Translations under genes and position numbers: made by a program
The notes under the pieces: model-generated
Told to the model about the DNA's origin: nothing
What the model saw: the letters and a program-made list of their open reading frames with translations, nothing else
Database searches by the model: none
Assembly: GCA_903844735.1 (NCBI GenBank)
Contig: CAIMUX010000047.1
Location: 1-64,000, forward strand
From: Candidatus Eiseniibacteriota bacterium
Lineage (GTDB): Bacteria > Eisenbacteria > RBG-16-71-46 > CAIMUX01
DNA length: 64,000 nucleotides
Direction: 5' to 3'
In this document: piece after piece, positions 1 through 64,000 of the stretch
Layout of the letters: each line of letters begins with the position of its first letter
Numbering within the stretch: position 1 is the stretch's first letter

Positions 1-64
1 CCCGCCAATAGTCGCCCTGCAGCGCCGCCCGAAGCTCAACCCCTCGCACCGATCCAGTCTTCAT
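1..64 (-). CDS. N-terminal fragment of an unidentified leftward gene
   Basis: Only the first 21 codons are inside the window; the rest lies beyond the left edge. The ATG at 64 is preceded by a strong AGGAGGT ribosome-binding site (complement of 70-76, spacing 5), which is the main reason to call it. The visible N-terminus is MKTGSVRGVELRAALQGDYW; I do not recognise it. It is divergent from rfaE1, so the 139 bases at 65-203 should contain promoters for both genes, although I could not pick a convincing -35/-10 pair there. Confidence 0.6.
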   Translation of the reverse strand, partial: MKTGSVRGVELRAALQGDYWR

Positions 65-203
65 CCCGCACCTCCTCTCGAGGTCGGGATCGTCTCAGTC
101 AACGCGGTCGGGGGCTACATGGGTTGGCCGAGTGGATACACTCCGATTCTCAAGACCCGCTCTCCGACTTGTGCCCCAGAGGCCTCCCCGGTAGTATCCG
201 CCC

Positions 204-1298
204 ATGCCAATCCCGACACTCGACCGGCTGGAAACGATCCTCGGTGCCTTCAGCGGGCAGCGGGTCCTTGTCATCGGGGATCTCATGCTCGACCGTTACA
301 TATGGGGCGACACCGCTCGGATCTCGCCTGAGGCGCCGGTGCCGGTGGTGGAGGCTCGCGAGGAAACGATGCGGCTTGGCGGCGCCGCCAACGTGGCGCA
401 CAACATCCAGGCGCTGGGCGGTGAGGCGATGCTTGTGGCGGTGACCGGGGCCGACACCGCAGCGCAGGATGTGGTACGGCTCCTCCGGGATCGGCGGATC
501 TCCGCGGGTTGGCTGGCGGCTGACCGCGAGCGACGCACCTCGACGAAGACGCGGGTGCTGGCTCGCAACCAACAGGTGGTGCGGATTGACCGCGAGGACG
601 CGCACGAGGTGACCGGTACCGTTCTTGACGCGCTTCTTGATCGCGCCGGCGCGGCGATGGAGAAGGCCACGGTTTGCGTGATCTCCGACTACGGCAAAGG
701 GGTCATCACCCGCGCCCTGCTGGAGCAGGTGCTGGCCGAAGCTGCGCGGCGCGGGGTGCCTGTCTGTGTGGACCCGAAGGAGACGCACTTTTTTTCCTAC
801 CGAGGTGTGGCGGTGATCACGCCGAATTTGGCCGAGGCCGGGGCGGCGGTCGGGCGCCGACTGCGCGATCTGCCCTCGATCCTCGCGGCTGGGCGGTACC
901 TGTGCCACGAGCTGGAGTGCCGGGGCGTTCTTCTCACCCGCGGTGAGCAGGGGATGACGCTGTTCCGTCCGGAGACGGCGCCGCTGCATTTCCCGGCCGT
1001 CGCCACCGAGGTCTTCGATGTCACCGGTGCGGGAGACACCGTGATCAGCACCTACGCTCTGTGCCTGGCCGCCGGGGCCGACGCGCCGGAGGCGACCGCG
1101 ATCGCAAACCACGCCGCCGGGCTCGTGATCCGCGAAGTCGGGACGAGCGTCACCGGCGTCGAGGCGATCCGCCGCTCCTTCGAAGCCGGGAACGGGGAGG
1201 GGGACGGGGAGGGGGATGGGGATCGGGAGCCGCGGGAGCTCGCGGCGGAAGCGATCACTGAACCACACGAGGATCTCCGCCGTGGCCCCGCCGTCTGA
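204..1298 (+). CDS. rfaE1: D-glycero-beta-D-manno-heptose-7-phosphate kinase (PfkB family)
   Basis: This kinase phosphorylates heptose 7-phosphate at C1 in the cytoplasm, feeding ADP-heptose synthesis for the LPS inner core. The 364-residue protein is a PfkB/ribokinase fold. It shows the RfaE-typical ISPEAPVPV (40-48), the substrate-loop GGAANVAHN (59-67) and the PfkB signature DVTGAGDTV (272-280), in which Asp278 is the predicted catalytic base. In many bacteria the kinase and nucleotidyltransferase are fused as HldE; here they are separate, with the kinase tail overlapping the next gene by 17 bases. The last ~45 residues are not conserved: they begin with a Gly/Glu/Asp tract made by a 12-base tandem repeat (1194-1229). 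Only the far C-terminus is doubtful. Confidence 0.95.
   Translation: MPIPTLDRLETILGAFSGQRVLVIGDLMLDRYIWGDTARISPEAPVPVVEAREETMRLGGAANVAHNIQALGGEAMLVAVTGADTAAQDVVRLLRDRRISAGWLAADRERRTSTKTRVLARNQQVVRIDREDAHEVTGTVLDALLDRAGAAMEKATVCVISDYGKGVITRALLEQVLAEAARRGVPVCVDPKETHFFSYRGVAVITPNLAEAGAAVGRRLRDLPSILAAGRYLCHELECRGVLLTRGEQGMTLFRPETAPLHFPAVATEVFDVTGAGDTVISTYALCLAAGADAPEATAIANHAAGLVIREVGTSVTGVEAIRRSFEAGNGEGDGEGDGDREPRELAAEAITEPHEDLRRGPAV
1194..1229 (+). repeat. 12-bp in-frame tandem repeat in rfaE1 tail
   Basis: Three units of the form GGGGAGGGGGAY occupy 1194-1205, 1206-1217 and, degenerate, 1218-1229. They encode GEGDGEGDGDRE just after the conserved kinase domain. The tract is in frame and consists of whole codons, so it lengthens the tail without disrupting the enzyme. 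Confidence 0.75.
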
Positions 1299-1821
1299 CG
1301 CGTTTCGCGATGACGACCCGGAGATCACCGGTCTCGTCTCTCGCGCCCGTCTCGGAGAGATCTGTACGGATCTGCGCCGGGCGGGGAAGCGCATCGTCTT
1401 CACCAACGGCTGTTTCGACCTGGTTCATCCCGGCCATGTTCTCTACCTGGCGGAAGCCGCGGCCTTAGGCGATGTCTTGGTGGTGGGGTTGAACTCGGAT
1501 CTCTCGACCCATGCGCTCAAAGGGCCCAACCGTCCGGTCGTGGACGAGCGTGGGCGGGCTATCGTGTTGCTGGGCTTACGTTCCGTTGCCTTCGTCTCGG
1601 TCTTCGACGAGCCGACCCCTTTGGAGTTGATCCGGGTGGTCAGGCCGGATATCCTCGTCAAGGGCGGTGATTACCGTTCCGAGGAGGTTGTGGGGCGGGA
1701 GGTGGTGGAAGCCCACGGGGGGTCGGTCCGGATCGTGCCCTTTCATCCCGGGTACTCCAGCAGTTTCCTGGTCCGGCGCATTCGCGAGGGTTTAGCACCC
1801 GACGCCGCCGGCCAGGCCTGA
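1282..1821 (+). CDS. rfaE2: D-beta-D-heptose 1-phosphate adenylyltransferase
   Basis: This enzyme transfers AMP from ATP to heptose 1-phosphate, the step after RfaE1 and the GmhB phosphatase. The 179-residue protein is a cytidylyltransferase-like fold with the nucleotide-binding signature FTNGCFDLVHPGHVLYLAE, whose HPGH motif is at residues 49-52. A conserved VKGGDY follows further on. The open frame extends upstream to 1216, but I chose the GTG at 1282: a GAGGA lies ~9 bases before it, and the longer version would only translate the rfaE1 repeat tail out of frame. The overlap with rfaE1 suggests the two are co-translated. Confidence 0.93.
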   Translation: MAPPSDAFRDDDPEITGLVSRARLGEICTDLRRAGKRIVFTNGCFDLVHPGHVLYLAEAAALGDVLVVGLNSDLSTHALKGPNRPVVDERGRAIVLLGLRSVAFVSVFDEPTPLELIRVVRPDILVKGGDYRSEEVVGREVVEAHGGSVRIVPFHPGYSSSFLVRRIREGLAPDAAGQA

Positions 1822-1869
1822 CCGGAGGCCCTTCAACGTCTTGCGAGATGCTTTTCACATCGGTTCGGA

Positions 1870-1883
1870 CCCGGCATGCCGGG
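1870..1883. other. 14-bp perfect palindrome in the rfaE2-GTPase gap
   Basis: CCCGGCATGCCGGG is a perfect dyad in the 85-base gap between rfaE2 and the next gene. No run of T follows, so it is not a typical intrinsic terminator. It could be an operator or an RNA hairpin just upstream of the ribosome-binding site. Confidence 0.3.
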
Positions 1884-1915
1884 CCCGCTCTGAATTTGCC
1901 TGAAGGATGGTCTTG

Positions 1916-3253
1916 ATGTCGAACCAGACAAGGCGCCGGGTGGTGATCCTGGGCGCGGGCGGACGGGATTTTCACAACTTCAATACTGTGTACCGGCAGA
2001 AGCCGGAGGTAGAGGTCTTGGCGTTCACGGCGACGCAGATCCCCGGCATCGACGAGCGGACCTACCCGCCGGTGCTGGCGGGGCCGCTCTATCCGAAGGG
2101 GATTCCCATCATTCCTGAGGAGAGCCTGGCTGAGTTTCTGAGAAAGAACCCCGCCGACGAGGCGATCCACGCGTACAGTGACTGCTCGCACCAGCAGGTG
2201 ATGGCGAAGGCGAGCCAGTGCCTGGCCCTGGGGCTCGACTTCGGCATCCTCGGCCCGACGGCTACGCAGGTGAAGAGCACCAAGCCGGTCGTGGCCGTCC
2301 TGGCCTCTCGCACCGGCTGTGGCAAGAGCCAGACCACGCGCCGCGTGTGCGCGCTTCTCAAGGAGGCGGGGAAGAGGGTCGTGGCCATCCGCCACCCGAT
2401 GCCCTACGGCGACCTGGCCAAACAGGGAGTGCAGCGATTCGCCGCCGTCGAGGATCTGGCCCGCCATGAGTGCACCATCGAGGAGATGGAGGAGTACGAG
2501 CCTCATGTCGTCGCCGGCACGGTGATCTACGCCGGGGTCGATTACGAGGCGATCCTGCGCGAGGCCGAGAAGGAGGCCGATGTCATTGTCTGGGACGGCG
2601 GGAACAACGACATGTCGTTCTACAAGCCGGACCTCCAGATCACCGTGGTCGATCCGTTGCGCGCGGGGCACGAACTCCTTTGGCACCCGGGGCACACGAA
2701 TTTCCTATCCTCGCAGGTCATCGTCATCAACAAGGTCGACTCCGCCTCGCTGGATCAGGTGAACCAGATTCGCGAGAACATCGTCCGGTACGCGCCGGAC
2801 GCCACCGTGGTGGATGCGGCCAGTCCCATTTTCGTCGAAGGCTGGGAGAAGATCCGCGGCAAGCGCGTCCTCGTGGTGGAAGACGGGCCGACCCTGACCC
2901 ACGGCGGGATGAAGATCGGCGCGGGGATCGTCGCGGCGCGCAAGTACGGCGCGGCCGAGATCGTCGATCCGCGGCCGTATCTGGTGGGCGCGATGGCCGA
3001 GACCTTCCGGAAGTACCCGGACATCGGCACGCTCCTGCCCGCCATGGGGTACGGCCCCGCGCAGGTGCATGACCTTGAGGAGACGATTCGGCGGGTCCCG
3101 TGCGATCTCGTGATCATCGGCACGCCGATCGACTTCCGCCGGGTCGTCAAGCTGGACAAGGATGCGGTGCGTGTGACCTATGAACTGGAGGAGATCGGCA
3201 CCCCACGACTTTCCGACGTGCTCGAGAAGTTTCTCAGCGGGAAGCGGTCGTGA
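1916..3253 (+). CDS. Cyclic 2,3-diphosphoglycerate synthetase-like P-loop GTPase
   Basis: The 445-residue protein resembles the family named after archaeal cyclic 2,3-diphosphoglycerate synthetase, which closes 2,3-diphosphoglycerate to its cyclic form using ATP. Bacterial members are common, but their function is mostly untested. An N-terminal Rossmann segment (VVILGAGGRDFHNFN, about residues 9-23) is followed by a P-loop GCGKSQTT (about 134-141), then VWDGGNNDM and the guanine-type NKVDS motif. ATG 1916 is preferred over ATG 1907 because the AAGGA at 1903-1907 overlaps the earlier codon but is well spaced for the later one. It ends 25 bases before sucC with a ribosome-binding site in between, suggesting one transcript. 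The assignment to the family is firm; the biochemical role is not. Confidence 0.85.
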   Translation: MSNQTRRRVVILGAGGRDFHNFNTVYRQKPEVEVLAFTATQIPGIDERTYPPVLAGPLYPKGIPIIPEESLAEFLRKNPADEAIHAYSDCSHQQVMAKASQCLALGLDFGILGPTATQVKSTKPVVAVLASRTGCGKSQTTRRVCALLKEAGKRVVAIRHPMPYGDLAKQGVQRFAAVEDLARHECTIEEMEEYEPHVVAGTVIYAGVDYEAILREAEKEADVIVWDGGNNDMSFYKPDLQITVVDPLRAGHELLWHPGHTNFLSSQVIVINKVDSASLDQVNQIRENIVRYAPDATVVDAASPIFVEGWEKIRGKRVLVVEDGPTLTHGGMKIGAGIVAARKYGAAEIVDPRPYLVGAMAETFRKYPDIGTLLPAMGYGPAQVHDLEETIRRVPCDLVIIGTPIDFRRVVKLDKDAVRVTYELEEIGTPRLSDVLEKFLSGKRS

Positions 3254-3278
3254 TGAACGCGGCAGAGGAGGCGAAACG

Positions 3279-4430
3279 GTGAACATCCACGAATACCAGG
3301 CGCGGGAGATCTTCCGGGCTCATGGGATCCCCGTTCCCGGCGGTGAGGTGGCCTCGACCCCTGAGGAGGTGGAGGCGATCGCCTCCCGCCTCGGCGGTCG
3401 TGTCGTCATCAAGGCGCAGGTTCATGCCGGCGGGCGTGGCAAGGCCGGCGGGGTCAAACTCGCGACCGGTCCGGCCGAGGCACGCGAGATGGCCTCGGCG
3501 ATCCTGGGCATGGAGATCAAGGGGCTTACCGTGCTGAAGGTCCTGGTGGCCCCGGCGCTGGACATCGCCCACGAGTACTATCTGGGCGTGGCCGTGGACC
3601 GCAAAGCGGGGCTGCCGCTGATCATGGCCTCGCGCGAGGGCGGCATCGACATCGAGGAGGTGGCGGTGACGCGGCCGCAGGCGATCGTGCGGCACCACTT
3701 TGATCCGCAGGCCGGGCTGCGGGCGTTCGAGGCGCGGCAGATCGCTTTCGCCATCGAGCCCGATGGCAAACAGGCCGCGCAGATCGCGGCGGTGCTGCAG
3801 AAGCTTTGCGTCGCCTTTGCCGCCGTCGACGCCTCGCTGGCCGAGATCAACCCGCTGATCAAGACCCTCGATGGAGAGATCGTGGCCCTCGATGCCAAGG
3901 TCAACCTCGACGACAACGCCCTCTTCCGCCACCCGGAACTGGCCGCCCTGCGTGACCGTTCCACCGAGACGCCCGACGAGGAAGAGGCGCGGCAGAAGGG
4001 GCTTTCCTTCATCAAGCTCGACGGGGAGATCGGCTGCGTCGTCAACGGCGCCGGGCTGGCCATGGCCACGATGGACTTGGTGAAGCACTTCGGTGGCCGT
4101 CCGGCCAACTTCCTCGATATCGGCGGCTCCTCCGACCCGGAAAAGGTCGTCACCGCCATCAAGATCATCACGCACGACCCGAAGGTGAAGGCGATTCTCT
4201 TTAACATTTTCGGCGGCATCACGCGCTGCGACGATGTAGCCCGCGGGCTGGTCGAGGCGGTCAAGCGCACGCAGATCAAGCTGCCGATCGTGATCCGGCT
4301 GACCGGGACCAACGAGGCGGAAGCGCGGGAAATCCTGAAGGGTGTGTCCGGGCTGACGCCCGCAACGTCGATGGACGAGGCTGTGCAGAAGGCCGTCGCG
4401 CTGGCGAAGTCAACGGGGGGGGCGGCATGA
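3279..4430 (+). CDS. sucC: Succinate-CoA ligase, beta subunit
   Basis: The beta subunit of the TCA-cycle enzyme that couples succinyl-CoA cleavage to ADP or GDP phosphorylation; it forms a heteromer with SucD. The 383-residue protein has an N-terminal ATP-grasp domain beginning [19 protein letters not shown]. The grasp-loop [12 protein letters not shown] is near residues 50-60, and the C-terminal phosphate-binding [10 protein letters not shown] is near 308-317. The open frame runs back to 3180 inside the previous gene, but the GTG at 3279 carries a GAGGAGG seven bases upstream and matches the family N-terminus. It overlaps sucD by 4 bases (ATGA). Confidence 0.97.
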
Positions 4431-5299
4431 GCATCCTGATCGACCAGAACACCAAGCTCGTGGTGCAGGGTATCACCGGGCGCGACGGTTCCTTCCACGC
4501 GCGGGCCACCAAGGCCTACGGCACCCAGGTGGTGGCGGGGGTGACCCCGGGGAAGGGCGGTCAGTCGCTCGACGGCATTCCCATCTTCAATACAGTGGCG
4601 GAGGCGGTGGAGAAGACCGGGGCGAACACCTCGGTGATCTATGTGCCGCCTGCGTTCGCACCCGATGCCATCCTTGAGGCGGCCCACGCCGGTGTCGTGC
4701 TGGTGGTGGCGGTGACCGAGGGGATTCCGACGATGGAGATGATCCCGGTGGTGCGTGAACTGGCGCGCATGCATGTGCGCCTGATCGGGCCGAACTGTCC
4801 CGGCCTGATCTCACCCGGCAAGGCCAAGGTCGGCATCATGCCCGGCGAGATCCACCGTCCCGGCCCGGTCGGGGTGGTCTCGCGGAGCGGAACCCTCACC
4901 TACGAAATGGTCCACCAGCTCACCATCAACGGTATCGGCCAGTCGACCTGCATCGGCATCGGTGGCGATCCGATCATCGGCACGAACTTCATGGACGTGC
5001 TGCCGCTCTTCCAGGCCGATCCCGAGACGAAGGCCGTGGTCATGATCGGTGAGATCGGCGGGACTGCCGAGGAAGAGGCCGCCCAGTACGTGAAGACGAA
5101 GATGACCAAGCCTGTGGTGGCCTTCATTGCCGGACAGACCGCCCCACCGGGGAAGCGGATGGGGCACGCGGGTGCGATCATCTCAGGTGGTAAGGGGACG
5201 GCGGCGGAGAAGATGCGCGCCCTCGGCGAGGCCGGTATTCCGGTGGCCATGATCCCTTCCGAGGTGGGGCCGCTTATAAGGAAGGCGCTCGGTCTCTGA
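4427..5299 (+). CDS. sucD: Succinate-CoA ligase, alpha subunit
   Basis: The alpha subunit carries the CoA-binding domain and the phosphohistidine that relays phosphate to the nucleotide on SucC. The 290-residue length is typical. The CoA-binding Rossmann start [14 protein letters not shown] (about 13-26) and the [11 protein letters not shown] loop are present. The active-site histidine is His247 in [12 protein letters not shown], close to its position in E. coli SucD. The ATG overlaps the sucC stop codon (ATGA), the usual arrangement for coupled synthesis of two subunits in equal amounts. Confidence 0.97.
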
Positions 5300-5301
5300 G
5301 G

Positions 5302-5353
5302 CCCGAATCAAGACAGGCACCTGAATCAGGACAGGGGTCTGAATCAGGACATG
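5302..5353. repeat. Imperfect ~18-bp direct repeats in the ndk leader
   Basis: Three consecutive units with the core TGAATCAGGACA occupy 5302-5319, 5320-5338 and 5339-5353, between sucD and ndk. The first unit is more diverged (CGAATCAAGACA). The layout resembles the larger repeat tract between acpP and fabF (10850-10977). No function is evident. Confidence 0.6.
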
Positions 5354-5408
5354 CTGCCGGCCGCGCCGCGGAGCCGATCCGCGGCGGCGGGCCGTTTGTG
5401 GAGGATCC

Positions 5409-5825
5409 GTGGAACAGACCCTGATGATGGTCAAGCCCGACGCGGTGGCGCGGAATCTGGTGGGCCGTATCCTCGCGCGGGTGGAGGAGTCCGGCCTGCG
5501 GGTGATCCGACTGCGCATGGTGCATCTCCAGGCACAGGAGGCTCGCGCCTTCTATCGGGTGCATGAGGGACGACCCTTCCTCGACGCGCTCGTGGCCTTC
5601 ATGTCCTCGGGTCCGATCGTGGTCGGCGTCCTCGAAGGTGAGGATGCCATCCGCCGCTGGCGGGATCTGATGGGCGCGACCGATCCGGCCAAGGCCGCGG
5701 AGGGCACGATCCGGAAGGATTTCGCCGAGAACATCGAGCGGAACTCGGTGCACGGTTCGGACGCGCCGGAAACGGCGCGTGAGGAGATCGCCTTCCATGC
5801 CCTGTCCCTTGGCTTGCGGGGCTGA
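5409..5825 (+). CDS. ndk: Nucleoside diphosphate kinase
   Basis: This enzyme transfers the gamma-phosphate from ATP to other nucleoside diphosphates through a phosphohistidine. At 138 residues it has the expected family length. It begins with [13 protein letters not shown], which matches the Ndk N-terminus (T-x-x-x-x-KPD-A-V). The active-site signature NSVHGSD places the catalytic histidine at residue 115. The start is a GTG at 5409 preceded by GGAGG. Its position after sucCD is functionally sensible, since SucCD makes nucleoside triphosphate that Ndk can equilibrate. Confidence 0.96.
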
Positions 5826-5843
5826 GCAGGCGGCCGAGCGTCC

Positions 5844-6428
5844 ATGAGGGTCGTCGAGCCGACCGGACCGTTCGTGCTTCGGGTGCACGAACTGGAGCAG
5901 GGGGAGAACCGACTGGAGCGGGTCGGGAATGGGGTGGATCTTGCTCTCGACGCGGCCTTTATCCGGCTGGCCGGGTTGGTCGTCCTCCGCTTGGTCATCT
6001 ACCGCGCCGGCGATCATATCGATGTTCAGGGAACGGTGACCGCGACCGTGGACCTTGCGTGTGACCGCTGCCTGACCCCGTTCCAGAGGGTCCTCGAGGC
6101 TGATGTCCGCGTTTTCGCCGAGCGGCGGGAAATCCGCGACCGCCGGCCCCTGGAGGAAGTTCGTGAAGATGACCTCGGGATTGTCTATCATGACGGACGC
6201 TTCGTGGACCTGACCGACGATGTTCGGCAGGTCCTGTTGGTGGAGTTGCCCTGGCAAACCGTCTGCCGAGACGACTGCCGGGGCTTGTGCCCCCGGTGCG
6301 GGGCGGACCTGAAAGAAGGTCCGTGCCGCTGCGGGGAACGGGAAGTCGACTCTCGCTGGTCTCTCAAGTCCGGGTCGGACCCGGGCGGGAGCCGGAGGGA
6401 GGGCGATCCGCCCGCGAATCTGGGGTAA
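5844..6428 (+). CDS. yceD: YceD family (DUF177) protein
   Basis: Members of this family are almost always encoded directly upstream of rpmF, as here, and in plants and E. coli are linked to 23S rRNA or large-subunit maturation. The 194-residue protein has the conserved VDLACDRCL segment (Cys73, Cys76). It also has a C-terminal CRDDCRGLCPRCGADL cluster (Cys141, 145, 149, 152) followed by CRC at 161-163, which together look like metal-binding knuckles. It begins 19 bases after ndk and ends 22 bases before rpmF. The final ~25 residues (Gly/Arg/Pro-rich) are not conserved. Confidence 0.9.
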   Translation: MRVVEPTGPFVLRVHELEQGENRLERVGNGVDLALDAAFIRLAGLVVLRLVIYRAGDHIDVQGTVTATVDLACDRCLTPFQRVLEADVRVFAERREIRDRRPLEEVREDDLGIVYHDGRFVDLTDDVRQVLLVELPWQTVCRDDCRGLCPRCGADLKEGPCRCGEREVDSRWSLKSGSDPGGSRREGDPPANLG

Positions 6429-6450
6429 ACCTTTTAGACGAGGAACTGAG

Positions 6451-6630
6451 ATGGCCCTTCCAAAGAGACGGCATTCCAGCTCGCGCCGGGACAAGCGCAA
6501 GGCCAACTGGAAGCTATCCGCTCCGCCGGCCTGCAAGTGCGGCAACTGCGGCGCGGTCAAACGCCCACACTTCGTTTGCCCGAAGTGCGGCTACTACAGG
6601 GACGAGGAAATCATCGTCGTCGAGTCCTGA
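6451..6630 (+). CDS. rpmF: 50S ribosomal protein L32
   Basis: A 59-residue protein beginning MALPKRRHSSSRRDKRKANW, the hallmark of bacterial L32. It is the zinc-binding form: Cys30-x2-Cys33 and Cys43-x2-Cys46 (CPKCG) form two knuckles. An AGGA sits just upstream of the ATG, at 6441-6444. The yceD-rpmF-plsX-fab gene order is conserved across many bacteria and links ribosome production with lipid synthesis. Confidence 0.97.
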   Translation: MALPKRRHSSSRRDKRKANWKLSAPPACKCGNCGAVKRPHFVCPKCGYYRDEEIIVVES

Positions 6631-6670
6631 GGCGCCCTGGACGGGACGGCCCGTCTGTGACGAGGTGGGT

Positions 6671-7711
6671 GTGACGGAGTCCTCGCGAGTCCGCGTGGCA
6701 GTTGATGTCATGGGGGGCGACAACGGCCCTCGCGATATTGTGGCCGGCGCGCTGGAGGCTGCCGGCCGGGAACCCGGCGAGATCGAGGTCGTCCTCGTGG
6801 GAGACGAGGCTGAGATCCGTGGTTTCCTCCCGAAGCCCGACCCCCGGGTCGCGGTCAGCGTCGTCCATTGCAGCGAGCAGATCGGTATGGCCGAGTCGGC
6901 GCCCAGCGTCTACCGCCGCCGCAAGGACGCTTCCGTCGTGGTTGCCACGAGGCTGCTCGCAGAACACAAGGTCGAAGCCGTGGTCTCGGCGGGGAACACA
7001 GGGGCCGTGGTCACGGCGAGCCTCATCGGGCTGGGCCGCGTCCAGGGTATCCTGCGCCCGGCCATTGCCGTCGTCGTCCCCACCCCCACGGGGCAGACGG
7101 TACTGATCGACGTCGGTGCCAACTCCGAGGTCAAGGCGGTCCACCTCTACCAATTTGCGCAGATGGGGCGGATTTATGCCCAGTACGTCTTCGACGTGCC
7201 CAATCCACGCGTGGGACTCCTCAACATCGGCGAGGAAAGCACCAAGGGTTCGGAGGTGGCGCAGCAGGCATTTCAGTTGCTGCAAAACGGCCGGGAAAAC
7301 CTGAATTTCATCGGCAACGTCGAAGGGCGGGACATTCTCCGCGGCACGGCCGACATCGTCATCTGCGACGGTTTCACCGGGAATGTCATTCTGAAGTTCG
7401 CGGAGAGCGTAGTCTGGATGGCGGTGGAGACGACCCGCCGGGAAATGGCGAAGAACCTGAAGTTCAAGATGGGGGCGCTGCTTCTTCGGCCCCTCTTGCG
7501 TCGGTTGAAGAATCGGCTTAACTACGAGGAATATGGCGGCGCGCCGCTCTTGGGAGTGAATGGGATCGTCATCATCTCCCACGGCCGCTCTTCGGCCAAG
7601 GCGATCATGAATGCGGTTCGGGTGGGCGCGCGCAGTGCCCGCATGCGCATCGACCACCGCATCCGGGAGGAAGTGTCTCGTGACCACAGGGGAGAAGAGG
7701 CCTCCGGTTAG
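6671..7711 (+). CDS. plsX: Phosphate acyltransferase PlsX
   Basis: PlsX converts acyl-ACP to acyl-phosphate, the donor used by PlsY to start phospholipid synthesis at the membrane. The 346-residue protein opens with the family signature VAVDVMGGDNGP (about 9-20). It also contains SAGNTGAVV and the C-terminal GGAPLLGVNGIVIISHGRS. The frame is open back to 6287, but that part overlaps yceD and rpmF in another frame. GTG 6671 is preferred; GTG 6665 and GTG 6695 (directly at VAVDVMGG) are alternatives, so the start is uncertain by a few codons. The end overlaps fabH by 32 bases. Confidence 0.94.
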   Translation: MTESSRVRVAVDVMGGDNGPRDIVAGALEAAGREPGEIEVVLVGDEAEIRGFLPKPDPRVAVSVVHCSEQIGMAESAPSVYRRRKDASVVVATRLLAEHKVEAVVSAGNTGAVVTASLIGLGRVQGILRPAIAVVVPTPTGQTVLIDVGANSEVKAVHLYQFAQMGRIYAQYVFDVPNPRVGLLNIGEESTKGSEVAQQAFQLLQNGRENLNFIGNVEGRDILRGTADIVICDGFTGNVILKFAESVVWMAVETTRREMAKNLKFKMGALLLRPLLRRLKNRLNYEEYGGAPLLGVNGIVIISHGRSSAKAIMNAVRVGARSARMRIDHRIREEVSRDHRGEEASG

Positions 7712-8687
7712 GGAAGTCCGGATCGTCTCCATCGGGTCGTATGTTCCGCCGAAGGTCCTGACCAACGCCGACATCGAAAAGATGGTCGATACCTCGGACG
7801 AGTGGATCGTCACTCGGACCGGGATCAGCGAGCGCCATGTCGCCGACGAGACGATCGCCGCTTCGGACCTCGGGGTTGCGGCGGCTCGCCTCGCCCTCGA
7901 GCGGGCGGGCGTGAGCCCCGGGGAACTGGACGCCATCGTCGTGGCCACAGTGACGCCCGATATGGACTTTCCTTCCACCGCCTGCATCGTGCAGGCCGCC
8001 CTCGGGGCGACGCGCGCCTTCTGCTTCGACGTTTCGGCGGGCTGCTCCGGCTTCCTTTACGCCACACAGGTCGGTCGCTCGCTCATCGCCTCCGGCATCG
8101 CCGAGACCGTACTGGTGATCGGGGTCGAGGTCCTGACCAAAATCACCGACTGGACCGACCGCAACACCTGCGTGCTCTTCGGCGATGGCGCGGGAGCGGC
8201 CATTCTGCGTCCCGCCGACGGGGAGCACCGGATTCTCGCTCTGCGCCTCGGTGCTGACGGAACCCATGGCAGCCTCATCGAGTTGCCGGCCGGCGGCTCG
8301 CGCGAACCGATCACCCACGAGGCGATCGACCAGCGGCGGCACTTCATCCGGATGAAGGGGAACGAAGTCTTCCGTCTCGGCGTGCGCACGATGGAGGAGG
8401 TGGCCCGCGCCACGATGGAAGAGGCGGGGGTCACCTCGGATCAGCTCGCTCTGTTCATTTCGCACCAGGCGAACATGCGCATTATCGAAGCTACGGCGAA
8501 ACGGCTCGGGTTGCCCGACGAGAAGGTCTTTTGCAACCTCCGGAAGTATGGCAACACGTCGGCCGCCTCCGTGCCGCTGGCCCTCGACGAAGCGCTGGCC
8601 GAGGGACGAGTGAAGGAGGGAGACCTCGTGCTTCTTGTCGTCTTTGGGGCGGGGCTGACCTGGGGCGGATGCCTCCTGCGCTGGTAG
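7680..8687 (+). CDS. fabH: Beta-ketoacyl-ACP synthase III
   Basis: FabH condenses acetyl-CoA with malonyl-ACP to begin each fatty-acid chain. All three catalytic residues are visible in the 335-residue protein: Cys122 in SAGCSGF, His262 in ISHQANMRI and Asn292 in YGNTSAAS. The N-terminal DEWIVTRTGISERH is also typical. The GTG at 7680 has GGAGGAAG about 8 bases upstream and is placed inside the end of plsX, implying translational coupling. The C-terminal GAGLTWGGCLLRW is canonical. Confidence 0.97.
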   Translation: MTTGEKRPPVREVRIVSIGSYVPPKVLTNADIEKMVDTSDEWIVTRTGISERHVADETIAASDLGVAAARLALERAGVSPGELDAIVVATVTPDMDFPSTACIVQAALGATRAFCFDVSAGCSGFLYATQVGRSLIASGIAETVLVIGVEVLTKITDWTDRNTCVLFGDGAGAAILRPADGEHRILALRLGADGTHGSLIELPAGGSREPITHEAIDQRRHFIRMKGNEVFRLGVRTMEEVARATMEEAGVTSDQLALFISHQANMRIIEATAKRLGLPDEKVFCNLRKYGNTSAASVPLALDEALAEGRVKEGDLVLLVVFGAGLTWGGCLLRW

Positions 8688-8785
8688 GGGATGCCGGCGG
8701 GGCCATGCCGGTATGGAGCGGTTTGCGGGCGGAGCACGATCTGCTACCATCCGCGGACCCCACAACGGGGCAAGGAGGCGGAAGC

Positions 8786-9754
8786 TTGAAGACGGCGGTT
8801 CTCTTTCCCGGCCAGGGATCGCAATTCGTGGGCATGGGGCGGGATCTCGCTCATCGGTTCCCGGCTGCGCGGGACGTGTTCCTCGAGGCCGACGAGGCCC
8901 TGGGGGAAGACCTGTCGCGTATCTGCTTTGAGGGGCCGGAGGAAGAGCTGCGCCAGACGAGAAACACCCAGCCTGCCATCTACACGCATAGCGTGGCTGT
9001 GCTGCGGACGCTCGGACTGGGCTGGGCCGGAGACTCAGCAGGGGACTTTGCGGGGGGGCTTGCGGGAGATTGCTTTCGTGCCGCCGGACACAGCCTTGGC
9101 GAGTACACCGCCTACCACGCTGCCGGCTCTCTCTCCTTTGCCGACGGGTTGCGCTTGGTCCGCCGCCGCGGCGAGCTGATGTACCAAGCGGGTTTGGACC
9201 GACCGGGCACCATGGCCGCGGTCCTCGGCATGGAGGGCGCCCGGGTGCAGGAGATCCTCGCCGGGGTCCCCGGGATCGTCAAGGCGGCCAATCTCAACTC
9301 GCCCGGACAGGTCGTCATCTCCGGCGAGATCGAGGCAGTGCGCCTGGGCATGGAGGCGTTGCAGGCAGCGGGTGCCAAGCGGGTCATTCGGCTGGAGGTG
9401 AGCGGCGCCTTTCACTCTCCCCTGATGGACGGCGCGGCCCGCGGCCTGGCCGAGGCCTTGACCGCGACCCCGATGGCGCCCGCGCGCTGCGCCGTCATCG
9501 CCAATGTCAGTGCGGCGCCGGTGACGGAACCGGCCGAGATCCGAGCCTCGTTGGAGCGGCAGTTGCTCTCGCCGGTTCGCTGGGAGGAAACGGTGCGTGC
9601 GCTTCTCGACTGGGGGGCGACACGGTTCTTAGAGATCGGGCCGGGAAAGGTGCTGACCGGCCTGGTGCGCGCGCTGGACAAGCAGGCCAACTGCATCCCC
9701 TTGGGAGACGTGGCCCAGGTGGAGGCGTTTCTCGCGGGAGGGGCTGCCACATGA
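8786..9754 (+). CDS. fabD: Malonyl-CoA:ACP transacylase
   Basis: FabD loads malonate from CoA onto ACP for chain elongation. The 322-residue protein starts LKTAVLFPGQGSQFVGMG from a TTG at 8786 with AAGGAGG seven bases upstream. The nucleophile is Ser103 in GHSLGEYTA, and FHSPLM further on carries the expected histidine. A non-conserved loop just before the nucleophile (GDSAGDFAGGLAGDCF, about residues 82-97) is encoded by 12-base tandem repeats and pushes the nucleophile ~10 residues later than in E. coli FabD. It overlaps fabG by 4 bases (ATGA). Confidence 0.96.
   Translation: MKTAVLFPGQGSQFVGMGRDLAHRFPAARDVFLEADEALGEDLSRICFEGPEEELRQTRNTQPAIYTHSVAVLRTLGLGWAGDSAGDFAGGLAGDCFRAAGHSLGEYTAYHAAGSLSFADGLRLVRRRGELMYQAGLDRPGTMAAVLGMEGARVQEILAGVPGIVKAANLNSPGQVVISGEIEAVRLGMEALQAAGAKRVIRLEVSGAFHSPLMDGAARGLAEALTATPMAPARCAVIANVSAAPVTEPAEIRASLERQLLSPVRWEETVRALLDWGATRFLEIGPGKVLTGLVRALDKQANCIPLGDVAQVEAFLAGGAAT
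9029..9076 (+). repeat. 12-bp in-frame tandem repeat within fabD
   Basis: Four diverged 12-base units (9029-9040, 9041-9052, 9053-9064, 9065-9076), each starting GGRG or GGGG, encode GDSA-GDFA-GGLA-GDCF. The insertion lies in a surface loop directly upstream of the active-site GHSLG. It is in frame, so the enzyme should remain functional. Confidence 0.7.
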
Positions 9755-10503
9755 GCGGGGTGACCCACGCAGGGAGGCTGGCTCTCGTGACCGGGGGCAG
9801 CCGCGGGATCGGACGCGCCGTGGCGAGGCAACTGGCCGCCGACGGCGCCGATTTGGTGCTCGTCGACCGCAGCGGTGACCCGGACGGGCCGGCGGTCCGC
9901 GAGATCCGCGAGCTGGGGCGGCAGTGCCGCCACTTTCGCTGCGATATCTCAGACCCGAAAGCCGTTGCCGAACTCGCTACGCGGGTGGTGGCGGAGGCCG
10001 GGCCGGTGACGATTCTGGTGAACAACGCCGGGCTCACCCGGGATAATCTCTTTCTCCGGCTGGACGAGTCGGACTGGGATGTCGTTCTCGGGGTCAATCT
10101 GAAAGGGGCGTTCCACTGCATCAAGTCGTTCAGCCGTGGGATGCTCAAGGAAAAGTGGGGCAGGGTCATCAACGTGACTTCGGTGGTCGGCCTCATGGGG
10201 AACAAGGGTCAGGCCAACTATGCCGCCTCCAAGGCGGGGCTGGTGGGGTTGACTCTTTCGGTGGCGCGGGAACTGGCCGAACGCGGGATCACCGTGAATG
10301 CGGTCGCGCCGGGATTCATCGCCACCGACATGACCGGCGTGCTGCCGGAATCCGTGCAACAGGAGCTCCATCGCCAGATCCCGCTGGGGAGGATCGGACA
10401 GCCCGAGGAAGTCGCCGGGCTGGTCTCGTTCCTTGCCTCTGAGCAGGCCTCGTACATCACGGGCCAAGTCATCCGCATCGACGGAGGCATGCTCATGGGG
10501 TGA
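9751..10503 (+). CDS. fabG: 3-oxoacyl-ACP reductase
   Basis: FabG reduces beta-ketoacyl-ACP with NADPH in each elongation cycle. The 250-residue protein is a classical short-chain dehydrogenase: cofactor motif TGGSRGIGRAVA near residues 15-26, NNAG, the YAASK catalytic pair (Tyr157, Lys161), and the C-terminal TGQVIRIDGGMLM. ATG 9751 overlaps the fabD stop; the open frame upstream is a shadow of fabD. The gene order fabD-fabG-acpP-fabF is the textbook fatty-acid operon. Confidence 0.97.
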   Translation: MSGVTHAGRLALVTGGSRGIGRAVARQLAADGADLVLVDRSGDPDGPAVREIRELGRQCRHFRCDISDPKAVAELATRVVAEAGPVTILVNNAGLTRDNLFLRLDESDWDVVLGVNLKGAFHCIKSFSRGMLKEKWGRVINVTSVVGLMGNKGQANYAASKAGLVGLTLSVARELAERGITVNAVAPGFIATDMTGVLPESVQQELHRQIPLGRIGQPEEVAGLVSFLASEQASYITGQVIRIDGGMLMG

Positions 10504-10584
10504 GGCCCCGGCAGGAAAACGCGTGACCGGAGTAGTCGTGGGAAAGGTACCCAAGAGGGGAACAAACCCCGGAGGAAGGATTCG

Positions 10585-10830
10585 ATGAACAACCTGGAGC
10601 AGAAGATCAGGGACATCATCGTCGAGCAGCTCGGCGTTGCGCCGGAGAAGGTGGAGACTGATGCCTCGTTTGTGGACGACCTCGGGGCGGATTCTCTCGA
10701 CCAGGTCGAGTTGATCATGGCCATCGAGGAAGCGTTCGAAATCGAGATACCCGACGAGGACGCGGAAAAGATGCTGCGGGTCAAGGACGCGATCGACTAC
10801 TTGAAGACGCATCTGGAGCCGAAGGCCTGA
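10585..10830 (+). CDS. acpP: Acyl carrier protein
   Basis: A small acidic carrier (81 residues) that holds growing acyl chains on a 4'-phosphopantetheine arm. The attachment serine is Ser37 in [13 protein letters not shown], and the sequence begins with the typical [14 protein letters not shown] strong ribosome-binding site (GGAGGAAGG) precedes the ATG, matching the high expression expected of ACP. It is separated from fabG by 81 bases and from fabF by over 200, so it may have its own promoter and transcript ends. Confidence 0.98.
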
Positions 10831-10849
10831 CGCTTCAAGCCCGGCAGCG

Positions 10850-10977
10850 AATCTAAAGACCAAGCCGGAGTTCTGAAAGACCGAGCCCGGACTTTGAGAA
10901 CCATGTCTGGATCCTGAGAACCAATCCTGGATTCCGATAACCAGACCGGAATGCTGAGACCTATGCCCAGGGCTGGA
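10850..10977. repeat. Imperfect ~20-bp repeats between acpP and fabF
   Basis: Six consecutive units, each ending in CCGGA or CTGGA and most containing GAGAACCA or AAGACC, fill the acpP-fabF gap: 10850-10869, 10870-10891, 10892-10911, 10912-10931, 10932-10950 and a longer 10951-10977. The spacing is irregular (19-27 bases) and the units are too diverged for a CRISPR array. The tract has no open reading frame of note. It resembles the shorter repeat at 5302-5353 and the repeat-rich gap after accC. Confidence 0.65.
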
Positions 10978-11038
10978 GTCGAAGTCGCAAAGCGTCCCCT
11001 TGCCGGTTCGTTCAGCCGGGGCGCTAAGGAAGCGGAGC

Positions 11039-12286
11039 ATGCACGAAAAGGTTGTTATCACCGGCATGGGAGCGGTTACTCCCGTCGGCCTCGGCGTCGG
11101 GGCTACTTGGCGCGCGCTGGCCGAGGGGCGCTCCGGCATCGGCCCGATTACGAAGTTCGACGTTTCGGCATACGACTCGCGGATCGCGGGCGAGCTGAAG
11201 GGGTTCGACCCCGGCGAATACATGGATCGCAAGGAGGCCAAGCGGGCTGACCCCTTCACCCAGTACGCCATCGCTGCGGCGAAGGAGGCGATGGAGCAAA
11301 GCGGCCTGGACACCTCAGAGCAGAATGGCAACCGGATCGGCTGCATCATCGGTTCAGGGATCGGTGGCCTCACCACTTGGGAGGCCCAGCACTCGATTCT
11401 CCTCGAAAAGGGACCGTCCCGGGTCTCTCCGTTCTTCATTCCGATGATGATCGCGGACATGGCTTCAGGTCAGGTCTCGATGATCCACGGGACGCGGGGA
11501 ACCAACTATGCCATCGTCTCTGCCTGCGCGTCCGGGGCCCATGCTATCGGCGAGGCTTTTCGCATGATCCGGCTCGGCGAGCTGGATGCCGCCATCGCCG
11601 GCGGGGCCGAGGCGACGATCGCCCCCATGGCGCTAGCCGGATTCTGCTCCCTGAAGGCTCTGTCCACGCGCAACGACGAGCCCGAGAAAGCGAGTCGGCC
11701 GTTTGAACGCGATCGCGACGGGTTCGTGCTGGGTGAGGGTGCGGCGGTCCTGATCCTCGAGTCGGAGTGCCACGCCAAGGCGCGCGGGGCGATCATCTTC
11801 GCGGAGGTGGCGGGCTACGGCTCCACGGCCGATGCGCACCACATCACCGCGCCGTCGCCGGGAGGCGAGGGTGCGGCGCGCGCCATGGCCCTGGCGCTTC
11901 GCTCCGCGGGCGCGCGACCGGAGGAGATCGACTACATCAACGCCCACGGTACTTCCACCCAACTGAACGACAAGTTTGAGACGATGGCCATCCACACCGT
12001 CTTCGGGGAGCACGCCCGGAAGCTTGCCGTCAGCTCGACAAAGTCGATGACCGGACATCTTCTCGGCGGCGCCGGCGCGGTCGAGATGGTGGCGACGGTG
12101 ATGGCACTGCGGGAGAGCCTCCTTCCGCCCACCATCAACATGGACAACGCCGATCCGGAGTGCGATCTCGACTACGTGCCCAACCAGGCGCGCCGGGCCA
12201 CGGTGCGGCTGGCGCTCAGTAATTCATTCGGGTTCGGTGGGCACAACGTCGCTCTTGCCGTGCGGAAGTATCCCGCGGAGAGCTGA
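11039..12286 (+). CDS. fabF: Beta-ketoacyl-ACP synthase II
   Basis: FabF is the elongating condensing enzyme of type II fatty-acid synthesis. The 415-residue protein starts MHEKVVITGMGAVTPVG. Its Cys-His-His triad is visible: Cys163 in SACASGAHA, then NAHGTSTQLND and SMTGHLLGGAGA. ATG 11039 is chosen over the upstream open frame because AAGGA lies 8 bases before it and the family N-terminus starts here. The C-terminal SNSFGFGGHNV is canonical. Confidence 0.97.
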   Translation: MHEKVVITGMGAVTPVGLGVGATWRALAEGRSGIGPITKFDVSAYDSRIAGELKGFDPGEYMDRKEAKRADPFTQYAIAAAKEAMEQSGLDTSEQNGNRIGCIIGSGIGGLTTWEAQHSILLEKGPSRVSPFFIPMMIADMASGQVSMIHGTRGTNYAIVSACASGAHAIGEAFRMIRLGELDAAIAGGAEATIAPMALAGFCSLKALSTRNDEPEKASRPFERDRDGFVLGEGAAVLILESECHAKARGAIIFAEVAGYGSTADAHHITAPSPGGEGAARAMALALRSAGARPEEIDYINAHGTSTQLNDKFETMAIHTVFGEHARKLAVSSTKSMTGHLLGGAGAVEMVATVMALRESLLPPTINMDNADPECDLDYVPNQARRATVRLALSNSFGFGGHNVALAVRKYPAES

Positions 12287-12339
12287 ACGGGACCCCCCGG
12301 CACCGATGCGCCCGTGACTGCGTCCGACGCGGAGGGACG

Positions 12340-13152
12340 ATGAGGTGGTGGCGGTGTTGCCTGCGGCTGTGGCTCCGATTCCGGGGGCGGTGGCGGCGGT
12401 GCCTGCGGCGGGGGCGGGCGCAAGTACCGGCCCCCGACGTTCATGCCGTCCTGGAAGCGTTTCAAGATCGCATCGACCTGCGTTTCCGTAACCCGGAGTT
12501 GCTGCGACAGGCGCTCACCCACCGCTCCTTTCTCGGCGCCAGCGGCGGCGACCCCGCCCTGTCCAACGAGCGGATGGAGTTCTTGGGCGATGCCGTCCTG
12601 GAGCTCACCGTCATCGAGTTCCTCTACGCCGCTTTTCCCCTCGATCGTGAGGGAAACCTCACCAAGAAGAAGGGACTGTTAGTCTCGCGCGAGGTGCTGG
12701 CGCAGTGCGCGGAGTGGATGGGGCTCGGCGAGTTCGTCCTGTTGAGCGGGGCGGAGCGCGACGCCGGAGGCGGCGGCCGCTCCTCCATCCTCTCCGACAC
12801 GTTCGAGGCTGTCATCGGTGCCGTCTTCCTTGACTCCGGTCTGGATGAGGCGCGCCGCTTCGCCCGGCGGCATATCCTCTGCCACGCCGGTGCCATCCTC
12901 CGGGACCAGAGCCTGTCCAACCACAAGAGTCTGCTGCAGGAGCTCGTGCAGGCCCGATTTCGGACCCATCCGCGCTACCATGTCATCTCCGAAGCCGGAC
13001 CCGACCACCACAAGATGTTCCAGATCGAGGTGAGCATCCGTGGGCGGCACCTGGGCCACGGTGGTGGCTGGAGCAAGAAGGAGGCGGAGCAGGCAGCGGC
13101 GCAGGACGCGCTTGCGGCCCTGTCGACGGGCGGATGGTCGCAGTCCGAGTAA
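12340..13152 (+). CDS. rnc: Ribonuclease III
   Basis: RNase III cuts double-stranded RNA, including the 16S/23S rRNA precursor. From about residue 34 the protein is canonical: the signature NERMEFLGDAVLE (76-88) carries the acidic metal ligands, DTFEAVIGAVFLDSG follows, and a C-terminal double-stranded-RNA-binding domain runs from about 190 to 262. The first ~30 residues are an odd Arg/Trp/Cys-rich stretch encoded by G-rich low-complexity DNA. ATG 12340 has GGAGGGA upstream, but no good alternative start exists before the conserved part, so the true N-terminus is unsure. fabF-rnc adjacency is common in bacteria. Confidence 0.93.
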   Translation: MRWWRCCLRLWLRFRGRWRRCLRRGRAQVPAPDVHAVLEAFQDRIDLRFRNPELLRQALTHRSFLGASGGDPALSNERMEFLGDAVLELTVIEFLYAAFPLDREGNLTKKKGLLVSREVLAQCAEWMGLGEFVLLSGAERDAGGGGRSSILSDTFEAVIGAVFLDSGLDEARRFARRHILCHAGAILRDQSLSNHKSLLQELVQARFRTHPRYHVISEAGPDHHKMFQIEVSIRGRHLGHGGGWSKKEAEQAAAQDALAALSTGGWSQSE

Positions 13153-13160
13153 CCCTTGGA

Positions 13161-14540
13161 TCAGATGCGGAACGTGAGCCCCACGAGGATCGAGTTCTCG
13201 CTGACACGCTCACGCGTGATCACTCCCGCGTCGGACTGTCCGCTCCGTTCGAAGTTCGTGTGTGTCCAAGCCGCGTCGAGCATTGTGTTGGGGTCGAGGC
13301 CTAGGCCGATTCCGGCGGACAACAGCGTGCGGTCAGGAGCGAATCGCGCGGTGTCCGACTCGCCAAGAAAGATGTCGGTACCCACCAGCCGGTACGGGAC
13401 CGGGAGGACGGCATAGCCGGCGCGCAGCCGCAGCGGCAGGCGTGAGTCGGTCGTGATGGCCATGTCCCGGGAGTACTCGAGCCCCACGCGCAGGTCGGTG
13501 GCGGAGCGGTACGCATACTGCCGATCGTCGGTGCGGAGTGTACTCCCCGCGAGTTCCATCTGGGTCCAGTCCGCGAGGTCGACCTGTCCCGAGAGCGTGA
13601 GTCCGGTGAGCCGTCCGCCCGCCGCCACCGCCACGCCGGCGGAGACACGGAGTGGGAGCTTTAGCTTGTACTCAAATCGGTAGTCCTGGGGCTCGTATTC
13701 GTAGGCGTCGACTCGCACTTCGCGGCCGAGAGAATCCAACACGGCCTCGTAGGACTGCCCGCTAAAGACGTACCCTCCTTTGAGGGTGAATGTCTCGGGT
13801 AGGTGCAGGGTGATCCCGATGCGCACCGACTCTGTGGGTCGCAGAAGGGCCCCGATGGTGCCGGTGACGGCGTTGATGCCAGTGTTGTCGGTGCGTGAAC
13901 TCGTGTCCAGCCCATAGTCCGGGCCCGTGGTCGACAGGTAGTGAAAGGTCCGGTCGCGTCGGGAAGCGCCTGCGAGGATGGTGCCCGAGGCGCCGAGCGA
14001 CAGTGTGGGGCTCAGGTCGAGGGCCGCACCCGAGGTCCAGGCGCTGACACTACCCTCCTCGATGATCGACTCTTTCTCACTTCGCACGCTGCCGCCCGCG
14101 CCCATACGGAAATACTCGCCGTTCATTGGAATCGCTCGGTCGTAGGCCATCCCGACGACGAAGCTGCCGCGATAGACCGGAAACGGGTAGGCAAAACCAG
14201 CAGCGTGAACCGTCGTCTTGGTCAGTTGGGATGCCTCGGGGTGGCCCATGTAGGTGACTTCCTGCCTCGGGGTGCGCCGCCCCACGGTGCCGCTGATCTC
14301 TGGCCGCGCTACGCGCGCCAGGGCTGCCGGGTTGTGCAAGAGCGCCTCATAGTCGTCCGCGATCGCGACATAGGCTCCGGCCATGCCTGCCGCGCGTGCT
14401 CCCGTGGGTGGACGCCAAACCAGAGGAATGTCGGGCAGGATCACAGCCCGAACTTCACCCGCGAGGGCGAAGACGAGCCCGACGAGAGCGGGGACGAGCG
14501 CCCACGGGCGGCGAAGGGATGATGTCCAGGCACGGCGCAT
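13161..14540 (-). CDS. FadL/PorV-like outer-membrane beta-barrel protein
   Basis: A 459-residue predicted outer-membrane protein. A signal peptide (about residues 1-33, ending GEVRA) is followed by ARAAGMAGAYVAIADD and ALLHNPAALA, the N-terminal hatch motif shared by FadL/TodX transporters and by the type IX secretion protein PorV. The rest alternates amphipathic strands and ends in a C-terminal aromatic-rich strand (LVGLTFRI), as barrels do. The ATG at 14540 has AAGGAG upstream; the preceding GTG is a worse fit. It converges on rnc with only 8 bases between stops. Whether it is a lipid/hydrophobic transporter or a PorV-type secretion partner cannot be decided from sequence alone. Confidence 0.85.
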   Translation of the reverse strand: MRRAWTSSLRRPWALVPALVGLVFALAGEVRAVILPDIPLVWRPPTGARAAGMAGAYVAIADDYEALLHNPAALARVARPEISGTVGRRTPRQEVTYMGHPEASQLTKTTVHAAGFAYPFPVYRGSFVVGMAYDRAIPMNGEYFRMGAGGSVRSEKESIIEEGSVSAWTSGAALDLSPTLSLGASGTILAGASRRDRTFHYLSTTGPDYGLDTSSRTDNTGINAVTGTIGALLRPTESVRIGITLHLPETFTLKGGYVFSGQSYEAVLDSLGREVRVDAYEYEPQDYRFEYKLKLPLRVSAGVAVAAGGRLTGLTLSGQVDLADWTQMELAGSTLRTDDRQYAYRSATDLRVGLEYSRDMAITTDSRLPLRLRAGYAVLPVPYRLVGTDIFLGESDTARFAPDRTLLSAGIGLGLDPNTMLDAAWTHTNFERSGQSDAGVITRERVSENSILVGLTFRI

Positions 14541-14588
14541 CACGCGGTGCTCCTTTCTACTTCCTGCGGACGGGCGGGTTGGCCGAGG

Positions 14589-15164
14589 TCACCGGCCCCA
14601 GGCGCTCGGAGGCGGATCGCCCTTCTTGGGAGTCGGCGCGGGTTTCCGCTCTGTGGGCTGCGTCGTGACGGGTGCCGGTGTCGCCGGCGTGGCGGGCTGG
14701 CTGACGCCCACGCCCGGAGACGGGCTCGTCCCACCCACGCCCGGAACATACCCGCCGGACGGCGAGACGTAGGGAGACAGCGAGCCGGGACCGCGATCCC
14801 AGGCGTGACGCCCGTCCGTGACCGGCGCCGGCCCCCCGCCATCCGGATCCCACGGATGCCACGGATACCAAGGGTCGGACCACCACGGTCCGGTCGGTGT
14901 CCAAGGATGGTAGTAGTAGTACCCCCACGAGGGAGCGAACCCGCCGTACAATGATGTGTAGTAGGGATCCGTCCAGCCGTAGAGGAAGTTGGGATTCGTC
15001 CCGTAGTAGTTCTGGCCCCACCCGCCCGTTCCCGGCAGGGACGAGGACGACGAGGAGGACCACGGCTCGGCGTCCGGATGCTGCAAGACGGTGTAACAGC
15101 CGGTCCCCAAGACGGCGACCAGCACCAGCACGATGGCCAGAGGGAGCGCGCGACGGGGTGACAT
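14589..15164 (-). CDS. Secreted lipoprotein rich in Tyr, Pro, Trp and Gly
   Basis: The 191-residue product starts MSPRRALPLAIVLVLVAVLG and has a lipobox-like LGTGC (about 19-23), so it is likely a lipoprotein. The mature part is low complexity: a run of seven serines, then aromatic stretches such as GYYYYHPW and WSDPWYPWHPWDPD, then a Pro/Thr/Gly/Lys-rich tail. I recognise no domain. The start at 15164 is supported by AGGAGGAAG upstream; the open frame beginning at 15224 lacks this. It lies upstream of the barrel gene on the same strand with a 48-base gap, so the two may form one operon. A surface-anchored or structural role would fit its composition, but that is a guess. Confidence 0.75.
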   Translation of the reverse strand: MSPRRALPLAIVLVLVAVLGTGCYTVLQHPDAEPWSSSSSSSLPGTGGWGQNYYGTNPNFLYGWTDPYYTSLYGGFAPSWGYYYYHPWTPTGPWWSDPWYPWHPWDPDGGGPAPVTDGRHAWDRGPGSLSPYVSPSGGYVPGVGGTSPSPGVGVSQPATPATPAPVTTQPTERKPAPTPKKGDPPPSAWGR

Positions 15165-15246
15165 GAAAAGCTTCCTCCTGTTTGTTCCGATGCCCTGCGT
15201 AGAGTATAGGATCGCCCGGGACATCCGTCAAAGAAGGAACACCTGA

Positions 15247-17013
15247 ATGAGCCGTTGGTTCGTCGTAACGATCGCTGTCGGGCTCGCATGGGTCATCGCC
15301 GCGGGAACTCCGGGAGCCGTTCCGGCCCATGCCCAGGAGGTCCCGGAGGCGTGGCCGGTGTCTGCCGAGCCGGCAGTCCCGGACAGCACCCTCCCCGACG
15401 CCCTTTTCTACTACTTCGAAGGCAACAACCGTGCCTACGGCGGGGACCTGGGGGCGGCGATCCGCCTCTATCGACGGGCGCTGGCGCTCGATACATCCCA
15501 GGTCGCGGTCCGCCTTGCCCTTGCCCGGGCCTACGCCGCTCGTGAACAGCCGGATTCGACGCTGTATTGGGCGGAAGAGGCGCGTCGGCGGGATCCCGGC
15601 CAGGCCGAAGCGCACCGGCTCGCCGGGCTTTGCTACCTACGCCTGGGCCGGGCCACGGAAGCCATCGAGAGCCTGCGGCGCACGGTGGATCTCGATTCCT
15701 CCGACACCGGCGCGTTCATGAACCTCCTTTTTCTGCTGGAGTCGTCGAAGCGCTACGAGGAGGCCCTGACGCTCATCAGCACCGCGGAACAAGACCTGTT
15801 TGCATCACCGTCTCTCCGCGTGCGGCGGGCTCGTCTCCTTGTCCAGACCGGGCGTGCCTCGGAGGCGGTGGCCGACATAGTGTCGCTATTGCGGGCCGAG
15901 CCGGAATATCCGGAGGCTGAGATGATCCTCGCCTTGGCGCTTTCGCGCGGGCCCGATTCGCTTCCCGACTCGGCCATCGTCGAGGCTCTTCTGCTGGACC
16001 GCCCCCAGCTCGACCGGACCCGGTCGGCACTGGTCGGACTCTACCTTGCGACGGAACGAAATGCGGGGGCGCAGAGGCACCTCGAACTGCTGGCGGCGCG
16101 GGACACGGGAAACCCTCGCATCCTGCGCGACCTCGGGGTTCTTTGTTTTCGACAGGGGAAATTCGGCGAGGCACAGAGCCGGTTCCTGGATCTGCAGAAG
16201 GCGATTCCGGGAGATCCGGAGGCCCAGCGTTGGCTGTGCCGCCTCGCGGTAGTGCAAGAGCACCCCGGGGACGCGGTTCGGCTGGCCGGCAGTGTGCTGG
16301 CTGGTACCCCGGGCGACCCGGACGCCCTGCTCTGCCAATCCACGGCTCTCGCGATGCTGCAACGATGGGAGGAAGCGTTGGCGGCGGTGGAGGTCGTCCT
16401 TCAGGCCACTCCCACTCACCGCGAGGCCGGTCTGCTTGCTGCCGCGATCCTCAACGATCTCGGGCGCCCCGCCGAGGCGGTCGACCGTTTGCGGCTGCTC
16501 GTCGCCGACGACCCCGGGGACCGCGATCTCCTCTTCGCCTTCGGCGCATCGTTGGAGCGGGCCGGTGAGGTCGACTCCTCCCTGGCCGTGTTCGACCGGC
16601 TTCTGGCGGCGAACCCCGACGACGACGAAGCGTTGAACCATGCAGGCTATATTTGCATCGACCGCGGCATCCGAGTTGAGGCAGGGCTGGACCGAGTCCG
16701 GCGCGCGCTCGAACGGGCCCCGGACAAGGGCGCCTACCTGGATAGCTTCGGTTGGGGTCTTTTCCGCCTCGGCCGCGCTGAGGAAGCAGTGGATTGGCTC
16801 CGCCGGGCGGCCGAGAAGTCTCCTAAGGAGCCTGAAATTAGGCTCCATCAGGGGGAAGTGCTTGAAGAGCTGGATCGTGCGGACGACGCCAGGGCCGCCT
16901 ATCGGGAGGCGTTGCGACTCCGTCCCGGTGACAAGGAGATCCGGCGCCGCCTGGACGATGTCGGGCGTCAGCCGGCCCGGCAACCGGCATCCGGAGTCCC
17001 GGCATCGAAGTGA
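15247..17013 (+). CDS. Secreted tetratricopeptide-repeat protein
   Basis: A 588-residue protein with a signal peptide (about 1-30, cleavage after AHA) and roughly a dozen TPR-like helical repeats spanning residues 50-570. Recognisable units include AAIRLYRRALALDTSQV, AHRLAGLCYLRLGRATEAI, ALNHAGYICIDRGIRV and ARAAYREALRLRPGDKEI. TPR proteins are scaffolds for protein complexes; this one would act in the periplasm or at the outer membrane. It is divergent from the lipoprotein gene across an 82-base shared promoter region, and ends 60 bases before an ECF sigma gene. No enzymatic domain is visible. Confidence 0.85.
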   Translation: MSRWFVVTIAVGLAWVIAAGTPGAVPAHAQEVPEAWPVSAEPAVPDSTLPDALFYYFEGNNRAYGGDLGAAIRLYRRALALDTSQVAVRLALARAYAAREQPDSTLYWAEEARRRDPGQAEAHRLAGLCYLRLGRATEAIESLRRTVDLDSSDTGAFMNLLFLLESSKRYEEALTLISTAEQDLFASPSLRVRRARLLVQTGRASEAVADIVSLLRAEPEYPEAEMILALALSRGPDSLPDSAIVEALLLDRPQLDRTRSALVGLYLATERNAGAQRHLELLAARDTGNPRILRDLGVLCFRQGKFGEAQSRFLDLQKAIPGDPEAQRWLCRLAVVQEHPGDAVRLAGSVLAGTPGDPDALLCQSTALAMLQRWEEALAAVEVVLQATPTHREAGLLAAAILNDLGRPAEAVDRLRLLVADDPGDRDLLFAFGASLERAGEVDSSLAVFDRLLAANPDDDEALNHAGYICIDRGIRVEAGLDRVRRALERAPDKGAYLDSFGWGLFRLGRAEEAVDWLRRAAEKSPKEPEIRLHQGEVLEELDRADDARAAYREALRLRPGDKEIRRRLDDVGRQPARQPASGVPASK

Positions 17014-17073
17014 GCGTGGACGGGAACCGGGTGGGCGGTGGCGGGTGTAAACGTCCGGAGGGAAACGGAGACC

Positions 17074-17703
17074 ATGCAGTTGAGCGAGAACAAAGTCACT
17101 GTCCCGCTGTTTTCGGGCCTGCCGGACGAAGAGCTCATGGAGCACGTCGTGCGGAACTCGGAGGCGGCGTTCGCGATGCTGGTCGATCGGTACCGTGGGC
17201 GGATCATCAACCTCGTCTGCCGATTCATCAACGACCGAGAACGTGCTCAGGAGATCGCTCAGGAGGTGTTCCTGCGGGTGTTCGTCCACCGCGAGCGGTA
17301 TCGGCCCAGCGGCAAGTTCAGCACCTGGATCTACACCATTGCCGCCAACCTTGCGAAGAACGAGATCCGGCGGCGGGTCCGTGCGCGCGGTGTCGTCAGC
17401 CTGGATGGCCTGTTGGAGGTCACCGGAGATTCCAGCCGGTTCCTCGCCGACCCCGGGCCTCGATCCGACCAGCGCGTGCGCCAGCGCGAGGTCCGGGAAT
17501 GGGTCGAAGGCGCCATGCAGGCGATTCCGGAAAAGTATCGGGAGGTCATCATCCTCCGCGACATGCAGCAACTCTCCTACGAGGAGATCGAACAGGTGCT
17601 GGGCATCCCCGGAGGCACCGTGCGTTCGCGCATCAATCGAGCGCGGGCGGCGCTGCAGGAGAAACTCAGCGGTCTGGTGGAAGGCGGCATCGATGAGCTC
17701 TAA
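17074..17703 (+). CDS. ECF (RpoE-type) RNA polymerase sigma factor
   Basis: A 209-residue group 4 sigma factor. Region 2 (about 20-95) includes FAMLVDRYRGRIINLVCRFI, then DRERAQEIAQEVFLRVF, and FSTWIYTIAANLAKNEIRRR. Region 4 (about 150-205) has IPEKYREVIILRDMQQLSYE and the helix-turn-helix VLGIPGGTVRSRINRARAAL. ATG 17074 follows CGGAG closely; the frame extends upstream only 12 codons more. The stop overlaps the next gene, a zinc-type anti-sigma factor, by 11 bases, the usual coupling of sigma with its inhibitor. The following genes are probably its regulators or targets in envelope-stress control. Confidence 0.93.
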   Translation: MQLSENKVTVPLFSGLPDEELMEHVVRNSEAAFAMLVDRYRGRIINLVCRFINDRERAQEIAQEVFLRVFVHRERYRPSGKFSTWIYTIAANLAKNEIRRRVRARGVVSLDGLLEVTGDSSRFLADPGPRSDQRVRQREVREWVEGAMQAIPEKYREVIILRDMQQLSYEEIEQVLGIPGGTVRSRINRARAALQEKLSGLVEGGIDEL

Positions 17704-18517
17704 GCCGATGAATTGTAAGACGGCGAGAAGTCTGTTCTCGGCGCGGATCGACGATGATCTGTCGCCGATGGAGGCCGGATCGCTGGAGATGCACCTACGC
17801 GATTGTAAGGATGGTTGCCGGGATCAATGGGCCGTTTTTGAGTCTACGGTCCGCATGGTGCGCGCCCTGCCGCCGGTGGAGCCTGACCCCAGTTTTGTCG
17901 GCCGCGTACTGGACCGCGTGAGAGCGTGGGAAGCCCAGGAAGCTGGTCGGCCCGTGAGTGCCCCGGTCCGGGTGCCTTGGTCCACGTCGGTGCCGGTTTT
18001 TGGGCTCGCTGGGCGTCTGCGTGAATGGTTCAAGATGGGCGATCCGATCAGCTTGGGCGACTTGGGCGATTGGATCCGTGGTTTCGCTGGCGGCTTCGCT
18101 GGCGGCCTCGCCGGTTCGCGCGTCCTGGTGCCCGTGCGTGTCGTCGCCGCTGTCGTTCTAGGCGTGGTCGGTGGGCTTGCCATCGGCCAGCAGGCGTTGC
18201 TTTCGAATCGTGCCGCGCCCCTCCCCGAATTGGCCGGGCGAACGACCGTCTCGGCGGCCACAGTACCCGGCGGCGAGGTCGACCGGGTCCGATCCACCAC
18301 CGACGCGGGGCGTCCCTTCGGCGACCTCGCGGGCGACATCCCCCCGGTGCGTGTCGCGCGCGGCGGTGCTGATTCGGTCCGCGTCCAGCCTGACGACGTC
18401 GGGGACGATCCCGCGACATATCCCGGAGGGATCGGCAGTCGCCAGGTTCTCACGAAGCCCGGCGATGCGCGCCTTCGCATGACCAACACTGATGGCCGTC
18501 CTCAGTTCATCTTCTAG
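17693..18517 (+). CDS. Zinc-type membrane anti-sigma factor
   Basis: A 274-residue single-pass protein. The N-terminal cytoplasmic part carries an exact His-x3-Cys-x3-Cys motif (HLRDCKDGC, about residues 33-41), the core of the ZAS zinc anti-sigma domain. A transmembrane helix (about 145-170, VVAAVVLGVVGGLAIG) puts the C-terminal ~100 residues in the periplasm. Between them is a Gly/Ala repeat (GFAGGFAGGLAG) made by 12-base DNA repeats. ATG 17693 overlaps the sigma gene; ATG 17708 is possible. Its partner should be the adjacent ECF sigma factor, released by stress-triggered degradation or a conformational change. Confidence 0.85.
   Translation: MSSKPMNCKTARSLFSARIDDDLSPMEAGSLEMHLRDCKDGCRDQWAVFESTVRMVRALPPVEPDPSFVGRVLDRVRAWEAQEAGRPVSAPVRVPWSTSVPVFGLAGRLREWFKMGDPISLGDLGDWIRGFAGGFAGGLAGSRVLVPVRVVAAVVLGVVGGLAIGQQALLSNRAAPLPELAGRTTVSAATVPGGEVDRVRSTTDAGRPFGDLAGDIPPVRVARGGADSVRVQPDDVGDDPATYPGGIGSRQVLTKPGDARLRMTNTDGRPQFIF
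18080..18115 (+). repeat. 12-bp in-frame tandem repeat in the anti-sigma gene
   Basis: Three 12-base units (18080-18091, 18092-18103, 18104-18115) of form GGYYTCGCYGGY encode GFAG-GFAG-GLAG. A 9-base doublet CTTGGGCGA at 18052-18069 lies just before. The repeat falls in the linker between the zinc domain and the membrane helix, so its length could alter spacing but not folding. Confidence 0.7.
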
Positions 18518-19805
18518 CTGTCCTCTGCGGGCGGAACTGTCACCCGAGGCGGCCGGGACCGGGTTCGGTTCCGGCCGTTTTTCTCGATGTGGCTGGGTTC
18601 GGCAACTCGCGTTGATATGGGCGCTCTTGGCGATCTGTGCCGCCACGGAGGTCGTCGGGGCCCGCCCGGCTCAGGGCGTTTCACCTGTGGCGCGCTGGCT
18701 CGACGGGATTCTGGTGCCGGCGGGTGCCTCGGTGGTACAGGTCATCGCGTATCGCCCCAGCGGGCCGGTCTACGGGGCCCGCGCTGGCTCGGCCTCGGTA
18801 TTTCGACTCGAGCCGGCCCGGCGCACCTTCTGGGCCACAGGGATCGTGATCGGGGAGGATGGCCTCGTGCTGGCCTGTTCCGAGGCGGCCCAGCCGAATG
18901 ACAGCCTTGAGATTCGGCTGCCGGGCGGCACGCATTCCGGGGCGCGATTTCTCGCGCAGGACCTGGATCTTGGTTTGTCTCTGCTCCAAGCCGAAGATGT
19001 CACAGGGCTGAAGCCGGTGTCCCTGGTCTCCGACGGCCCCATCGTTGAGGGTGGGGTCGCCGTGCTTGTCGGCCACCGCGCCGGCCGGGACGGCCCCGAA
19101 TTTCGATTCGCGCGCATCTTTGACGCCAGGAAGGGTCCCGAAGAGCCGGGCTTCTACAGAGTGGTTCTTGGGGATTGTCATGGTGCCTGCGGCGACGCGG
19201 TCTTTGATGAGTACGGGGGCTTTCGCGGGATCGTCATCGGTGTGCGGGCCGAGCGCGAGCATGATGTGACGCCATCGTGCGGCACGTCGGCGAGCGAACC
19301 GTTCGAGTGCGAGTGGGTCCGTGCCCTTTCCTCGTCCGGTATGGCCGAGACCGCGACCGCCCTGATCGCCGCCAGCCGCTCCCCTGTCGGTTTTCTAGGG
19401 GTGATGGCCGCCGCGGGCGATTCGGCAGCGGAGGCGACTGGTGAGTCGCCGTCACCACGCCAGCCCCTACAGGTCACGCTGGTGCTGCCAGGCAGTCCGG
19501 CCGATGCCGCCGGGCTCAGGCCTGGGGACCAGATCATCTCCATCCACGGGCAACCCGCGACCTCTATGGAACAGATTGCCGACGTGATCGCAGCCTCGCA
19601 ACCTGGTCGGGAGATCCGGATCCGGGTGCTGCGGGATGGGGCGCCACTCGCGCTTTCGGCCCGCCTGGCGGATCGTTCCGCTCTTGGCTGGATGGACCGG
19701 CAGGAGCGTGTTGATGCCGCCCGCAGAAAGCGGCTCCAGGCCGCCATCGGGGGGCTTCAGCGGCAGATCCTCGAGATCGACGCTCAGCGTCGTCGCGGAC
19801 CGTGA
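18492..19805 (+). CDS. Trypsin-fold (HtrA-like) PDZ protein with altered catalytic residues
   Basis: A 437-residue envelope protein: membrane/signal segment (about 38-58), a trypsin-like domain (about 70-260), a PDZ domain (about 325-400, with VLPGSPADAAGLRPGDQIIS) and a basic helical tail. The protease fold resembles DegS/HtrA but the catalytic positions differ. In ATGIVIGEDGLVLACSEAA (115-133) the usual His is Glu131. In GACGDAVFDEYGGF (231-244) the usual Ser aligns with Cys233. An Asp in DLDLGLSLLQ (158-167) may be retained. It overlaps the anti-sigma gene by 26 bases, so it probably senses or transmits periplasmic signals to it rather than cutting as a standard serine protease. The start codon is uncertain. 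Confidence 0.75.
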   Translation: MAVLSSSSSCPLRAELSPEAAGTGFGSGRFSRCGWVRQLALIWALLAICAATEVVGARPAQGVSPVARWLDGILVPAGASVVQVIAYRPSGPVYGARAGSASVFRLEPARRTFWATGIVIGEDGLVLACSEAAQPNDSLEIRLPGGTHSGARFLAQDLDLGLSLLQAEDVTGLKPVSLVSDGPIVEGGVAVLVGHRAGRDGPEFRFARIFDARKGPEEPGFYRVVLGDCHGACGDAVFDEYGGFRGIVIGVRAEREHDVTPSCGTSASEPFECEWVRALSSSGMAETATALIAASRSPVGFLGVMAAAGDSAAEATGESPSPRQPLQVTLVLPGSPADAAGLRPGDQIISIHGQPATSMEQIADVIAASQPGREIRIRVLRDGAPLALSARLADRSALGWMDRQERVDAARRKRLQAAIGGLQRQILEIDAQRRRGP

Positions 19806-20848
19806 AGCCAGGACGATACGTGTGTCCGGGGGCGCCGGCGGTCGCCCGGCGCGCCCTGTTCGCAGGGGTGTTCCTGTCTTTGATCCCCGGCTGCACTGTA
19901 TCGCTGCCGATGTCCCTGGGCTCCAACGGCGAGATCGCCGTAGTGACCGACGCCGAGTCCGGCGATCCGCGGCTGGAGGCGCTTCTCACGGCCTTGCGAG
20001 AACCGGTGCGATGGTCCCGGGACGAGCCGCGGTTCCGCCCGGCGGTGGTGCCTCCCGCCGGGTTCGATGCGCGCCGCCATGCGCGATGTCTGGCCTTCAT
20101 CCTCGACCTCGACGTCCCCGGGAGCCTGGCCGGCCCCCTCCGCCGACTGCTGGCGGGCGCCGACCTGGACAGCATGCGTGCCAAGCCGTTTGCATTTCGG
20201 GTAGTTCAGGATGCCTGGGCGCGCGGGCAGAGCATTCTCGTGGTGCATGCTCGGGGAGCGGAAGGCGCGGTCGCGTTGGGCCGCGAAGCGTCCGAGATGA
20301 TCGCGGCCCTGGAGGAGGGGATCACCACGGCGCTCGTTTCGGTGGTACTGCAAGATGGCGAGGATCGGGCAGCGGGGGAGCGCCTGGCGCGCGACTTCGG
20401 GTTCACGCTTCGGGTGCCCCGGGGCTGGCGGCTTGGGGGTGATCCTGCCCCTGGGGCAGCCCGCCTCTATCGGGTTGACGAACGCAATGGGGCGTGTTTC
20501 CTCCTGATCGCATCGTTGCCGGCTGACTTGGCGCCACGCGATCCGGAGTCCTTGCTCGCTTTGCGGGAGCGTCTGGCGACTGCATGGAGCGATGGCGACC
20601 ATGTCGACCCGCTCTCTTCGGTCGCGCGTGCCGGATCGTTTCAGCGCCGGCCCGCGACCTTCATCGAGGGGACCTGGCAGAACGCGAACGATTCGATCGG
20701 CGGACTGTTTCGTTGCTGCGCCTTCGTCCGCGGCGGCCGATTCTTCCTCGTGGATGCCGTGGTGTTCCAACCGCGGGAGGAGAAGATCCCGATTTTGCGA
20801 GAGGTCATGGCGATGGCTGAGACCTTCCGTCTTATGGAGGAGCCGTGA
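19802..20848 (+). CDS. DUF4837 family lipoprotein
   Basis: A 348-residue predicted lipoprotein with a hydrophobic leader ending LSLIPGC (Cys about residue 31). The early segment SLGSNGEIAVVTDAES and the spacing to EPRFRP resemble DUF4837, a family of unknown function known mainly from Bacteroidota. GTG 19802 overlaps the preceding stop (GTGA), and its own stop overlaps aroB, so it is the last member of the sigma/anti-sigma/PDZ unit and is also coupled to the shikimate genes. The family assignment rests on pattern recognition, so treat it as likely rather than proven. Confidence 0.65.
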   Translation: MKPGRYVCPGAPAVARRALFAGVFLSLIPGCTVSLPMSLGSNGEIAVVTDAESGDPRLEALLTALREPVRWSRDEPRFRPAVVPPAGFDARRHARCLAFILDLDVPGSLAGPLRRLLAGADLDSMRAKPFAFRVVQDAWARGQSILVVHARGAEGAVALGREASEMIAALEEGITTALVSVVLQDGEDRAAGERLARDFGFTLRVPRGWRLGGDPAPGAARLYRVDERNGACFLLIASLPADLAPRDPESLLALRERLATAWSDGDHVDPLSSVARAGSFQRRPATFIEGTWQNANDSIGGLFRCCAFVRGGRFFLVDAVVFQPREEKIPILREVMAMAETFRLMEEP

Positions 20849-21939
20849 TCGACATCATCGTCGGGCTGGGCGATCGTTCCTATCCGGTTCGGATCGGCCC
20901 TTGGCGGGACTGGGACCTGCGGACGGTTGTGCGAAGTTGGCCGACGTCGCCTTGGGCACTGGTGGCCGACCGGCGCGCGTGGGAAACGTGGTCCGGGGAT
21001 CTGCTGGCCTGCCTCGGTGCGGCGGGCGTCGACGTTCATGTCATCGAGCTGGAGGGAGGAGAGTCGGCCAAGTCGCACGAGACTCTCCATCGCATTTACG
21101 ACCATCTCCTCGCGAAGAAAGTACGGCGGGATGGGACGCTGGCGGTCTTCGGAGGTGGGGTGCTTGGCGACGTTGCCGGCTTTGCCGCGGCCACGTGGCA
21201 ACGGGGGATCCGTTTCGTGCAGATCCCTTCGACGCTCCTGGCCCAGGTCGATTCCAGCGTGGGTGGCAAGACGGGACTGAATTTTCGCGAGCACAAGAAC
21301 CTTGTCGGAGCCTTCCACCAACCGGCGGCGGTTCTGGTCTCACCGGAGTGGCTGAACAGCCTCCCGGCGCGGGAATTCCAGGCCGGCCTCGCCGAGGTGA
21401 TCAAGTGCGGCGTGATCCGCGATGCCGGGCTCTTGAGCATCCTGGAGGAGGAGAGCCCGGTGCGGTTCGGCCGCTCCCCCCGCCTGGAGGAAGTTGTTGC
21501 TCGCGCTCTCGCCGTGAAAGCTCGCGTCGTGGAAGAAGACGAGCGCGATCGTGGCGTGCGGCGGCTGCTCAACTTCGGGCACACGGTCGGGCATGCCATC
21601 GAATCCGCTTCCGGCTTCCGGCACTACCTCCATGGCGAGGCGGTTGCCCTCGGCATGGTGGCGGCGACCCGACTTTCGGTTCTTACCACCGGATTGCCGG
21701 AACCGGAGGCCCGGCGGGTGGAAGAGCTACTGGTACGTTACGGTCTGCCGGTGAGAACCTCAGCGGTGGGTCTCGACGCCATCCTCGGTTTTCTCGCCAT
21801 GGACAAAAAGGTCGAGGCCGGCGGGCCGGTGTGGGTGTTGACAGCCGGGCTGGGCACGGCTACGGTCGCCGCCCGGGTTCCCCAGGAGGCGGTTCGCGCC
21901 GCGGTTTCGTACATTTTGGAGACGTCGGTGGCATCATGA
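20845..21939 (+). CDS. aroB: 3-dehydroquinate synthase
   Basis: AroB cyclises DAHP to 3-dehydroquinate, the second shikimate step, using NAD+ and a divalent metal. The 364-residue protein has the NAD-binding GGGVLGDVAGFAAATWQRG (about 98-116), the substrate loop VDSSVGGKTGLN, and the metal-ligand regions AEVIKCGVI, NFGHTVGHAIE and HGEAVALGM. The GTG start overlaps the previous stop (GTGA) and the end overlaps aroQ (ATGA), so the two shikimate genes are tightly coupled. Confidence 0.96.
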   Translation: MIDIIVGLGDRSYPVRIGPWRDWDLRTVVRSWPTSPWALVADRRAWETWSGDLLACLGAAGVDVHVIELEGGESAKSHETLHRIYDHLLAKKVRRDGTLAVFGGGVLGDVAGFAAATWQRGIRFVQIPSTLLAQVDSSVGGKTGLNFREHKNLVGAFHQPAAVLVSPEWLNSLPAREFQAGLAEVIKCGVIRDAGLLSILEEESPVRFGRSPRLEEVVARALAVKARVVEEDERDRGVRRLLNFGHTVGHAIESASGFRHYLHGEAVALGMVAATRLSVLTTGLPEPEARRVEELLVRYGLPVRTSAVGLDAILGFLAMDKKVEAGGPVWVLTAGLGTATVAARVPQEAVRAAVSYILETSVAS

Positions 21940-22410
21940 AGCGGATTCTCGTTATGCACGGCCCCAATCTCGATCTCGTGGGAGAGAGGGAGCCGGAAAT
22001 CTACGGGACGGAGACCCTGGCCGAACTCGATGCCCGCCTGGCCGAGGAAGCGGGGAGACTGGGGATGGCCGTCTCCTCCTTCCAATCGAACCACGAGGGA
22101 GCGCTCATCGACCGGCTGCACCGCGCCAGCGGCGAGGCGGACGGCATCGTCCTCAACCCCGGCGGCCTCACGCACACCAGCGTGAGCCTGCGGGACGCCG
22201 TGGCCGCGACATCCCTCCCGGTCATCGAGGTTCACCTGAGCAACATTTTCGCCCGGGAGTCGTTCCGCCAGGTCGACCTCGTGGCACCGGTGTGTCGCGG
22301 CGTCGTCCTGGGGCTCGGCTCACTGGGCTACCTGGCGGCCCTGCGGTCCCTAGCAACAATCCTCGGTGCCGGCCCAAGCGGGGTCGGCGAGGGCACTGGA
22401 GAAACCGGCC

Positions 22411-22424
<14 letters not shown>
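21936..22424 (+). CDS. aroQ: Type II 3-dehydroquinate dehydratase
   Basis: This dodecameric dehydratase performs the step after AroB. The 162-residue protein begins [20 protein letters not shown] and continues to EIYG, which carries the catalytic Tyr. [26 protein letters not shown] and the [10 protein letters not shown] loop with its His complete the active site. ATG 21936 overlaps the aroB stop; the long open frame upstream is a shadow of aroB. Its last ~20 residues (Gly/Ser-rich) are extra and overlap accB by 14 bases. Confidence 0.95.
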
Positions 22425-22974
<550 letters not shown>

Positions 22975-23014
22975 CCGCGATCGGGCGGGCTCGGCCCCGG
23001 GGAAGGATGACACG

Positions 23015-24307
23015 GTGGATTTTCGACGCGTGCTCGAGCGGATGCTTCAGAGCGGTGCCAGCGACTTGCACCTCAAGGTTGGGACGCGCCCGCAGATCCG
23101 GGTGGACGGAGAACTCCTGGCTATCGACGAGCCGGCCCCGTCGCTCAAAGAGATGGAGGCGGTCATTGACCAGGTGCTCACCCCGGCACAGAAGGCCGGG
23201 TTTGTGGAGAAGCGCGAGCTCGACTTCGCCATCGGGGTGCCGGGCCTGGCCCGCTTCCGCGCAAACTTCTTCTATCAGAGGGGAACCCCGGCGGTGGTGC
23301 TGCGCCATGTACCGCTCAGCGTGCCCGCGATCGAGGAGCTGAACCTCCCGCCCATTGTGGAGACGCTGGCCCTGTTCCCGCGCGGCCTTGTTCTCGTTAC
23401 CGGTCAGGTGGGGAGCGGGAAGTCGACGGCCCTAGCGTCCATGATCGATGCCATCAACCGGCGCCTGGCCCGCTCGATCATCACCGTGGAAGACCCGGTC
23501 GAATTTCTCCACCGCGATGACAAGAGCATGATCAGTCAGCGCGAGGTGGGGCTGGATACGGAGGGGTACCTCAGTGCTCTGAAGTACATTCTGCGCCAGG
23601 ATCCGGACGTGATCCTGCTCGGGGAGATCCGGGATCAGGATACCATGTCCATCGCGCTCATGGCGGCTGACACCGGGCACCTCGTTCTTTCGACCCTGCA
23701 CACGATTGATGCGGCGCAGACGGTGAACCGGATCATTTCCTTCTATCCGCCGCATCAGCACAGCGAGATTCGCTTTCTTCTCGCTTCGGCGCTGCGCGCG
23801 GTCGTATCGCTGCGGCTGATCCCGAGGATCGGGGGCAAGGGACGCGTTCCGGCCTGTGAAATCCTCATCAATACCCCGACGGTGCGCGAGTATCTCATGG
23901 CCGCGGACAAGACGCATCTCATCAAGCAGGCGATCGTGGAGGGGACGACGCAGTACGGAATGCAATCGTTCGACCAGTCGCTCATGCGTCTCTATCGGGG
24001 CGGACTCATCTCGCTCGACGAGGCGGTGAAGAACTCCTCGCAGCCGACGGAGTTCGAGCTGCGCGTCAAGGGGGTGCATGCTTCGAGCGACACGAGCTGG
24101 GACACCTTCGAAGAGGCTGCGGGAGCCCCGTCGGAGCCGGGTGCGGCATCGCCGGGAAATGACCCAGCCGCGCCGGGCGGCGCCGGGCTAGGCGGTTCTC
24201 CGGTGGGGTCGAAGCCCTTTGCGTCACCGGGAACCGCGGGATCGTCCGGTGTCGACCGGGTGACCAAAGAGGGGGGGGCGGGCCCACAGGGGATCAGTCG
24301 CTTCTGA
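23015..24307 (+). CDS. pilT: PilT-like type IV pilus retraction ATPase
   Basis: A 430-residue secretion-family ATPase. The N-terminal PAS-like part begins VDFRRVLERMLQSGASDLHL. It is followed by Walker A GQVGSGKST (Lys136), Asp-box region VEDPVEFLH, Walker B VILLGEIRDQDTM, and the His-box TLHTIDAAQTVNRII typical of PilT/PilU twitching motors. Residues past ~365 are a Gly/Pro/Ser-rich tail of ~65 residues absent from PilT of model species. GTG 23015 has GGAAGGA seven bases upstream. It could power retraction of a type IV pilus; no other pilus gene is in the window. Confidence 0.92.
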   Translation: MDFRRVLERMLQSGASDLHLKVGTRPQIRVDGELLAIDEPAPSLKEMEAVIDQVLTPAQKAGFVEKRELDFAIGVPGLARFRANFFYQRGTPAVVLRHVPLSVPAIEELNLPPIVETLALFPRGLVLVTGQVGSGKSTALASMIDAINRRLARSIITVEDPVEFLHRDDKSMISQREVGLDTEGYLSALKYILRQDPDVILLGEIRDQDTMSIALMAADTGHLVLSTLHTIDAAQTVNRIISFYPPHQHSEIRFLLASALRAVVSLRLIPRIGGKGRVPACEILINTPTVREYLMAADKTHLIKQAIVEGTTQYGMQSFDQSLMRLYRGGLISLDEAVKNSSQPTEFELRVKGVHASSDTSWDTFEEAAGAPSEPGAASPGNDPAAPGGAGLGGSPVGSKPFASPGTAGSSGVDRVTKEGGAGPQGISRF

Positions 24308-24320
24308 CGACCCGGGAGGA

Positions 24321-24339
24321 GGCCGGCCTGCTGCCGGCC
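24321..24339 (+). other. Hairpin between pilT and accC
   Basis: GGCCGGC (24321-24327) and GCCGGCC (24333-24339) form a 7-bp stem with a 5-base loop, 14 bases before the accC ATG. It is not followed by a T run. The ribosome-binding site (AGGAGG) lies between it and accC, so it could reduce read-through or affect accC translation. Confidence 0.35.
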
Positions 24340-24353
24340 AGCGCAGGAGGCGC

Positions 24354-25721
24354 ATGTTTTCCAAGGTTCTGGTGGCCAATCGCGGTGAGATCGCACTGCG
24401 CGTCATTCGTGCCTGCCGCGAACTCGACATCGCGACGGTGGCTGTCTACTCAGAGGCCGACCGCGAATCACTTCATGTCACCCTCGCCGACGAATCGGTC
24501 TGCATTGGCCCACCGCCCGGCCGCGAGAGCTACTTAGTTCCGGTCCGTATCATTAGCGCGGCAATCATCACCGGGGCGGAGGCGATCCATCCCGGGTATG
24601 GGTTCCTCTCCGAAAACACGAGCTTCGCCGAGAAGGTGGAGGGCAGCGGCCTGGTCTTCGTGGGGCCGGCGCCTGATTCGATCCGCACCATGGGAAACAA
24701 GAGTCAGGCTCGGGCGACCATGAAAGCGGCGGGCGTGCCGATCCTCCCGGGGAGCGACGGCGTGGTGGAAACGGCAGCCGAGGCTCGTGCCCTGGCCGAC
24801 GGCATCGGCTATCCGGTCATCCTGAAGGCGCGCGACGGAGGCGGTGGAAAAGGGATGCGCGTGGTCCGCCACGGCGACGAGCTGGAGCGTCTCTTCCAGA
24901 CCGCACACGGTGAGGCCGCGGCCGCCTTCGGCAACGGCGCCCTCTATGTCGAGAAGTACCTCCTTCGCACCCGCCACGTAGAGATCCAGCTCGTGGGGGA
25001 CGGGCGCGGCGAGGCGATCCACCTCTTCGAGCGCGACTGCTCGGTGCAGCGCCGCCACCAGAAGCTTATGGAGGAGTCGCCCAGCCCGGGTCTCGCCCCG
25101 GCCACCCGCGAGGCGATGGGCCGCACGGCGCGCGAGGCAGCGCGGCGTATCGGCTACCGCGGGGCCGGCACCATGGAATTCCTCCTGGACGAGGACGGAT
25201 CGTTTTACTTCATGGAGATGAACACCCGCCTGCAAGTGGAACACCCGGTGACCGAGATGGTGACCGGTCTTGACCTCGTGAAGATGCAACTGAGGGTGGC
25301 CGCGGGCGAGCCGCTGCCGTTGGCGCAGGAGCAGGTTCGTTCGGCGGGCCACGCCCTGGAGTGTCGGATCAACGCCGAGTCACCGGCCCACGGGTTTCGC
25401 CCGTCGCCCGGGCTGGTCCGCCGCTACCGGGCACCGGGTGGGCCCGGTGTGCGTGTCGACAGCCACCTCTACGAAGGGTACACCGTGCCGCCGCACTATG
25501 ATTCGCTCGTGGCCAAGATCATCACCCACGGTGCGGATCGTTCCGAGGCGATCGCCCGCATGCGTCGCGCGCTGGCGGAGACGGTCATTGACGGAATCGA
25601 GACGACGATCCCGTTTCACCTGGAGATCCTGGCTGATCCTGAGTTCTTGGCCGGGCGCGTCGACACGCGCTTCGTGGAGCGTCGGCAGGAGGCTGCGGGA
25701 CAATCGGGGCCGCCTGTCTGA
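24354..25721 (+). CDS. accC: Biotin carboxylase subunit of acetyl-CoA carboxylase
   Basis: AccC carboxylates the biotin on AccB using ATP and bicarbonate. The 455-residue length and sequence are canonical: MFSKVLVANRGEIALRVIRA at the start, HPGYGFLSEN, the ATP-grasp glycine loop KARDGGGGKGMRVV, EKYLLRTRHVEIQ, and the catalytic FYFMEMNTRLQVEHPVTEMV. AGGAGG precedes the ATG. It completes an accB/accC pair split by pilT. Immediately after its stop the coding density falls sharply. Confidence 0.97.
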   Translation: MFSKVLVANRGEIALRVIRACRELDIATVAVYSEADRESLHVTLADESVCIGPPPGRESYLVPVRIISAAIITGAEAIHPGYGFLSENTSFAEKVEGSGLVFVGPAPDSIRTMGNKSQARATMKAAGVPILPGSDGVVETAAEARALADGIGYPVILKARDGGGGKGMRVVRHGDELERLFQTAHGEAAAAFGNGALYVEKYLLRTRHVEIQLVGDGRGEAIHLFERDCSVQRRHQKLMEESPSPGLAPATREAMGRTAREAARRIGYRGAGTMEFLLDEDGSFYFMEMNTRLQVEHPVTEMVTGLDLVKMQLRVAAGEPLPLAQEQVRSAGHALECRINAESPAHGFRPSPGLVRRYRAPGGPGVRVDSHLYEGYTVPPHYDSLVAKIITHGADRSEAIARMRRALAETVIDGIETTIPFHLEILADPEFLAGRVDTRFVERRQEAAGQSGPPV

Positions 25722-26419
25722 AGCCCGAAGCTCGATCGCCCGCTCCCCATCGGCCGCCCCCCATTCCAGGGGAAGACACCGGGCGGGCCGAGATGGCCAG
25801 CGATAGAAGCCCGGATCTTCTCGTGTACCTGCCCAGGCACGCTCCAAGAATGTGAAAGTCACCCGTGCACAGGGTCGGGTCGCAGTCTGTCCCGGCCAGA
25901 TGCAGTGATGCCGGACCGCGGGAAGCATCCGGCCCGGCCGGGAGCAACGCTGCACACGGTCGGGACGCACCCGTTCCGGACCTCAGATGGACATCTTTCG
26001 GGATTCCGCGATCGTGCCGCCCCGCACACACAGTTGCGGGCCCCCGTCTTGATGCTGTCCGGGTCTCAGGCACCGTTTCCCGCGGCACGGCTCGATGCTG
26101 ACCGAGCCGGGGCACGACTGTTCTCGCCCGGGACAGGTGCTGACCGCTGAGGTGCACGACTGATCTCGTCCGGAACGGAACGGGCCCGACGGAGAACACG
26201 ACTGATCTTCACTGTTCTGCCTCGATCCGCCGCAAGCGCCCGGACGCGCGGCGTGGCGGTGAGCGTCGGGGCCGCTCTGTCACTCCTGGCTTGGTCGATC
26301 CAGTCTGTGGAACTTGTGATTGAGGCCCGACCGGTGCGTACGCGGGTGGGGTCGAATCGGGTGAGGATTTGGGTCTTGGGGTTGAGTAGGTAGAAGCGGA
26401 TAGCAGGGTTCCCTACAGG
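25722..26419. other. Repeat-rich noncoding gap after accC
   Basis: About 700 bases with no credible gene. Short open frames here do not resemble proteins. From about 25860 to 26215 the sequence consists of irregular blocks ending in CCGGA, CCCGG or CGGGA. The clearest repeat is GCACGACTGWTCTCG, present at about 26109 and 26153, followed by a partial copy ACACGACTGATCTTC at about 26199. The left copy of an ~80-base direct repeat (26294-26373) lies at the right end of the gap. Confidence 0.5.
26294..26373. repeat. Left copy of ~80-bp direct repeat flanking mntA/hepT
   Basis: This block and 27291-27371 share an identical first 10 bases (GTCGATCCAG) and a right-hand 33 bases beginning CGCGGGTGGGG with only two mismatches. 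The middle is more diverged and one base longer in the right copy. They are in the same orientation and bracket the toxin-antitoxin module. In one frame both read as fragments like VIEA, suggesting decayed coding sequence. Confidence 0.65.
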
Positions 26420-26773
26420 TCAGTCGAGATCTTCGCCAACCCCGTGTTCCTGCAGCATCATCGTGACGTACTTCCGCAATATCGGGAGATCCTGTTCAAT
26501 GATCTCCCAGACCCTGCGAACGTCAATCCCCAGGTAATCATGTACGACCGTGTTTCGAAACGCTGCGATTCCGCGCCAGTCAACCTCGCGATACTTAATC
26601 TTCAATTCTTGTGAAATGCGCTGCGTCGACTCGGTCATGGTGTGCAGATTTCGCAGCACCGCATCCTGGGTCCTCCGATCCGCGCGGAAGGCCGCCTCGC
26701 CTTCCTGGGTGTACTGGACAATCAGATCCAGGCACTCAGACACATGGACAAGGTAGAGCCTGTCATCCTTCAC
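26420..26773 (-). CDS. hepT: HepT-like HEPN toxin (DUF86)
   Basis: A 117-residue all-alpha HEPN protein. The family RNase motif R-x4-H is present as RNTVVHDY (about residues 75-82). HepT toxins of this family cut RNA and are silenced when the partner MntA adds AMP to the tyrosine near the motif, here the Tyr in HDYLG. The GTG at 26773 overlaps the mntA stop by 4 bases (GTGA), with GGAGG upstream. The longer open frame starting at 26851 is a shadow of mntA. Confidence 0.88.
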   Translation of the reverse strand: MKDDRLYLVHVSECLDLIVQYTQEGEAAFRADRRTQDAVLRNLHTMTESTQRISQELKIKYREVDWRGIAAFRNTVVHDYLGIDVRRVWEIIEQDLPILRKYVTMMLQEHGVGEDLD

Positions 26774-27060
26774 AGCGGAACGGCCTCCGCCAGAATCCGG
26801 TCTCGGATGAACCAATGCAGTGCCGGTTCGGTCAGCACGTCGACCTTGCACCCGAGAAGCTCCTCGAGGTCAGCCACCAGGCCGCCGGGAAACCAGGGAG
26901 AGTGCCTTTCTCCAACATCGACCAGCAGATCCACGTCGCTCTGTGGTCCAGCCTCGCCACGCGCCATGGATCCAAAGAGACGGACGTTGCATGCGCCATG
27001 TGAGGCCGCGATTCGCAGAATGTCGTCTCGGTTCAATTGAATCAGTGGATTGGAAACCAA
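26770..27060 (-). CDS. mntA: MntA-like minimal nucleotidyltransferase antitoxin
   Basis: A 96-residue nucleotidyltransferase-fold protein with GSMARGEAGPQSDVDLLVDV (about 30-49), the GS-x10-DxD active site of MNT antitoxins that AMPylate HepT. The start is a TTG at 27060 preceded by AAAGGTGG. It is transcribed leftward with hepT in the usual antitoxin-first order. Direct repeats on both sides (26294-26373 and 27291-27371) suggest the pair arrived or duplicated as a unit. Confidence 0.88.
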   Translation of the reverse strand: MVSNPLIQLNRDDILRIAASHGACNVRLFGSMARGEAGPQSDVDLLVDVGERHSPWFPGGLVADLEELLGCKVDVLTEPALHWFIRDRILAEAVPL

Positions 27061-27837
27061 GTCCCGCCACCTTTCAGCGTTTGATGCCGCAGCCAGGGTA
27101 GTTGAGGACCAAGCATGCTCGTTTCACTTTGAGTCAATTCGTATCCGACGGCAAGCGGAAGGAGTTCGACCTTCCTTGGCGGTCCGGCCACCATCGCCTT
27201 GGAGGAGGAGGAGCCTCCCCCGTCGGAGGTTGTGTGGTACGTGGATGGATCGCCCTACTAGGTTGCCGGGCATCAGTATGCGGCCCGCCGGTCGATCCAG
27301 CCGGGGGAGCGTGTGATCGAGGCGAAGGCTGGCGCATGCGCGGGTGGGGTGGAATCGGGTGAGGATCTGGGCTGGCGCCAGCCCCCCTCGATCATGGGCT
27401 GATCAAACCGGACGAGCGAGTCGGAGGGTCCCGGAAGTTTGCCCGCTACGTGCCATTCTGGGCGTGATCTCATTTAGGAACCGACCCCCGGGAGGGAGGG
27501 GTCATAGCCATAACGCGTCTCAGGTCAATGAGTTGCTTATCTAGGGCTTTCCCCGTCTCGGATCGTGATCCGCTCAGGTAGTCTTCGTCCGGCCCGAGAT
27601 AGCCGTCGCATCTCGACGACGAGAGTCCGGGCGCATGGGACGAAGCTGAGCCGGATTGGTGCCGGTAGAAGAGGCGGAGTCGCTCGGGCGACGGCGCCCT
27701 GCCCCGAACCAGTCTCCCCCGAAGTCGGCCACCCGACCAACGATTCCACGTTTCGTTGCCCCCCCCCCCGGAATGTTACCCTCATGCTGGCTTGCGATCC
27801 GTTGCGGCGGTTCCTCTTTTTTCCACCGGAGGTGATG
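27061..27837. other. Noncoding stretch between mntA and a secreted-protein gene
   Basis: About 780 bases with no convincing gene. It holds the right copy of the direct repeat (27291-27371). A decayed open frame just upstream of that copy (about 27230-27330) reads WYVDGSPY, a stop, VAGHQYAARRSIQPGERVIE, reminiscent of a secreted-protein module but broken. The last ~100 bases should hold the promoter of the next gene; I see no clear -35/-10. Confidence 0.45.
27291..27371. repeat. Right copy of ~80-bp direct repeat
   Basis: Same-orientation partner of 26294-26373; see that entry for the match. The two copies are ~920 bases apart and enclose mntA/hepT (26420-27060). Confidence 0.65.
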
Positions 27838-28443
27838 ATGAGACGAACAGTACGTTCCCATGTCCCGTGTCTTGCGTGCCTGGCCTTGGTGCTCCTGGCC
27901 TTTCTCGGGGCGGCACCCTCCGCGCGGGCGGACATTCCGTGGCTCTCGGTCCGTCTGGTCGGGGGCGAGATGGCGAACTATCCCGCCAATGACTTGAACC
28001 GAATCGGCTTCGAGGGTGACACGCTGGTCGTGGTGCATGCCGGCGGCACCGATCGCTATGGCGCGGCGACCGTCGCGCGGATCGAGTTCCTTTGGTCGCC
28101 GGCCAACTCCGGCGTGGTCGATCCTCGGGACGCGGCCGCCCTCGTGAAGGCCGTCCACCTTTTCCAGAACCAACCGAACCCGTTCTCGCCCGCCGTGTCC
28201 CCGTGGGGGGAGACGAGCATTGCGTTTGACCTGCCCAAGGCCGGCCCTGCGGAGCTCGTGATCTATGGTGTGAACGGGCGGCTGATCCGCCGTCTTGTGA
28301 AAGACACCCGCGAGGCCGGTCGGCATACCGCGAGCTGGGATGGCCGGGACGATGCGGGGGAGAAGGTCGGCAGTGGGATCTACTTCTATCAGCTCAGTGC
28401 GCCGGGAGTGGACGAGAGTCGGCGGATGATCTTGTTGCCTTGA
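27838..28443 (+). CDS. Secreted protein with FlgD/type IX-like C-terminal domain
   Basis: A 201-residue exported protein with signal peptide (about 1-31, ending SARA). The N-terminal half has a short motif NDLNRIGFEGDTLVV that also occurs, in variant form, in the next gene. The C-terminal ~90 residues match the FlgD-Ig/Por secretion-tail type: QNQPNPFSP, SIAFDLPKAGPAELVIYGVN, SWDGRDDAGEKVGSGIYFYQ and a final RRMILLP. In FCB bacteria such tails direct proteins to the type IX secretion system, whose SprA homologue is encoded ~6 kb away. ATG 27838 is preferred over 27835 for spacing to GGAGG. Confidence 0.8.
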   Translation: MRRTVRSHVPCLACLALVLLAFLGAAPSARADIPWLSVRLVGGEMANYPANDLNRIGFEGDTLVVVHAGGTDRYGAATVARIEFLWSPANSGVVDPRDAAALVKAVHLFQNQPNPFSPAVSPWGETSIAFDLPKAGPAELVIYGVNGRLIRRLVKDTREAGRHTASWDGRDDAGEKVGSGIYFYQLSAPGVDESRRMILLP

Positions 28444-28471
28444 TGTTCGGCTGCTACCAGCAGGTGGGATG

Positions 28472-28513
28472 CAGAATTCAGAACTCAGAATTCAGAATAC
28501 AGAATACAGAATA
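28472..28513. repeat. Heptanucleotide tandem repeat CAGAATN
   Basis: Six uninterrupted 7-base units with consensus CAGAATT/CAGAATA occupy 28472-28513, between two secreted-protein genes. It belongs to the same repeat class as the arrays at 41677-41731 and 42813-42847, but here no inverted partner array is visible nearby. Confidence 0.85.
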
Positions 28514-28603
28514 GCGGCGCGTCCCGACCGTCTCGATCCGGGATCTCCCCCGGGGGACACGGCGGACGAAGAAGCGATCAACAACAGAGAAGGGGACACG
28601 ACG

Positions 28604-29773
28604 ATGAAGTGGTCTATCGGTCTGATACTGGGCCTCGGCCTGAGCCTTGTGTTCGGAGCGTCGGTGAGTCAGGGCGGCTGGATGATGCGGATCCACCAGG
28701 GTGCGACCGTCGAGGAGCGGGCGCTGGCGGACGTGGACAGTCTGACGTTCTACGACGCGACCGGTTCATGCTGTGCGCTGGACGGCACCTGCACGGTGAC
28801 GACGCAGACGGTGTGCTCGGGCGTCTGGACGCTGCACGGCGTCTGCACGCCGAATCCCTGCCCGGGGCCGACCGGGGCGTGCTGCAATACCACCTCGGGT
28901 GCCTGCACGATTACGACGCAGGGTGCCTGCACGTTCACCTGGCTTGGGGCCGGGGTGGCCTGCAACGCCGTGACCTGTCCGGTGCCGCCGCCGACCGGCA
29001 TGGTCCTGATTCCCGCGGGGACGTTCATGATGGGCAGCCCGACGAGCGAGCCGGGGCGCGTCACCAACGAGACGCAGCACGAGGTGACCTTGACGCATGC
29101 AATGTACGTTTCCACGTACGAGGTGACGCAGTCGGAGTGGCAGTCGGTGATGGGCTGGAACGAGTCGGGTATCCAGGGCGCAGCCAAGCCGGTCGAGACA
29201 CTGACTTGGTATGACGCCGTGAGCTACTGCAACCAGCGGTCCACACTCGATGGGTATACGTCTGTCTACACGATCGCGGGCGCGACCTACAGCGGGAATC
29301 ACATCACCAATGCTACGGTGACGTGGAATCAGGCCGCCAATGGGTATCGCCTGCTGACCGAAGCGGAATGGGAGTACGCAGCCCGCGCGACGAGCACGAC
29401 GGCGTTCTGCAACGGCGGCATCACGGTTAGCGGATACGTCTGTACGCCGTTGGACCCGAACCTGGACCAGGTCGGCTGGTATTGCGGCAACTCCCCGAGC
29501 ACGACGCAGGATGTGGGCGGCAAGGCTGCGAATGCGTGGGGCCTGAAGGATATGCACGGGAATGTGTGGGAGTGGTGTTGGGACTTGTGGGGGACATATC
29601 CGACGGGGCCGCTGGCGGATCCGACCGGTCCCGCGTCCGGCTCGTACCGTGTCTATCGCGGCGGTGGTGGGGGCGACTTCGCGCGGTACTGCCGGTCTGC
29701 GTTTCGCAGCTACTACAACCCCGACGGCAGCATCAACGATCTCGGTCTGCGTCTCTCCATGACTGCTCCGTGA
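28604..29773 (+). CDS. Secreted SUMF1/formylglycine-generating-enzyme-like protein with Cys-rich repeats
   Basis: A 389-residue exported protein. Order: signal peptide (about 1-24); LADVDSLTFYD motif; two Cys-rich repeats (GSCCALDGTCTVTTQTVCSG and GACCNTTSGACTITTQGAC, about 48-120); then a SUMF1-type domain (about 128-389). That domain has MVLIPAGTFMMGSP, GYRLLTEAEWEYAARA, GLKDMHGNVWEWCWD and CRSAFRSYYNPD. SUMF1-fold proteins include formylglycine-generating enzymes, but most secreted ones with this layout have unknown, possibly binding, roles. ATG 28604 was chosen because the upstream open frame is heptamer repeat. Confidence 0.85.
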   Translation: MKWSIGLILGLGLSLVFGASVSQGGWMMRIHQGATVEERALADVDSLTFYDATGSCCALDGTCTVTTQTVCSGVWTLHGVCTPNPCPGPTGACCNTTSGACTITTQGACTFTWLGAGVACNAVTCPVPPPTGMVLIPAGTFMMGSPTSEPGRVTNETQHEVTLTHAMYVSTYEVTQSEWQSVMGWNESGIQGAAKPVETLTWYDAVSYCNQRSTLDGYTSVYTIAGATYSGNHITNATVTWNQAANGYRLLTEAEWEYAARATSTTAFCNGGITVSGYVCTPLDPNLDQVGWYCGNSPSTTQDVGGKAANAWGLKDMHGNVWEWCWDLWGTYPTGPLADPTGPASGSYRVYRGGGGGDFARYCRSAFRSYYNPDGSINDLGLRLSMTAP

Positions 29774-30119
29774 TCCTTTGCTCTGTTACACTTTTTCCCT
29801 CATCCGGCTCTGAAAACCAGGGTGGTCGGACCAGGGCCGTCTGGGAGGGGCTTCGCCCCGAGACGGCCGGGGGTGCCGCCCGGCATGGGCGCAAGAAAGG
29901 ATGTGCGAGTCCGCTGGGGACTCTAACGGAGGGAACCCCACACCGAAGAGACAGTGGCGCCCCCCAAAGGGGGCACGGTGGTCCGGAGCACCGTGCCGCG
30001 GTCTAGGCGACGGTTCCGCGAGGAGCCGAAGGCGAAGCCGGTCGGCAAGGGGCTTCGGTGTCGGAAGCGTCATGGCGGCATGCTGCGTTTCTACTGTCGG
30101 TTGGCCCCAGACCTTTCCC
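29774..30119. ncRNA. Structured noncoding region, possible RNA element
   Basis: A 346-base gap with three strong hairpins. First, GGCCGTCT (29835-29842) pairs with AGACGGCC (29861-29868) around an inner GGGGC/GCCCC (29847-29851 and 29855-29859). Second, a GCCCCC/GGGGGC stem lies at 29959-29974. Third, GCACGGTG (29973-29980) pairs with CACCGTGC (29989-29996). The density of GC-rich stems and lack of coding potential suggest a structured RNA or the remnant of a mobile element. I cannot match it to a named family. Confidence 0.35.
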
Positions 30120-30416
30120 CTACTTCCGGCCGCGCCAGTAGTACGGCCGCTTCTTCTGATGCGCTACGGCGAGCACGCGAATGACGTCGGTGCGCACAGA
30201 GTAGATGATCGTGAAAGGAAACTTGGCCAGCACGAGCTTCCGTACCCCCTGAGCGACCGCGGGCGCCGCATCGGGGAACTCGCGAATACGCGCGAACGCG
30301 CGCTCGACGTCATCCAGGAACACGTCGCCGAGTCCGAGGTTCTCAAGGTCGTAGAAATCTGCCGCTTCGTTGAGCTCGAGGTCGGCGGCGTCATGGAGCT
30401 GGAGCGATCGGCTCAT
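30120..30416 (-). CDS. parE: ParE/RelE-family toxin
   Basis: A 98-residue protein with the RelE/ParE fold: LELNEAADFYD near the start, VFLDDVERAFARIREFP in the middle, VRKLVLAKFPFTIIYSVR, and the C-terminal IRVLAVAHQKKRPYYW (basic, His-containing), as in ParE-type toxins that block DNA gyrase or RelE-type RNases. Start ATG 30416 overlaps the antitoxin stop (ATGA). The open frame upstream to 30725 is a shadow. Its position in a decayed region is typical of mobile toxin-antitoxin modules. Confidence 0.88.
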   Translation of the reverse strand: MSRSLQLHDAADLELNEAADFYDLENLGLGDVFLDDVERAFARIREFPDAAPAVAQGVRKLVLAKFPFTIIYSVRTDVIRVLAVAHQKKRPYYWRGRK

Positions 30417-30637
30417 CTCCGACGTGCCCGGGCCCGAGCGAGCGCATCCTCTGCGGACACCGTTGAAGCCGTACCGGCATCGAGCCCTGCGTCGCGACGA
30501 ACGGCCTCCTCTACCCACAACTGCTCGACCTCTGCGTCCGTGAGAGACTCGAGGCTGCAGAGCAACTCGCGTGCGATCCTGGCGCGCGTCGACGGATCGA
30601 GCTGAAGCGCTTCGCGCATGAGTTCGTTGAACGTCAT
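30413..30637 (-). CDS. Addiction-module antitoxin component (CHP02574 family)
   Basis: A 74-residue acidic/helical protein, TFNELMREALQLDPSTRARI at the start and LTDAEVEQLWVEEAVRR in the middle, matching the small putative addiction-module component family that pairs with RelE/ParE-type toxins. It is encoded first, overlaps the toxin by 4 bases and ends in an Arg-rich tail. It should neutralise the downstream toxin and probably regulate the operon. Confidence 0.82.
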   Translation of the reverse strand: MTFNELMREALQLDPSTRARIARELLCSLESLTDAEVEQLWVEEAVRRDAGLDAGTASTVSAEDALARARARRR

Positions 30638-31256
30638 CTGGCCCCACCTCGCCCGGAATCGAGCGGTTCCACGGTTCGTTTACTCCACAGCCGCAACATG
30701 ACGTCGCAGGGGCGTGACCCTCCACGGCGCGTCAGATCGGACCTGGTCAACGACAGCTTCGGGCCCAGAAGACGCTTCATCGTCCCCCCATACGGGGGAC
30801 GGCGGGCACATCTCGCTCGACCGCGCGCAGCCGAGTAGGACTATATGCGAGCTCCGGGGACGACTGCAATGTCCTGTCCTTCCCCCATATCCGAACGGCG
30901 CACGTTCCGACGATGGAGCTGTTTCCGAAGCGCTCACTACGGTCGGTTGCAGACGCGGGAGCCGGGCCGGAGTGGCTCGGAACGTGTTCAGGGCTGGAGG
31001 GGCACGGACTTGCGCGCCGGGCAGACCGCTTCTCGGAATTCCCGAGGTGTGAAGGCCAAAGCCGGGTGAGGCCGCGACGCGCTGCGTCGCCGCTGTGAAG
31101 TCCTGCGCGTGCAGCCGGCGTTCTTCACGCACCAGGAAACCCCGTGCTGGACGCCCGTGGTCACGCACCGCCTCCGGGCGGCGCCGGAGGAAGCTGCCGT
31201 GCGACGGGGGGTAGACCGAGCGGCGATGCCGGCGTCCGCGACGGTGTCCGGGGGCC

Positions 31257-31580
31257 GGTGGCGGTAACCCCATTCGCGGGCGGAGATCTGCGGGGCGATT
31301 CGCGAGGCGATCCGCAAGGCGACCTGTTGAGCGCCGCCGATGCCGCCCTCTACCTGGAGCTCCGCGTCTGGCGTGCCGAGGAGGCTGATACAGCGGGCAT
31401 CCCGGTCTTCATGATTCTCACCGATCGCCGGCTTCGCGATATCGTGCGTCGGCGCCCGGCGAGCCTGGCTGCGCTGGGGGGGATTTCCGGCATCGGGCAT
31501 TTGCGGCTGCAAAAGCATGGGCGGGTGCTGCTCGAACAACTGCGCGTGCTTCTGAAGAAGGCGGGGGTGCGGGTTTCGGT
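31257..31580 (+). pseudogene. Orphan HRDC-domain fragment (RecQ-like C-terminus)
   Basis: In the frame from GTG 31257 the sequence LYLELRVWRAEEADTAG followed by IPVFMILTDRRLRDIVRRRP and ASLAALGGISGIGHLRLQKH matches the HRDC nucleic-acid-binding domain found at the C-terminus of RecQ helicases and RNase D. No helicase domain precedes it, and the frame continues into Arg-rich nonsense afterwards. Just upstream a 12-base tandem repeat (31282-31329) encodes four GDxx units. It could be a small stand-alone HRDC protein, but a decayed recQ relic is more likely. Confidence 0.5.
31282..31329 (+). repeat. 12-bp tandem repeat upstream of the HRDC fragment
   Basis: Four 12-base units (31282-31293, 31294-31305, 31306-31317, 31318-31329) with consensus GGCGATYYGCRA encode GDLR-GDSR-GDPQ-GDLL in the HRDC frame. 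It resembles the repeats in rfaE1, fabD, dut and the anti-sigma gene. Confidence 0.7.
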
Positions 31581-32148
31581 GCGGCGCCGATGTCGGCGAA
31601 GGAGCGTTTCACAAGCGCCCCGCGGGCGCCTCCGGCTCGGCGCGCCTACACCCTCCTGTGTATCCAGTACTCCGGCCCACGGCGCACCTGCTGTGGCTCA
31701 GCGCGCCGCTGGACGCCATTTCCTCGGTGGGCGTGAGTGCGAGCGGCGCCCGAGGGTGATCACGAATCTATCCGTGAGGGCGAACCCCGGTTCAGGAAGC
31801 CCCACGCGACGGCTCCGAAGGATCGTGTCCCCAGAGCCGGTGCTCGAGCGTTCGATGTACTTGGCCGGGTGTGGACGGCTCGGCCTGCGGGGGGGGCAGG
31901 GGATCGTTTCGAAGGCCGAGATCGGTCGGCGAGTATGCAGGACAGTGAGATGGCTCGGTGATGGAATCAACGGCAGCCGGTTCTGACCGGCCAGCAGCCC
32001 CATGGCGGGACGCTTGTTCGCGGTTCGTCCCCCCGCGCCGCGGAGAACGCTCTATGTGGCACCGCACAATCCCGAACCACTCTGACGCCCACCCATGGTG
32101 CACGGGCACTATGGCTGGACACCCGAAGCCCAGCGATTCCGCAACCGC

Positions 32149-33228
32149 CTACCGCGCCACCTTCCAGAAGAGAAACCCGCCGAGCGTAGCGAACACGAGG
32201 TTTCCCAACCAGGCCGCCAGCAACGGGGGCAGGTTCCCGTTGTAGCCGAACGCCTGTCCCACGCGGATCAACGCGAAGTAGGTGAACCCGACCGCGACAC
32301 TGATCCCGAACCCGACGGCGAGGTTTCCGCCGCGGACCACCCGGAGGGAGAGTGCCGCTCCCAGCAGCACCATGACGAGATCCGCAAGAGGAAAGGAAAC
32401 GCGGAGGTGGAAGTTCGTCATGTGCTTTTGCACCTCACCGCCGCTCTCGCGCAGGCGACGAGCGAAGACGAGCAGGTTTCTCATGCTCATGTAGAAGGGG
32501 TCGCGCACGGTGGCCCGGAAGTCATCCGGCAGCTCTTCAATCTCGTTGGTGCCGTAGGCGCGGAAGCGGAGCACGGTGTCGGTGCTGTCGTGGAAGACCC
32601 GGTAATACCCGTCCTCGAAGCGCCAACTCCCGTCGCGCCAGCGGGCCGCTGTCGCGTCGATGCGACGGCGAAGTGCCGGTTGGTTCAGGAACTGGACCGA
32701 GACCTCGCGCAGCGTCCGCGTCCTCCCCTCGTAGAAACGGGCGATCCAGAACCGCCGGCCGCCGCCGAGAAGGCGCACCTCGCTGCGATTCTCGCGGCCC
32801 GGGTCCGACTGGCCCTTGATCTCCTCGGCCAGGATCCTTTGCTGTCGCGCGTGGGCTTGGGGTCCGATGAGCTCGTTCATGCCGTATTGCGCGATCGACA
32901 GGGCGAGGGCGGCCAGCAGAAGCGGCCGAGCGAGACGCCACGGGCTCTGCCCGGCCCCCTGCATAGCGGTGATTTCGTTGTTCTTGCGCAGAGTGCTCAG
33001 GCCCAACAGTGCGCCGAGGAGCACGGCCACGGGTAGCACCTGCGTGAGAATGGAGGGCAGGCCGTATGCGTACAATCGCGCCACGGTGAGCAGGGGCGTG
33101 CGGTGGTCGACGAAGATGTCGAGCTTCTCAAAGAGATCAACGAGGATGAAAAGGGCCACGAAGGTCGAAATCCCGAGCAACGAGTACAGGACGAACTCGC
33201 GCAGCAGATAGCGATCGAGGATCTTCAC
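32149..33228 (-). CDS. lptG: LPS export permease LptG-type subunit
   Basis: A 359-residue YjgP/YjgQ-family permease. The N-terminus KILDRYLLREFVLYSLLGIS leads into TM1. Further membrane segments include LPSILTQVLPVAVLLGALLG and FPLADLVMVLLGAALSLRVV, with a periplasmic beta-jellyroll domain between (about 130-270). The LptB2FG transporter lifts LPS from the inner membrane onto the Lpt bridge. GTG 33228 overlaps the stop of lptF (GTGA); the longer frame upstream is a shadow of lptF. Which of the two genes is LptF or LptG is by order only. Confidence 0.9.
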   Translation of the reverse strand: MKILDRYLLREFVLYSLLGISTFVALFILVDLFEKLDIFVDHRTPLLTVARLYAYGLPSILTQVLPVAVLLGALLGLSTLRKNNEITAMQGAGQSPWRLARPLLLAALALSIAQYGMNELIGPQAHARQQRILAEEIKGQSDPGRENRSEVRLLGGGRRFWIARFYEGRTRTLREVSVQFLNQPALRRRIDATAARWRDGSWRFEDGYYRVFHDSTDTVLRFRAYGTNEIEELPDDFRATVRDPFYMSMRNLLVFARRLRESGGEVQKHMTNFHLRVSFPLADLVMVLLGAALSLRVVRGGNLAVGFGISVAVGFTYFALIRVGQAFGYNGNLPPLLAAWLGNLVFATLGGFLFWKVAR

Positions 33229-34604
33229 GCGGGCTGACCCTTCCGCGGGTGTGCCGGCAGACCGCCGGTCACCGCCCGGACGGTCAGCCAAGCGCCGAGC
33301 CCGCCGATCACCAGGTTGGGAAGCCACATGGCGAGCCAGGGCGCCATGATCCTGCGATCGGCCAACTGCTCGCCCCCCGTGAGGCAGAGGTAGTAAAAAA
33401 CGAAGAAGACCGCGCTGAAGAAACCGGCCGCAAGGCCCCCGCGCCGCGCCAGGATCCCGAGAGGAGCGCCGACCAGGACGAAGACGATGCAGGCGAACGG
33501 AATCGAGAACTTCTTCTGAATCTCGACCTGGAACTCATTGGCCCGGCGGACGAAGGCCAATTGCTCGCGGCGCCGTGAGGTGGCCAAGTCCACCCAGCGG
33601 CGCTGCTCCGCGCTCCATTCGGCCGCGGACGCCGGCGGCTTGCGGCCGGTGAGCCTCGCGAGGACGGCGAGCAGGGCGCGGCCCGGCGCGGGGGGCGCGA
33701 GCGTCGGGTCGAGCCGCTCGATGATGCCCGGGTCGTCCAGCCCGGCCGGGGCGAGGGCGGCACGAACGAGCGAGTCCTGACGGGTGCTTTCCCGGCGCAG
33801 GCGGTTTACCTCTGCCCGCATCATGGGAACGGACATCTCGCGCTGGCTTCGCTGGTGGTTCCCGCCGGAACGGAAGCGATCGGACGTATCCTCGATGTTC
33901 ATCGACTGGGAGGTGAAGTGCATCCGACGATAAGCGCCGTCGGGTGCGGATGGATCGGCCTCGTGGATCTCGCCGTCCCGCAGGTCGAGTGTGAGGAGCC
34001 CCTCCGCGGGGCGGTACCGGAGGGTGCCGGAGCGGGCCATGATGGTGCGCGGGGAATTGGGATTGTCACGGGCGTCGAGAACGAGGATGTCGCGCATCTG
34101 GCCGGTCCGGTCGTCCAGTCGGCCGATCCAGAGGTCGTAGCCGGGGAAATCGTCCACCAAGACCCCCTCCCGGATCTCCGCCGTGGGGCGTTGGCGAGAA
34201 ATCTCCTGCATGAGCCCGGCGAAGGCGTAGTTCGTCTCCGGCAGGACGTAGTTGTTGAAGAGAGCCAGGGCCACGGCCACAATCACCGACGACGCCAAGG
34301 TGGGCAGGATGATCCGCCCGAGGTGGACGCCGCTCGCCCGCAGGGCGATGATCTCGTTGTCCTGGCTGAGGCGTCCGTAGGTCATGAGGGCGGCTACTAA
34401 GACGCCGCAGGGGATGGAAAGAACCACCATCCAGCCGAGGCCGAGAACGAAGAGCTTGAGTACGATCCAGGCCGGGATCCCTTTGCTGATGAGCAAGTCG
34501 AGGAGGTCGAGCAGCATGTCCATGGTCAGCAGAAAGGTGATGATCCCGAAACCGAGCCAGAACGGCCCGACCAGGGACTTCAGGATGTAGCGTCTGAGGA
34601 TCAT
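33225..34604 (-). CDS. lptF: LPS export permease LptF-type subunit
   Basis: A 459-residue YjgP/YjgQ permease beginning MILRRYILKSLVGPFWLGFG, with six predicted membrane helices, three at each end, and a periplasmic domain between them. The motif YGRLSQDNEIIALRASGVHL (about 95-114) is the cytoplasmic coupling region conserved in LptF/LptG. The periplasmic insert is longer than usual, with a charged segment around residues 250-330. ATG 34604 carries GAAGGCGG upstream; the open frame further upstream is antisense to sprA. It is the first gene of a leftward lptFG operon, divergent from sprA. Confidence 0.9.
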   Translation of the reverse strand: MILRRYILKSLVGPFWLGFGIITFLLTMDMLLDLLDLLISKGIPAWIVLKLFVLGLGWMVVLSIPCGVLVAALMTYGRLSQDNEIIALRASGVHLGRIILPTLASSVIVAVALALFNNYVLPETNYAFAGLMQEISRQRPTAEIREGVLVDDFPGYDLWIGRLDDRTGQMRDILVLDARDNPNSPRTIMARSGTLRYRPAEGLLTLDLRDGEIHEADPSAPDGAYRRMHFTSQSMNIEDTSDRFRSGGNHQRSQREMSVPMMRAEVNRLRRESTRQDSLVRAALAPAGLDDPGIIERLDPTLAPPAPGRALLAVLARLTGRKPPASAAEWSAEQRRWVDLATSRRREQLAFVRRANEFQVEIQKKFSIPFACIVFVLVGAPLGILARRGGLAAGFFSAVFFVFYYLCLTGGEQLADRRIMAPWLAMWLPNLVIGGLGAWLTVRAVTGGLPAHPRKGQPA

Positions 34605-34800
34605 TCGTGAACCGCCTTCTACCGCCTGTCGTCCATAGCCGCAAGCACCGCTGTCCGTTCCCCCGTGGGCGCCGCGGAGTCCTGGTTCATTGTACCCCCG
34701 GGGCGCGGACCCTGAGTCGGCTTGGGGAGTATATGCGGCGGTGTCGAATACCGCACGGGCGACCTCTGTCCGGGCACGATTCCCTTCCCTGCGAGGACTG

Positions 34801-37800
34801 TTGAGCCGAACTTGTGCAACATACGGCCTGGTTCTCGCGATCGGCCTACTCTTAGCCGTGGGCCTTCTAATGCTCGGTGGAGGCTGTGTTCCTTCCGAAG
34901 ACTCTAAGCCGCCCCGCGAGAAGCCCCCGGCCGAGATCCGAGAATCCGCGCCGGTCGACTCCTTGGCGGAGCGGATCGAGAGCCCGGTTGTCGCTCCTGC
35001 GCCTGCGATCCGACCCGGGTCCGCCGTCGAGACCACACCATCGTCGCCGGCTCCGCCTCCTTTGTCTTCGGTCAAGCCGGACACGGCCGGTCCGGCATCC
35101 CCGGTCCGAGCTCGGCCTGACACGACGGCTGTTGCATCGGCCACGCCGCCGTCGGCAGATTCCACCCGAGCGGCGGCGTGGATCCCGGTCCGCGACGACA
35201 CGATGCGCGCGGCCCCTCCTGTACCGGACCTTGGAGATACGACCCGCGTCGCGGGGTTTCCGGCTGGGGCGCCCTTGGACCCGACCCGAGTGGAGGTGCC
35301 GGCCCCGATTCCGCTTCCCCCGCCGGTCGTTGCCCAAACGGCGCCCGCTGAGACCTCGGCCGTGGCACCGATCCCCGCCGGCCGCCGTCTGACGCCGCCG
35401 CCGCCTGATCGCATTCCGCCACCCCGCAGCGCTGTTGCACAGCGCCCGATTCCAACGGTTCCCCTGGTCGTGACGCCGCCGCAGCCTGACTCCCTACCTG
35501 GGGCGACCGGGCTGTGGGCCTTCGCGACCGGCACAAATCCCGCCGATGATGCCACTCTCTACTACCTCGCTTCAGGGTGGTGGTCACGGGAGACGATCCG
35601 GCGGGAGGGGTTACTCAAGCCCGAGATCCAGGCCCGCGAAGATTCAATACCGCTCCGGCTCTTCGTGCCTCGCTTCACCGGGGTGAAGCGTCAGGAGCTG
35701 GTCTCCGCGCAGGTTGCCGCTCAGCTCGATTCCGGCACCGTGGAAGTGTGGACGGAGCTGCGCGAGACCATCGTGGGGGCGCGGGTACGGCTGCGTCAGG
35801 ATGACTATCTGCGCCGGCTGACCCGGAAGACCTATCGCGAGCAGACCGTCGTGGAGGCCGCGCGAGGGCTCAAGGCGAATCTCACAGCCTCCTCGCGCCG
35901 CGGGCTGGTCAAGATCGACCTGCCGGTCGAGCTGCCCGCCCGGCTGCAGTCGGTGTTCGGAGAGGGGAAGCCGAATCTCTCCGTGCGCGGGAGCGAGCGG
36001 ATCAGCTTCGCCGGCACCAGCCGATGGCGGCCTAAAGAGATCCGCACCGAGATCGCCCGGAAGCAGTCGAAATTCCCCCAACTCGACATGAAGCAAGAGC
36101 TGAACCTCCAGCTGACCGGAACGATCGGTGACAAGGTGAGCGTCGATGTCGACCAATCCAGCCAGGCCTCCACGCCGTTATCCAACCGGATCAAGATCCA
36201 CTACAAGGGCTATGAAGACGAGATCCTCCAGCGGGTCGACCTCGGGAACACGAGCCTCAGTCTCCCGGGCACGCAGTATGTCTCTTACGGCGGCAAGGCC
36301 GAGGGGCTGTTCGGCATCAACGCGCAAGCGCGGCTGGGGCCGGTCGAGATCACCACCATCCTGACAAAGCAGGAGGGGAAGACCGATTCCAAGTCGGTGA
36401 CCCGCTCGGCCGAGACACGCACGGTGAAGATCATCGATCTCGATTATGTCGCAGGGAAGTACTTCTTTCTGCTCAGCCCGGACTCGTGCCTGTGGCAACT
36501 TGACGAGGCGTCACTGGATGTCTTTGTCGACGACGGGATCGGCACCAACGACGAAATCGACGGAGCGGCCGCGGCGCGTGCCACGGTCACGGGGGCGGTC
36601 GAGGCTGACTCCACGACCTACCGCGGTAGCTTTCGGCGCCTGATCCCCGGCGATCCACCGGCCGGTGAGTACCGCATCGAGCGGCAGATCTACACCGGCC
36701 ATCCGGTTCTCGTCTTGAACCGGGCCATCGAGGAGCGCGAGGTCCTCGCGGTGCTTTGTTCCGGCTGGCGGCTCGATGCAAGCCTCCAGCGCGTGGAGTC
36801 TTCGTTTTTCGAGGTGGGCCGGGCCACTCCCGGGGACTCCCTTCAGTTGAAGGTGGTGCGGCCCAGTCTGTCTGACCCCCGGGTGGACCTCACCAACCTC
36901 CGGCGAGGCCCCTGGGCCCCGTTGAGCAATCTCGAGCTGAGGAACATCTACGACCTCGGTGCGCGGGGAATCCTCAAAGAGGGATTCGACTGCAAGATCC
37001 GTCTGCAGAAGACCATTAGCGGTGTGCAGCCCGATCGGGTCGGCGACATCACCTTCCTGCAGATGACAGGCTTGGATCTTTCGCGGGAGACGAGCACCGG
37101 CCAGATGCCGGGTCGCGATGACCGGATCGACCCGCAATTCATCTCCCTGGCGAGCGGGACGATCATGTTTCCCGATTTGCGGCCGTTTGATCCGGACGCC
37201 ATCGACCTCGGGATCAAGCCCGTGTCCTGCCTCCCGGCGTTCTACCGATTCTTGAAGTGGGGGGAAGGGGACAACATCCGCGAGGCGCGGCCCGCGGCCC
37301 TGCCCGGGATCACCAATCCCGACTCTGCGGCTACGTTCCGCGCCCCTTCGATCTACGATCGGATTCTGCATCAGGATCCGCAGGCCGACAGTCGGTACTT
37401 CATCGAGGTGACCTACCGCAGTCCGGTGAGTCGGATCCAGTTGAACGCCTTCGGCATTCTTCTCGGGAGCGAGTCGGTGACAGCCGGCCAGCGGGCGCTG
37501 GTGCGCGATCGCGACTATCGCATCGACTACGAAATGGGTGAAGTGGAGCTCCTCGAGGCAGCGAACGTCACGGAGCAGGAAGAGATCCGGGTCACCTACT
37601 CCTACGAGGGTTTTGGGGGCGGAGGCGGTTCGAAGACACTGGCCGGGGCATCGGCATTTCTCCGGCCGGAGGGCGCTGCGTTCAGTGGGTCGTCTTCGTG
37701 GTTGTACGAGAGCAAGGGTGGGGTTCCGGGGCTGGAGGGGAAGCGTCCGCGCCTCGGGCAGGAGCCTTCCCGGACGGTCGTGGGCGAGCTCGCAGGGGCC

Positions 37801-40800
37801 TGGAAGACCGATTCCAAGTTCCTCACGAACATGGTCGACCAACTCCCCGGGATCGATGCGCGGCTGCCGTCCAAGCTCGACATCGGATTCGGCGCCGGGT
37901 TCTCGCTGCCCAATCCGAATACCAAGGGCAAGCTCTACATTGACGATTTCGACGGGGTGAAGGATGTTCTATCGCTGAGCATGAGTCGTCGGATGTGGCG
38001 TCCGGCGTCCATTCCGATTTCCTCAATCCTTCCCGGCAGCAATCTTCCGCCGTCGGCCGCCAGAGACTCTCTGCGGGCTGCGGCCCAGGGTGATCTCCGG
38101 TGGTTCTCGCCGCGCAACACCGCTCGTGAGAGCGATTTCCAGCCGACCCTGGAGACGCGCGAAGGGGATGACAGTCGGCAGATTCTGCAGATGCGCGTCT
38201 CTCCGCGGGGGACGACTCCACAGGAGAAGAAGAGCTCGTGGGCGGGTATCGTCCAGGTGCTTTCCGCCCGCGGCACCGACCTTTCCCGGGCCCAGTTCCT
38301 GGATGTCTGGGTCAACGACCGCCGGCAGTATCGGCCCCACCCCGACCCGTCGCAGCAGCGCCGCGGCACTCTGATCATCGACATCGGGACGGTGAACGAA
38401 GACGCGATGTGGTATCGCAACAACCCGGCATATCCGGAGCAGTACACGCTCCATAGGCCCAACGGGAAGCTCGATACGGAGGATCAGAACCGGGACGGTC
38501 GACTCGACCAGGGCTCGAATCTGGATGAAGACACCGGCCTGGATCAGAAGAAGAGTGGAATCACCGGGGCCGACCCGTTCGACGTCTACCGCTACGACGA
38601 CAACCTGCCGGAGACGGATCCCGACAAGTACGCCTCGGTGAACGGCACCGAAGGAAACCAGGAACTCGACACCGAAGACCTGAACGGCAACGGTGCCCTC
38701 GACCGCCTGAACAGCTACTTCCAGGTGGCGATTGACCTGGCTGACTCGACCCTCTGGGAGACCGATGTCTACCGCGACTACGTGTTCAAGAACTCGAACG
38801 CCAAACCCGACCTCGTCAAGCCGGAAAACGGCTGGCGCCGGATCCGGATCCCGTTGCACGACGACAGCCTGGTGTCCCGTTGGAAAGACTTCGAGGCCGC
38901 CAGCCCGGTCTGGGAGAAGGTCTTTCACCTGCGGATGTGGGTCACAGGGTTTGAGGAACCCACCGATCTGGAGATCGGAGGGATCGAGATCACGGGAAAC
39001 CGGTGGTTCGAGAATGCGATCGCCGACACCCTCGACCGGTCGGTCCCCGAAGGCTCGCTCGCGCCGGGCGAGGAGTTCTTCGTCGGGGTGGTGAACAACA
39101 AGGAGGACGCCAACGTCTACGTGCCGCCGGTCTCCACGGGAAAGCAGGACAACATCACCGAGCGCGAGCAGTCGATCGCGCTCAATGTGAAGAACTTCAA
39201 GCGGTGGCACCGCGTCTCCATCTACCGAAGCTATCCGCAGAGACAGGACTACACGCTTTACGAGAACATGGAATTCTACCTGAAGCACGGAGCGTTGACG
39301 GATACCCTCCTTCGACCGATCAACCCGGGCGACGACAGCCTGGAGTGTGCCATACGGCTCTGCCGAGATGCCGGATCGGACACGACGAATTACTACGAGT
39401 ACAGGCGCCCGGTGTCGGCTGCTTGGGATCTGGTCCGGATCGACTTCGCCGAATTGAGTCGGCTGCAACTGGTGGAGTCGCCCGACCCCGCCATACAGAG
39501 AGTGGAACGTAATCTGGGCGGCGGTGTGTGGATGACCCGCCAGGGGAGTCCTTCCCTCACCAGTATCCAGCGGATTGTCTTCCTCGTCACAAATCGCGGG
39601 AACGTGATCGGGAAGGGCAGCGTCTGGGTCAACGAACTGCGCCTGATCGGCGTGAAGAAGGATCCCGGCTATGCGGCTCGCTTCAGCATCAATGCCGACC
39701 TGACCGGGCTGGCCCGGCTCAGCTTCAACATCCAAAGGACGGAAGCCGACTTCCTCAAGATCGGCCAGGATCGAGGAAGCGGAACCACCAGTACCAATTG
39801 GAACTTCAATGGATCGACGGAGCTCTTCGGGTATGCAAGCCGTTTGGGGGTCACCATGCCTATCAGCGGCTCGATCACGTCCACCCGGGCTGTGCCGAAG
39901 TTCCGCACGAACAGCGACCTCATTCTGGATCGGGCCGAGGATCGCGATATCTCGGTGAATCGCACGCAGGACCTCTCCCTTAGCCTCTCCAAGCGGCCCG
40001 GGCGGACTTGGTTAGGGCGCTACATTGTCGAGCCGTTCTCGGCCAACGCGAGCTATCGAACGGCGGTGAGCTTGCAGCCGACGCAGTGCGATACCACGGT
40101 CAACCGTTCGGCGGGAGTGAGCTGGAGCCTTCCGCTGGATCAGATCGGTCAGAAAATCGGCCTACGGCTCAACAAGAGCGGGCAGACCAAGCTGCTGCTG
40201 ATCCCCACATCCCTCTCGGCGAGTCTGGCAGGCGGTGAGGCGCGCGCGATCCGGTACAGCGCGACGAACAACCTTCGTCCCTACGTGAAGCAGCCGAGTT
40301 CGTCCACCCGCAGCGGGACACTGAACATTTCGGCAGGCGCCCGCCCGATCACTCCGGTGATATACCGGATCGATACCTCCCGCGACCTCATGCTGCATGA
40401 GGACCAGCTCAACTGGCTGGGGCTCAATCTCGGGCGCGAGGTGAGCCGCAAGCATCAGCTTAACGGCACCTTTCCGCTCCCGGTCCTACGGCAGTTGCTG
40501 GGACCCAGTGTGAACTGGTCGGGCAGCTCAAGCCTCACCCTTGCCAAGCAAGGACAAGGGGGGAGCGGTACCAATGAGCCGAGCCGGGAGAACGATTTCG
40601 GCAACTCCCGGTCCACCGGCTACGTGGCGCGTTTTTCGCCCGACGTGCTGGGGCGCTGGTTTGGGAGGATCGTGCGTAGTCGGGCGCGGCCGGATTCGAC
40701 CGGGGCGAAGACCGCGGCACCGACGAGCACGGGAAGCCTCGTCGGGCAACGGTTCCGTTTCAACACCGTCAACATGAACTACTCCGTCGCCAACCAGACA

Positions 40801-41655
40801 AGCTTCACGCGGCAGACGGGCGAGCCGGATATCCTCTACCAGTTGGCACTGGCCGACAAACCAGGCGCGCGGGTGCGGGCATTGTCCCGGGCTTCCGATA
40901 AAAAAGGGACCAGCAAGAGCCTTACTCTCGACTCCAACGCCCAACTGCCCGCTGGTGTGACCGTCACCGCGCGCTACTCTCGTACCGCCGGGACGAATTC
41001 CGACAACGGGCTTGCCGTCAAGAACCTCACCAGTAAGTGGCCGGACCTGAGCGTGAACTGGGGGAATGCCTTTCAGAAACTCCGCCTGAATCGTTTCTTC
41101 AAGACCTTCCAAGGGACCACCAACTACAATCGCGAATACCGCGAGCAGGGGAAGGCGCAGGGCGAGCGAGACCAAGTCACCCGCAGCAGCAACTTCACTC
41201 CTTTCCTGAACCTCAGTGCTTCGACCCGTTCGGGGATCACAACGACCTTCAGCTCTTCGAATCGGTCCTCCTCCACCGAGCTCTTCCGGCCGACGCGAAG
41301 CATTTCCAGCACGAGAAACCGCCAGCTCGGATTCGGTCTGAAGAAGACGCTCAACCTGACGCGTAAGGTGACCGTGCCGCTCACCGGGCAGATGAAGACG
41401 GTCCAGACGACCCTGAATGTCAACGTCGACTTCGACTGGAAGGCCGACCGTTCCGAGAACCGCAGTGCGGGGCAACGGCCGACCATCATGACGGACATGG
41501 CGAGTTGGCGGTTTCAGACCGGGGTCGGCTATCAGTTTACTGCGGCCATCAGCGGCAACGGTTCGATCAACTTCGGACAGGAGAGCAACAAGAAGAACCA
41601 GGCGCTCACCGCTCGTTTCATCGGCATCTCGGTCTCGGCCAGCTTCACTTTCTAG
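34801..41655 (+). CDS. sprA: SprA-like type IX secretion translocon protein
   Basis: A 2284-residue homologue of SprA/Sov, the giant outer-membrane barrel that conducts type IX secretion. Recognisable SprA stretches include KIHYKGYEDEILQRVDLGNT, VSYGGKAEGLFGI, KQEGKTDSKSVT, PGEYRIERQIYTG-like segments, IYDLGARGI and KLYIDDFDGVKD, then a strand-rich C-terminus ending ISVSASFTF. The N-terminus is unusual: a hydrophobic leader ending MLGGGC (Cys29) followed by ~220 residues of Pro/Ala/Thr-rich low complexity. TTG 34801 is chosen because it gives a normal-length leader with GAGGAC upstream; the frame is open back to 34690. Length is close to the ~2400 of Flavobacterium SprA. Confidence 0.88.
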   Translation: MSRTCATYGLVLAIGLLLAVGLLMLGGGCVPSEDSKPPREKPPAEIRESAPVDSLAERIESPVVAPAPAIRPGSAVETTPSSPAPPPLSSVKPDTAGPASPVRARPDTTAVASATPPSADSTRAAAWIPVRDDTMRAAPPVPDLGDTTRVAGFPAGAPLDPTRVEVPAPIPLPPPVVAQTAPAETSAVAPIPAGRRLTPPPPDRIPPPRSAVAQRPIPTVPLVVTPPQPDSLPGATGLWAFATGTNPADDATLYYLASGWWSRETIRREGLLKPEIQAREDSIPLRLFVPRFTGVKRQELVSAQVAAQLDSGTVEVWTELRETIVGARVRLRQDDYLRRLTRKTYREQTVVEAARGLKANLTASSRRGLVKIDLPVELPARLQSVFGEGKPNLSVRGSERISFAGTSRWRPKEIRTEIARKQSKFPQLDMKQELNLQLTGTIGDKVSVDVDQSSQASTPLSNRIKIHYKGYEDEILQRVDLGNTSLSLPGTQYVSYGGKAEGLFGINAQARLGPVEITTILTKQEGKTDSKSVTRSAETRTVKIIDLDYVAGKYFFLLSPDSCLWQLDEASLDVFVDDGIGTNDEIDGAAAARATVTGAVEADSTTYRGSFRRLIPGDPPAGEYRIERQIYTGHPVLVLNRAIEEREVLAVLCSGWRLDASLQRVESSFFEVGRATPGDSLQLKVVRPSLSDPRVDLTNLRRGPWAPLSNLELRNIYDLGARGILKEGFDCKIRLQKTISGVQPDRVGDITFLQMTGLDLSRETSTGQMPGRDDRIDPQFISLASGTIMFPDLRPFDPDAIDLGIKPVSCLPAFYRFLKWGEGDNIREARPAALPGITNPDSAATFRAPSIYDRILHQDPQADSRYFIEVTYRSPVSRIQLNAFGILLGSESVTAGQRALVRDRDYRIDYEMGEVELLEAANVTEQEEIRVTYSYEGFGGGGGSKTLAGASAFLRPEGAAFSGSSSWLYESKGGVPGLEGKRPRLGQEPSRTVVGELAGAWKTDSKFLTNMVDQLPGIDARLPSKLDIGFGAGFSLPNPNTKGKLYIDDFDGVKDVLSLSMSRRMWRPASIPISSILPGSNLPPSAARDSLRAAAQGDLRWFSPRNTARESDFQPTLETREGDDSRQILQMRVSPRGTTPQEKKSSWAGIVQVLSARGTDLSRAQFLDVWVNDRRQYRPHPDPSQQRRGTLIIDIGTVNEDAMWYRNNPAYPEQYTLHRPNGKLDTEDQNRDGRLDQGSNLDEDTGLDQKKSGITGADPFDVYRYDDNLPETDPDKYASVNGTEGNQELDTEDLNGNGALDRLNSYFQVAIDLADSTLWETDVYRDYVFKNSNAKPDLVKPENGWRRIRIPLHDDSLVSRWKDFEAASPVWEKVFHLRMWVTGFEEPTDLEIGGIEITGNRWFENAIADTLDRSVPEGSLAPGEEFFVGVVNNKEDANVYVPPVSTGKQDNITEREQSIALNVKNFKRWHRVSIYRSYPQRQDYTLYENMEFYLKHGALTDTLLRPINPGDDSLECAIRLCRDAGSDTTNYYEYRRPVSAAWDLVRIDFAELSRLQLVESPDPAIQRVERNLGGGVWMTRQGSPSLTSIQRIVFLVTNRGNVIGKGSVWVNELRLIGVKKDPGYAARFSINADLTGLARLSFNIQRTEADFLKIGQDRGSGTTSTNWNFNGSTELFGYASRLGVTMPISGSITSTRAVPKFRTNSDLILDRAEDRDISVNRTQDLSLSLSKRPGRTWLGRYIVEPFSANASYRTAVSLQPTQCDTTVNRSAGVSWSLPLDQIGQKIGLRLNKSGQTKLLLIPTSLSASLAGGEARAIRYSATNNLRPYVKQPSSSTRSGTLNISAGARPITPVIYRIDTSRDLMLHEDQLNWLGLNLGREVSRKHQLNGTFPLPVLRQLLGPSVNWSGSSSLTLAKQGQGGSGTNEPSRENDFGNSRSTGYVARFSPDVLGRWFGRIVRSRARPDSTGAKTAAPTSTGSLVGQRFRFNTVNMNYSVANQTSFTRQTGEPDILYQLALADKPGARVRALSRASDKKGTSKSLTLDSNAQLPAGVTVTARYSRTAGTNSDNGLAVKNLTSKWPDLSVNWGNAFQKLRLNRFFKTFQGTTNYNREYREQGKAQGERDQVTRSSNFTPFLNLSASTRSGITTTFSSSNRSSSTELFRPTRSISSTRNRQLGFGLKKTLNLTRKVTVPLTGQMKTVQTTLNVNVDFDWKADRSENRSAGQRPTIMTDMASWRFQTGVGYQFTAAISGNGSINFGQESNKKNQALTARFIGISVSASFTF

Positions 41656-41676
41656 GAGCGTAACGACTCGGGTGGC

Positions 41677-41846
41677 CAGAAGTCAGAATCCAGAAGTCGG
41701 AAGACGGAATCCAGGAGTCAGGAGTCAGAGTGATGAGGCTGGGGACGAGCCTTGAGGACTTGGTGGTGTGGCCAAGGGCCCGCCGGAAGGGGTCAACATG
41801 CATTTGGAATCCTATTCGCAGGCCTCTACTGAATTCTGACTTCTGG
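41677..41846. repeat. Heptamer inverted-repeat element with possible four-helix-bundle remnant
   Basis: Heptamers of form CAGAAGT/CAGAATC/CAGGAGT run from 41677 to about 41731. At 41830-41846 the complement appears, so that CCAGAAGTCAGAAT at 41676-41689 is exactly inverted there. Between them a 42-codon frame from ATG 41733 reads MRLGTSLEDLVVWPRARRKG, close to the N-terminus of four-helix-bundle (S23/IVS-type) proteins, which usually begin with a (F/L)EDL-VWQ-AR pattern. The rest of such a gene is missing. The heptamers are clear; the remnant is inference. Confidence 0.6.
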
Positions 41847-41872
41847 ATCCCGTCTACTTGAAGGGAGGCTGC

Positions 41873-42784
41873 GTGCGCAGGTGCCTACTCGTGGTTCTCG
41901 GTCTTTGGCCGGCCCTGCTCGCCGGTTCGGCGGGGGCCGGCGTCCCGTCCTTCGACGGCCGCGAGGCCCAGGGCTGGATCGAGCGACAGTGTGCCCTGGG
42001 GCCGCGGGTTCCGGGAACCAAGGCACACGAGCGCTGGGTCCGGGTGGTGACGACCTATTTCGATTCGCTGCGGGTGTCGGTCCGCCGGGAAGATTTTCGT
42101 CGCCCCTCGCCGTTCGGAGCCGACACCCTGCGGTTGACGAACCTGATCGCCTCCATCCGCCCGGGAATTCGCCCGCGGCTGCTCCTCGGCGGGCACTGGG
42201 ACAGTCGACCGTGGGCGGATTCAGATCCGGACCCGGCGATGCGCAACCTGCCCGTGCCGGGGGCCAACGATGGCGCGTCTGGGGTGGCGGTGCTCCTCGT
42301 GCTGGCGCGGATGATGCAGGAGCACCCGCCATCCATCGGGGTCGACCTTGCGTTCTTCGACATGGAGGACATGGGGCGGTCGGGGCACTCCGAGGAGTAC
42401 TGCCAGGGAAGCCGCCACATGGCGACCAACTGGCCCGGAACCCTTCCCGATTGGGTGGTGGTCCTCGACATGGTCGGGTCCGAGGCTGCCCAGTTCGGCC
42501 GGGAGGCCTATTCGGTGCAGCAGGCCCCGGATCTGGTCGACATCCTCTTTCGGCTCGCGGAGGAGAAGGGGTATCGGGAGTGGAATCCACAGAGCGAGTA
42601 CGCTGTCGTCGATGACCACCTCTCGTTCCAGGCCGTCGGGGTTCCGGCGGTGGATGTGATCGGATTCAATGATCCGAATTGGCACACCCGGCAGGATCTC
42701 CCTATGCATACCAGCGCGTTGCGCCTCTTCCGGGTCGGCACGATCATGTCCGAGTTGGTGTGGGGTGGCCACCTCGGGCGCTGA
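41873..42784 (+). CDS. Secreted M28-family metallopeptidase (glutaminyl-cyclase-like)
   Basis: A 303-residue exported zinc hydrolase with signal peptide (about 1-22, ending AGA). The M28 metal-site pattern is visible: GGHWDSRPWAD (His108, Asp110), PGANDGASG (Asp133), FFDMEDMG (Glu165, Asp166) and WHTRQDLP (His271). The family includes aminopeptidases and glutaminyl-peptide cyclotransferases; spacing and overall length are closer to the latter, but I cannot choose. GTG 41873 follows GGGAGG; a TTG at 41858 is in frame but less well placed. It stands alone between two heptamer-repeat elements and could process secreted proteins. Confidence 0.86.
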   Translation: MRRCLLVVLGLWPALLAGSAGAGVPSFDGREAQGWIERQCALGPRVPGTKAHERWVRVVTTYFDSLRVSVRREDFRRPSPFGADTLRLTNLIASIRPGIRPRLLLGGHWDSRPWADSDPDPAMRNLPVPGANDGASGVAVLLVLARMMQEHPPSIGVDLAFFDMEDMGRSGHSEEYCQGSRHMATNWPGTLPDWVVVLDMVGSEAAQFGREAYSVQQAPDLVDILFRLAEEKGYREWNPQSEYAVVDDHLSFQAVGVPAVDVIGFNDPNWHTRQDLPMHTSALRLFRVGTIMSELVWGGHLGR

Positions 42785-42812
42785 GTCGGTGCTCCGGCTG
42801 GGGCCGTCCCAA

Positions 42813-42965
42813 TTCGGGCTTCGGGCTTCAGGCTTCAGGCTTCGCGCCGGAGGGCGTCGAGCAGTCGCCTGGGGGCCGCGAATCAGTTCGCCGTACCGGG
42901 CCACGAGTTCGGCGTGGTCCTCCGCGCTCATGGCCTGCCCTGCCGAAGCCTGAAGCCCGAAGCCC
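42813..42965. repeat. Second heptamer inverted-repeat element
   Basis: Five heptamers TTCRGGC run 42813-42847 and three complementary GAAGCCY units lie at 42945-42965. A 21-base block (42816-42836) is perfectly inverted at 42944-42964. Between them, on the minus strand, a frame from ATG 42931 reads MSAEDHAELVARYGELIRG, which resembles the C-terminal helix of four-helix-bundle (S23-type) proteins, then runs into the heptamers. The inverted repeat is certain; the protein remnant is weak. Confidence 0.6.
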
Positions 42966-43085
42966 ATTCCGAACCCGGGTCCCCGCTTCCCCGCCCGGCC
43001 ACGGTGCCTCTTCCGCCGGGCGATTCTCCGCCTCGTGATGGATTCCCTATTGCAGTAGGGCCTGGACTTGTGTACCGTGCAACCC

Positions 43086-43109
43086 GCGTGGGCGTATGTC
43101 CGCGTTTTT
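43086..43109 (+). terminator. Terminator-like hairpin in the rimP leader
   Basis: GCGTGGGC (43086-43093) pairs with GTCCGCGT (43098-43105), allowing G-U pairs, around a GTAT loop, followed directly by a T run to 43109. It sits 36 bases before the rimP start, so it may be an attenuator inside the operon leader rather than the end of an upstream transcript. rimP-nusA leaders in other bacteria are often regulated, including by NusA itself. Confidence 0.45.
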
Positions 43110-43145
43110 GTTTGGCGCAAACCGTGTCTCCGGGAGGGTCAGGGC

Positions 43146-43685
43146 GTGCGGCGCGAGGAGTTGATCGAGCTGGTCACCCCTCTGCTGACGGAGGAGGGGC
43201 TCGAGCTTGTCGAGTGCTCGGTCTCCCGGACCGCGCATGCACAGGTCTTTCGGGTCTCGATGGACCGGGATGGCGGGGTGTCGGTCGAGGCTTGCGAGCG
43301 GGTTAGCCGCCGACTAGGGGATCTGCTCGACGCGAATCCGATCCTGCGGGGGGCCTATCATATGGAGGTCTCCTCGGCCGGTATGAACCGGCCGATCTGG
43401 ACGTTGGAACATTTCCGGCGGTTCCAGGGGGAGACGGCCCAGGTGGAAGTCGTCGGGGAGAACGGTAAGAACAGGTCGGTCCAGGGAGCGATTGGCCCGC
43501 TGGACGGGGACCGTCTGGTGCTGGTTCTCGACGGAGGGCGGGAAGAGATTCTTTCCCTGGGTGCGGTGCTTCGGGCGCGGTTGCGGATCGACCCGTGGAA
43601 ACCCAGGTCGCGGCGAACGGCCGCGGGCGACCCGGATGGACAGGAATCGACCGAACGGAAAGATGGGAATCATGGCCACGGATGA
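43146..43685 (+). CDS. rimP: Ribosome maturation factor RimP
   Basis: RimP helps assemble the 30S subunit. The 179-residue protein starts VRREELIELVTPLLTEEGLE and shows LVECSVSRTAHAQVFRVSMD and the conserved VSSAGMNRPIW (in most RimP: SSPGLDRPL). The C-terminal ~30 residues are a charged, non-conserved tail. GTG 43146 with GGAGG upstream was preferred over the open frame from 43068. It heads the canonical rimP-nusA-infB operon and overlaps nusA by 14 bases. Confidence 0.93.
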   Translation: MRREELIELVTPLLTEEGLELVECSVSRTAHAQVFRVSMDRDGGVSVEACERVSRRLGDLLDANPILRGAYHMEVSSAGMNRPIWTLEHFRRFQGETAQVEVVGENGKNRSVQGAIGPLDGDRLVLVLDGGREEILSLGAVLRARLRIDPWKPRSRRTAAGDPDGQESTERKDGNHGHG

Positions 43686-45222
43686 GATCCTAGATGCGCT
43701 CCGCCAGATCTCGCGCGAGAAGAGCGTCGATCCGAAGATGCTGGTCGAGACGGTCCGGCTGGGAATCCTCACCGCCGCGAAGAAGCGGTATGCCACCGCG
43801 ACCGACGTCGAGGTTTTCTTTGACGAGGCGAACGGCCGGATACGCGTCCTGGTGCACAAGAAGGTCGTGCGGGTCGCCATCGACCTCGATGGCGAGATCG
43901 ACTACGACGACGCCGTGGTCCTGTCCCCCGGCGTGAAGGAGAAGGAGACGGTCCCGGTGGAAGTGCCCGTCCTGGAATTCGGTCGCAACGCCATCCAGGC
44001 GGCGAAGCAGGTCCTGGTGCAGAAAGTGCGCGAGGCCGAGCGCGGCAATGTGGCAGCGGAATACGCAAGTCGCAAGGGGACCATTCTTTCGGGCAGCGTC
44101 TCCCAGGTCGACCGGGGAAGTGTCATCGTCAAGATCGGTCGCACAGAGGGGATCATTCCGCCGAAGGAACTGATCTTCCGCGATCGTTTCCGTATCGGCG
44201 ACCCGGTTCGCTCTCTGCTCAAGATCGTCGATGAGAACCAGAAGGGTCCGATGCTCATCCTCTCGCGGACTGACCCCGAGTTCGTCCGCCGCCTCTTCGA
44301 GAACGAGGTGCCGGAGATTTTCGAACGCGTTGTGGAAATCCGGGACATTGCGCGTGAGGCCGGCTCACGCACCAAGATCACCGTTGTTTCCCACGATGAC
44401 CGGGTGGACCCGGTGGGGGCCTGCGTGGGCATGAAGGGCTCCCGCGTGCAGGCGATCGTGCGCGAGCTCGGGGGTGAGCGGATCGACATCGTGCCGTTCA
44501 GCCCTGATCCGAAGATCCTCATCAGCCGGGCCCTTTCCCCGGCGCGCGTACTCGACGTGTCTCTGCGCGAGACGGAGGATGACAAACTTGCCGTGGTGGT
44601 GGTTTCCGACGACCAGTTGATGTTGGCGGTGGGCCGTCGCGGTGGTCAGAATGTACGCTTGGCCCAGAGACTGACCGGCTGGACCATCGAGCTGAAGACC
44701 AACACTCAGGTCGACCTCGAGCAGGGCGGCGGGAGCCGACTTCCCGAGATCGAGCTCGATGACCTGTCCCGGGAGCTCGGCCCGAAGATGGTCGAGAAGC
44801 TGATCAAGGCAGGCAAGGAGACTCTCCAGGACGTCCTGCGAGCGTCGGCGGAAGAACTGATGGAGATTCCCGGCATTGCTGAGAAGACCGCGACCCGGCT
44901 GCTCGGCCTTGCCCGCCAGATCCTGGAGGAGCGGGTGTCGGGAGAACCGGCCTTGATCGACTCCACCGAGGGGCCGGACAACATGGAAGACGATGCGGGG
45001 ATGGACGGCGAGGACGCTGCTGGCGACGATGCGGCAGCTATCGCTGTGGCGGCCGACGGCGAACCGGGTGACGCCGAGACGACTGACGGCGAACCGACTG
45101 ACGGCAAACCGACCCGCGCCGAGACAACGGACGGCGAACAGTTTGACGGCGAAACGGCCGAGGTGGCGACCGATGCCGATCCCACCATCGCGCTCGAGGA
45201 AAGCCGGGAGGGTGACGCGTGA
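43672..45222 (+). CDS. nusA: Transcription termination/antitermination factor NusA
   Basis: NusA binds RNA polymerase and modulates pausing, termination and antitermination. The 516-residue protein has an N-terminal RNAP-binding domain, an S1 domain (about 130-200, GTILSGSVSQVDRGSVIVKI), two KH domains (about 225-345, with VGACVGMKGSRVQAIV and AVGRRGGQNVRLAQRL) and a helix-hairpin-helix segment (ELMEIPGIAEKTATRLLGLA). After residue ~430 comes an acidic tail with a 15-base tandem repeat (45058-45147). ATG 43672 is used; ATG 43663 is an in-frame alternative. It overlaps infB by 4 bases. Confidence 0.96.
   Translation: MATDEILDALRQISREKSVDPKMLVETVRLGILTAAKKRYATATDVEVFFDEANGRIRVLVHKKVVRVAIDLDGEIDYDDAVVLSPGVKEKETVPVEVPVLEFGRNAIQAAKQVLVQKVREAERGNVAAEYASRKGTILSGSVSQVDRGSVIVKIGRTEGIIPPKELIFRDRFRIGDPVRSLLKIVDENQKGPMLILSRTDPEFVRRLFENEVPEIFERVVEIRDIAREAGSRTKITVVSHDDRVDPVGACVGMKGSRVQAIVRELGGERIDIVPFSPDPKILISRALSPARVLDVSLRETEDDKLAVVVVSDDQLMLAVGRRGGQNVRLAQRLTGWTIELKTNTQVDLEQGGGSRLPEIELDDLSRELGPKMVEKLIKAGKETLQDVLRASAEELMEIPGIAEKTATRLLGLARQILEERVSGEPALIDSTEGPDNMEDDAGMDGEDAAGDDAAAIAVAADGEPGDAETTDGEPTDGKPTRAETTDGEQFDGETAEVATDADPTIALEESREGDA
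45058..45147 (+). repeat. 15-bp in-frame tandem repeat in the nusA acidic tail
   Basis: Six 15-base units (45058, 45073, 45088, 45103, 45118 and 45133 starts) with consensus GGCGAACCGACTGAC encode DGEPTDGKP-type pentads rich in Asp, Glu and Thr. The repeat is in frame and extends the disordered acidic tail beyond the last folded domain. Confidence 0.8.
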
Positions 45223-47642
45223 AGGTTCGAGTCTTCCAATTGGCCAGGGATCTCAAGATTTCCAGCGACGCCCTGGTGAACATCATCACCTCCCTCGGTG
45301 CGGAGGTGAAGGGCCATATGAGCTCGGTCGAGGACGACCTTGTGGTGCGAATCCGCGCGAAGATCGCGGAGGAGCGGGCTGTGGTCAAACGCGAGACTGA
45401 GAAGAAGGCCCACATCCAGGAGGGGATTCACAAGAAGGCGGAGGACGCCCGTCCGCGCCCGGCACCCCCGGTAGCCTCCCCCCCGGCGACCCCCACGCCC
45501 GCACCGGTCGCCCGTGCCGCTCCTCCGACGTGGACCCAGCCCGCGCCATCGCCTTCACGGACCTTCCCGCCCGCGACTCGCCCGGCACCGCCGCCTCGGT
45601 ACAACTCGCCTTCGCCGCCACCGTCGCGGTATGGCTCGCCTCCGCCGGCACCGCCGCGGGGAGCTCCTGCCTTCCCTCCGCCGGCCCCCGGACAGCGGGG
45701 ATCCGTTGACACGTCCCGCGGTCGCGGCAAGGACCGCAAGAAGGGCAAGAAGCGCTCCATCGACGAAAAGGCGGTGAAGGAGAGCGTTCGCCGGACTCTC
45801 GCCAACATGGAGGGTTCGCGGCGTCGTACCCCCCACCGGCGGCGCCGAGGCGGTGAGGGAGGGGAGGCGACGGAGACTAACATCCTTCGCGTACACGAGT
45901 TTGCCACCGTCGGGCAGCTTGCCTCGATCATGGAGGTCCGGCCGGCCGAAGTGATCACCACCTGCATCTCTCTCGGTATCCTGGCGAACATCAATACGCG
46001 CCTCGATAAGGACGCCCTGACCACGATCATGGACGAGTTCGGCTACGAGCCCGAGTTCCAGCTCGAATACGGTGCCGAAATCCTTTCGAAGCAGGATGAA
46101 GAAGAGGCGGGGAGGGACTTTACCAGCAAGGGGCGAGCCCCCATCGTCACAGTGATGGGCCACGTCGACCACGGAAAGACGAGCCTCCTCGACCATATCC
46201 GCAAGACACGGGTCATGGACGGCGAGTCGGGCGGCATCACCCAGCACATCGGCGCCTATCAGGTGAAAGTGCCGCCGGGGACGATCACATTTCTCGACAC
46301 GCCCGGACACGCAGCGTTCACCGCGATGCGCGCTCGGGGCGCCCAGGTTACCGACATCGTGGTGCTCGTGGTGGCGTCCGACGACCGGGTCATGCCGCAG
46401 ACCATCGAGGCGATCAACCACGCCAAAGCCGCGGGTGTTCCGATGGTCGTCGCCATCAATAAGATCGACCTTCCGGCCGCGAACCCCGACCGGATCCGCA
46501 AAGAACTGGCCGACAATGGCGTCTTAGTGGAAGAGTGGGGTGGCAAGACGGTCGCGGTTGAGATCTCGGCCAAGCACGGGACGAACGTCGATCGGCTGCT
46601 GGAGATGATCCTGCTGCAATCCGAACTCCTTGAGCTCAAAGCAGAGCCTGATCGCAAGACCCGCGGCGTGGTGCTGGAGGCGAAGCGGGATCCGCACCGC
46701 GGTATCATCGTCACGGTCCTCGTGCAAAACGGGACCCTGCGGGTGGGCGATCCGTTCGTTAGCGGAGCGCAGCACGGCAAGGTACGTGCCATGACCAATG
46801 AGAAGCGGGAGCGTCTCCATGAGGCGCCGCCGGCTACCCCGGTGGAGATGACGGGCTGGTCCGGCGTGCCACAGGCGGGGGATGGTTTTCACGTGGTGAA
46901 GACCGAACAGGAGGCGCGGGAGATCGCCGGCACTCGGGCAGCCATCGCGCGCGAGCATGAGCAGCGGCTACGGGGCCAGGCCGTGTCCCTTCTGAGCCTG
47001 CAGGAGCGGATCAAGAAGGGTGAGCTCCATGAGCTGAATCTGGTGGTCAAGGCGGACGTGGGTGGTTCGCTCGAAGTGCTCCGCGAAACCCTGCCCAAGC
47101 TTTCCACGGCTGAGGTCAAGGTGCGGGTCATCCACGAAGGGGTCGGGCTCATCAACGAATCGGATCTTCTCCTGGCCCTCGCGTCGAGGGCGATCGTCAT
47201 CGGCTTTCACACCCGGCCTGACGCGAAGGCGCACCAGATGGCGCTGACCGACGGTGTCGATGTCCGACTCTACCGCGTCATCTATGAGGTGGAGAAGGAC
47301 ATCAAGGACGCCATGAGCGGCCTGTTAGCTCCCGAGAAGGTGGAAAAGATCGCCGGCTCGGCGGAGATTCGCAAGGTCTTCCACGTTACGAAAGTCGGCA
47401 ATGTGGCCGGCTGCTTTGTCGTTTCGGGCGCCGTGCACCGTGGCGACCAGGTTCGCGTGTATCGGGGAGCCGACGTGATCTGGACCGGCCGCCTCGCTTC
47501 GCTGAAGCGGATCAAAGATGATGCCCGCGAGGTCAACGCCGGATTCGAGTGCGGGATGTCCCTCGACGGATTCGAGGACATCCAAGAGGGCGATATTGTC
47601 GAGGCTTTCACTGTGGAGGAGATCGCCCGCCGCATCGAGTAG
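45219..47642 (+). CDS. infB: Translation initiation factor IF-2
   Basis: IF-2 recruits initiator tRNA and promotes subunit joining using GTP. The 807-residue protein has an N-terminal IF2N helix region ([20 protein letters not shown]), a Pro/Ala-rich linker (about 75-165), a second IF2N-like part and a GTPase domain. The GTPase motifs are [14 protein letters not shown] (about 314-327), DTPGHAAF and [11 protein letters not shown]. The C-terminal domains follow. GTG 45219 overlaps the nusA stop (GTGA) and has GGGAGGGTG upstream. Co-expression with nusA is the norm. Confidence 0.97.
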
Positions 47643-47683
47643 CGGGCATCCTCTTTCCCGGTACCGGCAGGAGTCTCCGGCCG

Positions 47684-48037
47684 ATGTTCTACGGCGTGGC
47701 CCGGCTCGAGGTCTTGATTCCGCAGAGCCGTTCTCTCAAGGACAAGCGGGCCGTCGTGCAACGGCTGCGGGATCGTCTCTCCGGCCGACTGGGCCTGGCT
47801 GTGGCTGAGGTCGATCACCAGGATCTCCGGCAACGAGCGGCGGTCGGCGTTGCCGTAGTCGCTCTTTCGGAGCAGTCGGCCCGCAATGCCCTGCAGGCGG
47901 CGCGGCGCGAGGCCGAATCGGACCCGCGAGCCGAGGTCATCGGCTGCGAGATTCTGGTGGATGCGTTCGAGGGACGCTCCGATTGGGAGTCGCCCTGCGG
48001 GTACGATGCGAGCGAGGACGAGGAGGACCGGCGGTGA
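47684..48037 (+). CDS. ylxP: YlxP family (DUF503) protein
   Basis: A 117-residue protein beginning MFYGVARLEVLIPQSRSLKD and containing SLKDKRAVVQRLRDRL, the DUF503 hallmark. YlxP-type proteins sit between infB and rbfA in many bacteria and are thought to help ribosome assembly. AGGAG lies 10 bases before the ATG. The last ~20 residues are acidic and non-conserved. It overlaps rbfA by 4 bases (GTGA). Confidence 0.9.
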   Translation: MFYGVARLEVLIPQSRSLKDKRAVVQRLRDRLSGRLGLAVAEVDHQDLRQRAAVGVAVVALSEQSARNALQAARREAESDPRAEVIGCEILVDAFEGRSDWESPCGYDASEDEEDRR

Positions 48038-48495
48038 AAGGGATGCGGGGAGAGCGGCTTGCCGAAGAGATCCGCCGCGAACTGGCCGACATTCTGGTGA
48101 GCCGGGTGCGCGATCCTCGCCTGGGGCTTGCCACCGTGACGCGTGTCGAGGTCTCGTCCGATGGTTCCCATGCGCGGATCTTTGTCTCCTTTCTCGGGGA
48201 TGAGTCGGCCGACGCCTCGGGGCTCAAGGCCCTGGAGAGCGCCGCGGCCTTTGTCCGCGGGGAACTGGGGCGACGTATCGAGGTGCGCCGCGTGCCGGAG
48301 CTGGCGTTTCGTGCGGACCCGGGGATGCGCCACAGTCTCCGAATCCAGGCGGAGCTGCACAGGCTGGCCCTCGCCCGCGAGGAGGCCGGTGCAGCCGTCA
48401 TCGGCGACGCGCCCAGCGCCGGCGGGCCCGGCGCCGACACCCCCGATGCCGCGGACACGGCTACCGGCGACCCTTCCGCCGGAGGGGAGGACTGA
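48034..48495 (+). CDS. rbfA: Ribosome-binding factor A
   Basis: RbfA binds 16S rRNA during late 30S assembly. The first ~115 of 153 residues are canonical (RGERLAEEIRRELADILVSR, DPRLGLATVTRVEVSSDGSH, VRRVPELAFRADPGMRHSLR). The final ~35 residues form a Gly/Ala/Asp-rich tail. GTG 48034 has GAGGAGG seven bases upstream and overlaps the ylxP stop; ATG 48043 is an alternative. It ends three bases before truB. Confidence 0.94.
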   Translation: MKGMRGERLAEEIRRELADILVSRVRDPRLGLATVTRVEVSSDGSHARIFVSFLGDESADASGLKALESAAAFVRGELGRRIEVRRVPELAFRADPGMRHSLRIQAELHRLALAREEAGAAVIGDAPSAGGPGADTPDAADTATGDPSAGGED

Positions 48496-48498
48496 ACG

Positions 48499-49443
48499 AT
48501 GCGCCCGCCTGCACCGTCACTGGGCGGCTTCGTCCTCAACATCTACAAGGAGATCCCCTGGACCAGTCATGACGCGGTGGCCCGGGTCCGGAGGATCCTG
48601 GACACCCGGGCGGTTGGCCATGCAGGGAGCTTGGATCCTTTTGCCTCCGGCGTTCTCGTGGTGGCGGTCGGTCGGGCCACCCGGCTCGTCGAGTACCTCA
48701 TGGACCAGCCGAAAGAGTATCGAGGCACGATGCTCCTCGGGCGGCGCACGACCAGCGGCGACTCGGGTGGTCAGGTGGTGGAAGAGCAGCCCGTTCCTGC
48801 CCTTGACATCGATTCCCTGCAACGGGAGGCGGCCGGGTTCGTGGGAGAGACCATGCAAGTCCCGCCCATGGTTTCGGCGCTCAAGCATGGCGGCAAGCGG
48901 CTCTACGATTTGGCCCGCAAGGGAATCGAAGTGGAGCGGGCGCCGCGCCCCGTCCGCATCGACCGCTTCGACATCACCCGCCTCGATCCGCCTCGCATCG
49001 ACTTCGAGCTGGGCTGTGGCCGGGGTACTTATGTGCGGACCCTGGTCGAGGATTTCGCCGGGCGTTTCGGTACGGTGGCGATGGTGGAGGCGCTGATGCG
49101 CACGCGCGTCGGCCACCTCGATGTGGCCGACAGTTGTCGGCTGATCTCCGAGCCGGGGAACACCCTCGCCGGGCTCTTTTCGCAAGCCATACCGATGGCC
49201 GCCGCGGTGCCGCATCTGGCGGAGGGGCGCGTGGGCGATCAGTGGGCGCGGCGCCTGCGCCACGGCGGGGTACCTCCACTGCGCGGGATCACCTTCCACG
49301 AACCGCCCGCGCCCGGAGCGGCGGTTCGTCTCGTCGGTGCCGACGGCGATCTGTTGGCGATTGCGCGGCTCGACTGGTCCCCGGGTCCGGCCGACCGGCC
49401 GATCGAGGATTCCTGCAGTCTCCGCCTGGAGCGGGTGTTCTAG
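48499..49443 (+). CDS. truB: tRNA pseudouridine-55 synthase
   Basis: TruB makes the universally conserved pseudouridine 55 of tRNA. The 314-residue protein has GHAGSLDPFASGVLVVAVG (about 41-59) with catalytic Asp46, then KEYRGTMLLGRRTTSGDSGG and the RGTYVRTLVEDF motif. A PUA-like domain follows residue ~235. The ATG follows GGAGGGGAGGAC. Its place after rbfA and before ribF is the classical order. Confidence 0.96.
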   Translation: MRPPAPSLGGFVLNIYKEIPWTSHDAVARVRRILDTRAVGHAGSLDPFASGVLVVAVGRATRLVEYLMDQPKEYRGTMLLGRRTTSGDSGGQVVEEQPVPALDIDSLQREAAGFVGETMQVPPMVSALKHGGKRLYDLARKGIEVERAPRPVRIDRFDITRLDPPRIDFELGCGRGTYVRTLVEDFAGRFGTVAMVEALMRTRVGHLDVADSCRLISEPGNTLAGLFSQAIPMAAAVPHLAEGRVGDQWARRLRHGGVPPLRGITFHEPPAPGAAVRLVGADGDLLAIARLDWSPGPADRPIEDSCSLRLERVF

Positions 49444-49446
49444 CCG

Positions 49447-50403
49447 GTGGTCACACGCGGTGGCGATGAGTCGCATTCGTTCGTGGCCACCATCGGGGTC
49501 TTCGACGGGATGCATCGCGGCCACCAGGCGCTGATCGAGGCCGTGGTCCGCCGGGCGGCGGAGCAAGACCTTCGCTCTCTCGTCGTCACCTTCGATCCGC
49601 ACCCTGCGACGGTGTTGGCCGAGTCTGTCTTCCCGCACCTTCTCACCGGCCGCGCCCTGCAGTTGCGCTACCTGGCGGAATTGGGCGTGGATCGGGCCTG
49701 GATGCTCCCGTTTTCGCGGCAGATGGCGGCGATGGAGCCCCGCGCTTTCGTAGGGGGGCTGCTTCTGCGCCACGCGGCGATCGCGGAACTCTGGGTAGGC
49801 CACGATTTCCGATTCGGTCGGGATCGCTCCGGAGACGCTGCGTGGCTGTGTTCGGAGGGGCGGGAGCACGGTTTTGGCGTTCGGGAGTTTCCGGCGGTAC
49901 TGGACGGGGACCGGCCCTACAGCAGCACACGGATCCGGGCGGTCCTCGCCGAAGGGCAGATCAGTGAGGCCGCGCGGATGCTGGGGCACACCGTCATGCT
50001 GGAAGGGAGGGTGGTGCGCGGGCGCGGGCAGGGGGCGAAACTCCTCGTGCCGACCGCCAACCTCGACCTCCCGACTGAGCAGTTCCTGCCGGCCCGAGGC
50101 GTCTACGCAGCTTGGGCGGAAGTCTCCGGGGCTCTGGTTCCTGCCGTTGTGAACATCGGGATCCGTCCGACTCTGGTGGACGATCCGCGGACCGTCGTGG
50201 AGGCTCACCTTCTCGGCTGGAGCGGTGAGCTGGTTGGGACGCGGCTGGGGCTCCATCTGATCGTGAGGCTCCGCCACGAGCACAAGTTCAAGGGAATGAG
50301 TGTGTTGCGGGCTGCCGTGGAGCATGACATCACCATGGCCGGGCGATGGTTGGCGGCTCACCCCTTCCCGGTTCCGGGCGCTCCGATTCCATCCCGTTCT
50401 TGA
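49447..50403 (+). CDS. ribF: Bifunctional riboflavin kinase / FAD synthetase
   Basis: RibF converts riboflavin to FMN and then FAD. The 318-residue protein has an N-terminal adenylyltransferase domain (IGVFDGMHRGHQALIE, with the HRGH nucleotide motif; TFDPHP) and SSTRIRAVLAEGQISEAARM. A C-terminal riboflavin kinase domain follows (GAKLLVPTANLDLP, RGVYAAWAEV, NIGIRPT, and RLRHEHKFKGMSVL). The start is a GTG three bases after truB's stop, without a strong ribosome-binding site, so it probably depends on re-initiation after truB. Confidence 0.95.
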   Translation: MVTRGGDESHSFVATIGVFDGMHRGHQALIEAVVRRAAEQDLRSLVVTFDPHPATVLAESVFPHLLTGRALQLRYLAELGVDRAWMLPFSRQMAAMEPRAFVGGLLLRHAAIAELWVGHDFRFGRDRSGDAAWLCSEGREHGFGVREFPAVLDGDRPYSSTRIRAVLAEGQISEAARMLGHTVMLEGRVVRGRGQGAKLLVPTANLDLPTEQFLPARGVYAAWAEVSGALVPAVVNIGIRPTLVDDPRTVVEAHLLGWSGELVGTRLGLHLIVRLRHEHKFKGMSVLRAAVEHDITMAGRWLAAHPFPVPGAPIPSRS

Positions 50404-50444
50404 GATACGGTCTGTGGGAAAGAGTGCAGTGGTCGAAAGAAAGG

Positions 50445-50473
50445 TTGAATGCCGGTTCCGACGGTGTTAGATT
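50445..50473 (+). promoter_or_regulatory. Candidate sigma-70-type promoter for rpsO
   Basis: TTGAAT (50445-50450) and TAGATT (50468-50473) are separated by exactly 17 bases, close to the TTGACA/TATAAT consensus. Transcription would begin near 50480, ~85 bases before the rpsO ATG, leaving room for the structured leader often used in S15 autoregulation. Confidence 0.5.
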
Positions 50474-50563
50474 GTCGATTCGGAAGAAGCTGGGATTCGT
50501 AAGGACCGCCCGGTTGTCCTGCGGTCGGAAGGGCCGGCCGTTCGAAGCAGATGGAGGAAGTCG

Positions 50564-50833
50564 ATGCCGCTCTCGAAGGAAGAAAAGCAGCAGATTATCG
50601 GTACGTATAAGCTGCATGATCTGGACTCGGGCAGCCCGGAGGTGCAGATCGCGCTCCTGACCGAGAAAATCCGCCACCTGACGGAGCACTTCAAGAAGCA
50701 CACCACCGACCACCATTCCCGCCGAGGCCTCCTGCGCATGGTCGGACGTCGGCGGAAACTCCTCGAATACCTCCGGAACACCAAGCTGGAGGCCTACCGG
50801 AGCATGGTTAAGGAACTGGGTTTGCGGCACTGA
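50564..50833 (+). CDS. rpsO: 30S ribosomal protein S15
   Basis: S15 is a primary binder of the central domain of 16S rRNA. The 89-residue length is standard. Signature stretches are [40 protein letters not shown] and [21 protein letters not shown] precedes the ATG. A candidate promoter lies ~90 bases upstream. As in many bacteria it is followed directly by pnp. Confidence 0.98.
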
Positions 50834-50949
50834 TCCCAGCGCCCCTCCAGTCCTCCGCCCCGCCGTCCGTCTTCGCGCTCTAGGCGCGCGGTCGGTGCGT
50901 GCGGGCGTTCGTTAACATCCCGAAGGTTGCGACCGGGAGATATGTAGAC

Positions 50950-53058
50950 ATGCAAAGGACCTACACGCTGGAGCTCGGCGGGAGGACCCTGACCTTCGAG
51001 GTCGGCCGCCTCGCCCGCCAAGCCGCCGGTGCCGCCCTAGTGCGTTACGGCGATACCGTTGTGCTCGCCACCGCCGTTGTCAGCCGCGAAGAATCGCCCC
51101 GCGACTTCCTGCCTCTCCTGGTCGACTACCGCGAGAAGACCTACGCTGCCGGGCGCATTCCAGGAGGTTTTTTCAAGCGAGAAGGTCGCCCCAATGAAAA
51201 GGAGATCCTCTCCTCCCGGCTGATCGACCGCAGTCTCCGTCCGATGTTTGACCAGCGGAACCGCTGGGACACGATGGTCGGGGCCGAGGTTCTTTCTCAC
51301 GATCAGGAGAACGACGGCGATGTCCTCGGCCTCATCGGCGCCTCGCTGGCCGTGAGCATGAGCGATGTCCCGTTTCCCGGCCCGCTGGGCGCGGTCCGTG
51401 TCGGACTTGATGAAGATGGGAACTTCATCCTCAATCCGACCAGCACCGACTTGGAAACCGGTGGCGGGATGAGCATCATCATCGCCGGCACCGAGGACTC
51501 CATCGTCATGGTGGAGGGGGCCGCCCGCGAGATCAGCGAGGAACAGCTCGTGGCGGCGTTTGAGTTCGCCCATCCGCACATTCAGCGAATCGTCGCTCTC
51601 CAGAAGGAGATCGTCGCCAATCATGGCTTGCCGAAGCGCGCCTGGGCGCCGCGAGAGATCAATCCGGAACTCGTGGCTGCGGTCGGTGCGGCCTACCGGA
51701 CCGACCTGGACCGGGCGATCCGCATCGTGAAGAAGATGGAGCGTGAGGCCGGCATCGACGCTCTGGTGGTCAAGGCGACGGCTGAGCTCGCGGAGCGGTT
51801 TGCGGACGGCGCCGGTGACATCAAGGCGGACATTAAGACCGTCTTCCACGATCTGGAAAAGGAACTGATGCGGCGCATGGTCATCGAGGAGAAGGTCCGC
51901 GCCGATGGTCGCCGCTACGACGAAATCCGGGCCATCACCTGCGAGGTGGGCGTTCTTCCGCGGACTCATGGCAGTGCTCTCTTCACCCGCGGTGAGACGC
52001 AGGCCCTGGTGATCACCACCCTCGGGACCACCTCCGATGAGCAGAAGATCGAGGAGTTGATGGGGCAGTCGTGGAAGACATTCATCCTCCACTACAACTT
52101 CCCCTCCTACAGCGTTGGGGAGGTGCGTCCCAACCGCGGTCCTGGCCGACGCGAAATCGGTCATGGCGCCCTTGCTGAGCGGTCCCTCACCGGCGTCGTC
52201 CCGTCCAATGAGCGGTTTCCGTACACGATCCGCATCGTCTCTGAAATCCTGGAGTCGAACGGCAGCTCTTCGATGGCCTCTGTCTGCGGAGCAAGCCTGG
52301 CCCTCATGGATGCGGGCGTGCCGATCAAGACGCCGGTCGCCGGGATCGCGATGGGGTTGATCCAGGAAGGGGACCGGGTGGCTGTGCTATCGGACATCCG
52401 CGGGGTCGAGGATCACCTGGGCGACATGGACTTCAAAGTCGCCGGAACCGCCGAGGGGATCACCGGCATCCAGATGGACATCAAGATCAAGGGGCTGGAC
52501 CTCAGCATCCTTCGCTCGGCCCTGGCGCAGGCCCGCGAGGGACGGCTGCACATTATCGCGGCCATGAACCAGACTCTGGCGGCGTCGCGGTCGGATATCT
52601 CAAAGTACGCGCCTCGCATCATCGTGGTCAACATCCCGCCGGACAAGATCCGCGACATCATCGGACCGGGCGGCAAGATGATCAAGAAGATCTGCGAGCA
52701 GACAGGCGCCACCATCGATGTCGAAGATGACGGGACGGTCAAGGTCGCCTGCATCGACGCGGAGATGGCCCATCGCGCGGTCGAGATCATCCGCTCCCTC
52801 ACCGAGGATCCGGAAATCGGCCGGGTCTATCGTGGCCGCGTGAGACGGATCGTCAACTTCGGTGCTTTCGTCGAAATCCTTCCGGGGCGCGACGGCCTGG
52901 TCCACATCTCGGAATTGGAGGAACACCGGGTGGCTCGCGTGGAAGATGTTGTGAAAGATGGCGACGTCGTCTTCGTGAAGGTCATCGGCGTCGACGAGGA
53001 GGGCAAGATCCGGCTTTCTCGCAGAGGCGTTCCGCAAGAGACTGCCGAGGCGGAGTGA
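50950..53058 (+). CDS. pnp: Polyribonucleotide nucleotidyltransferase (PNPase)
   Basis: PNPase degrades RNA 3'-5' by phosphorolysis. The 702-residue protein has two RNase PH domains (about 5-225 and 315-545; YREKTYAAGRIPGGFFKREG, RTHGSALFTRGETQALV), a KH domain (KIRDIIGPGGKMIKKICEQT) and an S1 domain (VYRGRVRRIVNFGAFVEILP). ATG 50950 has GGGAGA 9 bases upstream; the frame is open to GTG 50899. A terminator-like hairpin lies ~50 bases after its stop. Confidence 0.97.
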   Translation: MQRTYTLELGGRTLTFEVGRLARQAAGAALVRYGDTVVLATAVVSREESPRDFLPLLVDYREKTYAAGRIPGGFFKREGRPNEKEILSSRLIDRSLRPMFDQRNRWDTMVGAEVLSHDQENDGDVLGLIGASLAVSMSDVPFPGPLGAVRVGLDEDGNFILNPTSTDLETGGGMSIIIAGTEDSIVMVEGAAREISEEQLVAAFEFAHPHIQRIVALQKEIVANHGLPKRAWAPREINPELVAAVGAAYRTDLDRAIRIVKKMEREAGIDALVVKATAELAERFADGAGDIKADIKTVFHDLEKELMRRMVIEEKVRADGRRYDEIRAITCEVGVLPRTHGSALFTRGETQALVITTLGTTSDEQKIEELMGQSWKTFILHYNFPSYSVGEVRPNRGPGRREIGHGALAERSLTGVVPSNERFPYTIRIVSEILESNGSSSMASVCGASLALMDAGVPIKTPVAGIAMGLIQEGDRVAVLSDIRGVEDHLGDMDFKVAGTAEGITGIQMDIKIKGLDLSILRSALAQAREGRLHIIAAMNQTLAASRSDISKYAPRIIVVNIPPDKIRDIIGPGGKMIKKICEQTGATIDVEDDGTVKVACIDAEMAHRAVEIIRSLTEDPEIGRVYRGRVRRIVNFGAFVEILPGRDGLVHISELEEHRVARVEDVVKDGDVVFVKVIGVDEEGKIRLSRRGVPQETAEAE

Positions 53059-53104
53059 CGGCGGCCGAAGCGGAGAGGTGATGGATCACGGCCTGAATGT
53101 TCTG

Positions 53105-53142
53105 ACGCGCCAGGGAGCCTCGGGCTTCCCGGCGCGTTTTGT
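53105..53142 (+). terminator. Rho-independent terminator after pnp
   Basis: CGCGCC (53106-53111) pairs with GGCGCG (53131-53136), the inner AGGGAGC/GCTTCCC extends the stem, and TTTTGTT follows. It lies 47 bases after pnp and before the M16 protease gene, so it likely ends the rpsO-pnp transcript, perhaps partially. Confidence 0.75.
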
Positions 53143-53181
53143 TCGTGTCGGGCGGCCCGGCGGCCGCGCGGGAGGTCGGGT

Positions 53182-54480
53182 GTGCGCTCGCTTCGAGAGC
53201 TGAGTCGGCGCTTCGCCGAGCCCGAGGTGCGCTCGGCCTTGCTCCCCGGCGGGATTTTAGTGTTGGCCGAGGAGGTGGCGGAGGTCCCCTCTCTGGCCCT
53301 CGGTGCCTGGGTTCGGGTCGGCTCGCGCGACGAGGATCCGGAACAGGCGGGCGTCACCCATTTTATCGAACACCTTGTCTTCAAGGGAAGCCGCCGCCAC
53401 AACGGGTACGAGCTGGCCAAGCGCATGGAGGCGATCGGCGGTCAGGTCGATGCCTACACCACCAAGGAATCGACCTGCTTCTATGCGCGCGTGTTTGCCG
53501 GCTATCGCCGCCGCGCGGTGGAAATGCTCGCCGAGGTGCTCTGCGAGCCGGCTTTTGACGCCGAGGATGTGCGGCGCGAGGTCGGCGTCGTTGCGGAAGA
53601 GATCCAAGGGTATGAGGACAGTCCCGAGGAGTTGATCCACGATCTTGCCGCCGAGGAGCTGTTCCACCGCCATCCGTTGGGAACGCCGATTCTCGGCCGA
53701 CGCGAAACACTCGCGCGCCTGGGAGTCCGCTCGGTTCGCCGGTTCTACCGGGACCGGTACACGGCTCCCGAAGTGGTCGTTGCCGCCGCCGGGCGCTTCG
53801 ATTTCGACCTCCTGGTGGAGGATGTCGCCCGCACGTTCCGCCTGCCGCGTCGGCGGACGCCTGTTACCGTGCCGCGAATGCCCCGCTTCCGCGCCCGGGA
53901 GCGGCATGAGGAAAAGGATCTGGCACAGGCCTCGCTCTGCCTCCTGCGACGTGGCCCCTCGTACCGGGACCGGGATCGCCACGCGATTTTCGTCCTCAAC
54001 ACCATCCTCGGCTCGGGCGCCTCATCCCGTCTCTACCAGTCCATCCGCGAAGACGAGGGGTTGGCCTACTCGGTCTATTCGTTCCTAGACTCCTTCCGTG
54101 ATACAGGTGCCTTCGGGGTCTACCTTGGGGTCGGCGCCGATCGGTTGGGTGAGGCGTTGCGCCTTGTCTGCCGCGAGTTGCGCCGCATCCGGGAGCGGGG
54201 GGTTCATGTTTGGGAGCTGGAAAGTGCCCGGGCCCAGATCTTCACCGGACTCTTTCTGTCGTACGAGAGTATGTATGAGCGCGTGGCCCGTTTGGCCCAC
54301 AACGAGCTGTACTACGGGGGCCAGGTACCGCTGGCCGAGGTGGTCGGAGCGGTGGAACGGATCACTCTGGAGGATGTGCACCGCGTGGCCCGCGAACTGC
54401 TCGACCCAAGCCGGTTCTGCCTCGTTACTCTTGCCCCGGCGGGGACGAAACGGCCCGGCCTCGCCGCGCTGGATTTCTAG
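53182..54480 (+). CDS. M16 family zinc metallopeptidase (YmxG/PqqL-like)
   Basis: A 432-residue insulinase-type protease. The inverted zinc motif H-x2-E-H is present in HFIEHLVFKG (His60, Glu63, His64), with the distal Glu ligand in VVAEEIQGYEDSP (near 139-140). The C-terminal half is the non-catalytic M16 domain (DEGLAYSVYSFLDSF), giving the usual two-domain clamp. GTG 53182 follows GGAGG. M16 proteases often sit after pnp and before dut, as here; their substrates are peptides or signal sequences. No signal peptide is seen, so it is probably cytoplasmic. Confidence 0.93.
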   Translation: MRSLRELSRRFAEPEVRSALLPGGILVLAEEVAEVPSLALGAWVRVGSRDEDPEQAGVTHFIEHLVFKGSRRHNGYELAKRMEAIGGQVDAYTTKESTCFYARVFAGYRRRAVEMLAEVLCEPAFDAEDVRREVGVVAEEIQGYEDSPEELIHDLAAEELFHRHPLGTPILGRRETLARLGVRSVRRFYRDRYTAPEVVVAAAGRFDFDLLVEDVARTFRLPRRRTPVTVPRMPRFRARERHEEKDLAQASLCLLRRGPSYRDRDRHAIFVLNTILGSGASSRLYQSIREDEGLAYSVYSFLDSFRDTGAFGVYLGVGADRLGEALRLVCRELRRIRERGVHVWELESARAQIFTGLFLSYESMYERVARLAHNELYYGGQVPLAEVVGAVERITLEDVHRVARELLDPSRFCLVTLAPAGTKRPGLAALDF

Positions 54481-54491
54481 CGGGGATCACC

Positions 54492-54527
54492 GACGCGATG
54501 GCCGACGCGGTGGAGGACGCGATGGAG
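54492..54527 (+). repeat. 12-bp tandem repeat spanning the dut start
   Basis: Three units (54492-54503, 54504-54515, 54516-54527) of GACGCGRTGGMS place two ATGs and one GTG in the same frame 12 bases apart. The repeat thus multiplies the possible start codons of dut. Confidence 0.75.
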
Positions 54528-55013
54528 AAAACCGAAGCAGCTCCCCCCGAGCAAGTCGTTCGCTGTCGGTGTCTACGGGCGGGGGCGAGGCTTCCGGAGC
54601 GAATGACGACCGGCGCCAGTGGCTTTGACATCCGCGCCTGTCTCGACGTGCCGGTCACCATCGAGCCGGGTGGGCGCGCCCTGATTCCAACCGGTATCAG
54701 TGTGGCCGTTCCGCCGGGATTCGAGGGGTGCGTGCGTGCTCGTAGCGGGCTTGCCCTCCGCCATGGAGTCGGCCTCGCCAACGGACCGGGCACGATCGAT
54801 TCCGACTATCGTGGCGAGGTCGGCGTGATTCTGTTGAACTGGGGGGAGGAGCGGTTCACCGTGGCGCCGGGAGACCGGGTGGCGCAGTTGGTGATCCAGC
54901 AACTGCCGCCGGTGCGGATGGTATGGGCTGAGGTACTTTCCGGGACCGAGCGCGGTGACGGTGGATTCGGTCATACCGGCACGGCCGCCGCCGGGCCTGA
55001 CGGCGCCGCATGA
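54498..55013 (+). CDS. dut: dUTP diphosphatase
   Basis: Dut hydrolyses dUTP to dUMP, protecting DNA from uracil. All five trimeric dUTPase motifs are present in the 171-residue protein: TGASGFDIRA, RARSGLALRHGV, GTIDSDYRGEVGVI, GDRVAQLVI and RGDGGFGHTG. The first ~20 residues are an extra acidic stretch created by a 12-base tandem repeat (54492-54527) that also contains the start codon; ATG 54522 just after it is an alternative start. It overlaps the next gene by 4 bases. Confidence 0.95.
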   Translation: MADAVEDAMEKTEAAPPEQVVRCRCLRAGARLPERMTTGASGFDIRACLDVPVTIEPGGRALIPTGISVAVPPGFEGCVRARSGLALRHGVGLANGPGTIDSDYRGEVGVILLNWGEERFTVAPGDRVAQLVIQQLPPVRMVWAEVLSGTERGDGGFGHTGTAAAGPDGAA

Positions 55014-56116
55014 GGGCCTGGCCGTTTCTGCTTGCTGCGGCCGTGCTTGCGCTTCCTGCCGCGGCCTGGATCGTTGGTACGCCCGCGGGTGCGACCACGG
55101 ATGAAGCGTCCGCGCTCCTCCTCCCCGGCATGCCCGCCACCGACGTCTCGGCCTTTGCGCTGTCTGGCTACGATCTGCAAGTTCGCAGCCCCGCCGGGCG
55201 TGACACTCCCGTGGTCGACTCCGGGCCGGGGGGTGTCGATTCCCTGTCGGTGGCTGTCGATTCCCTGATCGTTGCCGTCGACTCTGTGGCGGCGGCTGCC
55301 GACTCCCTGATAGTTGCCGTCGACTCCGTGGCGGTGGCTGCCGACTCCCTGCCTGGCAGGCATCCCGCTATCGCGGTCGGCGAACGGCTCGTCTTCGGCG
55401 TTCGATACGGCATGATCAAGGCCGGGATCGCTGTGATGGAGGTCGTGGATCGCAAGAAAGTGGACGGGCGCCCCGCCTACCACGTTGTCTCCACCGCCAA
55501 TTCCAACTCCGTGTTCGACGGGATCTACCGGGTGCGGGACCGGGTCACTTCGCTCATGGACGAAGACGGCCTGTATTCACTCTACTTTGAGAAGCACTTG
55601 CGCGAGGGCCGCTACCACGTTGACCAGCAGGTGAGATTCGACCACGTACGCGGGGTGGCGACCTACCACGATGGCCGCGAGGCAGCCATCGCCCCGGGTG
55701 CCTTTGATGTGCTGGCTGCATTTTACCGGGTACGGACCATGCCACTGCAGCCGGGGCAACGTTTCTTCCTCGAGAGCCACGACAATCGCAGGAATTTCCC
55801 CCTTCGCGTGACGGTGCAGCGCCGCGAGAGGGTGGACACCCCTGCTGGGACGTTCGAATGCCTGGTGGTGGAACCGACTCTCCGCAGCGGCGCGTTCTTC
55901 AAGAACGAAGGGAAGCTCACCATCTGGTTGACCGACGACGATCGGCGTATGCCGGTGCTGATGCGCAGCAAACTACCGATCGGGGCCATCAGCGTGGAGT
56001 TGATCGAGTATCAGCGCCCGCTCCATTCCCGGTCATCCGCGTCGCCGTCGATGCCGTCTGGCAGTACTAGGGGCGCCGCTCAGGACACAGCTCGGATCGG
56101 ACAGTCAAACCCCTGA
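55010..56116 (+). CDS. DUF3108 family secreted protein
   Basis: A 368-residue exported protein: signal peptide (about 1-27), a repeat of seven-residue units VDSLIVA/VDSVAAA (about 76-115), then a DUF3108 domain (about 117-345). That domain has GERLVFGVRYGMIKAGIAVM, VFDGIYRVRDRVTSLMDEDG, PAGTFECLVVEP and LTIWLTDDDRRMPVLM. DUF3108 proteins are periplasmic or outer-membrane associated with no settled function. The tail is Ser/Thr/Pro-rich. It overlaps dut (ATGA). Confidence 0.87.
   Translation: MRAWPFLLAAAVLALPAAAWIVGTPAGATTDEASALLLPGMPATDVSAFALSGYDLQVRSPAGRDTPVVDSGPGGVDSLSVAVDSLIVAVDSVAAAADSLIVAVDSVAVAADSLPGRHPAIAVGERLVFGVRYGMIKAGIAVMEVVDRKKVDGRPAYHVVSTANSNSVFDGIYRVRDRVTSLMDEDGLYSLYFEKHLREGRYHVDQQVRFDHVRGVATYHDGREAAIAPGAFDVLAAFYRVRTMPLQPGQRFFLESHDNRRNFPLRVTVQRRERVDTPAGTFECLVVEPTLRSGAFFKNEGKLTIWLTDDDRRMPVLMRSKLPIGAISVELIEYQRPLHSRSSASPSMPSGSTRGAAQDTARIGQSNP
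55235..55354 (+). repeat. 21-bp in-frame tandem repeat in the DUF3108 gene
   Basis: Five full 21-base units starting at 55235, 55256, 55277, 55298 and 55319, plus a partial one at 55340, encode VDSLSVA, VDSLIVA, VDSVAAA, ADSLIVA, VDSVAVA and ADSL. Alternate units are most alike, giving a 42-base super-period. Heptad spacing with regularly placed Val/Leu could form a coiled coil or beta-solenoid-like stretch. Confidence 0.85.
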
Positions 56117-56125
56117 GGCCCATCC

Positions 56126-57205
56126 ATGTCACGCTATCCGGAAATCGACATGACCCGAGTCCGCACGTACCCGGTCCGCAGAAGGAAGAGCCTGGTGCGG
56201 GCCGAGGGGTTCCTGCGGCCGGTGGCCGACCCGGGTTCTTTCCGGGAGTTCTGGGCGTCGCTGCCGGATCTCCTCGCGGCCCGCGATCTGCGAGAGCTGG
56301 TTGCCCGGGTGCGTCGCGCGCGGGAGCGCGGAGCCGGCGTGCTGGTGATGGCGGGGGGGCATGTTCTGAAGACCGGCCTCGGCCCCGGGTTGATCCGACT
56401 GATGGAGGAAGGGTGGGTCACCGCCATCGCTCTGAACGGGGCCGGCACGATCCACGATCTCGAGATTGCGTTCTTCGGGAACACCTCCGAGGATGTTGCG
56501 GCGCAGCTTCCGCGGGGCCGTTTTGGCATGGCCCGCGAGACATCTACCTGGCTCAACCAGTGGACCAGGGAGGCGGCGAGTCGCGGCGAGGGGCTAGGTG
56601 AGGGGCTCGGTCGCGCCTATCTGGAGCACGCGCCGCCCGAGGGAGCCGCCCGGAGCGTCCTGGCCTCTGCGTACCGGCTTGGCGTGCCGGTCACCGTGCA
56701 CCTCGCGATCGGCACCGATATCAACCATCAGCATGCCGGTTTTGACGGCGCGGCGGCGGGAGCGACGAGCGCCCGGGACTTCCGCATCTTCTGCGCTCAA
56801 GTCAGCGGGCTGGGCGATGGGGTGGCGCTGAACCTTGGCTCGGCGGTACTTCTGCCCGAGGTCTTCTTGAAGGCGATCTCGGTTTGCGTCAATCTGGGGA
56901 CCCGCTTCCATGATCTGACGACGGCCGTCTTTGACTTCCAGCGGCAATACCGGCCGGCGGAAAACGTGATCCGGCGCCCGACGCTGCAGGGGGGGCGGGG
57001 GTTTTACCTCGTCGGGCACCACGAGATCCTGTTGCCGCTTTTCTTCCAGGCGGTTCGGCTGGGCGGTCCGCCGGGAACCCCGGCGCCGGTCGGCCGGTCC
57101 AAGGGATCCGGTGGTTCGGCCGGAAGGGCGGCGAAACTCACGTCGATGGCCCCGCGGGGCCGCGCGGCAGGGAAGAGTGAAGCCCCGCGCTCCGGCGACC
57201 GATGA
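56126..57205 (+). CDS. Conserved Rossmann-like protein, deoxyhypusine-synthase-like (uncertain)
   Basis: A 359-residue cytoplasmic protein. The stretch VLVMAGGHVLKTGLGPGLIR, then VTAIALNGAGTIHDLEIAFF and GNTSEDVAAQL, GRFGMARET, and VHLAIGTDINHQHAGFDGAA is strongly patterned and looks like a nucleotide-binding fold with conserved His and Asp residues. I recall similar proteins being labelled deoxyhypusine-synthase-like, but the sequence does not show the canonical lysine motif clearly, so the function is open. The C-terminal ~45 residues are Gly/Pro/Arg-rich. It contains a 12-base repeat at 56585-56608. It stands between the dut block and the exopolysaccharide cluster. Confidence 0.6.
   Translation: MSRYPEIDMTRVRTYPVRRRKSLVRAEGFLRPVADPGSFREFWASLPDLLAARDLRELVARVRRARERGAGVLVMAGGHVLKTGLGPGLIRLMEEGWVTAIALNGAGTIHDLEIAFFGNTSEDVAAQLPRGRFGMARETSTWLNQWTREAASRGEGLGEGLGRAYLEHAPPEGAARSVLASAYRLGVPVTVHLAIGTDINHQHAGFDGAAAGATSARDFRIFCAQVSGLGDGVALNLGSAVLLPEVFLKAISVCVNLGTRFHDLTTAVFDFQRQYRPAENVIRRPTLQGGRGFYLVGHHEILLPLFFQAVRLGGPPGTPAPVGRSKGSGGSAGRAAKLTSMAPRGRAAGKSEAPRSGDR
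56585..56608 (+). repeat. 12-bp in-frame tandem duplication
   Basis: Two units GGYGAGGGGCTM (56585-56596 and 56597-56608) encode GEGL-GEGL, followed by a partial third unit (GGTCGC). It lies in a variable loop of the conserved protein. Confidence 0.6.
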
Positions 57206-57247
57206 TGTCTCTGTAAGGGTTTGACCGCAGGCCCACTAGGGGTGCGG

Positions 57248-57276
57248 TTGACGGTCGTCTTGGCGGGTGCTAGGAT
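57248..57276 (+). promoter_or_regulatory. Sigma-70-type promoter of the exopolysaccharide cluster
   Basis: TTGACG (57248-57253) and TAGGAT (57271-57276) are spaced by exactly 17 bases. It is the best promoter match in the window. Transcription would start near 57283, about 37 bases upstream of the wza-like gene. Confidence 0.65.
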
Positions 57277-57319
57277 ACGTGGCTGATTCCGCTGAAGGAA
57301 ACCGGGGGCTGGAAAAGGG

Positions 57320-58168
57320 ATGTTCCGGTTCATGATGGATCACCTTCCCCTGCGCGTTGCGACCCCGGCCCTCGCTTGGCTCGTGGTGCTCTGGCTTGGC
57401 GCGTCGAGCCCCCCGACGGCTGCGGCCGTCCGCGAAGACTCACGCGACTTCCCGACGCTGATCGACCCGAACCGGCCGATCCAGGTGGAGCACGCCGCGA
57501 TGCCGGTCGAGGTTCCGGCGGTTGCGGCTCCCCAGGCCGCGACGATCGAGACAGAACCTGATGCCTACCTGCTCGGCGTGGGAGATGAGGTGCAGATCAA
57601 CATCTTGTCCGCCCCGGAGCTGAGCGGCATCGCGAAAGTGCGTCCGGATGGCGCAATCACAATCCGCGGCGCCGGCATGATCCATGCGCTCGGCCGTACG
57701 CCGGAGGATGTGGGCCGCGAGGCGGAAGAAAAACTGGGCGGAATCCTTCGTCATGCCCGGGTGGATTTGGCCGTGACCAACTTCGGAGAGCAGCGGGTGT
57801 TTGTCCTGGGTGAGGTGGAGGGGCCGGGCGACAAACCTTATTACAAGGGGATGTCGGCGCTGCAGGCCGTGGCTGCGGCGGGCGGGATCAGCCCCAGGGG
57901 CAAGTCCGAGAGCGTCCTCGTTCTGCGCCGCACGGGATCCGACGCGGCCGAAGTCCGGCGTCTTGACCTAGGTCGTTCCCTCAAGGGGGAGTCGGGTTCG
58001 GACATGGTGCTTCACCCCTACGACATTGTCTATGTGCCGCGAACCTTTATCGCCCGAGCCAACATCGCGGTCGACCAGTACCTCCGCCAGATGATTGCGC
58101 CGTTCACCCTTTACCTGGAAGGATGGAGGGCCCTGAAGATCGACCAATTGAATTGGGCGACCCCTTAG
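57320..58168 (+). CDS. Polysaccharide export outer-membrane protein (Wza family)
   Basis: A 282-residue exported protein: leader (about 1-38, ending TAAA), then the poly-export domain DAYLLGVGDEVQINILSAPE (about 83-102) with VRPDGAITIRGAGMIHALGR, and an SLBB domain (VFVLGEVEGPGDKPYYKGMS, LQAVAAAGGIS). Wza-type proteins form the outer-membrane channel for polysaccharide. No lipobox Cys is seen, unlike E. coli Wza. ATG 57320 is first; ATG 57335 is possible. It starts a run of closely spaced genes for polysaccharide export and control. Confidence 0.92.
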   Translation: MFRFMMDHLPLRVATPALAWLVVLWLGASSPPTAAAVREDSRDFPTLIDPNRPIQVEHAAMPVEVPAVAAPQAATIETEPDAYLLGVGDEVQINILSAPELSGIAKVRPDGAITIRGAGMIHALGRTPEDVGREAEEKLGGILRHARVDLAVTNFGEQRVFVLGEVEGPGDKPYYKGMSALQAVAAAGGISPRGKSESVLVLRRTGSDAAEVRRLDLGRSLKGESGSDMVLHPYDIVYVPRTFIARANIAVDQYLRQMIAPFTLYLEGWRALKIDQLNWATP

Positions 58169-58185
58169 GGTTCAACGGAGCGTGC

Positions 58186-59553
58186 ATGGAAGAACCGACC
58201 GCCGAAAAGCCCGAGACCAGCCTGAGGGACTTCCTCTCCATCGTCTTTCGGCGCAAGGGGATCGTGGCGGCGGTCTTCCTCGCCTCGGTGGGGGTGGTCG
58301 CGGCCATGGGGCGTCTGACTCCGATGGTGTACGAATCGGTCTCTCAAGTACTCATCAACCGCGGACAGCCCGAGAGTGCGTATAACAGCCGGGTGCGTGT
58401 CCTGAGTTGGGAAGAGGATTTGAACTCCGAACTGGAGGTTGTATCGAGTCCGCACATTCTTTCGCTCGCGCAGAAGCTGCTGGATTCCGGCAAGGTGAAG
58501 GATTCGCGCGGAAGACAGGTCAAGATCAATCCCGCCCGGGTCACGGCGTCCTCGCCGGGCAAGTCGAGCGTTGTGATCGTGAAGGTGCGGGATCCCGATC
58601 CGCAAGCGGCGCGGGAGATCGCCCGATCGGTAACCCAGGCGTACAAGGAGTTTCGACTCAGCGTTCGGACTGTCCCCGAGATCGACACGTTCTTCCAGGA
58701 ACGGATCGAAGAGGTGCGCGCGCAGATCGAGGACTGGGAGGAACGACGCGTGGGCTTCATGGCCGAGGAATCGATCTCCAAGATTGATGACCAGCGGTCC
58801 AGCATCATGTCGGTGAAGGGGCAGGCGGAGGTGGAACTCACCCAGGCGAGCCAGGACTTGGCTGCCGAGGAGTCCCGGGGGGAACTCCTGCGCGCCATGT
58901 TGGAGCGGGCCCGGGAGGATCCCTCGCAGGAGATCTACGCTTTCTCTGAGTCGGGACAGAGCGACGACCAGGTGATCCTGCAGATCCGCAGGGAACTCGT
59001 CACCCGTCGCAGCGAGCTGTTCGCCGCGCGGGGTCGCTACCAGGAGAATCACCCGGATATCCTGCGGCTGGTGGACCAAGTCTCGCAGTTGGAGCAACTG
59101 CTGATTCAGGAGGTGGGTAATTACGTTCGGCATGTCGATGCTCGAGTCGAGGTGATCCGTGCGCGCACCGATGCGCTGCGCAGCAGCATCGAGTATTGTG
59201 ACGGCGAACTCGCCTCGTTCCCGACGAAAGAGGCTCGCCTCGCAGCTTTCGACCGGATGATCGATCGACTGGGTGTCGAGTACAAGTCCTTGGCCGACAG
59301 ACAGATCCAGGTTCAGTTGGAACGGGCCGGCACCCCGGACTGGAACGTCCTTGTGTTGCAACCGGCCAGCGAGCCGATGTTGGTGCGGATGAATGACTCC
59401 ATCCGTCTGGCGGTGATCCCGGTGATCGGCTTCTTTATCGCCTTAGCGCTTGCCTTCGTGCTGGACGGAATGGACCACTCGCTGAAGGACGCCGGCGAAG
59501 TCGAGCGCCACCTCGGCCTGCCGGTGCTTGGCTCCATCGGTCGATTGCTGTAG
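58186..59553 (+). CDS. Polysaccharide chain-length regulator (Wzz/GumC family)
   Basis: A 455-residue inner-membrane co-polymerase. TM1 is near residues 24-43 (GIVAAVFLASVGVVAAMG), the periplasmic part is coiled-coil rich (about 150-350), and TM2 is near 405-428 (VIPVIGFFIALALAFVLD). GumC-type proteins set polysaccharide length and link to a CpsD-type ATPase. ATG 58186 has CGGAG upstream. It stops just before the ExeA-like ATPase. Confidence 0.92.
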   Translation: MEEPTAEKPETSLRDFLSIVFRRKGIVAAVFLASVGVVAAMGRLTPMVYESVSQVLINRGQPESAYNSRVRVLSWEEDLNSELEVVSSPHILSLAQKLLDSGKVKDSRGRQVKINPARVTASSPGKSSVVIVKVRDPDPQAAREIARSVTQAYKEFRLSVRTVPEIDTFFQERIEEVRAQIEDWEERRVGFMAEESISKIDDQRSSIMSVKGQAEVELTQASQDLAAEESRGELLRAMLERAREDPSQEIYAFSESGQSDDQVILQIRRELVTRRSELFAARGRYQENHPDILRLVDQVSQLEQLLIQEVGNYVRHVDARVEVIRARTDALRSSIEYCDGELASFPTKEARLAAFDRMIDRLGVEYKSLADRQIQVQLERAGTPDWNVLVLQPASEPMLVRMNDSIRLAVIPVIGFFIALALAFVLDGMDHSLKDAGEVERHLGLPVLGSIGRLL

Positions 59554-59561
59554 GGGGGACC

Positions 59562-60425
59562 ATGTACGAGGCGCACTTTGGGCTCAACGAGCCGCCCTTT
59601 TCCATCACCCCCGACCCGCGGTTCCTCTTCCTGACCCGCGGGCACCGCGATGCTCTTGCCTACCTTCACTACGGGATCGAGGAGCGCAAAGGGTTTCTTG
59701 TCCTGTGCGGCGAGGTCGGGGTGGGGAAGACCCTGGTCATCCGGACCCTGCTCGGACAGCTCTCGAACGACGTGGAGAGCGCCATCGTGATGAACGCGCG
59801 CCTGAATTTCCGGCAGTTGCTTTACCTCGCGCTGGTCGATTTCGGCCTGACGCCGCCGGGTCGGTCCAAGGTCGAGCTCCTCCTTTGTCTGCAGGAGTTC
59901 CTGCTCCGGCTGCGCGACCGGCGCGGGAATGCCGTCCTCATCGTCGACGAGGCGCAGAACCTCACCGAGGAGGCGCTGGAGGACTTTCGGCTTCTCTCGA
60001 ACCTGGAGGCGGCCAACACCAAGCTGGTGCAAATCGTTCTGGTGGGGCAGCCGGAGCTGCGCCGCCTGCTCAGTCTGCCATCCCTCCGGCAGCTTCGACA
60101 GCGGATTCCGGGGATCTTTGACCTCCCTCGGCTGTCCCACGATGCCATGGCTGGATATGTCGACTTCCGGCTGTCCGTGGCCGGGGAAGGAAAGGCCGCC
60201 GGCCTCTTCACCGAGGAGGCGCTGGACGAGATCGGCCTGCGCTCTGACGGGATTCCCCGGCTGATCAACCAAGTGTGCGATCGGGCCCTTCTCGTTGCGT
60301 ACGCGAAGGGCGCCGACCGGGTCCGGCGCGAACACGTGCGGGAGGCGGCCGAGGAGCTGGAGATAGGAAGGGCGGGCGCGCCTCCTATCTCGCCGTTCCA
60401 GTACGGTGCGAGGGGAGCGCCGTGA
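59562..60425 (+). CDS. ExeA-like AAA ATPase (exopolysaccharide-associated)
   Basis: A 287-residue cytoplasmic AAA protein. It begins MYEAHFGLNEPPFSITPDPR, the ExeA/GspA family opening, with Walker A GEVGVGKT (50-57), Walker B VLIVDEAQNL and GRPELRR-like sensor VGQPELRRLLSLPSLRQLRQ. Family members occur with GumC/CpsD in exopolysaccharide (EpsH/XrtA-type) loci. Their exact task is unknown. It overlaps the next gene by 4 bases (GTGA). Confidence 0.92.
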   Translation: MYEAHFGLNEPPFSITPDPRFLFLTRGHRDALAYLHYGIEERKGFLVLCGEVGVGKTLVIRTLLGQLSNDVESAIVMNARLNFRQLLYLALVDFGLTPPGRSKVELLLCLQEFLLRLRDRRGNAVLIVDEAQNLTEEALEDFRLLSNLEAANTKLVQIVLVGQPELRRLLSLPSLRQLRQRIPGIFDLPRLSHDAMAGYVDFRLSVAGEGKAAGLFTEEALDEIGLRSDGIPRLINQVCDRALLVAYAKGADRVRREHVREAAEELEIGRAGAPPISPFQYGARGAP

Positions 60426-61171
60426 GCAACATCTACGACGCCTTGAACAGAGAGAAGCAGGGAGGTCCGCCGCGCTCGGCGGCGTCCGAACCAAGCACGC
60501 CGGGGGCGCGGCGGGTGTTGCCGCCCGCCGGAGGCCGAATTTCCGACCGTCACATCGAACGGATCCGGCAGCGCATCGTTCTCGATCTGGGGACCGACCG
60601 CCCTCCGGTTGTTGTGTTTGCCGGAGCGGTGCCCGGGGAGGGGACGAGTACCCTGGCCCTTCGCTTTGCCCGCGAACTCTCGCTGGCCGATCCGCGGCCG
60701 GTCCTCCTGGTGGATGGCGACCTGGCTCGCGGTCCCGGAACGCTCTCCGGCGTACTGCAGGCGGCCGACACAATGGCCGGACTGAGCGACTTGCTGGCCG
60801 GTACGGGCGAATTGCCGCGCCTGGTTCTCGGCACTGAGCAACCGAATCTTTATTTCCTGCCCTGCGGCTGCGCCGACCTGCCCAACCTCGATCTAGTGCG
60901 GTCGGACCGCGTGGAGAACGTGCTGCGCGAGATGACGCGCCACTATGCCTTCGCGGTCATCGACGCGGGTGCCTTGCTGGCCGCTCCGGAGACAGCGCTT
61001 CTTGCCTCTCCCACCGCCGGTGTGGTGCTGGTGGTGCGCGCCGGCCGCACCCGCCGCGAGGTAGTGCAGAGGGCGGTCGACGCGTTGAACAGAGCGCGCT
61101 GCCGCGTGCTCGGCGTGGTGCTGAACGACCGGCGCTACCCGATCCCCGGCTTCATCTACCGTCGGATCTGA
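60422..61171 (+). CDS. CpsD/CapB-like ATPase lacking the P-loop lysine
   Basis: A 249-residue relative of bacterial tyrosine kinases that partner Wzz/GumC. The expected deviant P-loop PGEGKST reads PGEGTST here, with Thr75 at the lysine position. Walker A' VLLVDGDLARG and Walker B FAVIDAGALL remain. There is no tyrosine cluster at the C-terminus (only two Tyr near the end), so autokinase activity is doubtful. It may be a regulatory pseudo-kinase. GTG 60422 overlaps the ATPase stop codon. Confidence 0.85.
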   Translation: MSNIYDALNREKQGGPPRSAASEPSTPGARRVLPPAGGRISDRHIERIRQRIVLDLGTDRPPVVVFAGAVPGEGTSTLALRFARELSLADPRPVLLVDGDLARGPGTLSGVLQAADTMAGLSDLLAGTGELPRLVLGTEQPNLYFLPCGCADLPNLDLVRSDRVENVLREMTRHYAFAVIDAGALLAAPETALLASPTAGVVLVVRAGRTRREVVQRAVDALNRARCRVLGVVLNDRRYPIPGFIYRRI

Positions 61172-61196
61172 CGTCACGGATGGCCCGGTCCGATCC

Positions 61197-62543
61197 ATGA
61201 GCGTTTCTGGAGCAGAGCGCGACGGGGGTGATGGCTCGTTCTCCGCCGCGGGCTGGGTCGACGCCGCGCTGCGCGCCGCTCTCGCCCGCTCCCTGCCTGC
61301 CATTCTAGAGCCCGCGCGGCCGTTTCGCCCCCGGTGTCTGCTGCTCTCGGGCAGCGCTGCGTTGGGTGAGGCGGTGGGCTGGGGGGCCGAGAACCCCGCG
61401 GGGCGTCTCGTGCTCTCCGACTTGGACCTCGGGCTTGTCACCGCTGATCGCGTGCCGGAAGAAGATCGGGTCCGGATCGTCGCCGCCGCACGTGCGGCCG
61501 GCATGGCAGTAGCTTCAGCCGGCCTTCAGGAGAATCTTGCGAGAGTGCGGGGAGCCGAAGGACCGGCGGGAGGCTCCCGGCCGCCCGGAGACCCCGCAGT
61601 GTTCCCGGATGTCGAGGTCACACTCGGTTTCTACGAATCCGCGTGGTGGACCAGGCAGACGCTGACACCCGGCATGACCGACGCGCGCTCACGCGGGATC
61701 GTCGTGTGGGGAGACACGACACTTCCGGCACGGCTGGCGGGTCCGGTGGCGGGGAGGATCCATCCTTGGGAGGCCGTGCGGCTGGTCGGCAACCGAGCCC
61801 TGGAGTTGCTGGCCGCTCCCGGCCCTGAGTCCGCGCCGGCTCTGCGACCTCGGGGTTGGTACGCCTTGGCCAAAGCCGTGACCGGTTTGTGGACGGCGCG
61901 CCTTATCGTCGAAGGGCGTTACCGAATCGGCTGGAACGTGCGGCGAGCCCTGCTTGAGGAAGCGGTGCGGGGCCCGAGCGCAAGGGGCGCGGACGCCGTC
62001 GTGCGGGGGGCGCTGGCGTGGGCGCCGTTTCTCGATCGTCCCTGCGAACAGACGGTCCCGACGGGCCCGGCCTGGTTGCCGGCGTACCACGACGCGCTGG
62101 AGACGTGGCTCGCATCGCTGCCGCCCGATCTCCGCGGATCGGGTGAGGCGATCGAGGGCGCATTCCTTGCGGAGCCGGTGTCGCTGCGCGAGAGGTGGCG
62201 GGCGTGGCGCGCGGAAGCAAGTCCGATTCGAGGGCTTGCGCGATCGACGGGTGGGTCCGGGAAGTGCGCCCTTCCGGTGCGTCTCGCTCGGGCCCGGGGA
62301 ACGCCAGGGGGACGACGGATGGCCGCGGCGGTTCTATACTGGCGTGAGCTGCCGGAGCGGCCGGAGCCGGCTTGGGGCGAGTCTCCGCTTGCCGCCTTCG
62401 AGGCCCCGGCATGGGAGGGACACATCCGCCGCCTGCTCGGTCGATCGGCGCCGGCAGGCCCCGGATGCCGGAGCCGCCTGATGGCGACCCTGGGGCTCGG
62501 TCTACCGTCCGCGACAGGTCTTCAGGAAGGGATCAAAGGGTGA
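61197..62543 (+). CDS. Nucleotidyltransferase-fold protein in the polysaccharide cluster
   Basis: A 448-residue protein with a recognisable nucleotidyltransferase core LLLSGSAALGE (48-58) and LSDLDLGLV (73-81); Gly52-Ser53 and Asp75/Asp77 correspond to the GS and DxD of the superfamily. A helical region follows (ALAKAVTGLWTARLIVEGRY, about 225-244) resembling HEPN/substrate-binding helices. I know no named family. The last ~100 residues are low complexity. It is coupled to the phosphodiesterase-like gene by a GTGA overlap. It may transfer a nucleotide to a sugar, lipid or protein in polysaccharide synthesis. Confidence 0.65.
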   Translation: MSVSGAERDGGDGSFSAAGWVDAALRAALARSLPAILEPARPFRPRCLLLSGSAALGEAVGWGAENPAGRLVLSDLDLGLVTADRVPEEDRVRIVAAARAAGMAVASAGLQENLARVRGAEGPAGGSRPPGDPAVFPDVEVTLGFYESAWWTRQTLTPGMTDARSRGIVVWGDTTLPARLAGPVAGRIHPWEAVRLVGNRALELLAAPGPESAPALRPRGWYALAKAVTGLWTARLIVEGRYRIGWNVRRALLEEAVRGPSARGADAVVRGALAWAPFLDRPCEQTVPTGPAWLPAYHDALETWLASLPPDLRGSGEAIEGAFLAEPVSLRERWRAWRAEASPIRGLARSTGGSGKCALPVRLARARGTPGGRRMAAAVLYWRELPERPEPAWGESPLAAFEAPAWEGHIRRLLGRSAPAGPGCRSRLMATLGLGLPSATGLQEGIKG

Positions 62544-63688
62544 CGCGTCGCCTCGTACTCATCGTCCTTGTCGACGCGCTCGGCTGGGAACAAGCCGGAG
62601 ACCCGGCTTTCGTGCCCGAGTTAGACGCGCCCCGTGCCCCGGTCCGCTCCGTGCTGGGCTACTCCAGCGCGAACCTGCCCACGATTATGACCGGACGACT
62701 ACCGAGGGAGCACGGCCACTTCTCCATGTACCGGCGAGCCGGGCCGGACGGCGTTTTCGCCGGCGCGAAGCAGACGCTTGCCTTGGCCTCGCGGCTGACC
62801 AACCGGCGTTGGAGGATCTCGGGCTGGTTGGCTTGGTGGCTGCGTCGGCGAGGGGTTACCGGGTACTTTTCCCTCTACGAGATACCGTTTTCTGTGTTGG
62901 CGGAGTTCGATCTCTGCCAGAGGAGAGACATCTTTGCTCCCGGTGCTTTCGACGGCATGTCTGGAATCGCCGACTTGGTGCTCGGCACCGGCGCCGGACG
63001 CATCTGGAACTGGTCGGTGCCTGAGGATCGAGCCTTCACCGAACTCTCGGAGGAGATCGACCGTGGAGAAGGACGGGTCCTCTTCCTCTACACGGCGGCG
63101 CTCGACGGCCTGATGCACGCGGCGGGTCCGCAGAGCGGGGCGGTCCGCGAGGCGCTTGCCGGGTATGCCGAGCGGATCGAACGGCTGTGCGAGCGGGCCA
63201 GACAGCGCTACGAGGATGTCCGCGTCTTTGTTTTCGGCGACCACGGTATGGCTCCGGTGTCCGGCGTCCACGATCTGCGAAGTGAACTCGAACTCGCAGG
63301 CTTCGGCCCGGGCGGGCCGGTACTCTACTTCATCGACAGCACCATGGCGCGGTTCTGGTTCCGCTCGGCGGCTGATCGCCGGAGGATCGAGGAGATCCTG
63401 GCCCGCCACACCTGGGGGCGGATCCTGGGAGACGAGGAGCTGGAGAGCCTGGGCGCGCTATTCCCGGATCATTGCCACGGCGAGCTGATCTTTCTGTTGG
63501 AGGAGGGGGAGACCCTTGTGCCGTCGTTCATGTCGGGAATACCGGCGCGCGGCATGCACGGTTACCATCCTGACGCACGGCACTCCTTCACGGTGCTTCT
63601 CACGAACACCGCCAACCGGCCCTACCCGGCGAATCTGATCGAACTGCACGCGCTCCTGCGGGACGAGATTCGGGAGGCCACGGCATGA
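62540..63688 (+). CDS. Alkaline-phosphatase-superfamily phosphodiesterase/phosphatase
   Basis: A 382-residue member of the nucleotide pyrophosphatase/phosphodiesterase branch. Metal ligands and nucleophile are visible: Asp12 in LIVLVDALG, a Ser (42 or 43) in YSSANLPTIMTGR, Asp/His in ALDGLMHAAG, the DH pair in FGDHGMAPVSG, and the C-terminal His in GMHGYHPD. No signal peptide is seen. GTG 62540 overlaps the previous stop. It may act on lipid-linked or nucleotide-activated polysaccharide intermediates. The stop overlaps the next gene (ATGA). Confidence 0.87.
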   Translation: MTRRLVLIVLVDALGWEQAGDPAFVPELDAPRAPVRSVLGYSSANLPTIMTGRLPREHGHFSMYRRAGPDGVFAGAKQTLALASRLTNRRWRISGWLAWWLRRRGVTGYFSLYEIPFSVLAEFDLCQRRDIFAPGAFDGMSGIADLVLGTGAGRIWNWSVPEDRAFTELSEEIDRGEGRVLFLYTAALDGLMHAAGPQSGAVREALAGYAERIERLCERARQRYEDVRVFVFGDHGMAPVSGVHDLRSELELAGFGPGGPVLYFIDSTMARFWFRSAADRRRIEEILARHTWGRILGDEELESLGALFPDHCHGELIFLLEEGETLVPSFMSGIPARGMHGYHPDARHSFTVLLTNTANRPYPANLIELHALLRDEIREATA

Positions 63689-64000
63689 AATGGAAGCTTA
63701 TTCTCGGCCTCGCTCTTTCAGCACTCTTCCTCTGGCTGGCCTCCCGCGACGTCCCCTGGCAGGAAGTTTGGCAGATTCTCTCGGGGGCGCGTTACTGGCT
63801 GATGGTCCCGGTGGTGGCGCTGACCATGCTCGCCTATCTGGTGCGAGCCTGGCGGTGGCAGTTCCTCCTCGTTGGCGTGGGGCACATTTCGCTGCGCTCT
63901 CTCTGGTCGAGCATCATGATCGGATTCATGGGGAACAATATCCTCCCTGCTCGTCTCGGGGAACTGCTGCGGGCCCACAGCCTCGGGCGCAGCGCCGGTG
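63685..64000 (+). CDS. LPG-synthase/AglD-type membrane protein, N-terminal part
   Basis: The first 105 codons of a membrane protein cut by the right edge. Three hydrophobic helices are visible (LILGLALSALFLWLA; LMVPVVALTMLAYLV; WSSIMIGFMGNNI). The pattern YLVRAWRWQFLL and GNNILPARLGELLRAH matches the lysylphosphatidylglycerol synthase TM region/AglD (UPF0104) family, whose members include flippases and aminoacyl-lipid synthases. ATG 63685 overlaps the previous stop. In this cluster it may move a lipid or a lipid-linked sugar across the membrane. Confidence 0.85.
   Translation, partial: MKWKLILGLALSALFLWLASRDVPWQEVWQILSGARYWLMVPVVALTMLAYLVRAWRWQFLLVGVGHISLRSLWSSIMIGFMGNNILPARLGELLRAHSLGRSAG

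Follow-up and report, generated by a model that had tools for sequence, protein, structure and literature searches.

The short segment between a sprA gene and an M28 peptidase gene in the window (the whole 64,000-nucleotide stretch of DNA that was analysed) is, with a probability of roughly 0.8, a decayed copy of a minimal mobile element, deleted internally in the manner of a MITE. We are surer still that it is a remnant of such an element, made of heptamer arrays and a four-helix-bundle gene. Deleted copies of the element are dispersed over 40 or more loci of this genome. Because intact relatives occur across Bacteria, Archaea and some viral contigs, a single element appears to unite two features of microbial genomes that have long lacked an explanation, the arrays of 7-base repeats and the proteins of the S23 family. 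The copy in the window is laid out as follows:

41653..41655, + strand: stop codon of sprA (ORF 34690-41655, SprA_N match with E=5e-19)
41660..41675, + strand: left terminal repeat GTAACGACTCGGGTGG, with 3 mismatches to the family terminal repeat (consensus GTWACTACTCAGGTAG)
41677..41729, + strand: left heptamer array, CAGAAGT CAGAATC CAGAAGT CGGAAGA CGGAATC CAGGAGT CAGGAGT CAGA
41733..41786, + strand: remnant of the start of the four-helix-bundle gene, recognised by the DNA match of 41660-41781 to the family and by the HMM matches of sibling copies; 41751-41786 reads LEDLVVWPRARR (family consensus FEDLVVWQEAR)
41787..41825, + strand: scrambled or deleted interior, helices 2-4 missing
41826..41855, - strand: right heptamer array CTACTGAATTCTGACTTCTGGATCCCGTCT, complementary to the left array
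41852..41866, + strand: right terminal repeat, degenerate, GTCTACTTGAAGGGA (consensus GTCTACCTGAGTAGTAAC), its end uncertain by several nt
41873..42784, + strand: downstream M28 peptidase gene, which together with sprA marks the insertion site

The element starts 4 nt 3' of the sprA stop codon, and its right terminal repeat was placed by reading the window sequence against the ends of the family. The earlier note had described CAGAAGT-type heptamers before, and their complement after, a 42-codon frame, at 41676-41861. Both arrays are present (41677-41729 and 41826-41855), and the frame between the arms (41730-41861), which reads LEDLVVWPRARR, has 42 codons when counted from the ATG at 41733 and 43 from a GTG. 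We widened the interval to 41660 to about 41866 to take in the degenerate terminal repeats GTAACGACTCGGGTGG and GTCTACTTGAAGG. The idea that this is the scar of a small mobile element built from heptamer arrays and a four-helix-bundle gene, with the body of the gene deleted, was also borne out, by helix 1 of the sibling copies, by intact flanked genes elsewhere and by empty sites.

The inverted tandem heptamer arrays flank the remnant on both sides, with 85% complementarity over 27 nt and 90% over 21 nt (about 80-90% overall), and the whole segment folds better than 198/200 shuffles (z -2.6). The 14-mer CAGAAGTCAGAATC was found 12 times in the window (with up to 3 mismatches), as compared with 3.3 occurrences expected, and a count of 12 was reached in 0/100 shuffles. 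Pfam and NCBIfam gave no match with the short remnants, which are too short for the profile filters. The protein identity of the window copy follows from its alignment to the sibling copies. Rfam gave no match and no rRNA in the window, nor was a reverse transcriptase match found within it. The copy adjoins protein genes (sprA and M28 peptidase), i.e. it lies outside 23S rRNA, where the intervening sequences (IVSs) considered below are located in helix 9, 25 or 45.

Elsewhere in the window, a second inverted heptamer pair, G+C-rich (TTCGGGC/TTCAGGC), has its left arm at 42813..42844 (+) and its right arm at 42943..42965 (-). These arms (21 nt, 100% complementary) are 108 nt apart and form a related heptamer pair, which may belong to the same family as the CAGAAGT element. 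A short frame (MSAEDHAELVARYGELIRG...) in the ~100 nt between them is vaguely like the last helix of a four-helix bundle, a likeness without statistical support, and the pair (42813-42965) was absent among the best 25 matches of the four-helix-bundle HMM search. A solo array of six CAGAATT/CAGAATA heptamers, with no partner arm, was seen at 28472..28513 (+), just 3' of a stop codon.

The window copy belongs to a family dispersed in its genome, which is available as a 5.4-Mb draft assembly. An array 21-mer had 38 matches genome-wide and its reversed control had 0; with a degenerate form of the pattern, the counts were 248 and, for the control, 9. The family was found by reading the flanks of other arrays, and the genome was then searched with a 207-nt query. 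This gave 63 matches genome-wide, clustering at 40 distinct loci on 29 contigs. The plan of the family is a terminal repeat (GTWACTACTCAGGTAG), heptamers, ATGAGGACGCTCCTCGACGAGATTTGAGGACTTGGTGGTGTGGCAAGAGGCC..., inverted heptamers and again the terminal repeat; the window copy matches the family element over 41660-41781 with 75% identity (E=9e-17). Terminal inverted repeats, as expected of MITEs, are therefore present on the dispersed copies, GTWACTACTCAGGTAG being common to about 45 element ends, and only 4 complete copies with both ends were detected in this genome by the strict motif. One copy (L096) is a solo palindrome of 58 bp with a clean duplication of 9 bp, CGCTATTGG, on its two sides. 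In another (L083), a second terminal repeat lies a few bases inside the first, which is the pattern that a nested insertion would leave. The strand of the deleted copies relative to genes showed no clear sense bias (15:10 and 12:12). Inspection of 30 terminal-repeat loci of the draft assembly revealed no insertion sequence or transposase gene with matching ends. Three reverse transcriptase genes are present in it, and they are only candidates for the enzyme role discussed below.

Composite arrays were also observed in this genome (L010 1492-1550, L020 1479-1538 and L029 1505-1549). Their unit shifts stepwise at a constant 7-nt period, for example from GGCTTCG to CTGAATC to CTGTCTA, as though constraint acted on the period rather than on the sequence. 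At L015 (about 1560-1700), an apparent group II intron 5' end (GTGTGTGCCAGGCATGGCACG...GTGAAAGTCCCC) lies ~50 nt from an element copy.

Further evidence on the nature of the lost gene was obtained with an HMM built from ten intact four-helix-bundle genes and applied, with the filters switched off, to every frame of the deleted copies. The sibling copy L067 (RFEELPVWRAAHQLVLEAYRLSRTFP; helix 1 FEELPVWRAAHQLVLEAYRLSRTFP) was matched with E=4e-8, and L062, L061 and L064 with E=6e-4, 7e-4 and 3e-3, respectively, while the best E among 3360 shuffled frames was 2.1. The leading matches were nearly all on the gene strand. The remnant match breaks off behind helix 1 and does not reach the SIPANIAEG core. 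Through the sibling copies, the remnant is thus seen to be homologous to the TIGR02436/PF05635 N-terminus. The proposal that the 42-codon frame begins like an S23/IVS-type protein accordingly holds for these siblings, which keep helix 1, and the window copy by itself had no significant protein match. No full-length TIGR02436/PF05635 gene was found in this draft genome or at the window copy. The Nostoc C052 plasmid contains, at the Trichormus insertion site described below, a gene cut at nearly the same place (...FPKSEIY). Truncation of this kind at the 3' end has therefore occurred more than once.

Empty sites, which should exist if the feature is the scar of a mobile element, were found both at the sprA-M28 junction and in cyanobacterial plasmids. 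In 8 relatives of the same order in which sprA and the M28 gene are still neighbours, the junction is short and has no heptamers, and the insert of about 200 bp is present only in this genome. Trichormus plasmid C was compared with cyanobacterial plasmids that are 97-98% identical around the site, and the gene and both arrays were absent in the latter. The empty site is AAAAAGTAATTAACAAAT and the filled site is AAAAAGTAAT - [ AAATCAGAATTCAGAAG ... GAGTTCTTCTTT ] - GTAATTAACAAAT, with a possible 5-bp duplication (GTAAT). In another Nostoc plasmid family, two neighbouring junctions are occupied by different elements in different plasmids, and by none in others; one insertion is at a TAATG stop-start overlap, and the second junction has TTCTA at both ends. 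The cas10-cmr3 junction is filled in Picosynechococcus PCC 7003 (L206) and empty in the related PCC 7002 plasmid. A four-helix-bundle element is also present at cas6-cas4 of the Anabaena sp. 90 plasmid (L195). No clean empty counterpart was found for the TraM junction and the cas6-cas4 sites, because their flanks differ. The target duplications are individual readings, of 9 bp in one copy (L096) and of a possible 5 bp at two plasmid sites.

At the cyanobacterial plasmid sites, the gene and its two arrays are thus either all there or all missing. The empty plasmid records could in principle result from loss, but insertion explains the short junctions more simply. Pseudanabaena galeata (NZ_CP112875, about 46271-47128) has a four-helix-bundle element inside or beside cas genes.

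Intact genes flanked by heptamers, likewise to be expected of a mobile element, were common in other phyla, some of them with CAGAAGT/CAGGAGT units, whereas a search of 46 other genomes from the same class or phylum yielded none. A scan yielded 80 named intact loci across many phyla, from Bacteroidota, Chloroflexota, Planctomycetota, Acidobacteriota, Alpha-, Beta- and Gammaproteobacteria to Cyanobacteria, Spirochaetota, Kaiserbacteria, Omnitrophota, Methanophagales and others. At the 79 testable loci, the 280 nt on either side of the gene were aligned as inverted arms, with 289 same-locus windows as controls. The inverted arms exceeded the 99th percentile of the controls at 57/79 loci and the control maximum at 41/79, and arms swapped between loci passed the 99th percentile in 3.7%. 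In an extended set, arms were present at 89/114 loci, including 7/7 testable viral contigs. An order-of-units mirror test of the arms was set aside, since choosing the best alignment biases its outcome.

The tandem period of the arrays was mostly 7 or 14 and less often 8 or 16, and no other period stood out. The number of units per arm was 4 or 5 in 69/91 arrays. An AG was found in 46/47 units, versus 31 ± 2.8 after shuffling (maximum 41 in 2000 shuffles). The unit sequences vary between elements, with a loose consensus AG[G/T][G/T][G/T/A]N[T/C]. Comparison of unit similarity with protein identity gave r=-0.19 (0/3000 permutations); the units therefore travel with the protein and yet change fast, the period and the AG persisting. 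CAGAAGT/CAGGAGT units, as in the window family, were found with intact genes of Trichormus, Aulosira and Nostoc that are 79-83% identical and occupy three unrelated sites (L194, L208 and L210).

Intact genes mostly lie downstream of a same-strand gene (57 versus 9, i.e. 57/66, as counted with a simple ORF caller, for which G+C-rich DNA brings some error). Because the deleted copies show no clear bias, we would ascribe this sense bias to selection for read-through expression and not to insertion into transcripts. Target-site duplications were not enriched over 75 intact loci in this cross-phylum comparison, and the element encodes no recombinase, transposase or reverse transcriptase.

Within the phylum, the matches in one genome (G030) were the only TIGR02436 matches. 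The only four-helix-bundle relative in the same order was the Avd of a DGR (L252, genome G004). Neither the genome nor the phylum yielded an intact element, so that the source element is missing. The DGR at L252 comprises an Avd-type four-helix-bundle gene, a reverse transcriptase, formylglycine-type target genes and variable repeats, and has no heptamer arms. At L046, arrays beside the gene were not seen by eye, and a reverse-transcriptase reading frame adjoins the gene. Genome G054 contains about eight pairs of divergent four-helix-bundle genes (L057, L045). At L057 (1034-1742), the pair forms one 709-bp near-palindrome with a gene in each arm, a plan unlike that of the heptamer elements.

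The fold predicted for the element protein (pLDDT 96) matched 2GSC (TM 0.9) and 2RLD, followed by Avd (4DWL, 8UB7), and judging from this model the protein probably shares the fold of all three. The 2GSC and 2RLD entries contain five chains each. Avd forms a pentamer and acts on RNA together with a reverse transcriptase. Structures of S23/IVP four-helix-bundle proteins have been solved, and to our knowledge these proteins have no known function.

The intact element is about 0.4-0.5 kb long and consists of a left array of usually 4-5 tandem heptamers (AGNNNNN inward), one TIGR02436/PF05635 gene and an inverted right array. It inserts between genes, often directly 3' of a stop codon. We propose that the protein may bind the heptamer arrays on DNA (possibly single-stranded), perhaps with one subunit per heptamer, as suggested by the number of units in an arm (4-5) and by the spacing of the AG. 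Bound protein would pair or protect both ends, and an enzyme borrowed from the host or from another element would cut and join. The cutting enzyme is probably borrowed, because the element has no recombinase gene, no insertion sequence with such ends was seen among the terminal-repeat loci inspected, and target duplications are not general. The deleted copies could be mobilised in trans, since both arrays are kept. That the protein acts as such an array-binding mobility factor has about an even chance of being right.

Movement could also have occurred at the level of RNA, a transcript hairpin with the gene in its loop being copied to new sites via a reverse transcriptase acting in trans, and the earlier note had indeed suggested that such elements spread as RNA-level hairpins. 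The complementary arms would fit this explanation, as would the Avd fold with its reverse-transcriptase partner, the three reverse transcriptase genes of this genome and the position of most intact genes downstream of a same-strand gene. There is also a precedent in the Coxiella 23S rRNA IVS, which bears an S23 ORF and is excised as RNA by RNase III (PMC4990558). However, a constraint to pair as RNA should favour G.U mismatches, and the arms of 89 loci had 142 G.U and 146 A.C mismatches on the coding strand; this comparison was run on 57 loci and then on 89, with a negative result both times. The deleted copies, moreover, have no clear orientation bias. RNA-level spread is therefore unlikely, and the equality of G.U and A.C mismatches and the unbiased deleted copies lead us to favour, if only somewhat, movement at the DNA level.

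Slightly less probable again than RNA-level spread is an ordinary MITE, the GTWACTACTCAGGTAG ends of which would be recognised by a conventional transposase, the arrays being incidental and the four-helix-bundle gene passenger cargo. The terminal repeats common to so many ends, the multi-copy deleted derivatives and the clean 9-bp duplication CGCTATTGG around the 58-bp copy are all as expected for a MITE. Yet no insertion sequence with such ends was present among the 30 terminal-repeat loci inspected, target-site duplication was not general over the 75 intact loci, and the plan of gene plus arrays is kept in other phyla despite completely different unit sequences. Finally, a static regulatory hairpin or terminator of slippage-expanded heptamers with a coincidental reading frame (as proposed for TAACTGA and GGGNATC) is most improbable: heptamer arrays are known as intergenic repeats with suggested regulatory or quadruplex roles (PMC4679880, PMC4692102), and the window copy follows a stop codon and folds well, but the dispersed copies have their ends and interior in common, along with a remnant that is recognisable as protein-coding sequence of one family, the sprA-M28 junction has no heptamers in 8 relatives, and arrays occur together with the gene at plasmid sites.

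The preferred reading thus remains a mobile element of which the heptanucleotide arrays are the arms and the S23-type protein is the sole gene, and this joined view offers a testable explanation for both. It would explain four-helix-bundle genes in cas operons (cas6-cas4, cas10-cmr3) as insertions, which may bear on the listing of '23S rRNA IVP' in one figure of an extensive survey of CRISPR systems (PMC10910872). Such an element, lacking its own recombinase, would lead one to ask which enzyme does the cutting. More tentatively, and with odds that we put a little short of even, these elements may represent a new prokaryotic class without a recognisable recombinase, in which a four-helix-bundle protein reads AG-phased heptamers and thus moves its own DNA of ~0.4 kb among Bacteria, Archaea and viruses; the IVSs of rRNA, like the TAACTGA and GGGNATC arrays, would then be special or decayed cases. 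A literature search, with subscription papers and preprints outside its scope, found no paper joining heptamer arrays outside rRNA to S23-type proteins.

Several known systems resemble parts of the element. Avd of DGRs has the same predicted fold (4DWL, 8UB7), but Avd genes accompany a reverse transcriptase and a variable repeat, and the same-order DGR at L252 lacks heptamer arms. MITEs and REP/REPIN are likewise short and multi-copy, with non-coding deleted derivatives and inverted ends, and apparently moved in trans; here, in contrast, no transposase with matching ends was found among the loci inspected, and the parent gene encodes a four-helix-bundle protein and not a DDE or RAYT transposase. 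TAACTGA arrays (Beggiatoaceae, Cyanobacteria, Bacteroidetes) and GGGNATC arrays (Xanthomonas, Nostoc) share the 7-nt tandem units and the intergenic, genome-wide distribution, but have been described without a gene partner, an S23 or four-helix-bundle gene being unmentioned in PMC4679880 and PMC4692102. Horizontal transfer was suspected for the TAACTGA repeats, with no mechanism known (PMC4679880), and no general association with mobile elements was reported for the GGGNATC repeats (PMC4692102). In GGGAATC arrays, four units are preferred, and 70-75 inverted pairs were counted in two Xanthomonas genomes (PMC4692102).

Of all the known systems, the nearest is an intervening sequence of rRNA that contains an S23 ORF. 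The 23S rRNA IVSs of Coxiella burnetii and Leptospira are also short, with inverted ends around one S23/IVP ORF and a sporadic distribution, and that of Coxiella has tandem heptamers (GACAGAT) just upstream of the S23 ORF (PMC4990558). Mobility of IVSs was hypothesised by Burgin (1990) and by Ralph and McClelland (1993), as cited in PMC4990558. Unlike IVSs, which lie inside rRNA, the present elements lie between protein-coding genes; both of their arms are heptamer arrays, with a sequence that varies between elements, and the present analysis shows for them empty sites outside rRNA as well as a multi-copy family of deleted derivatives.
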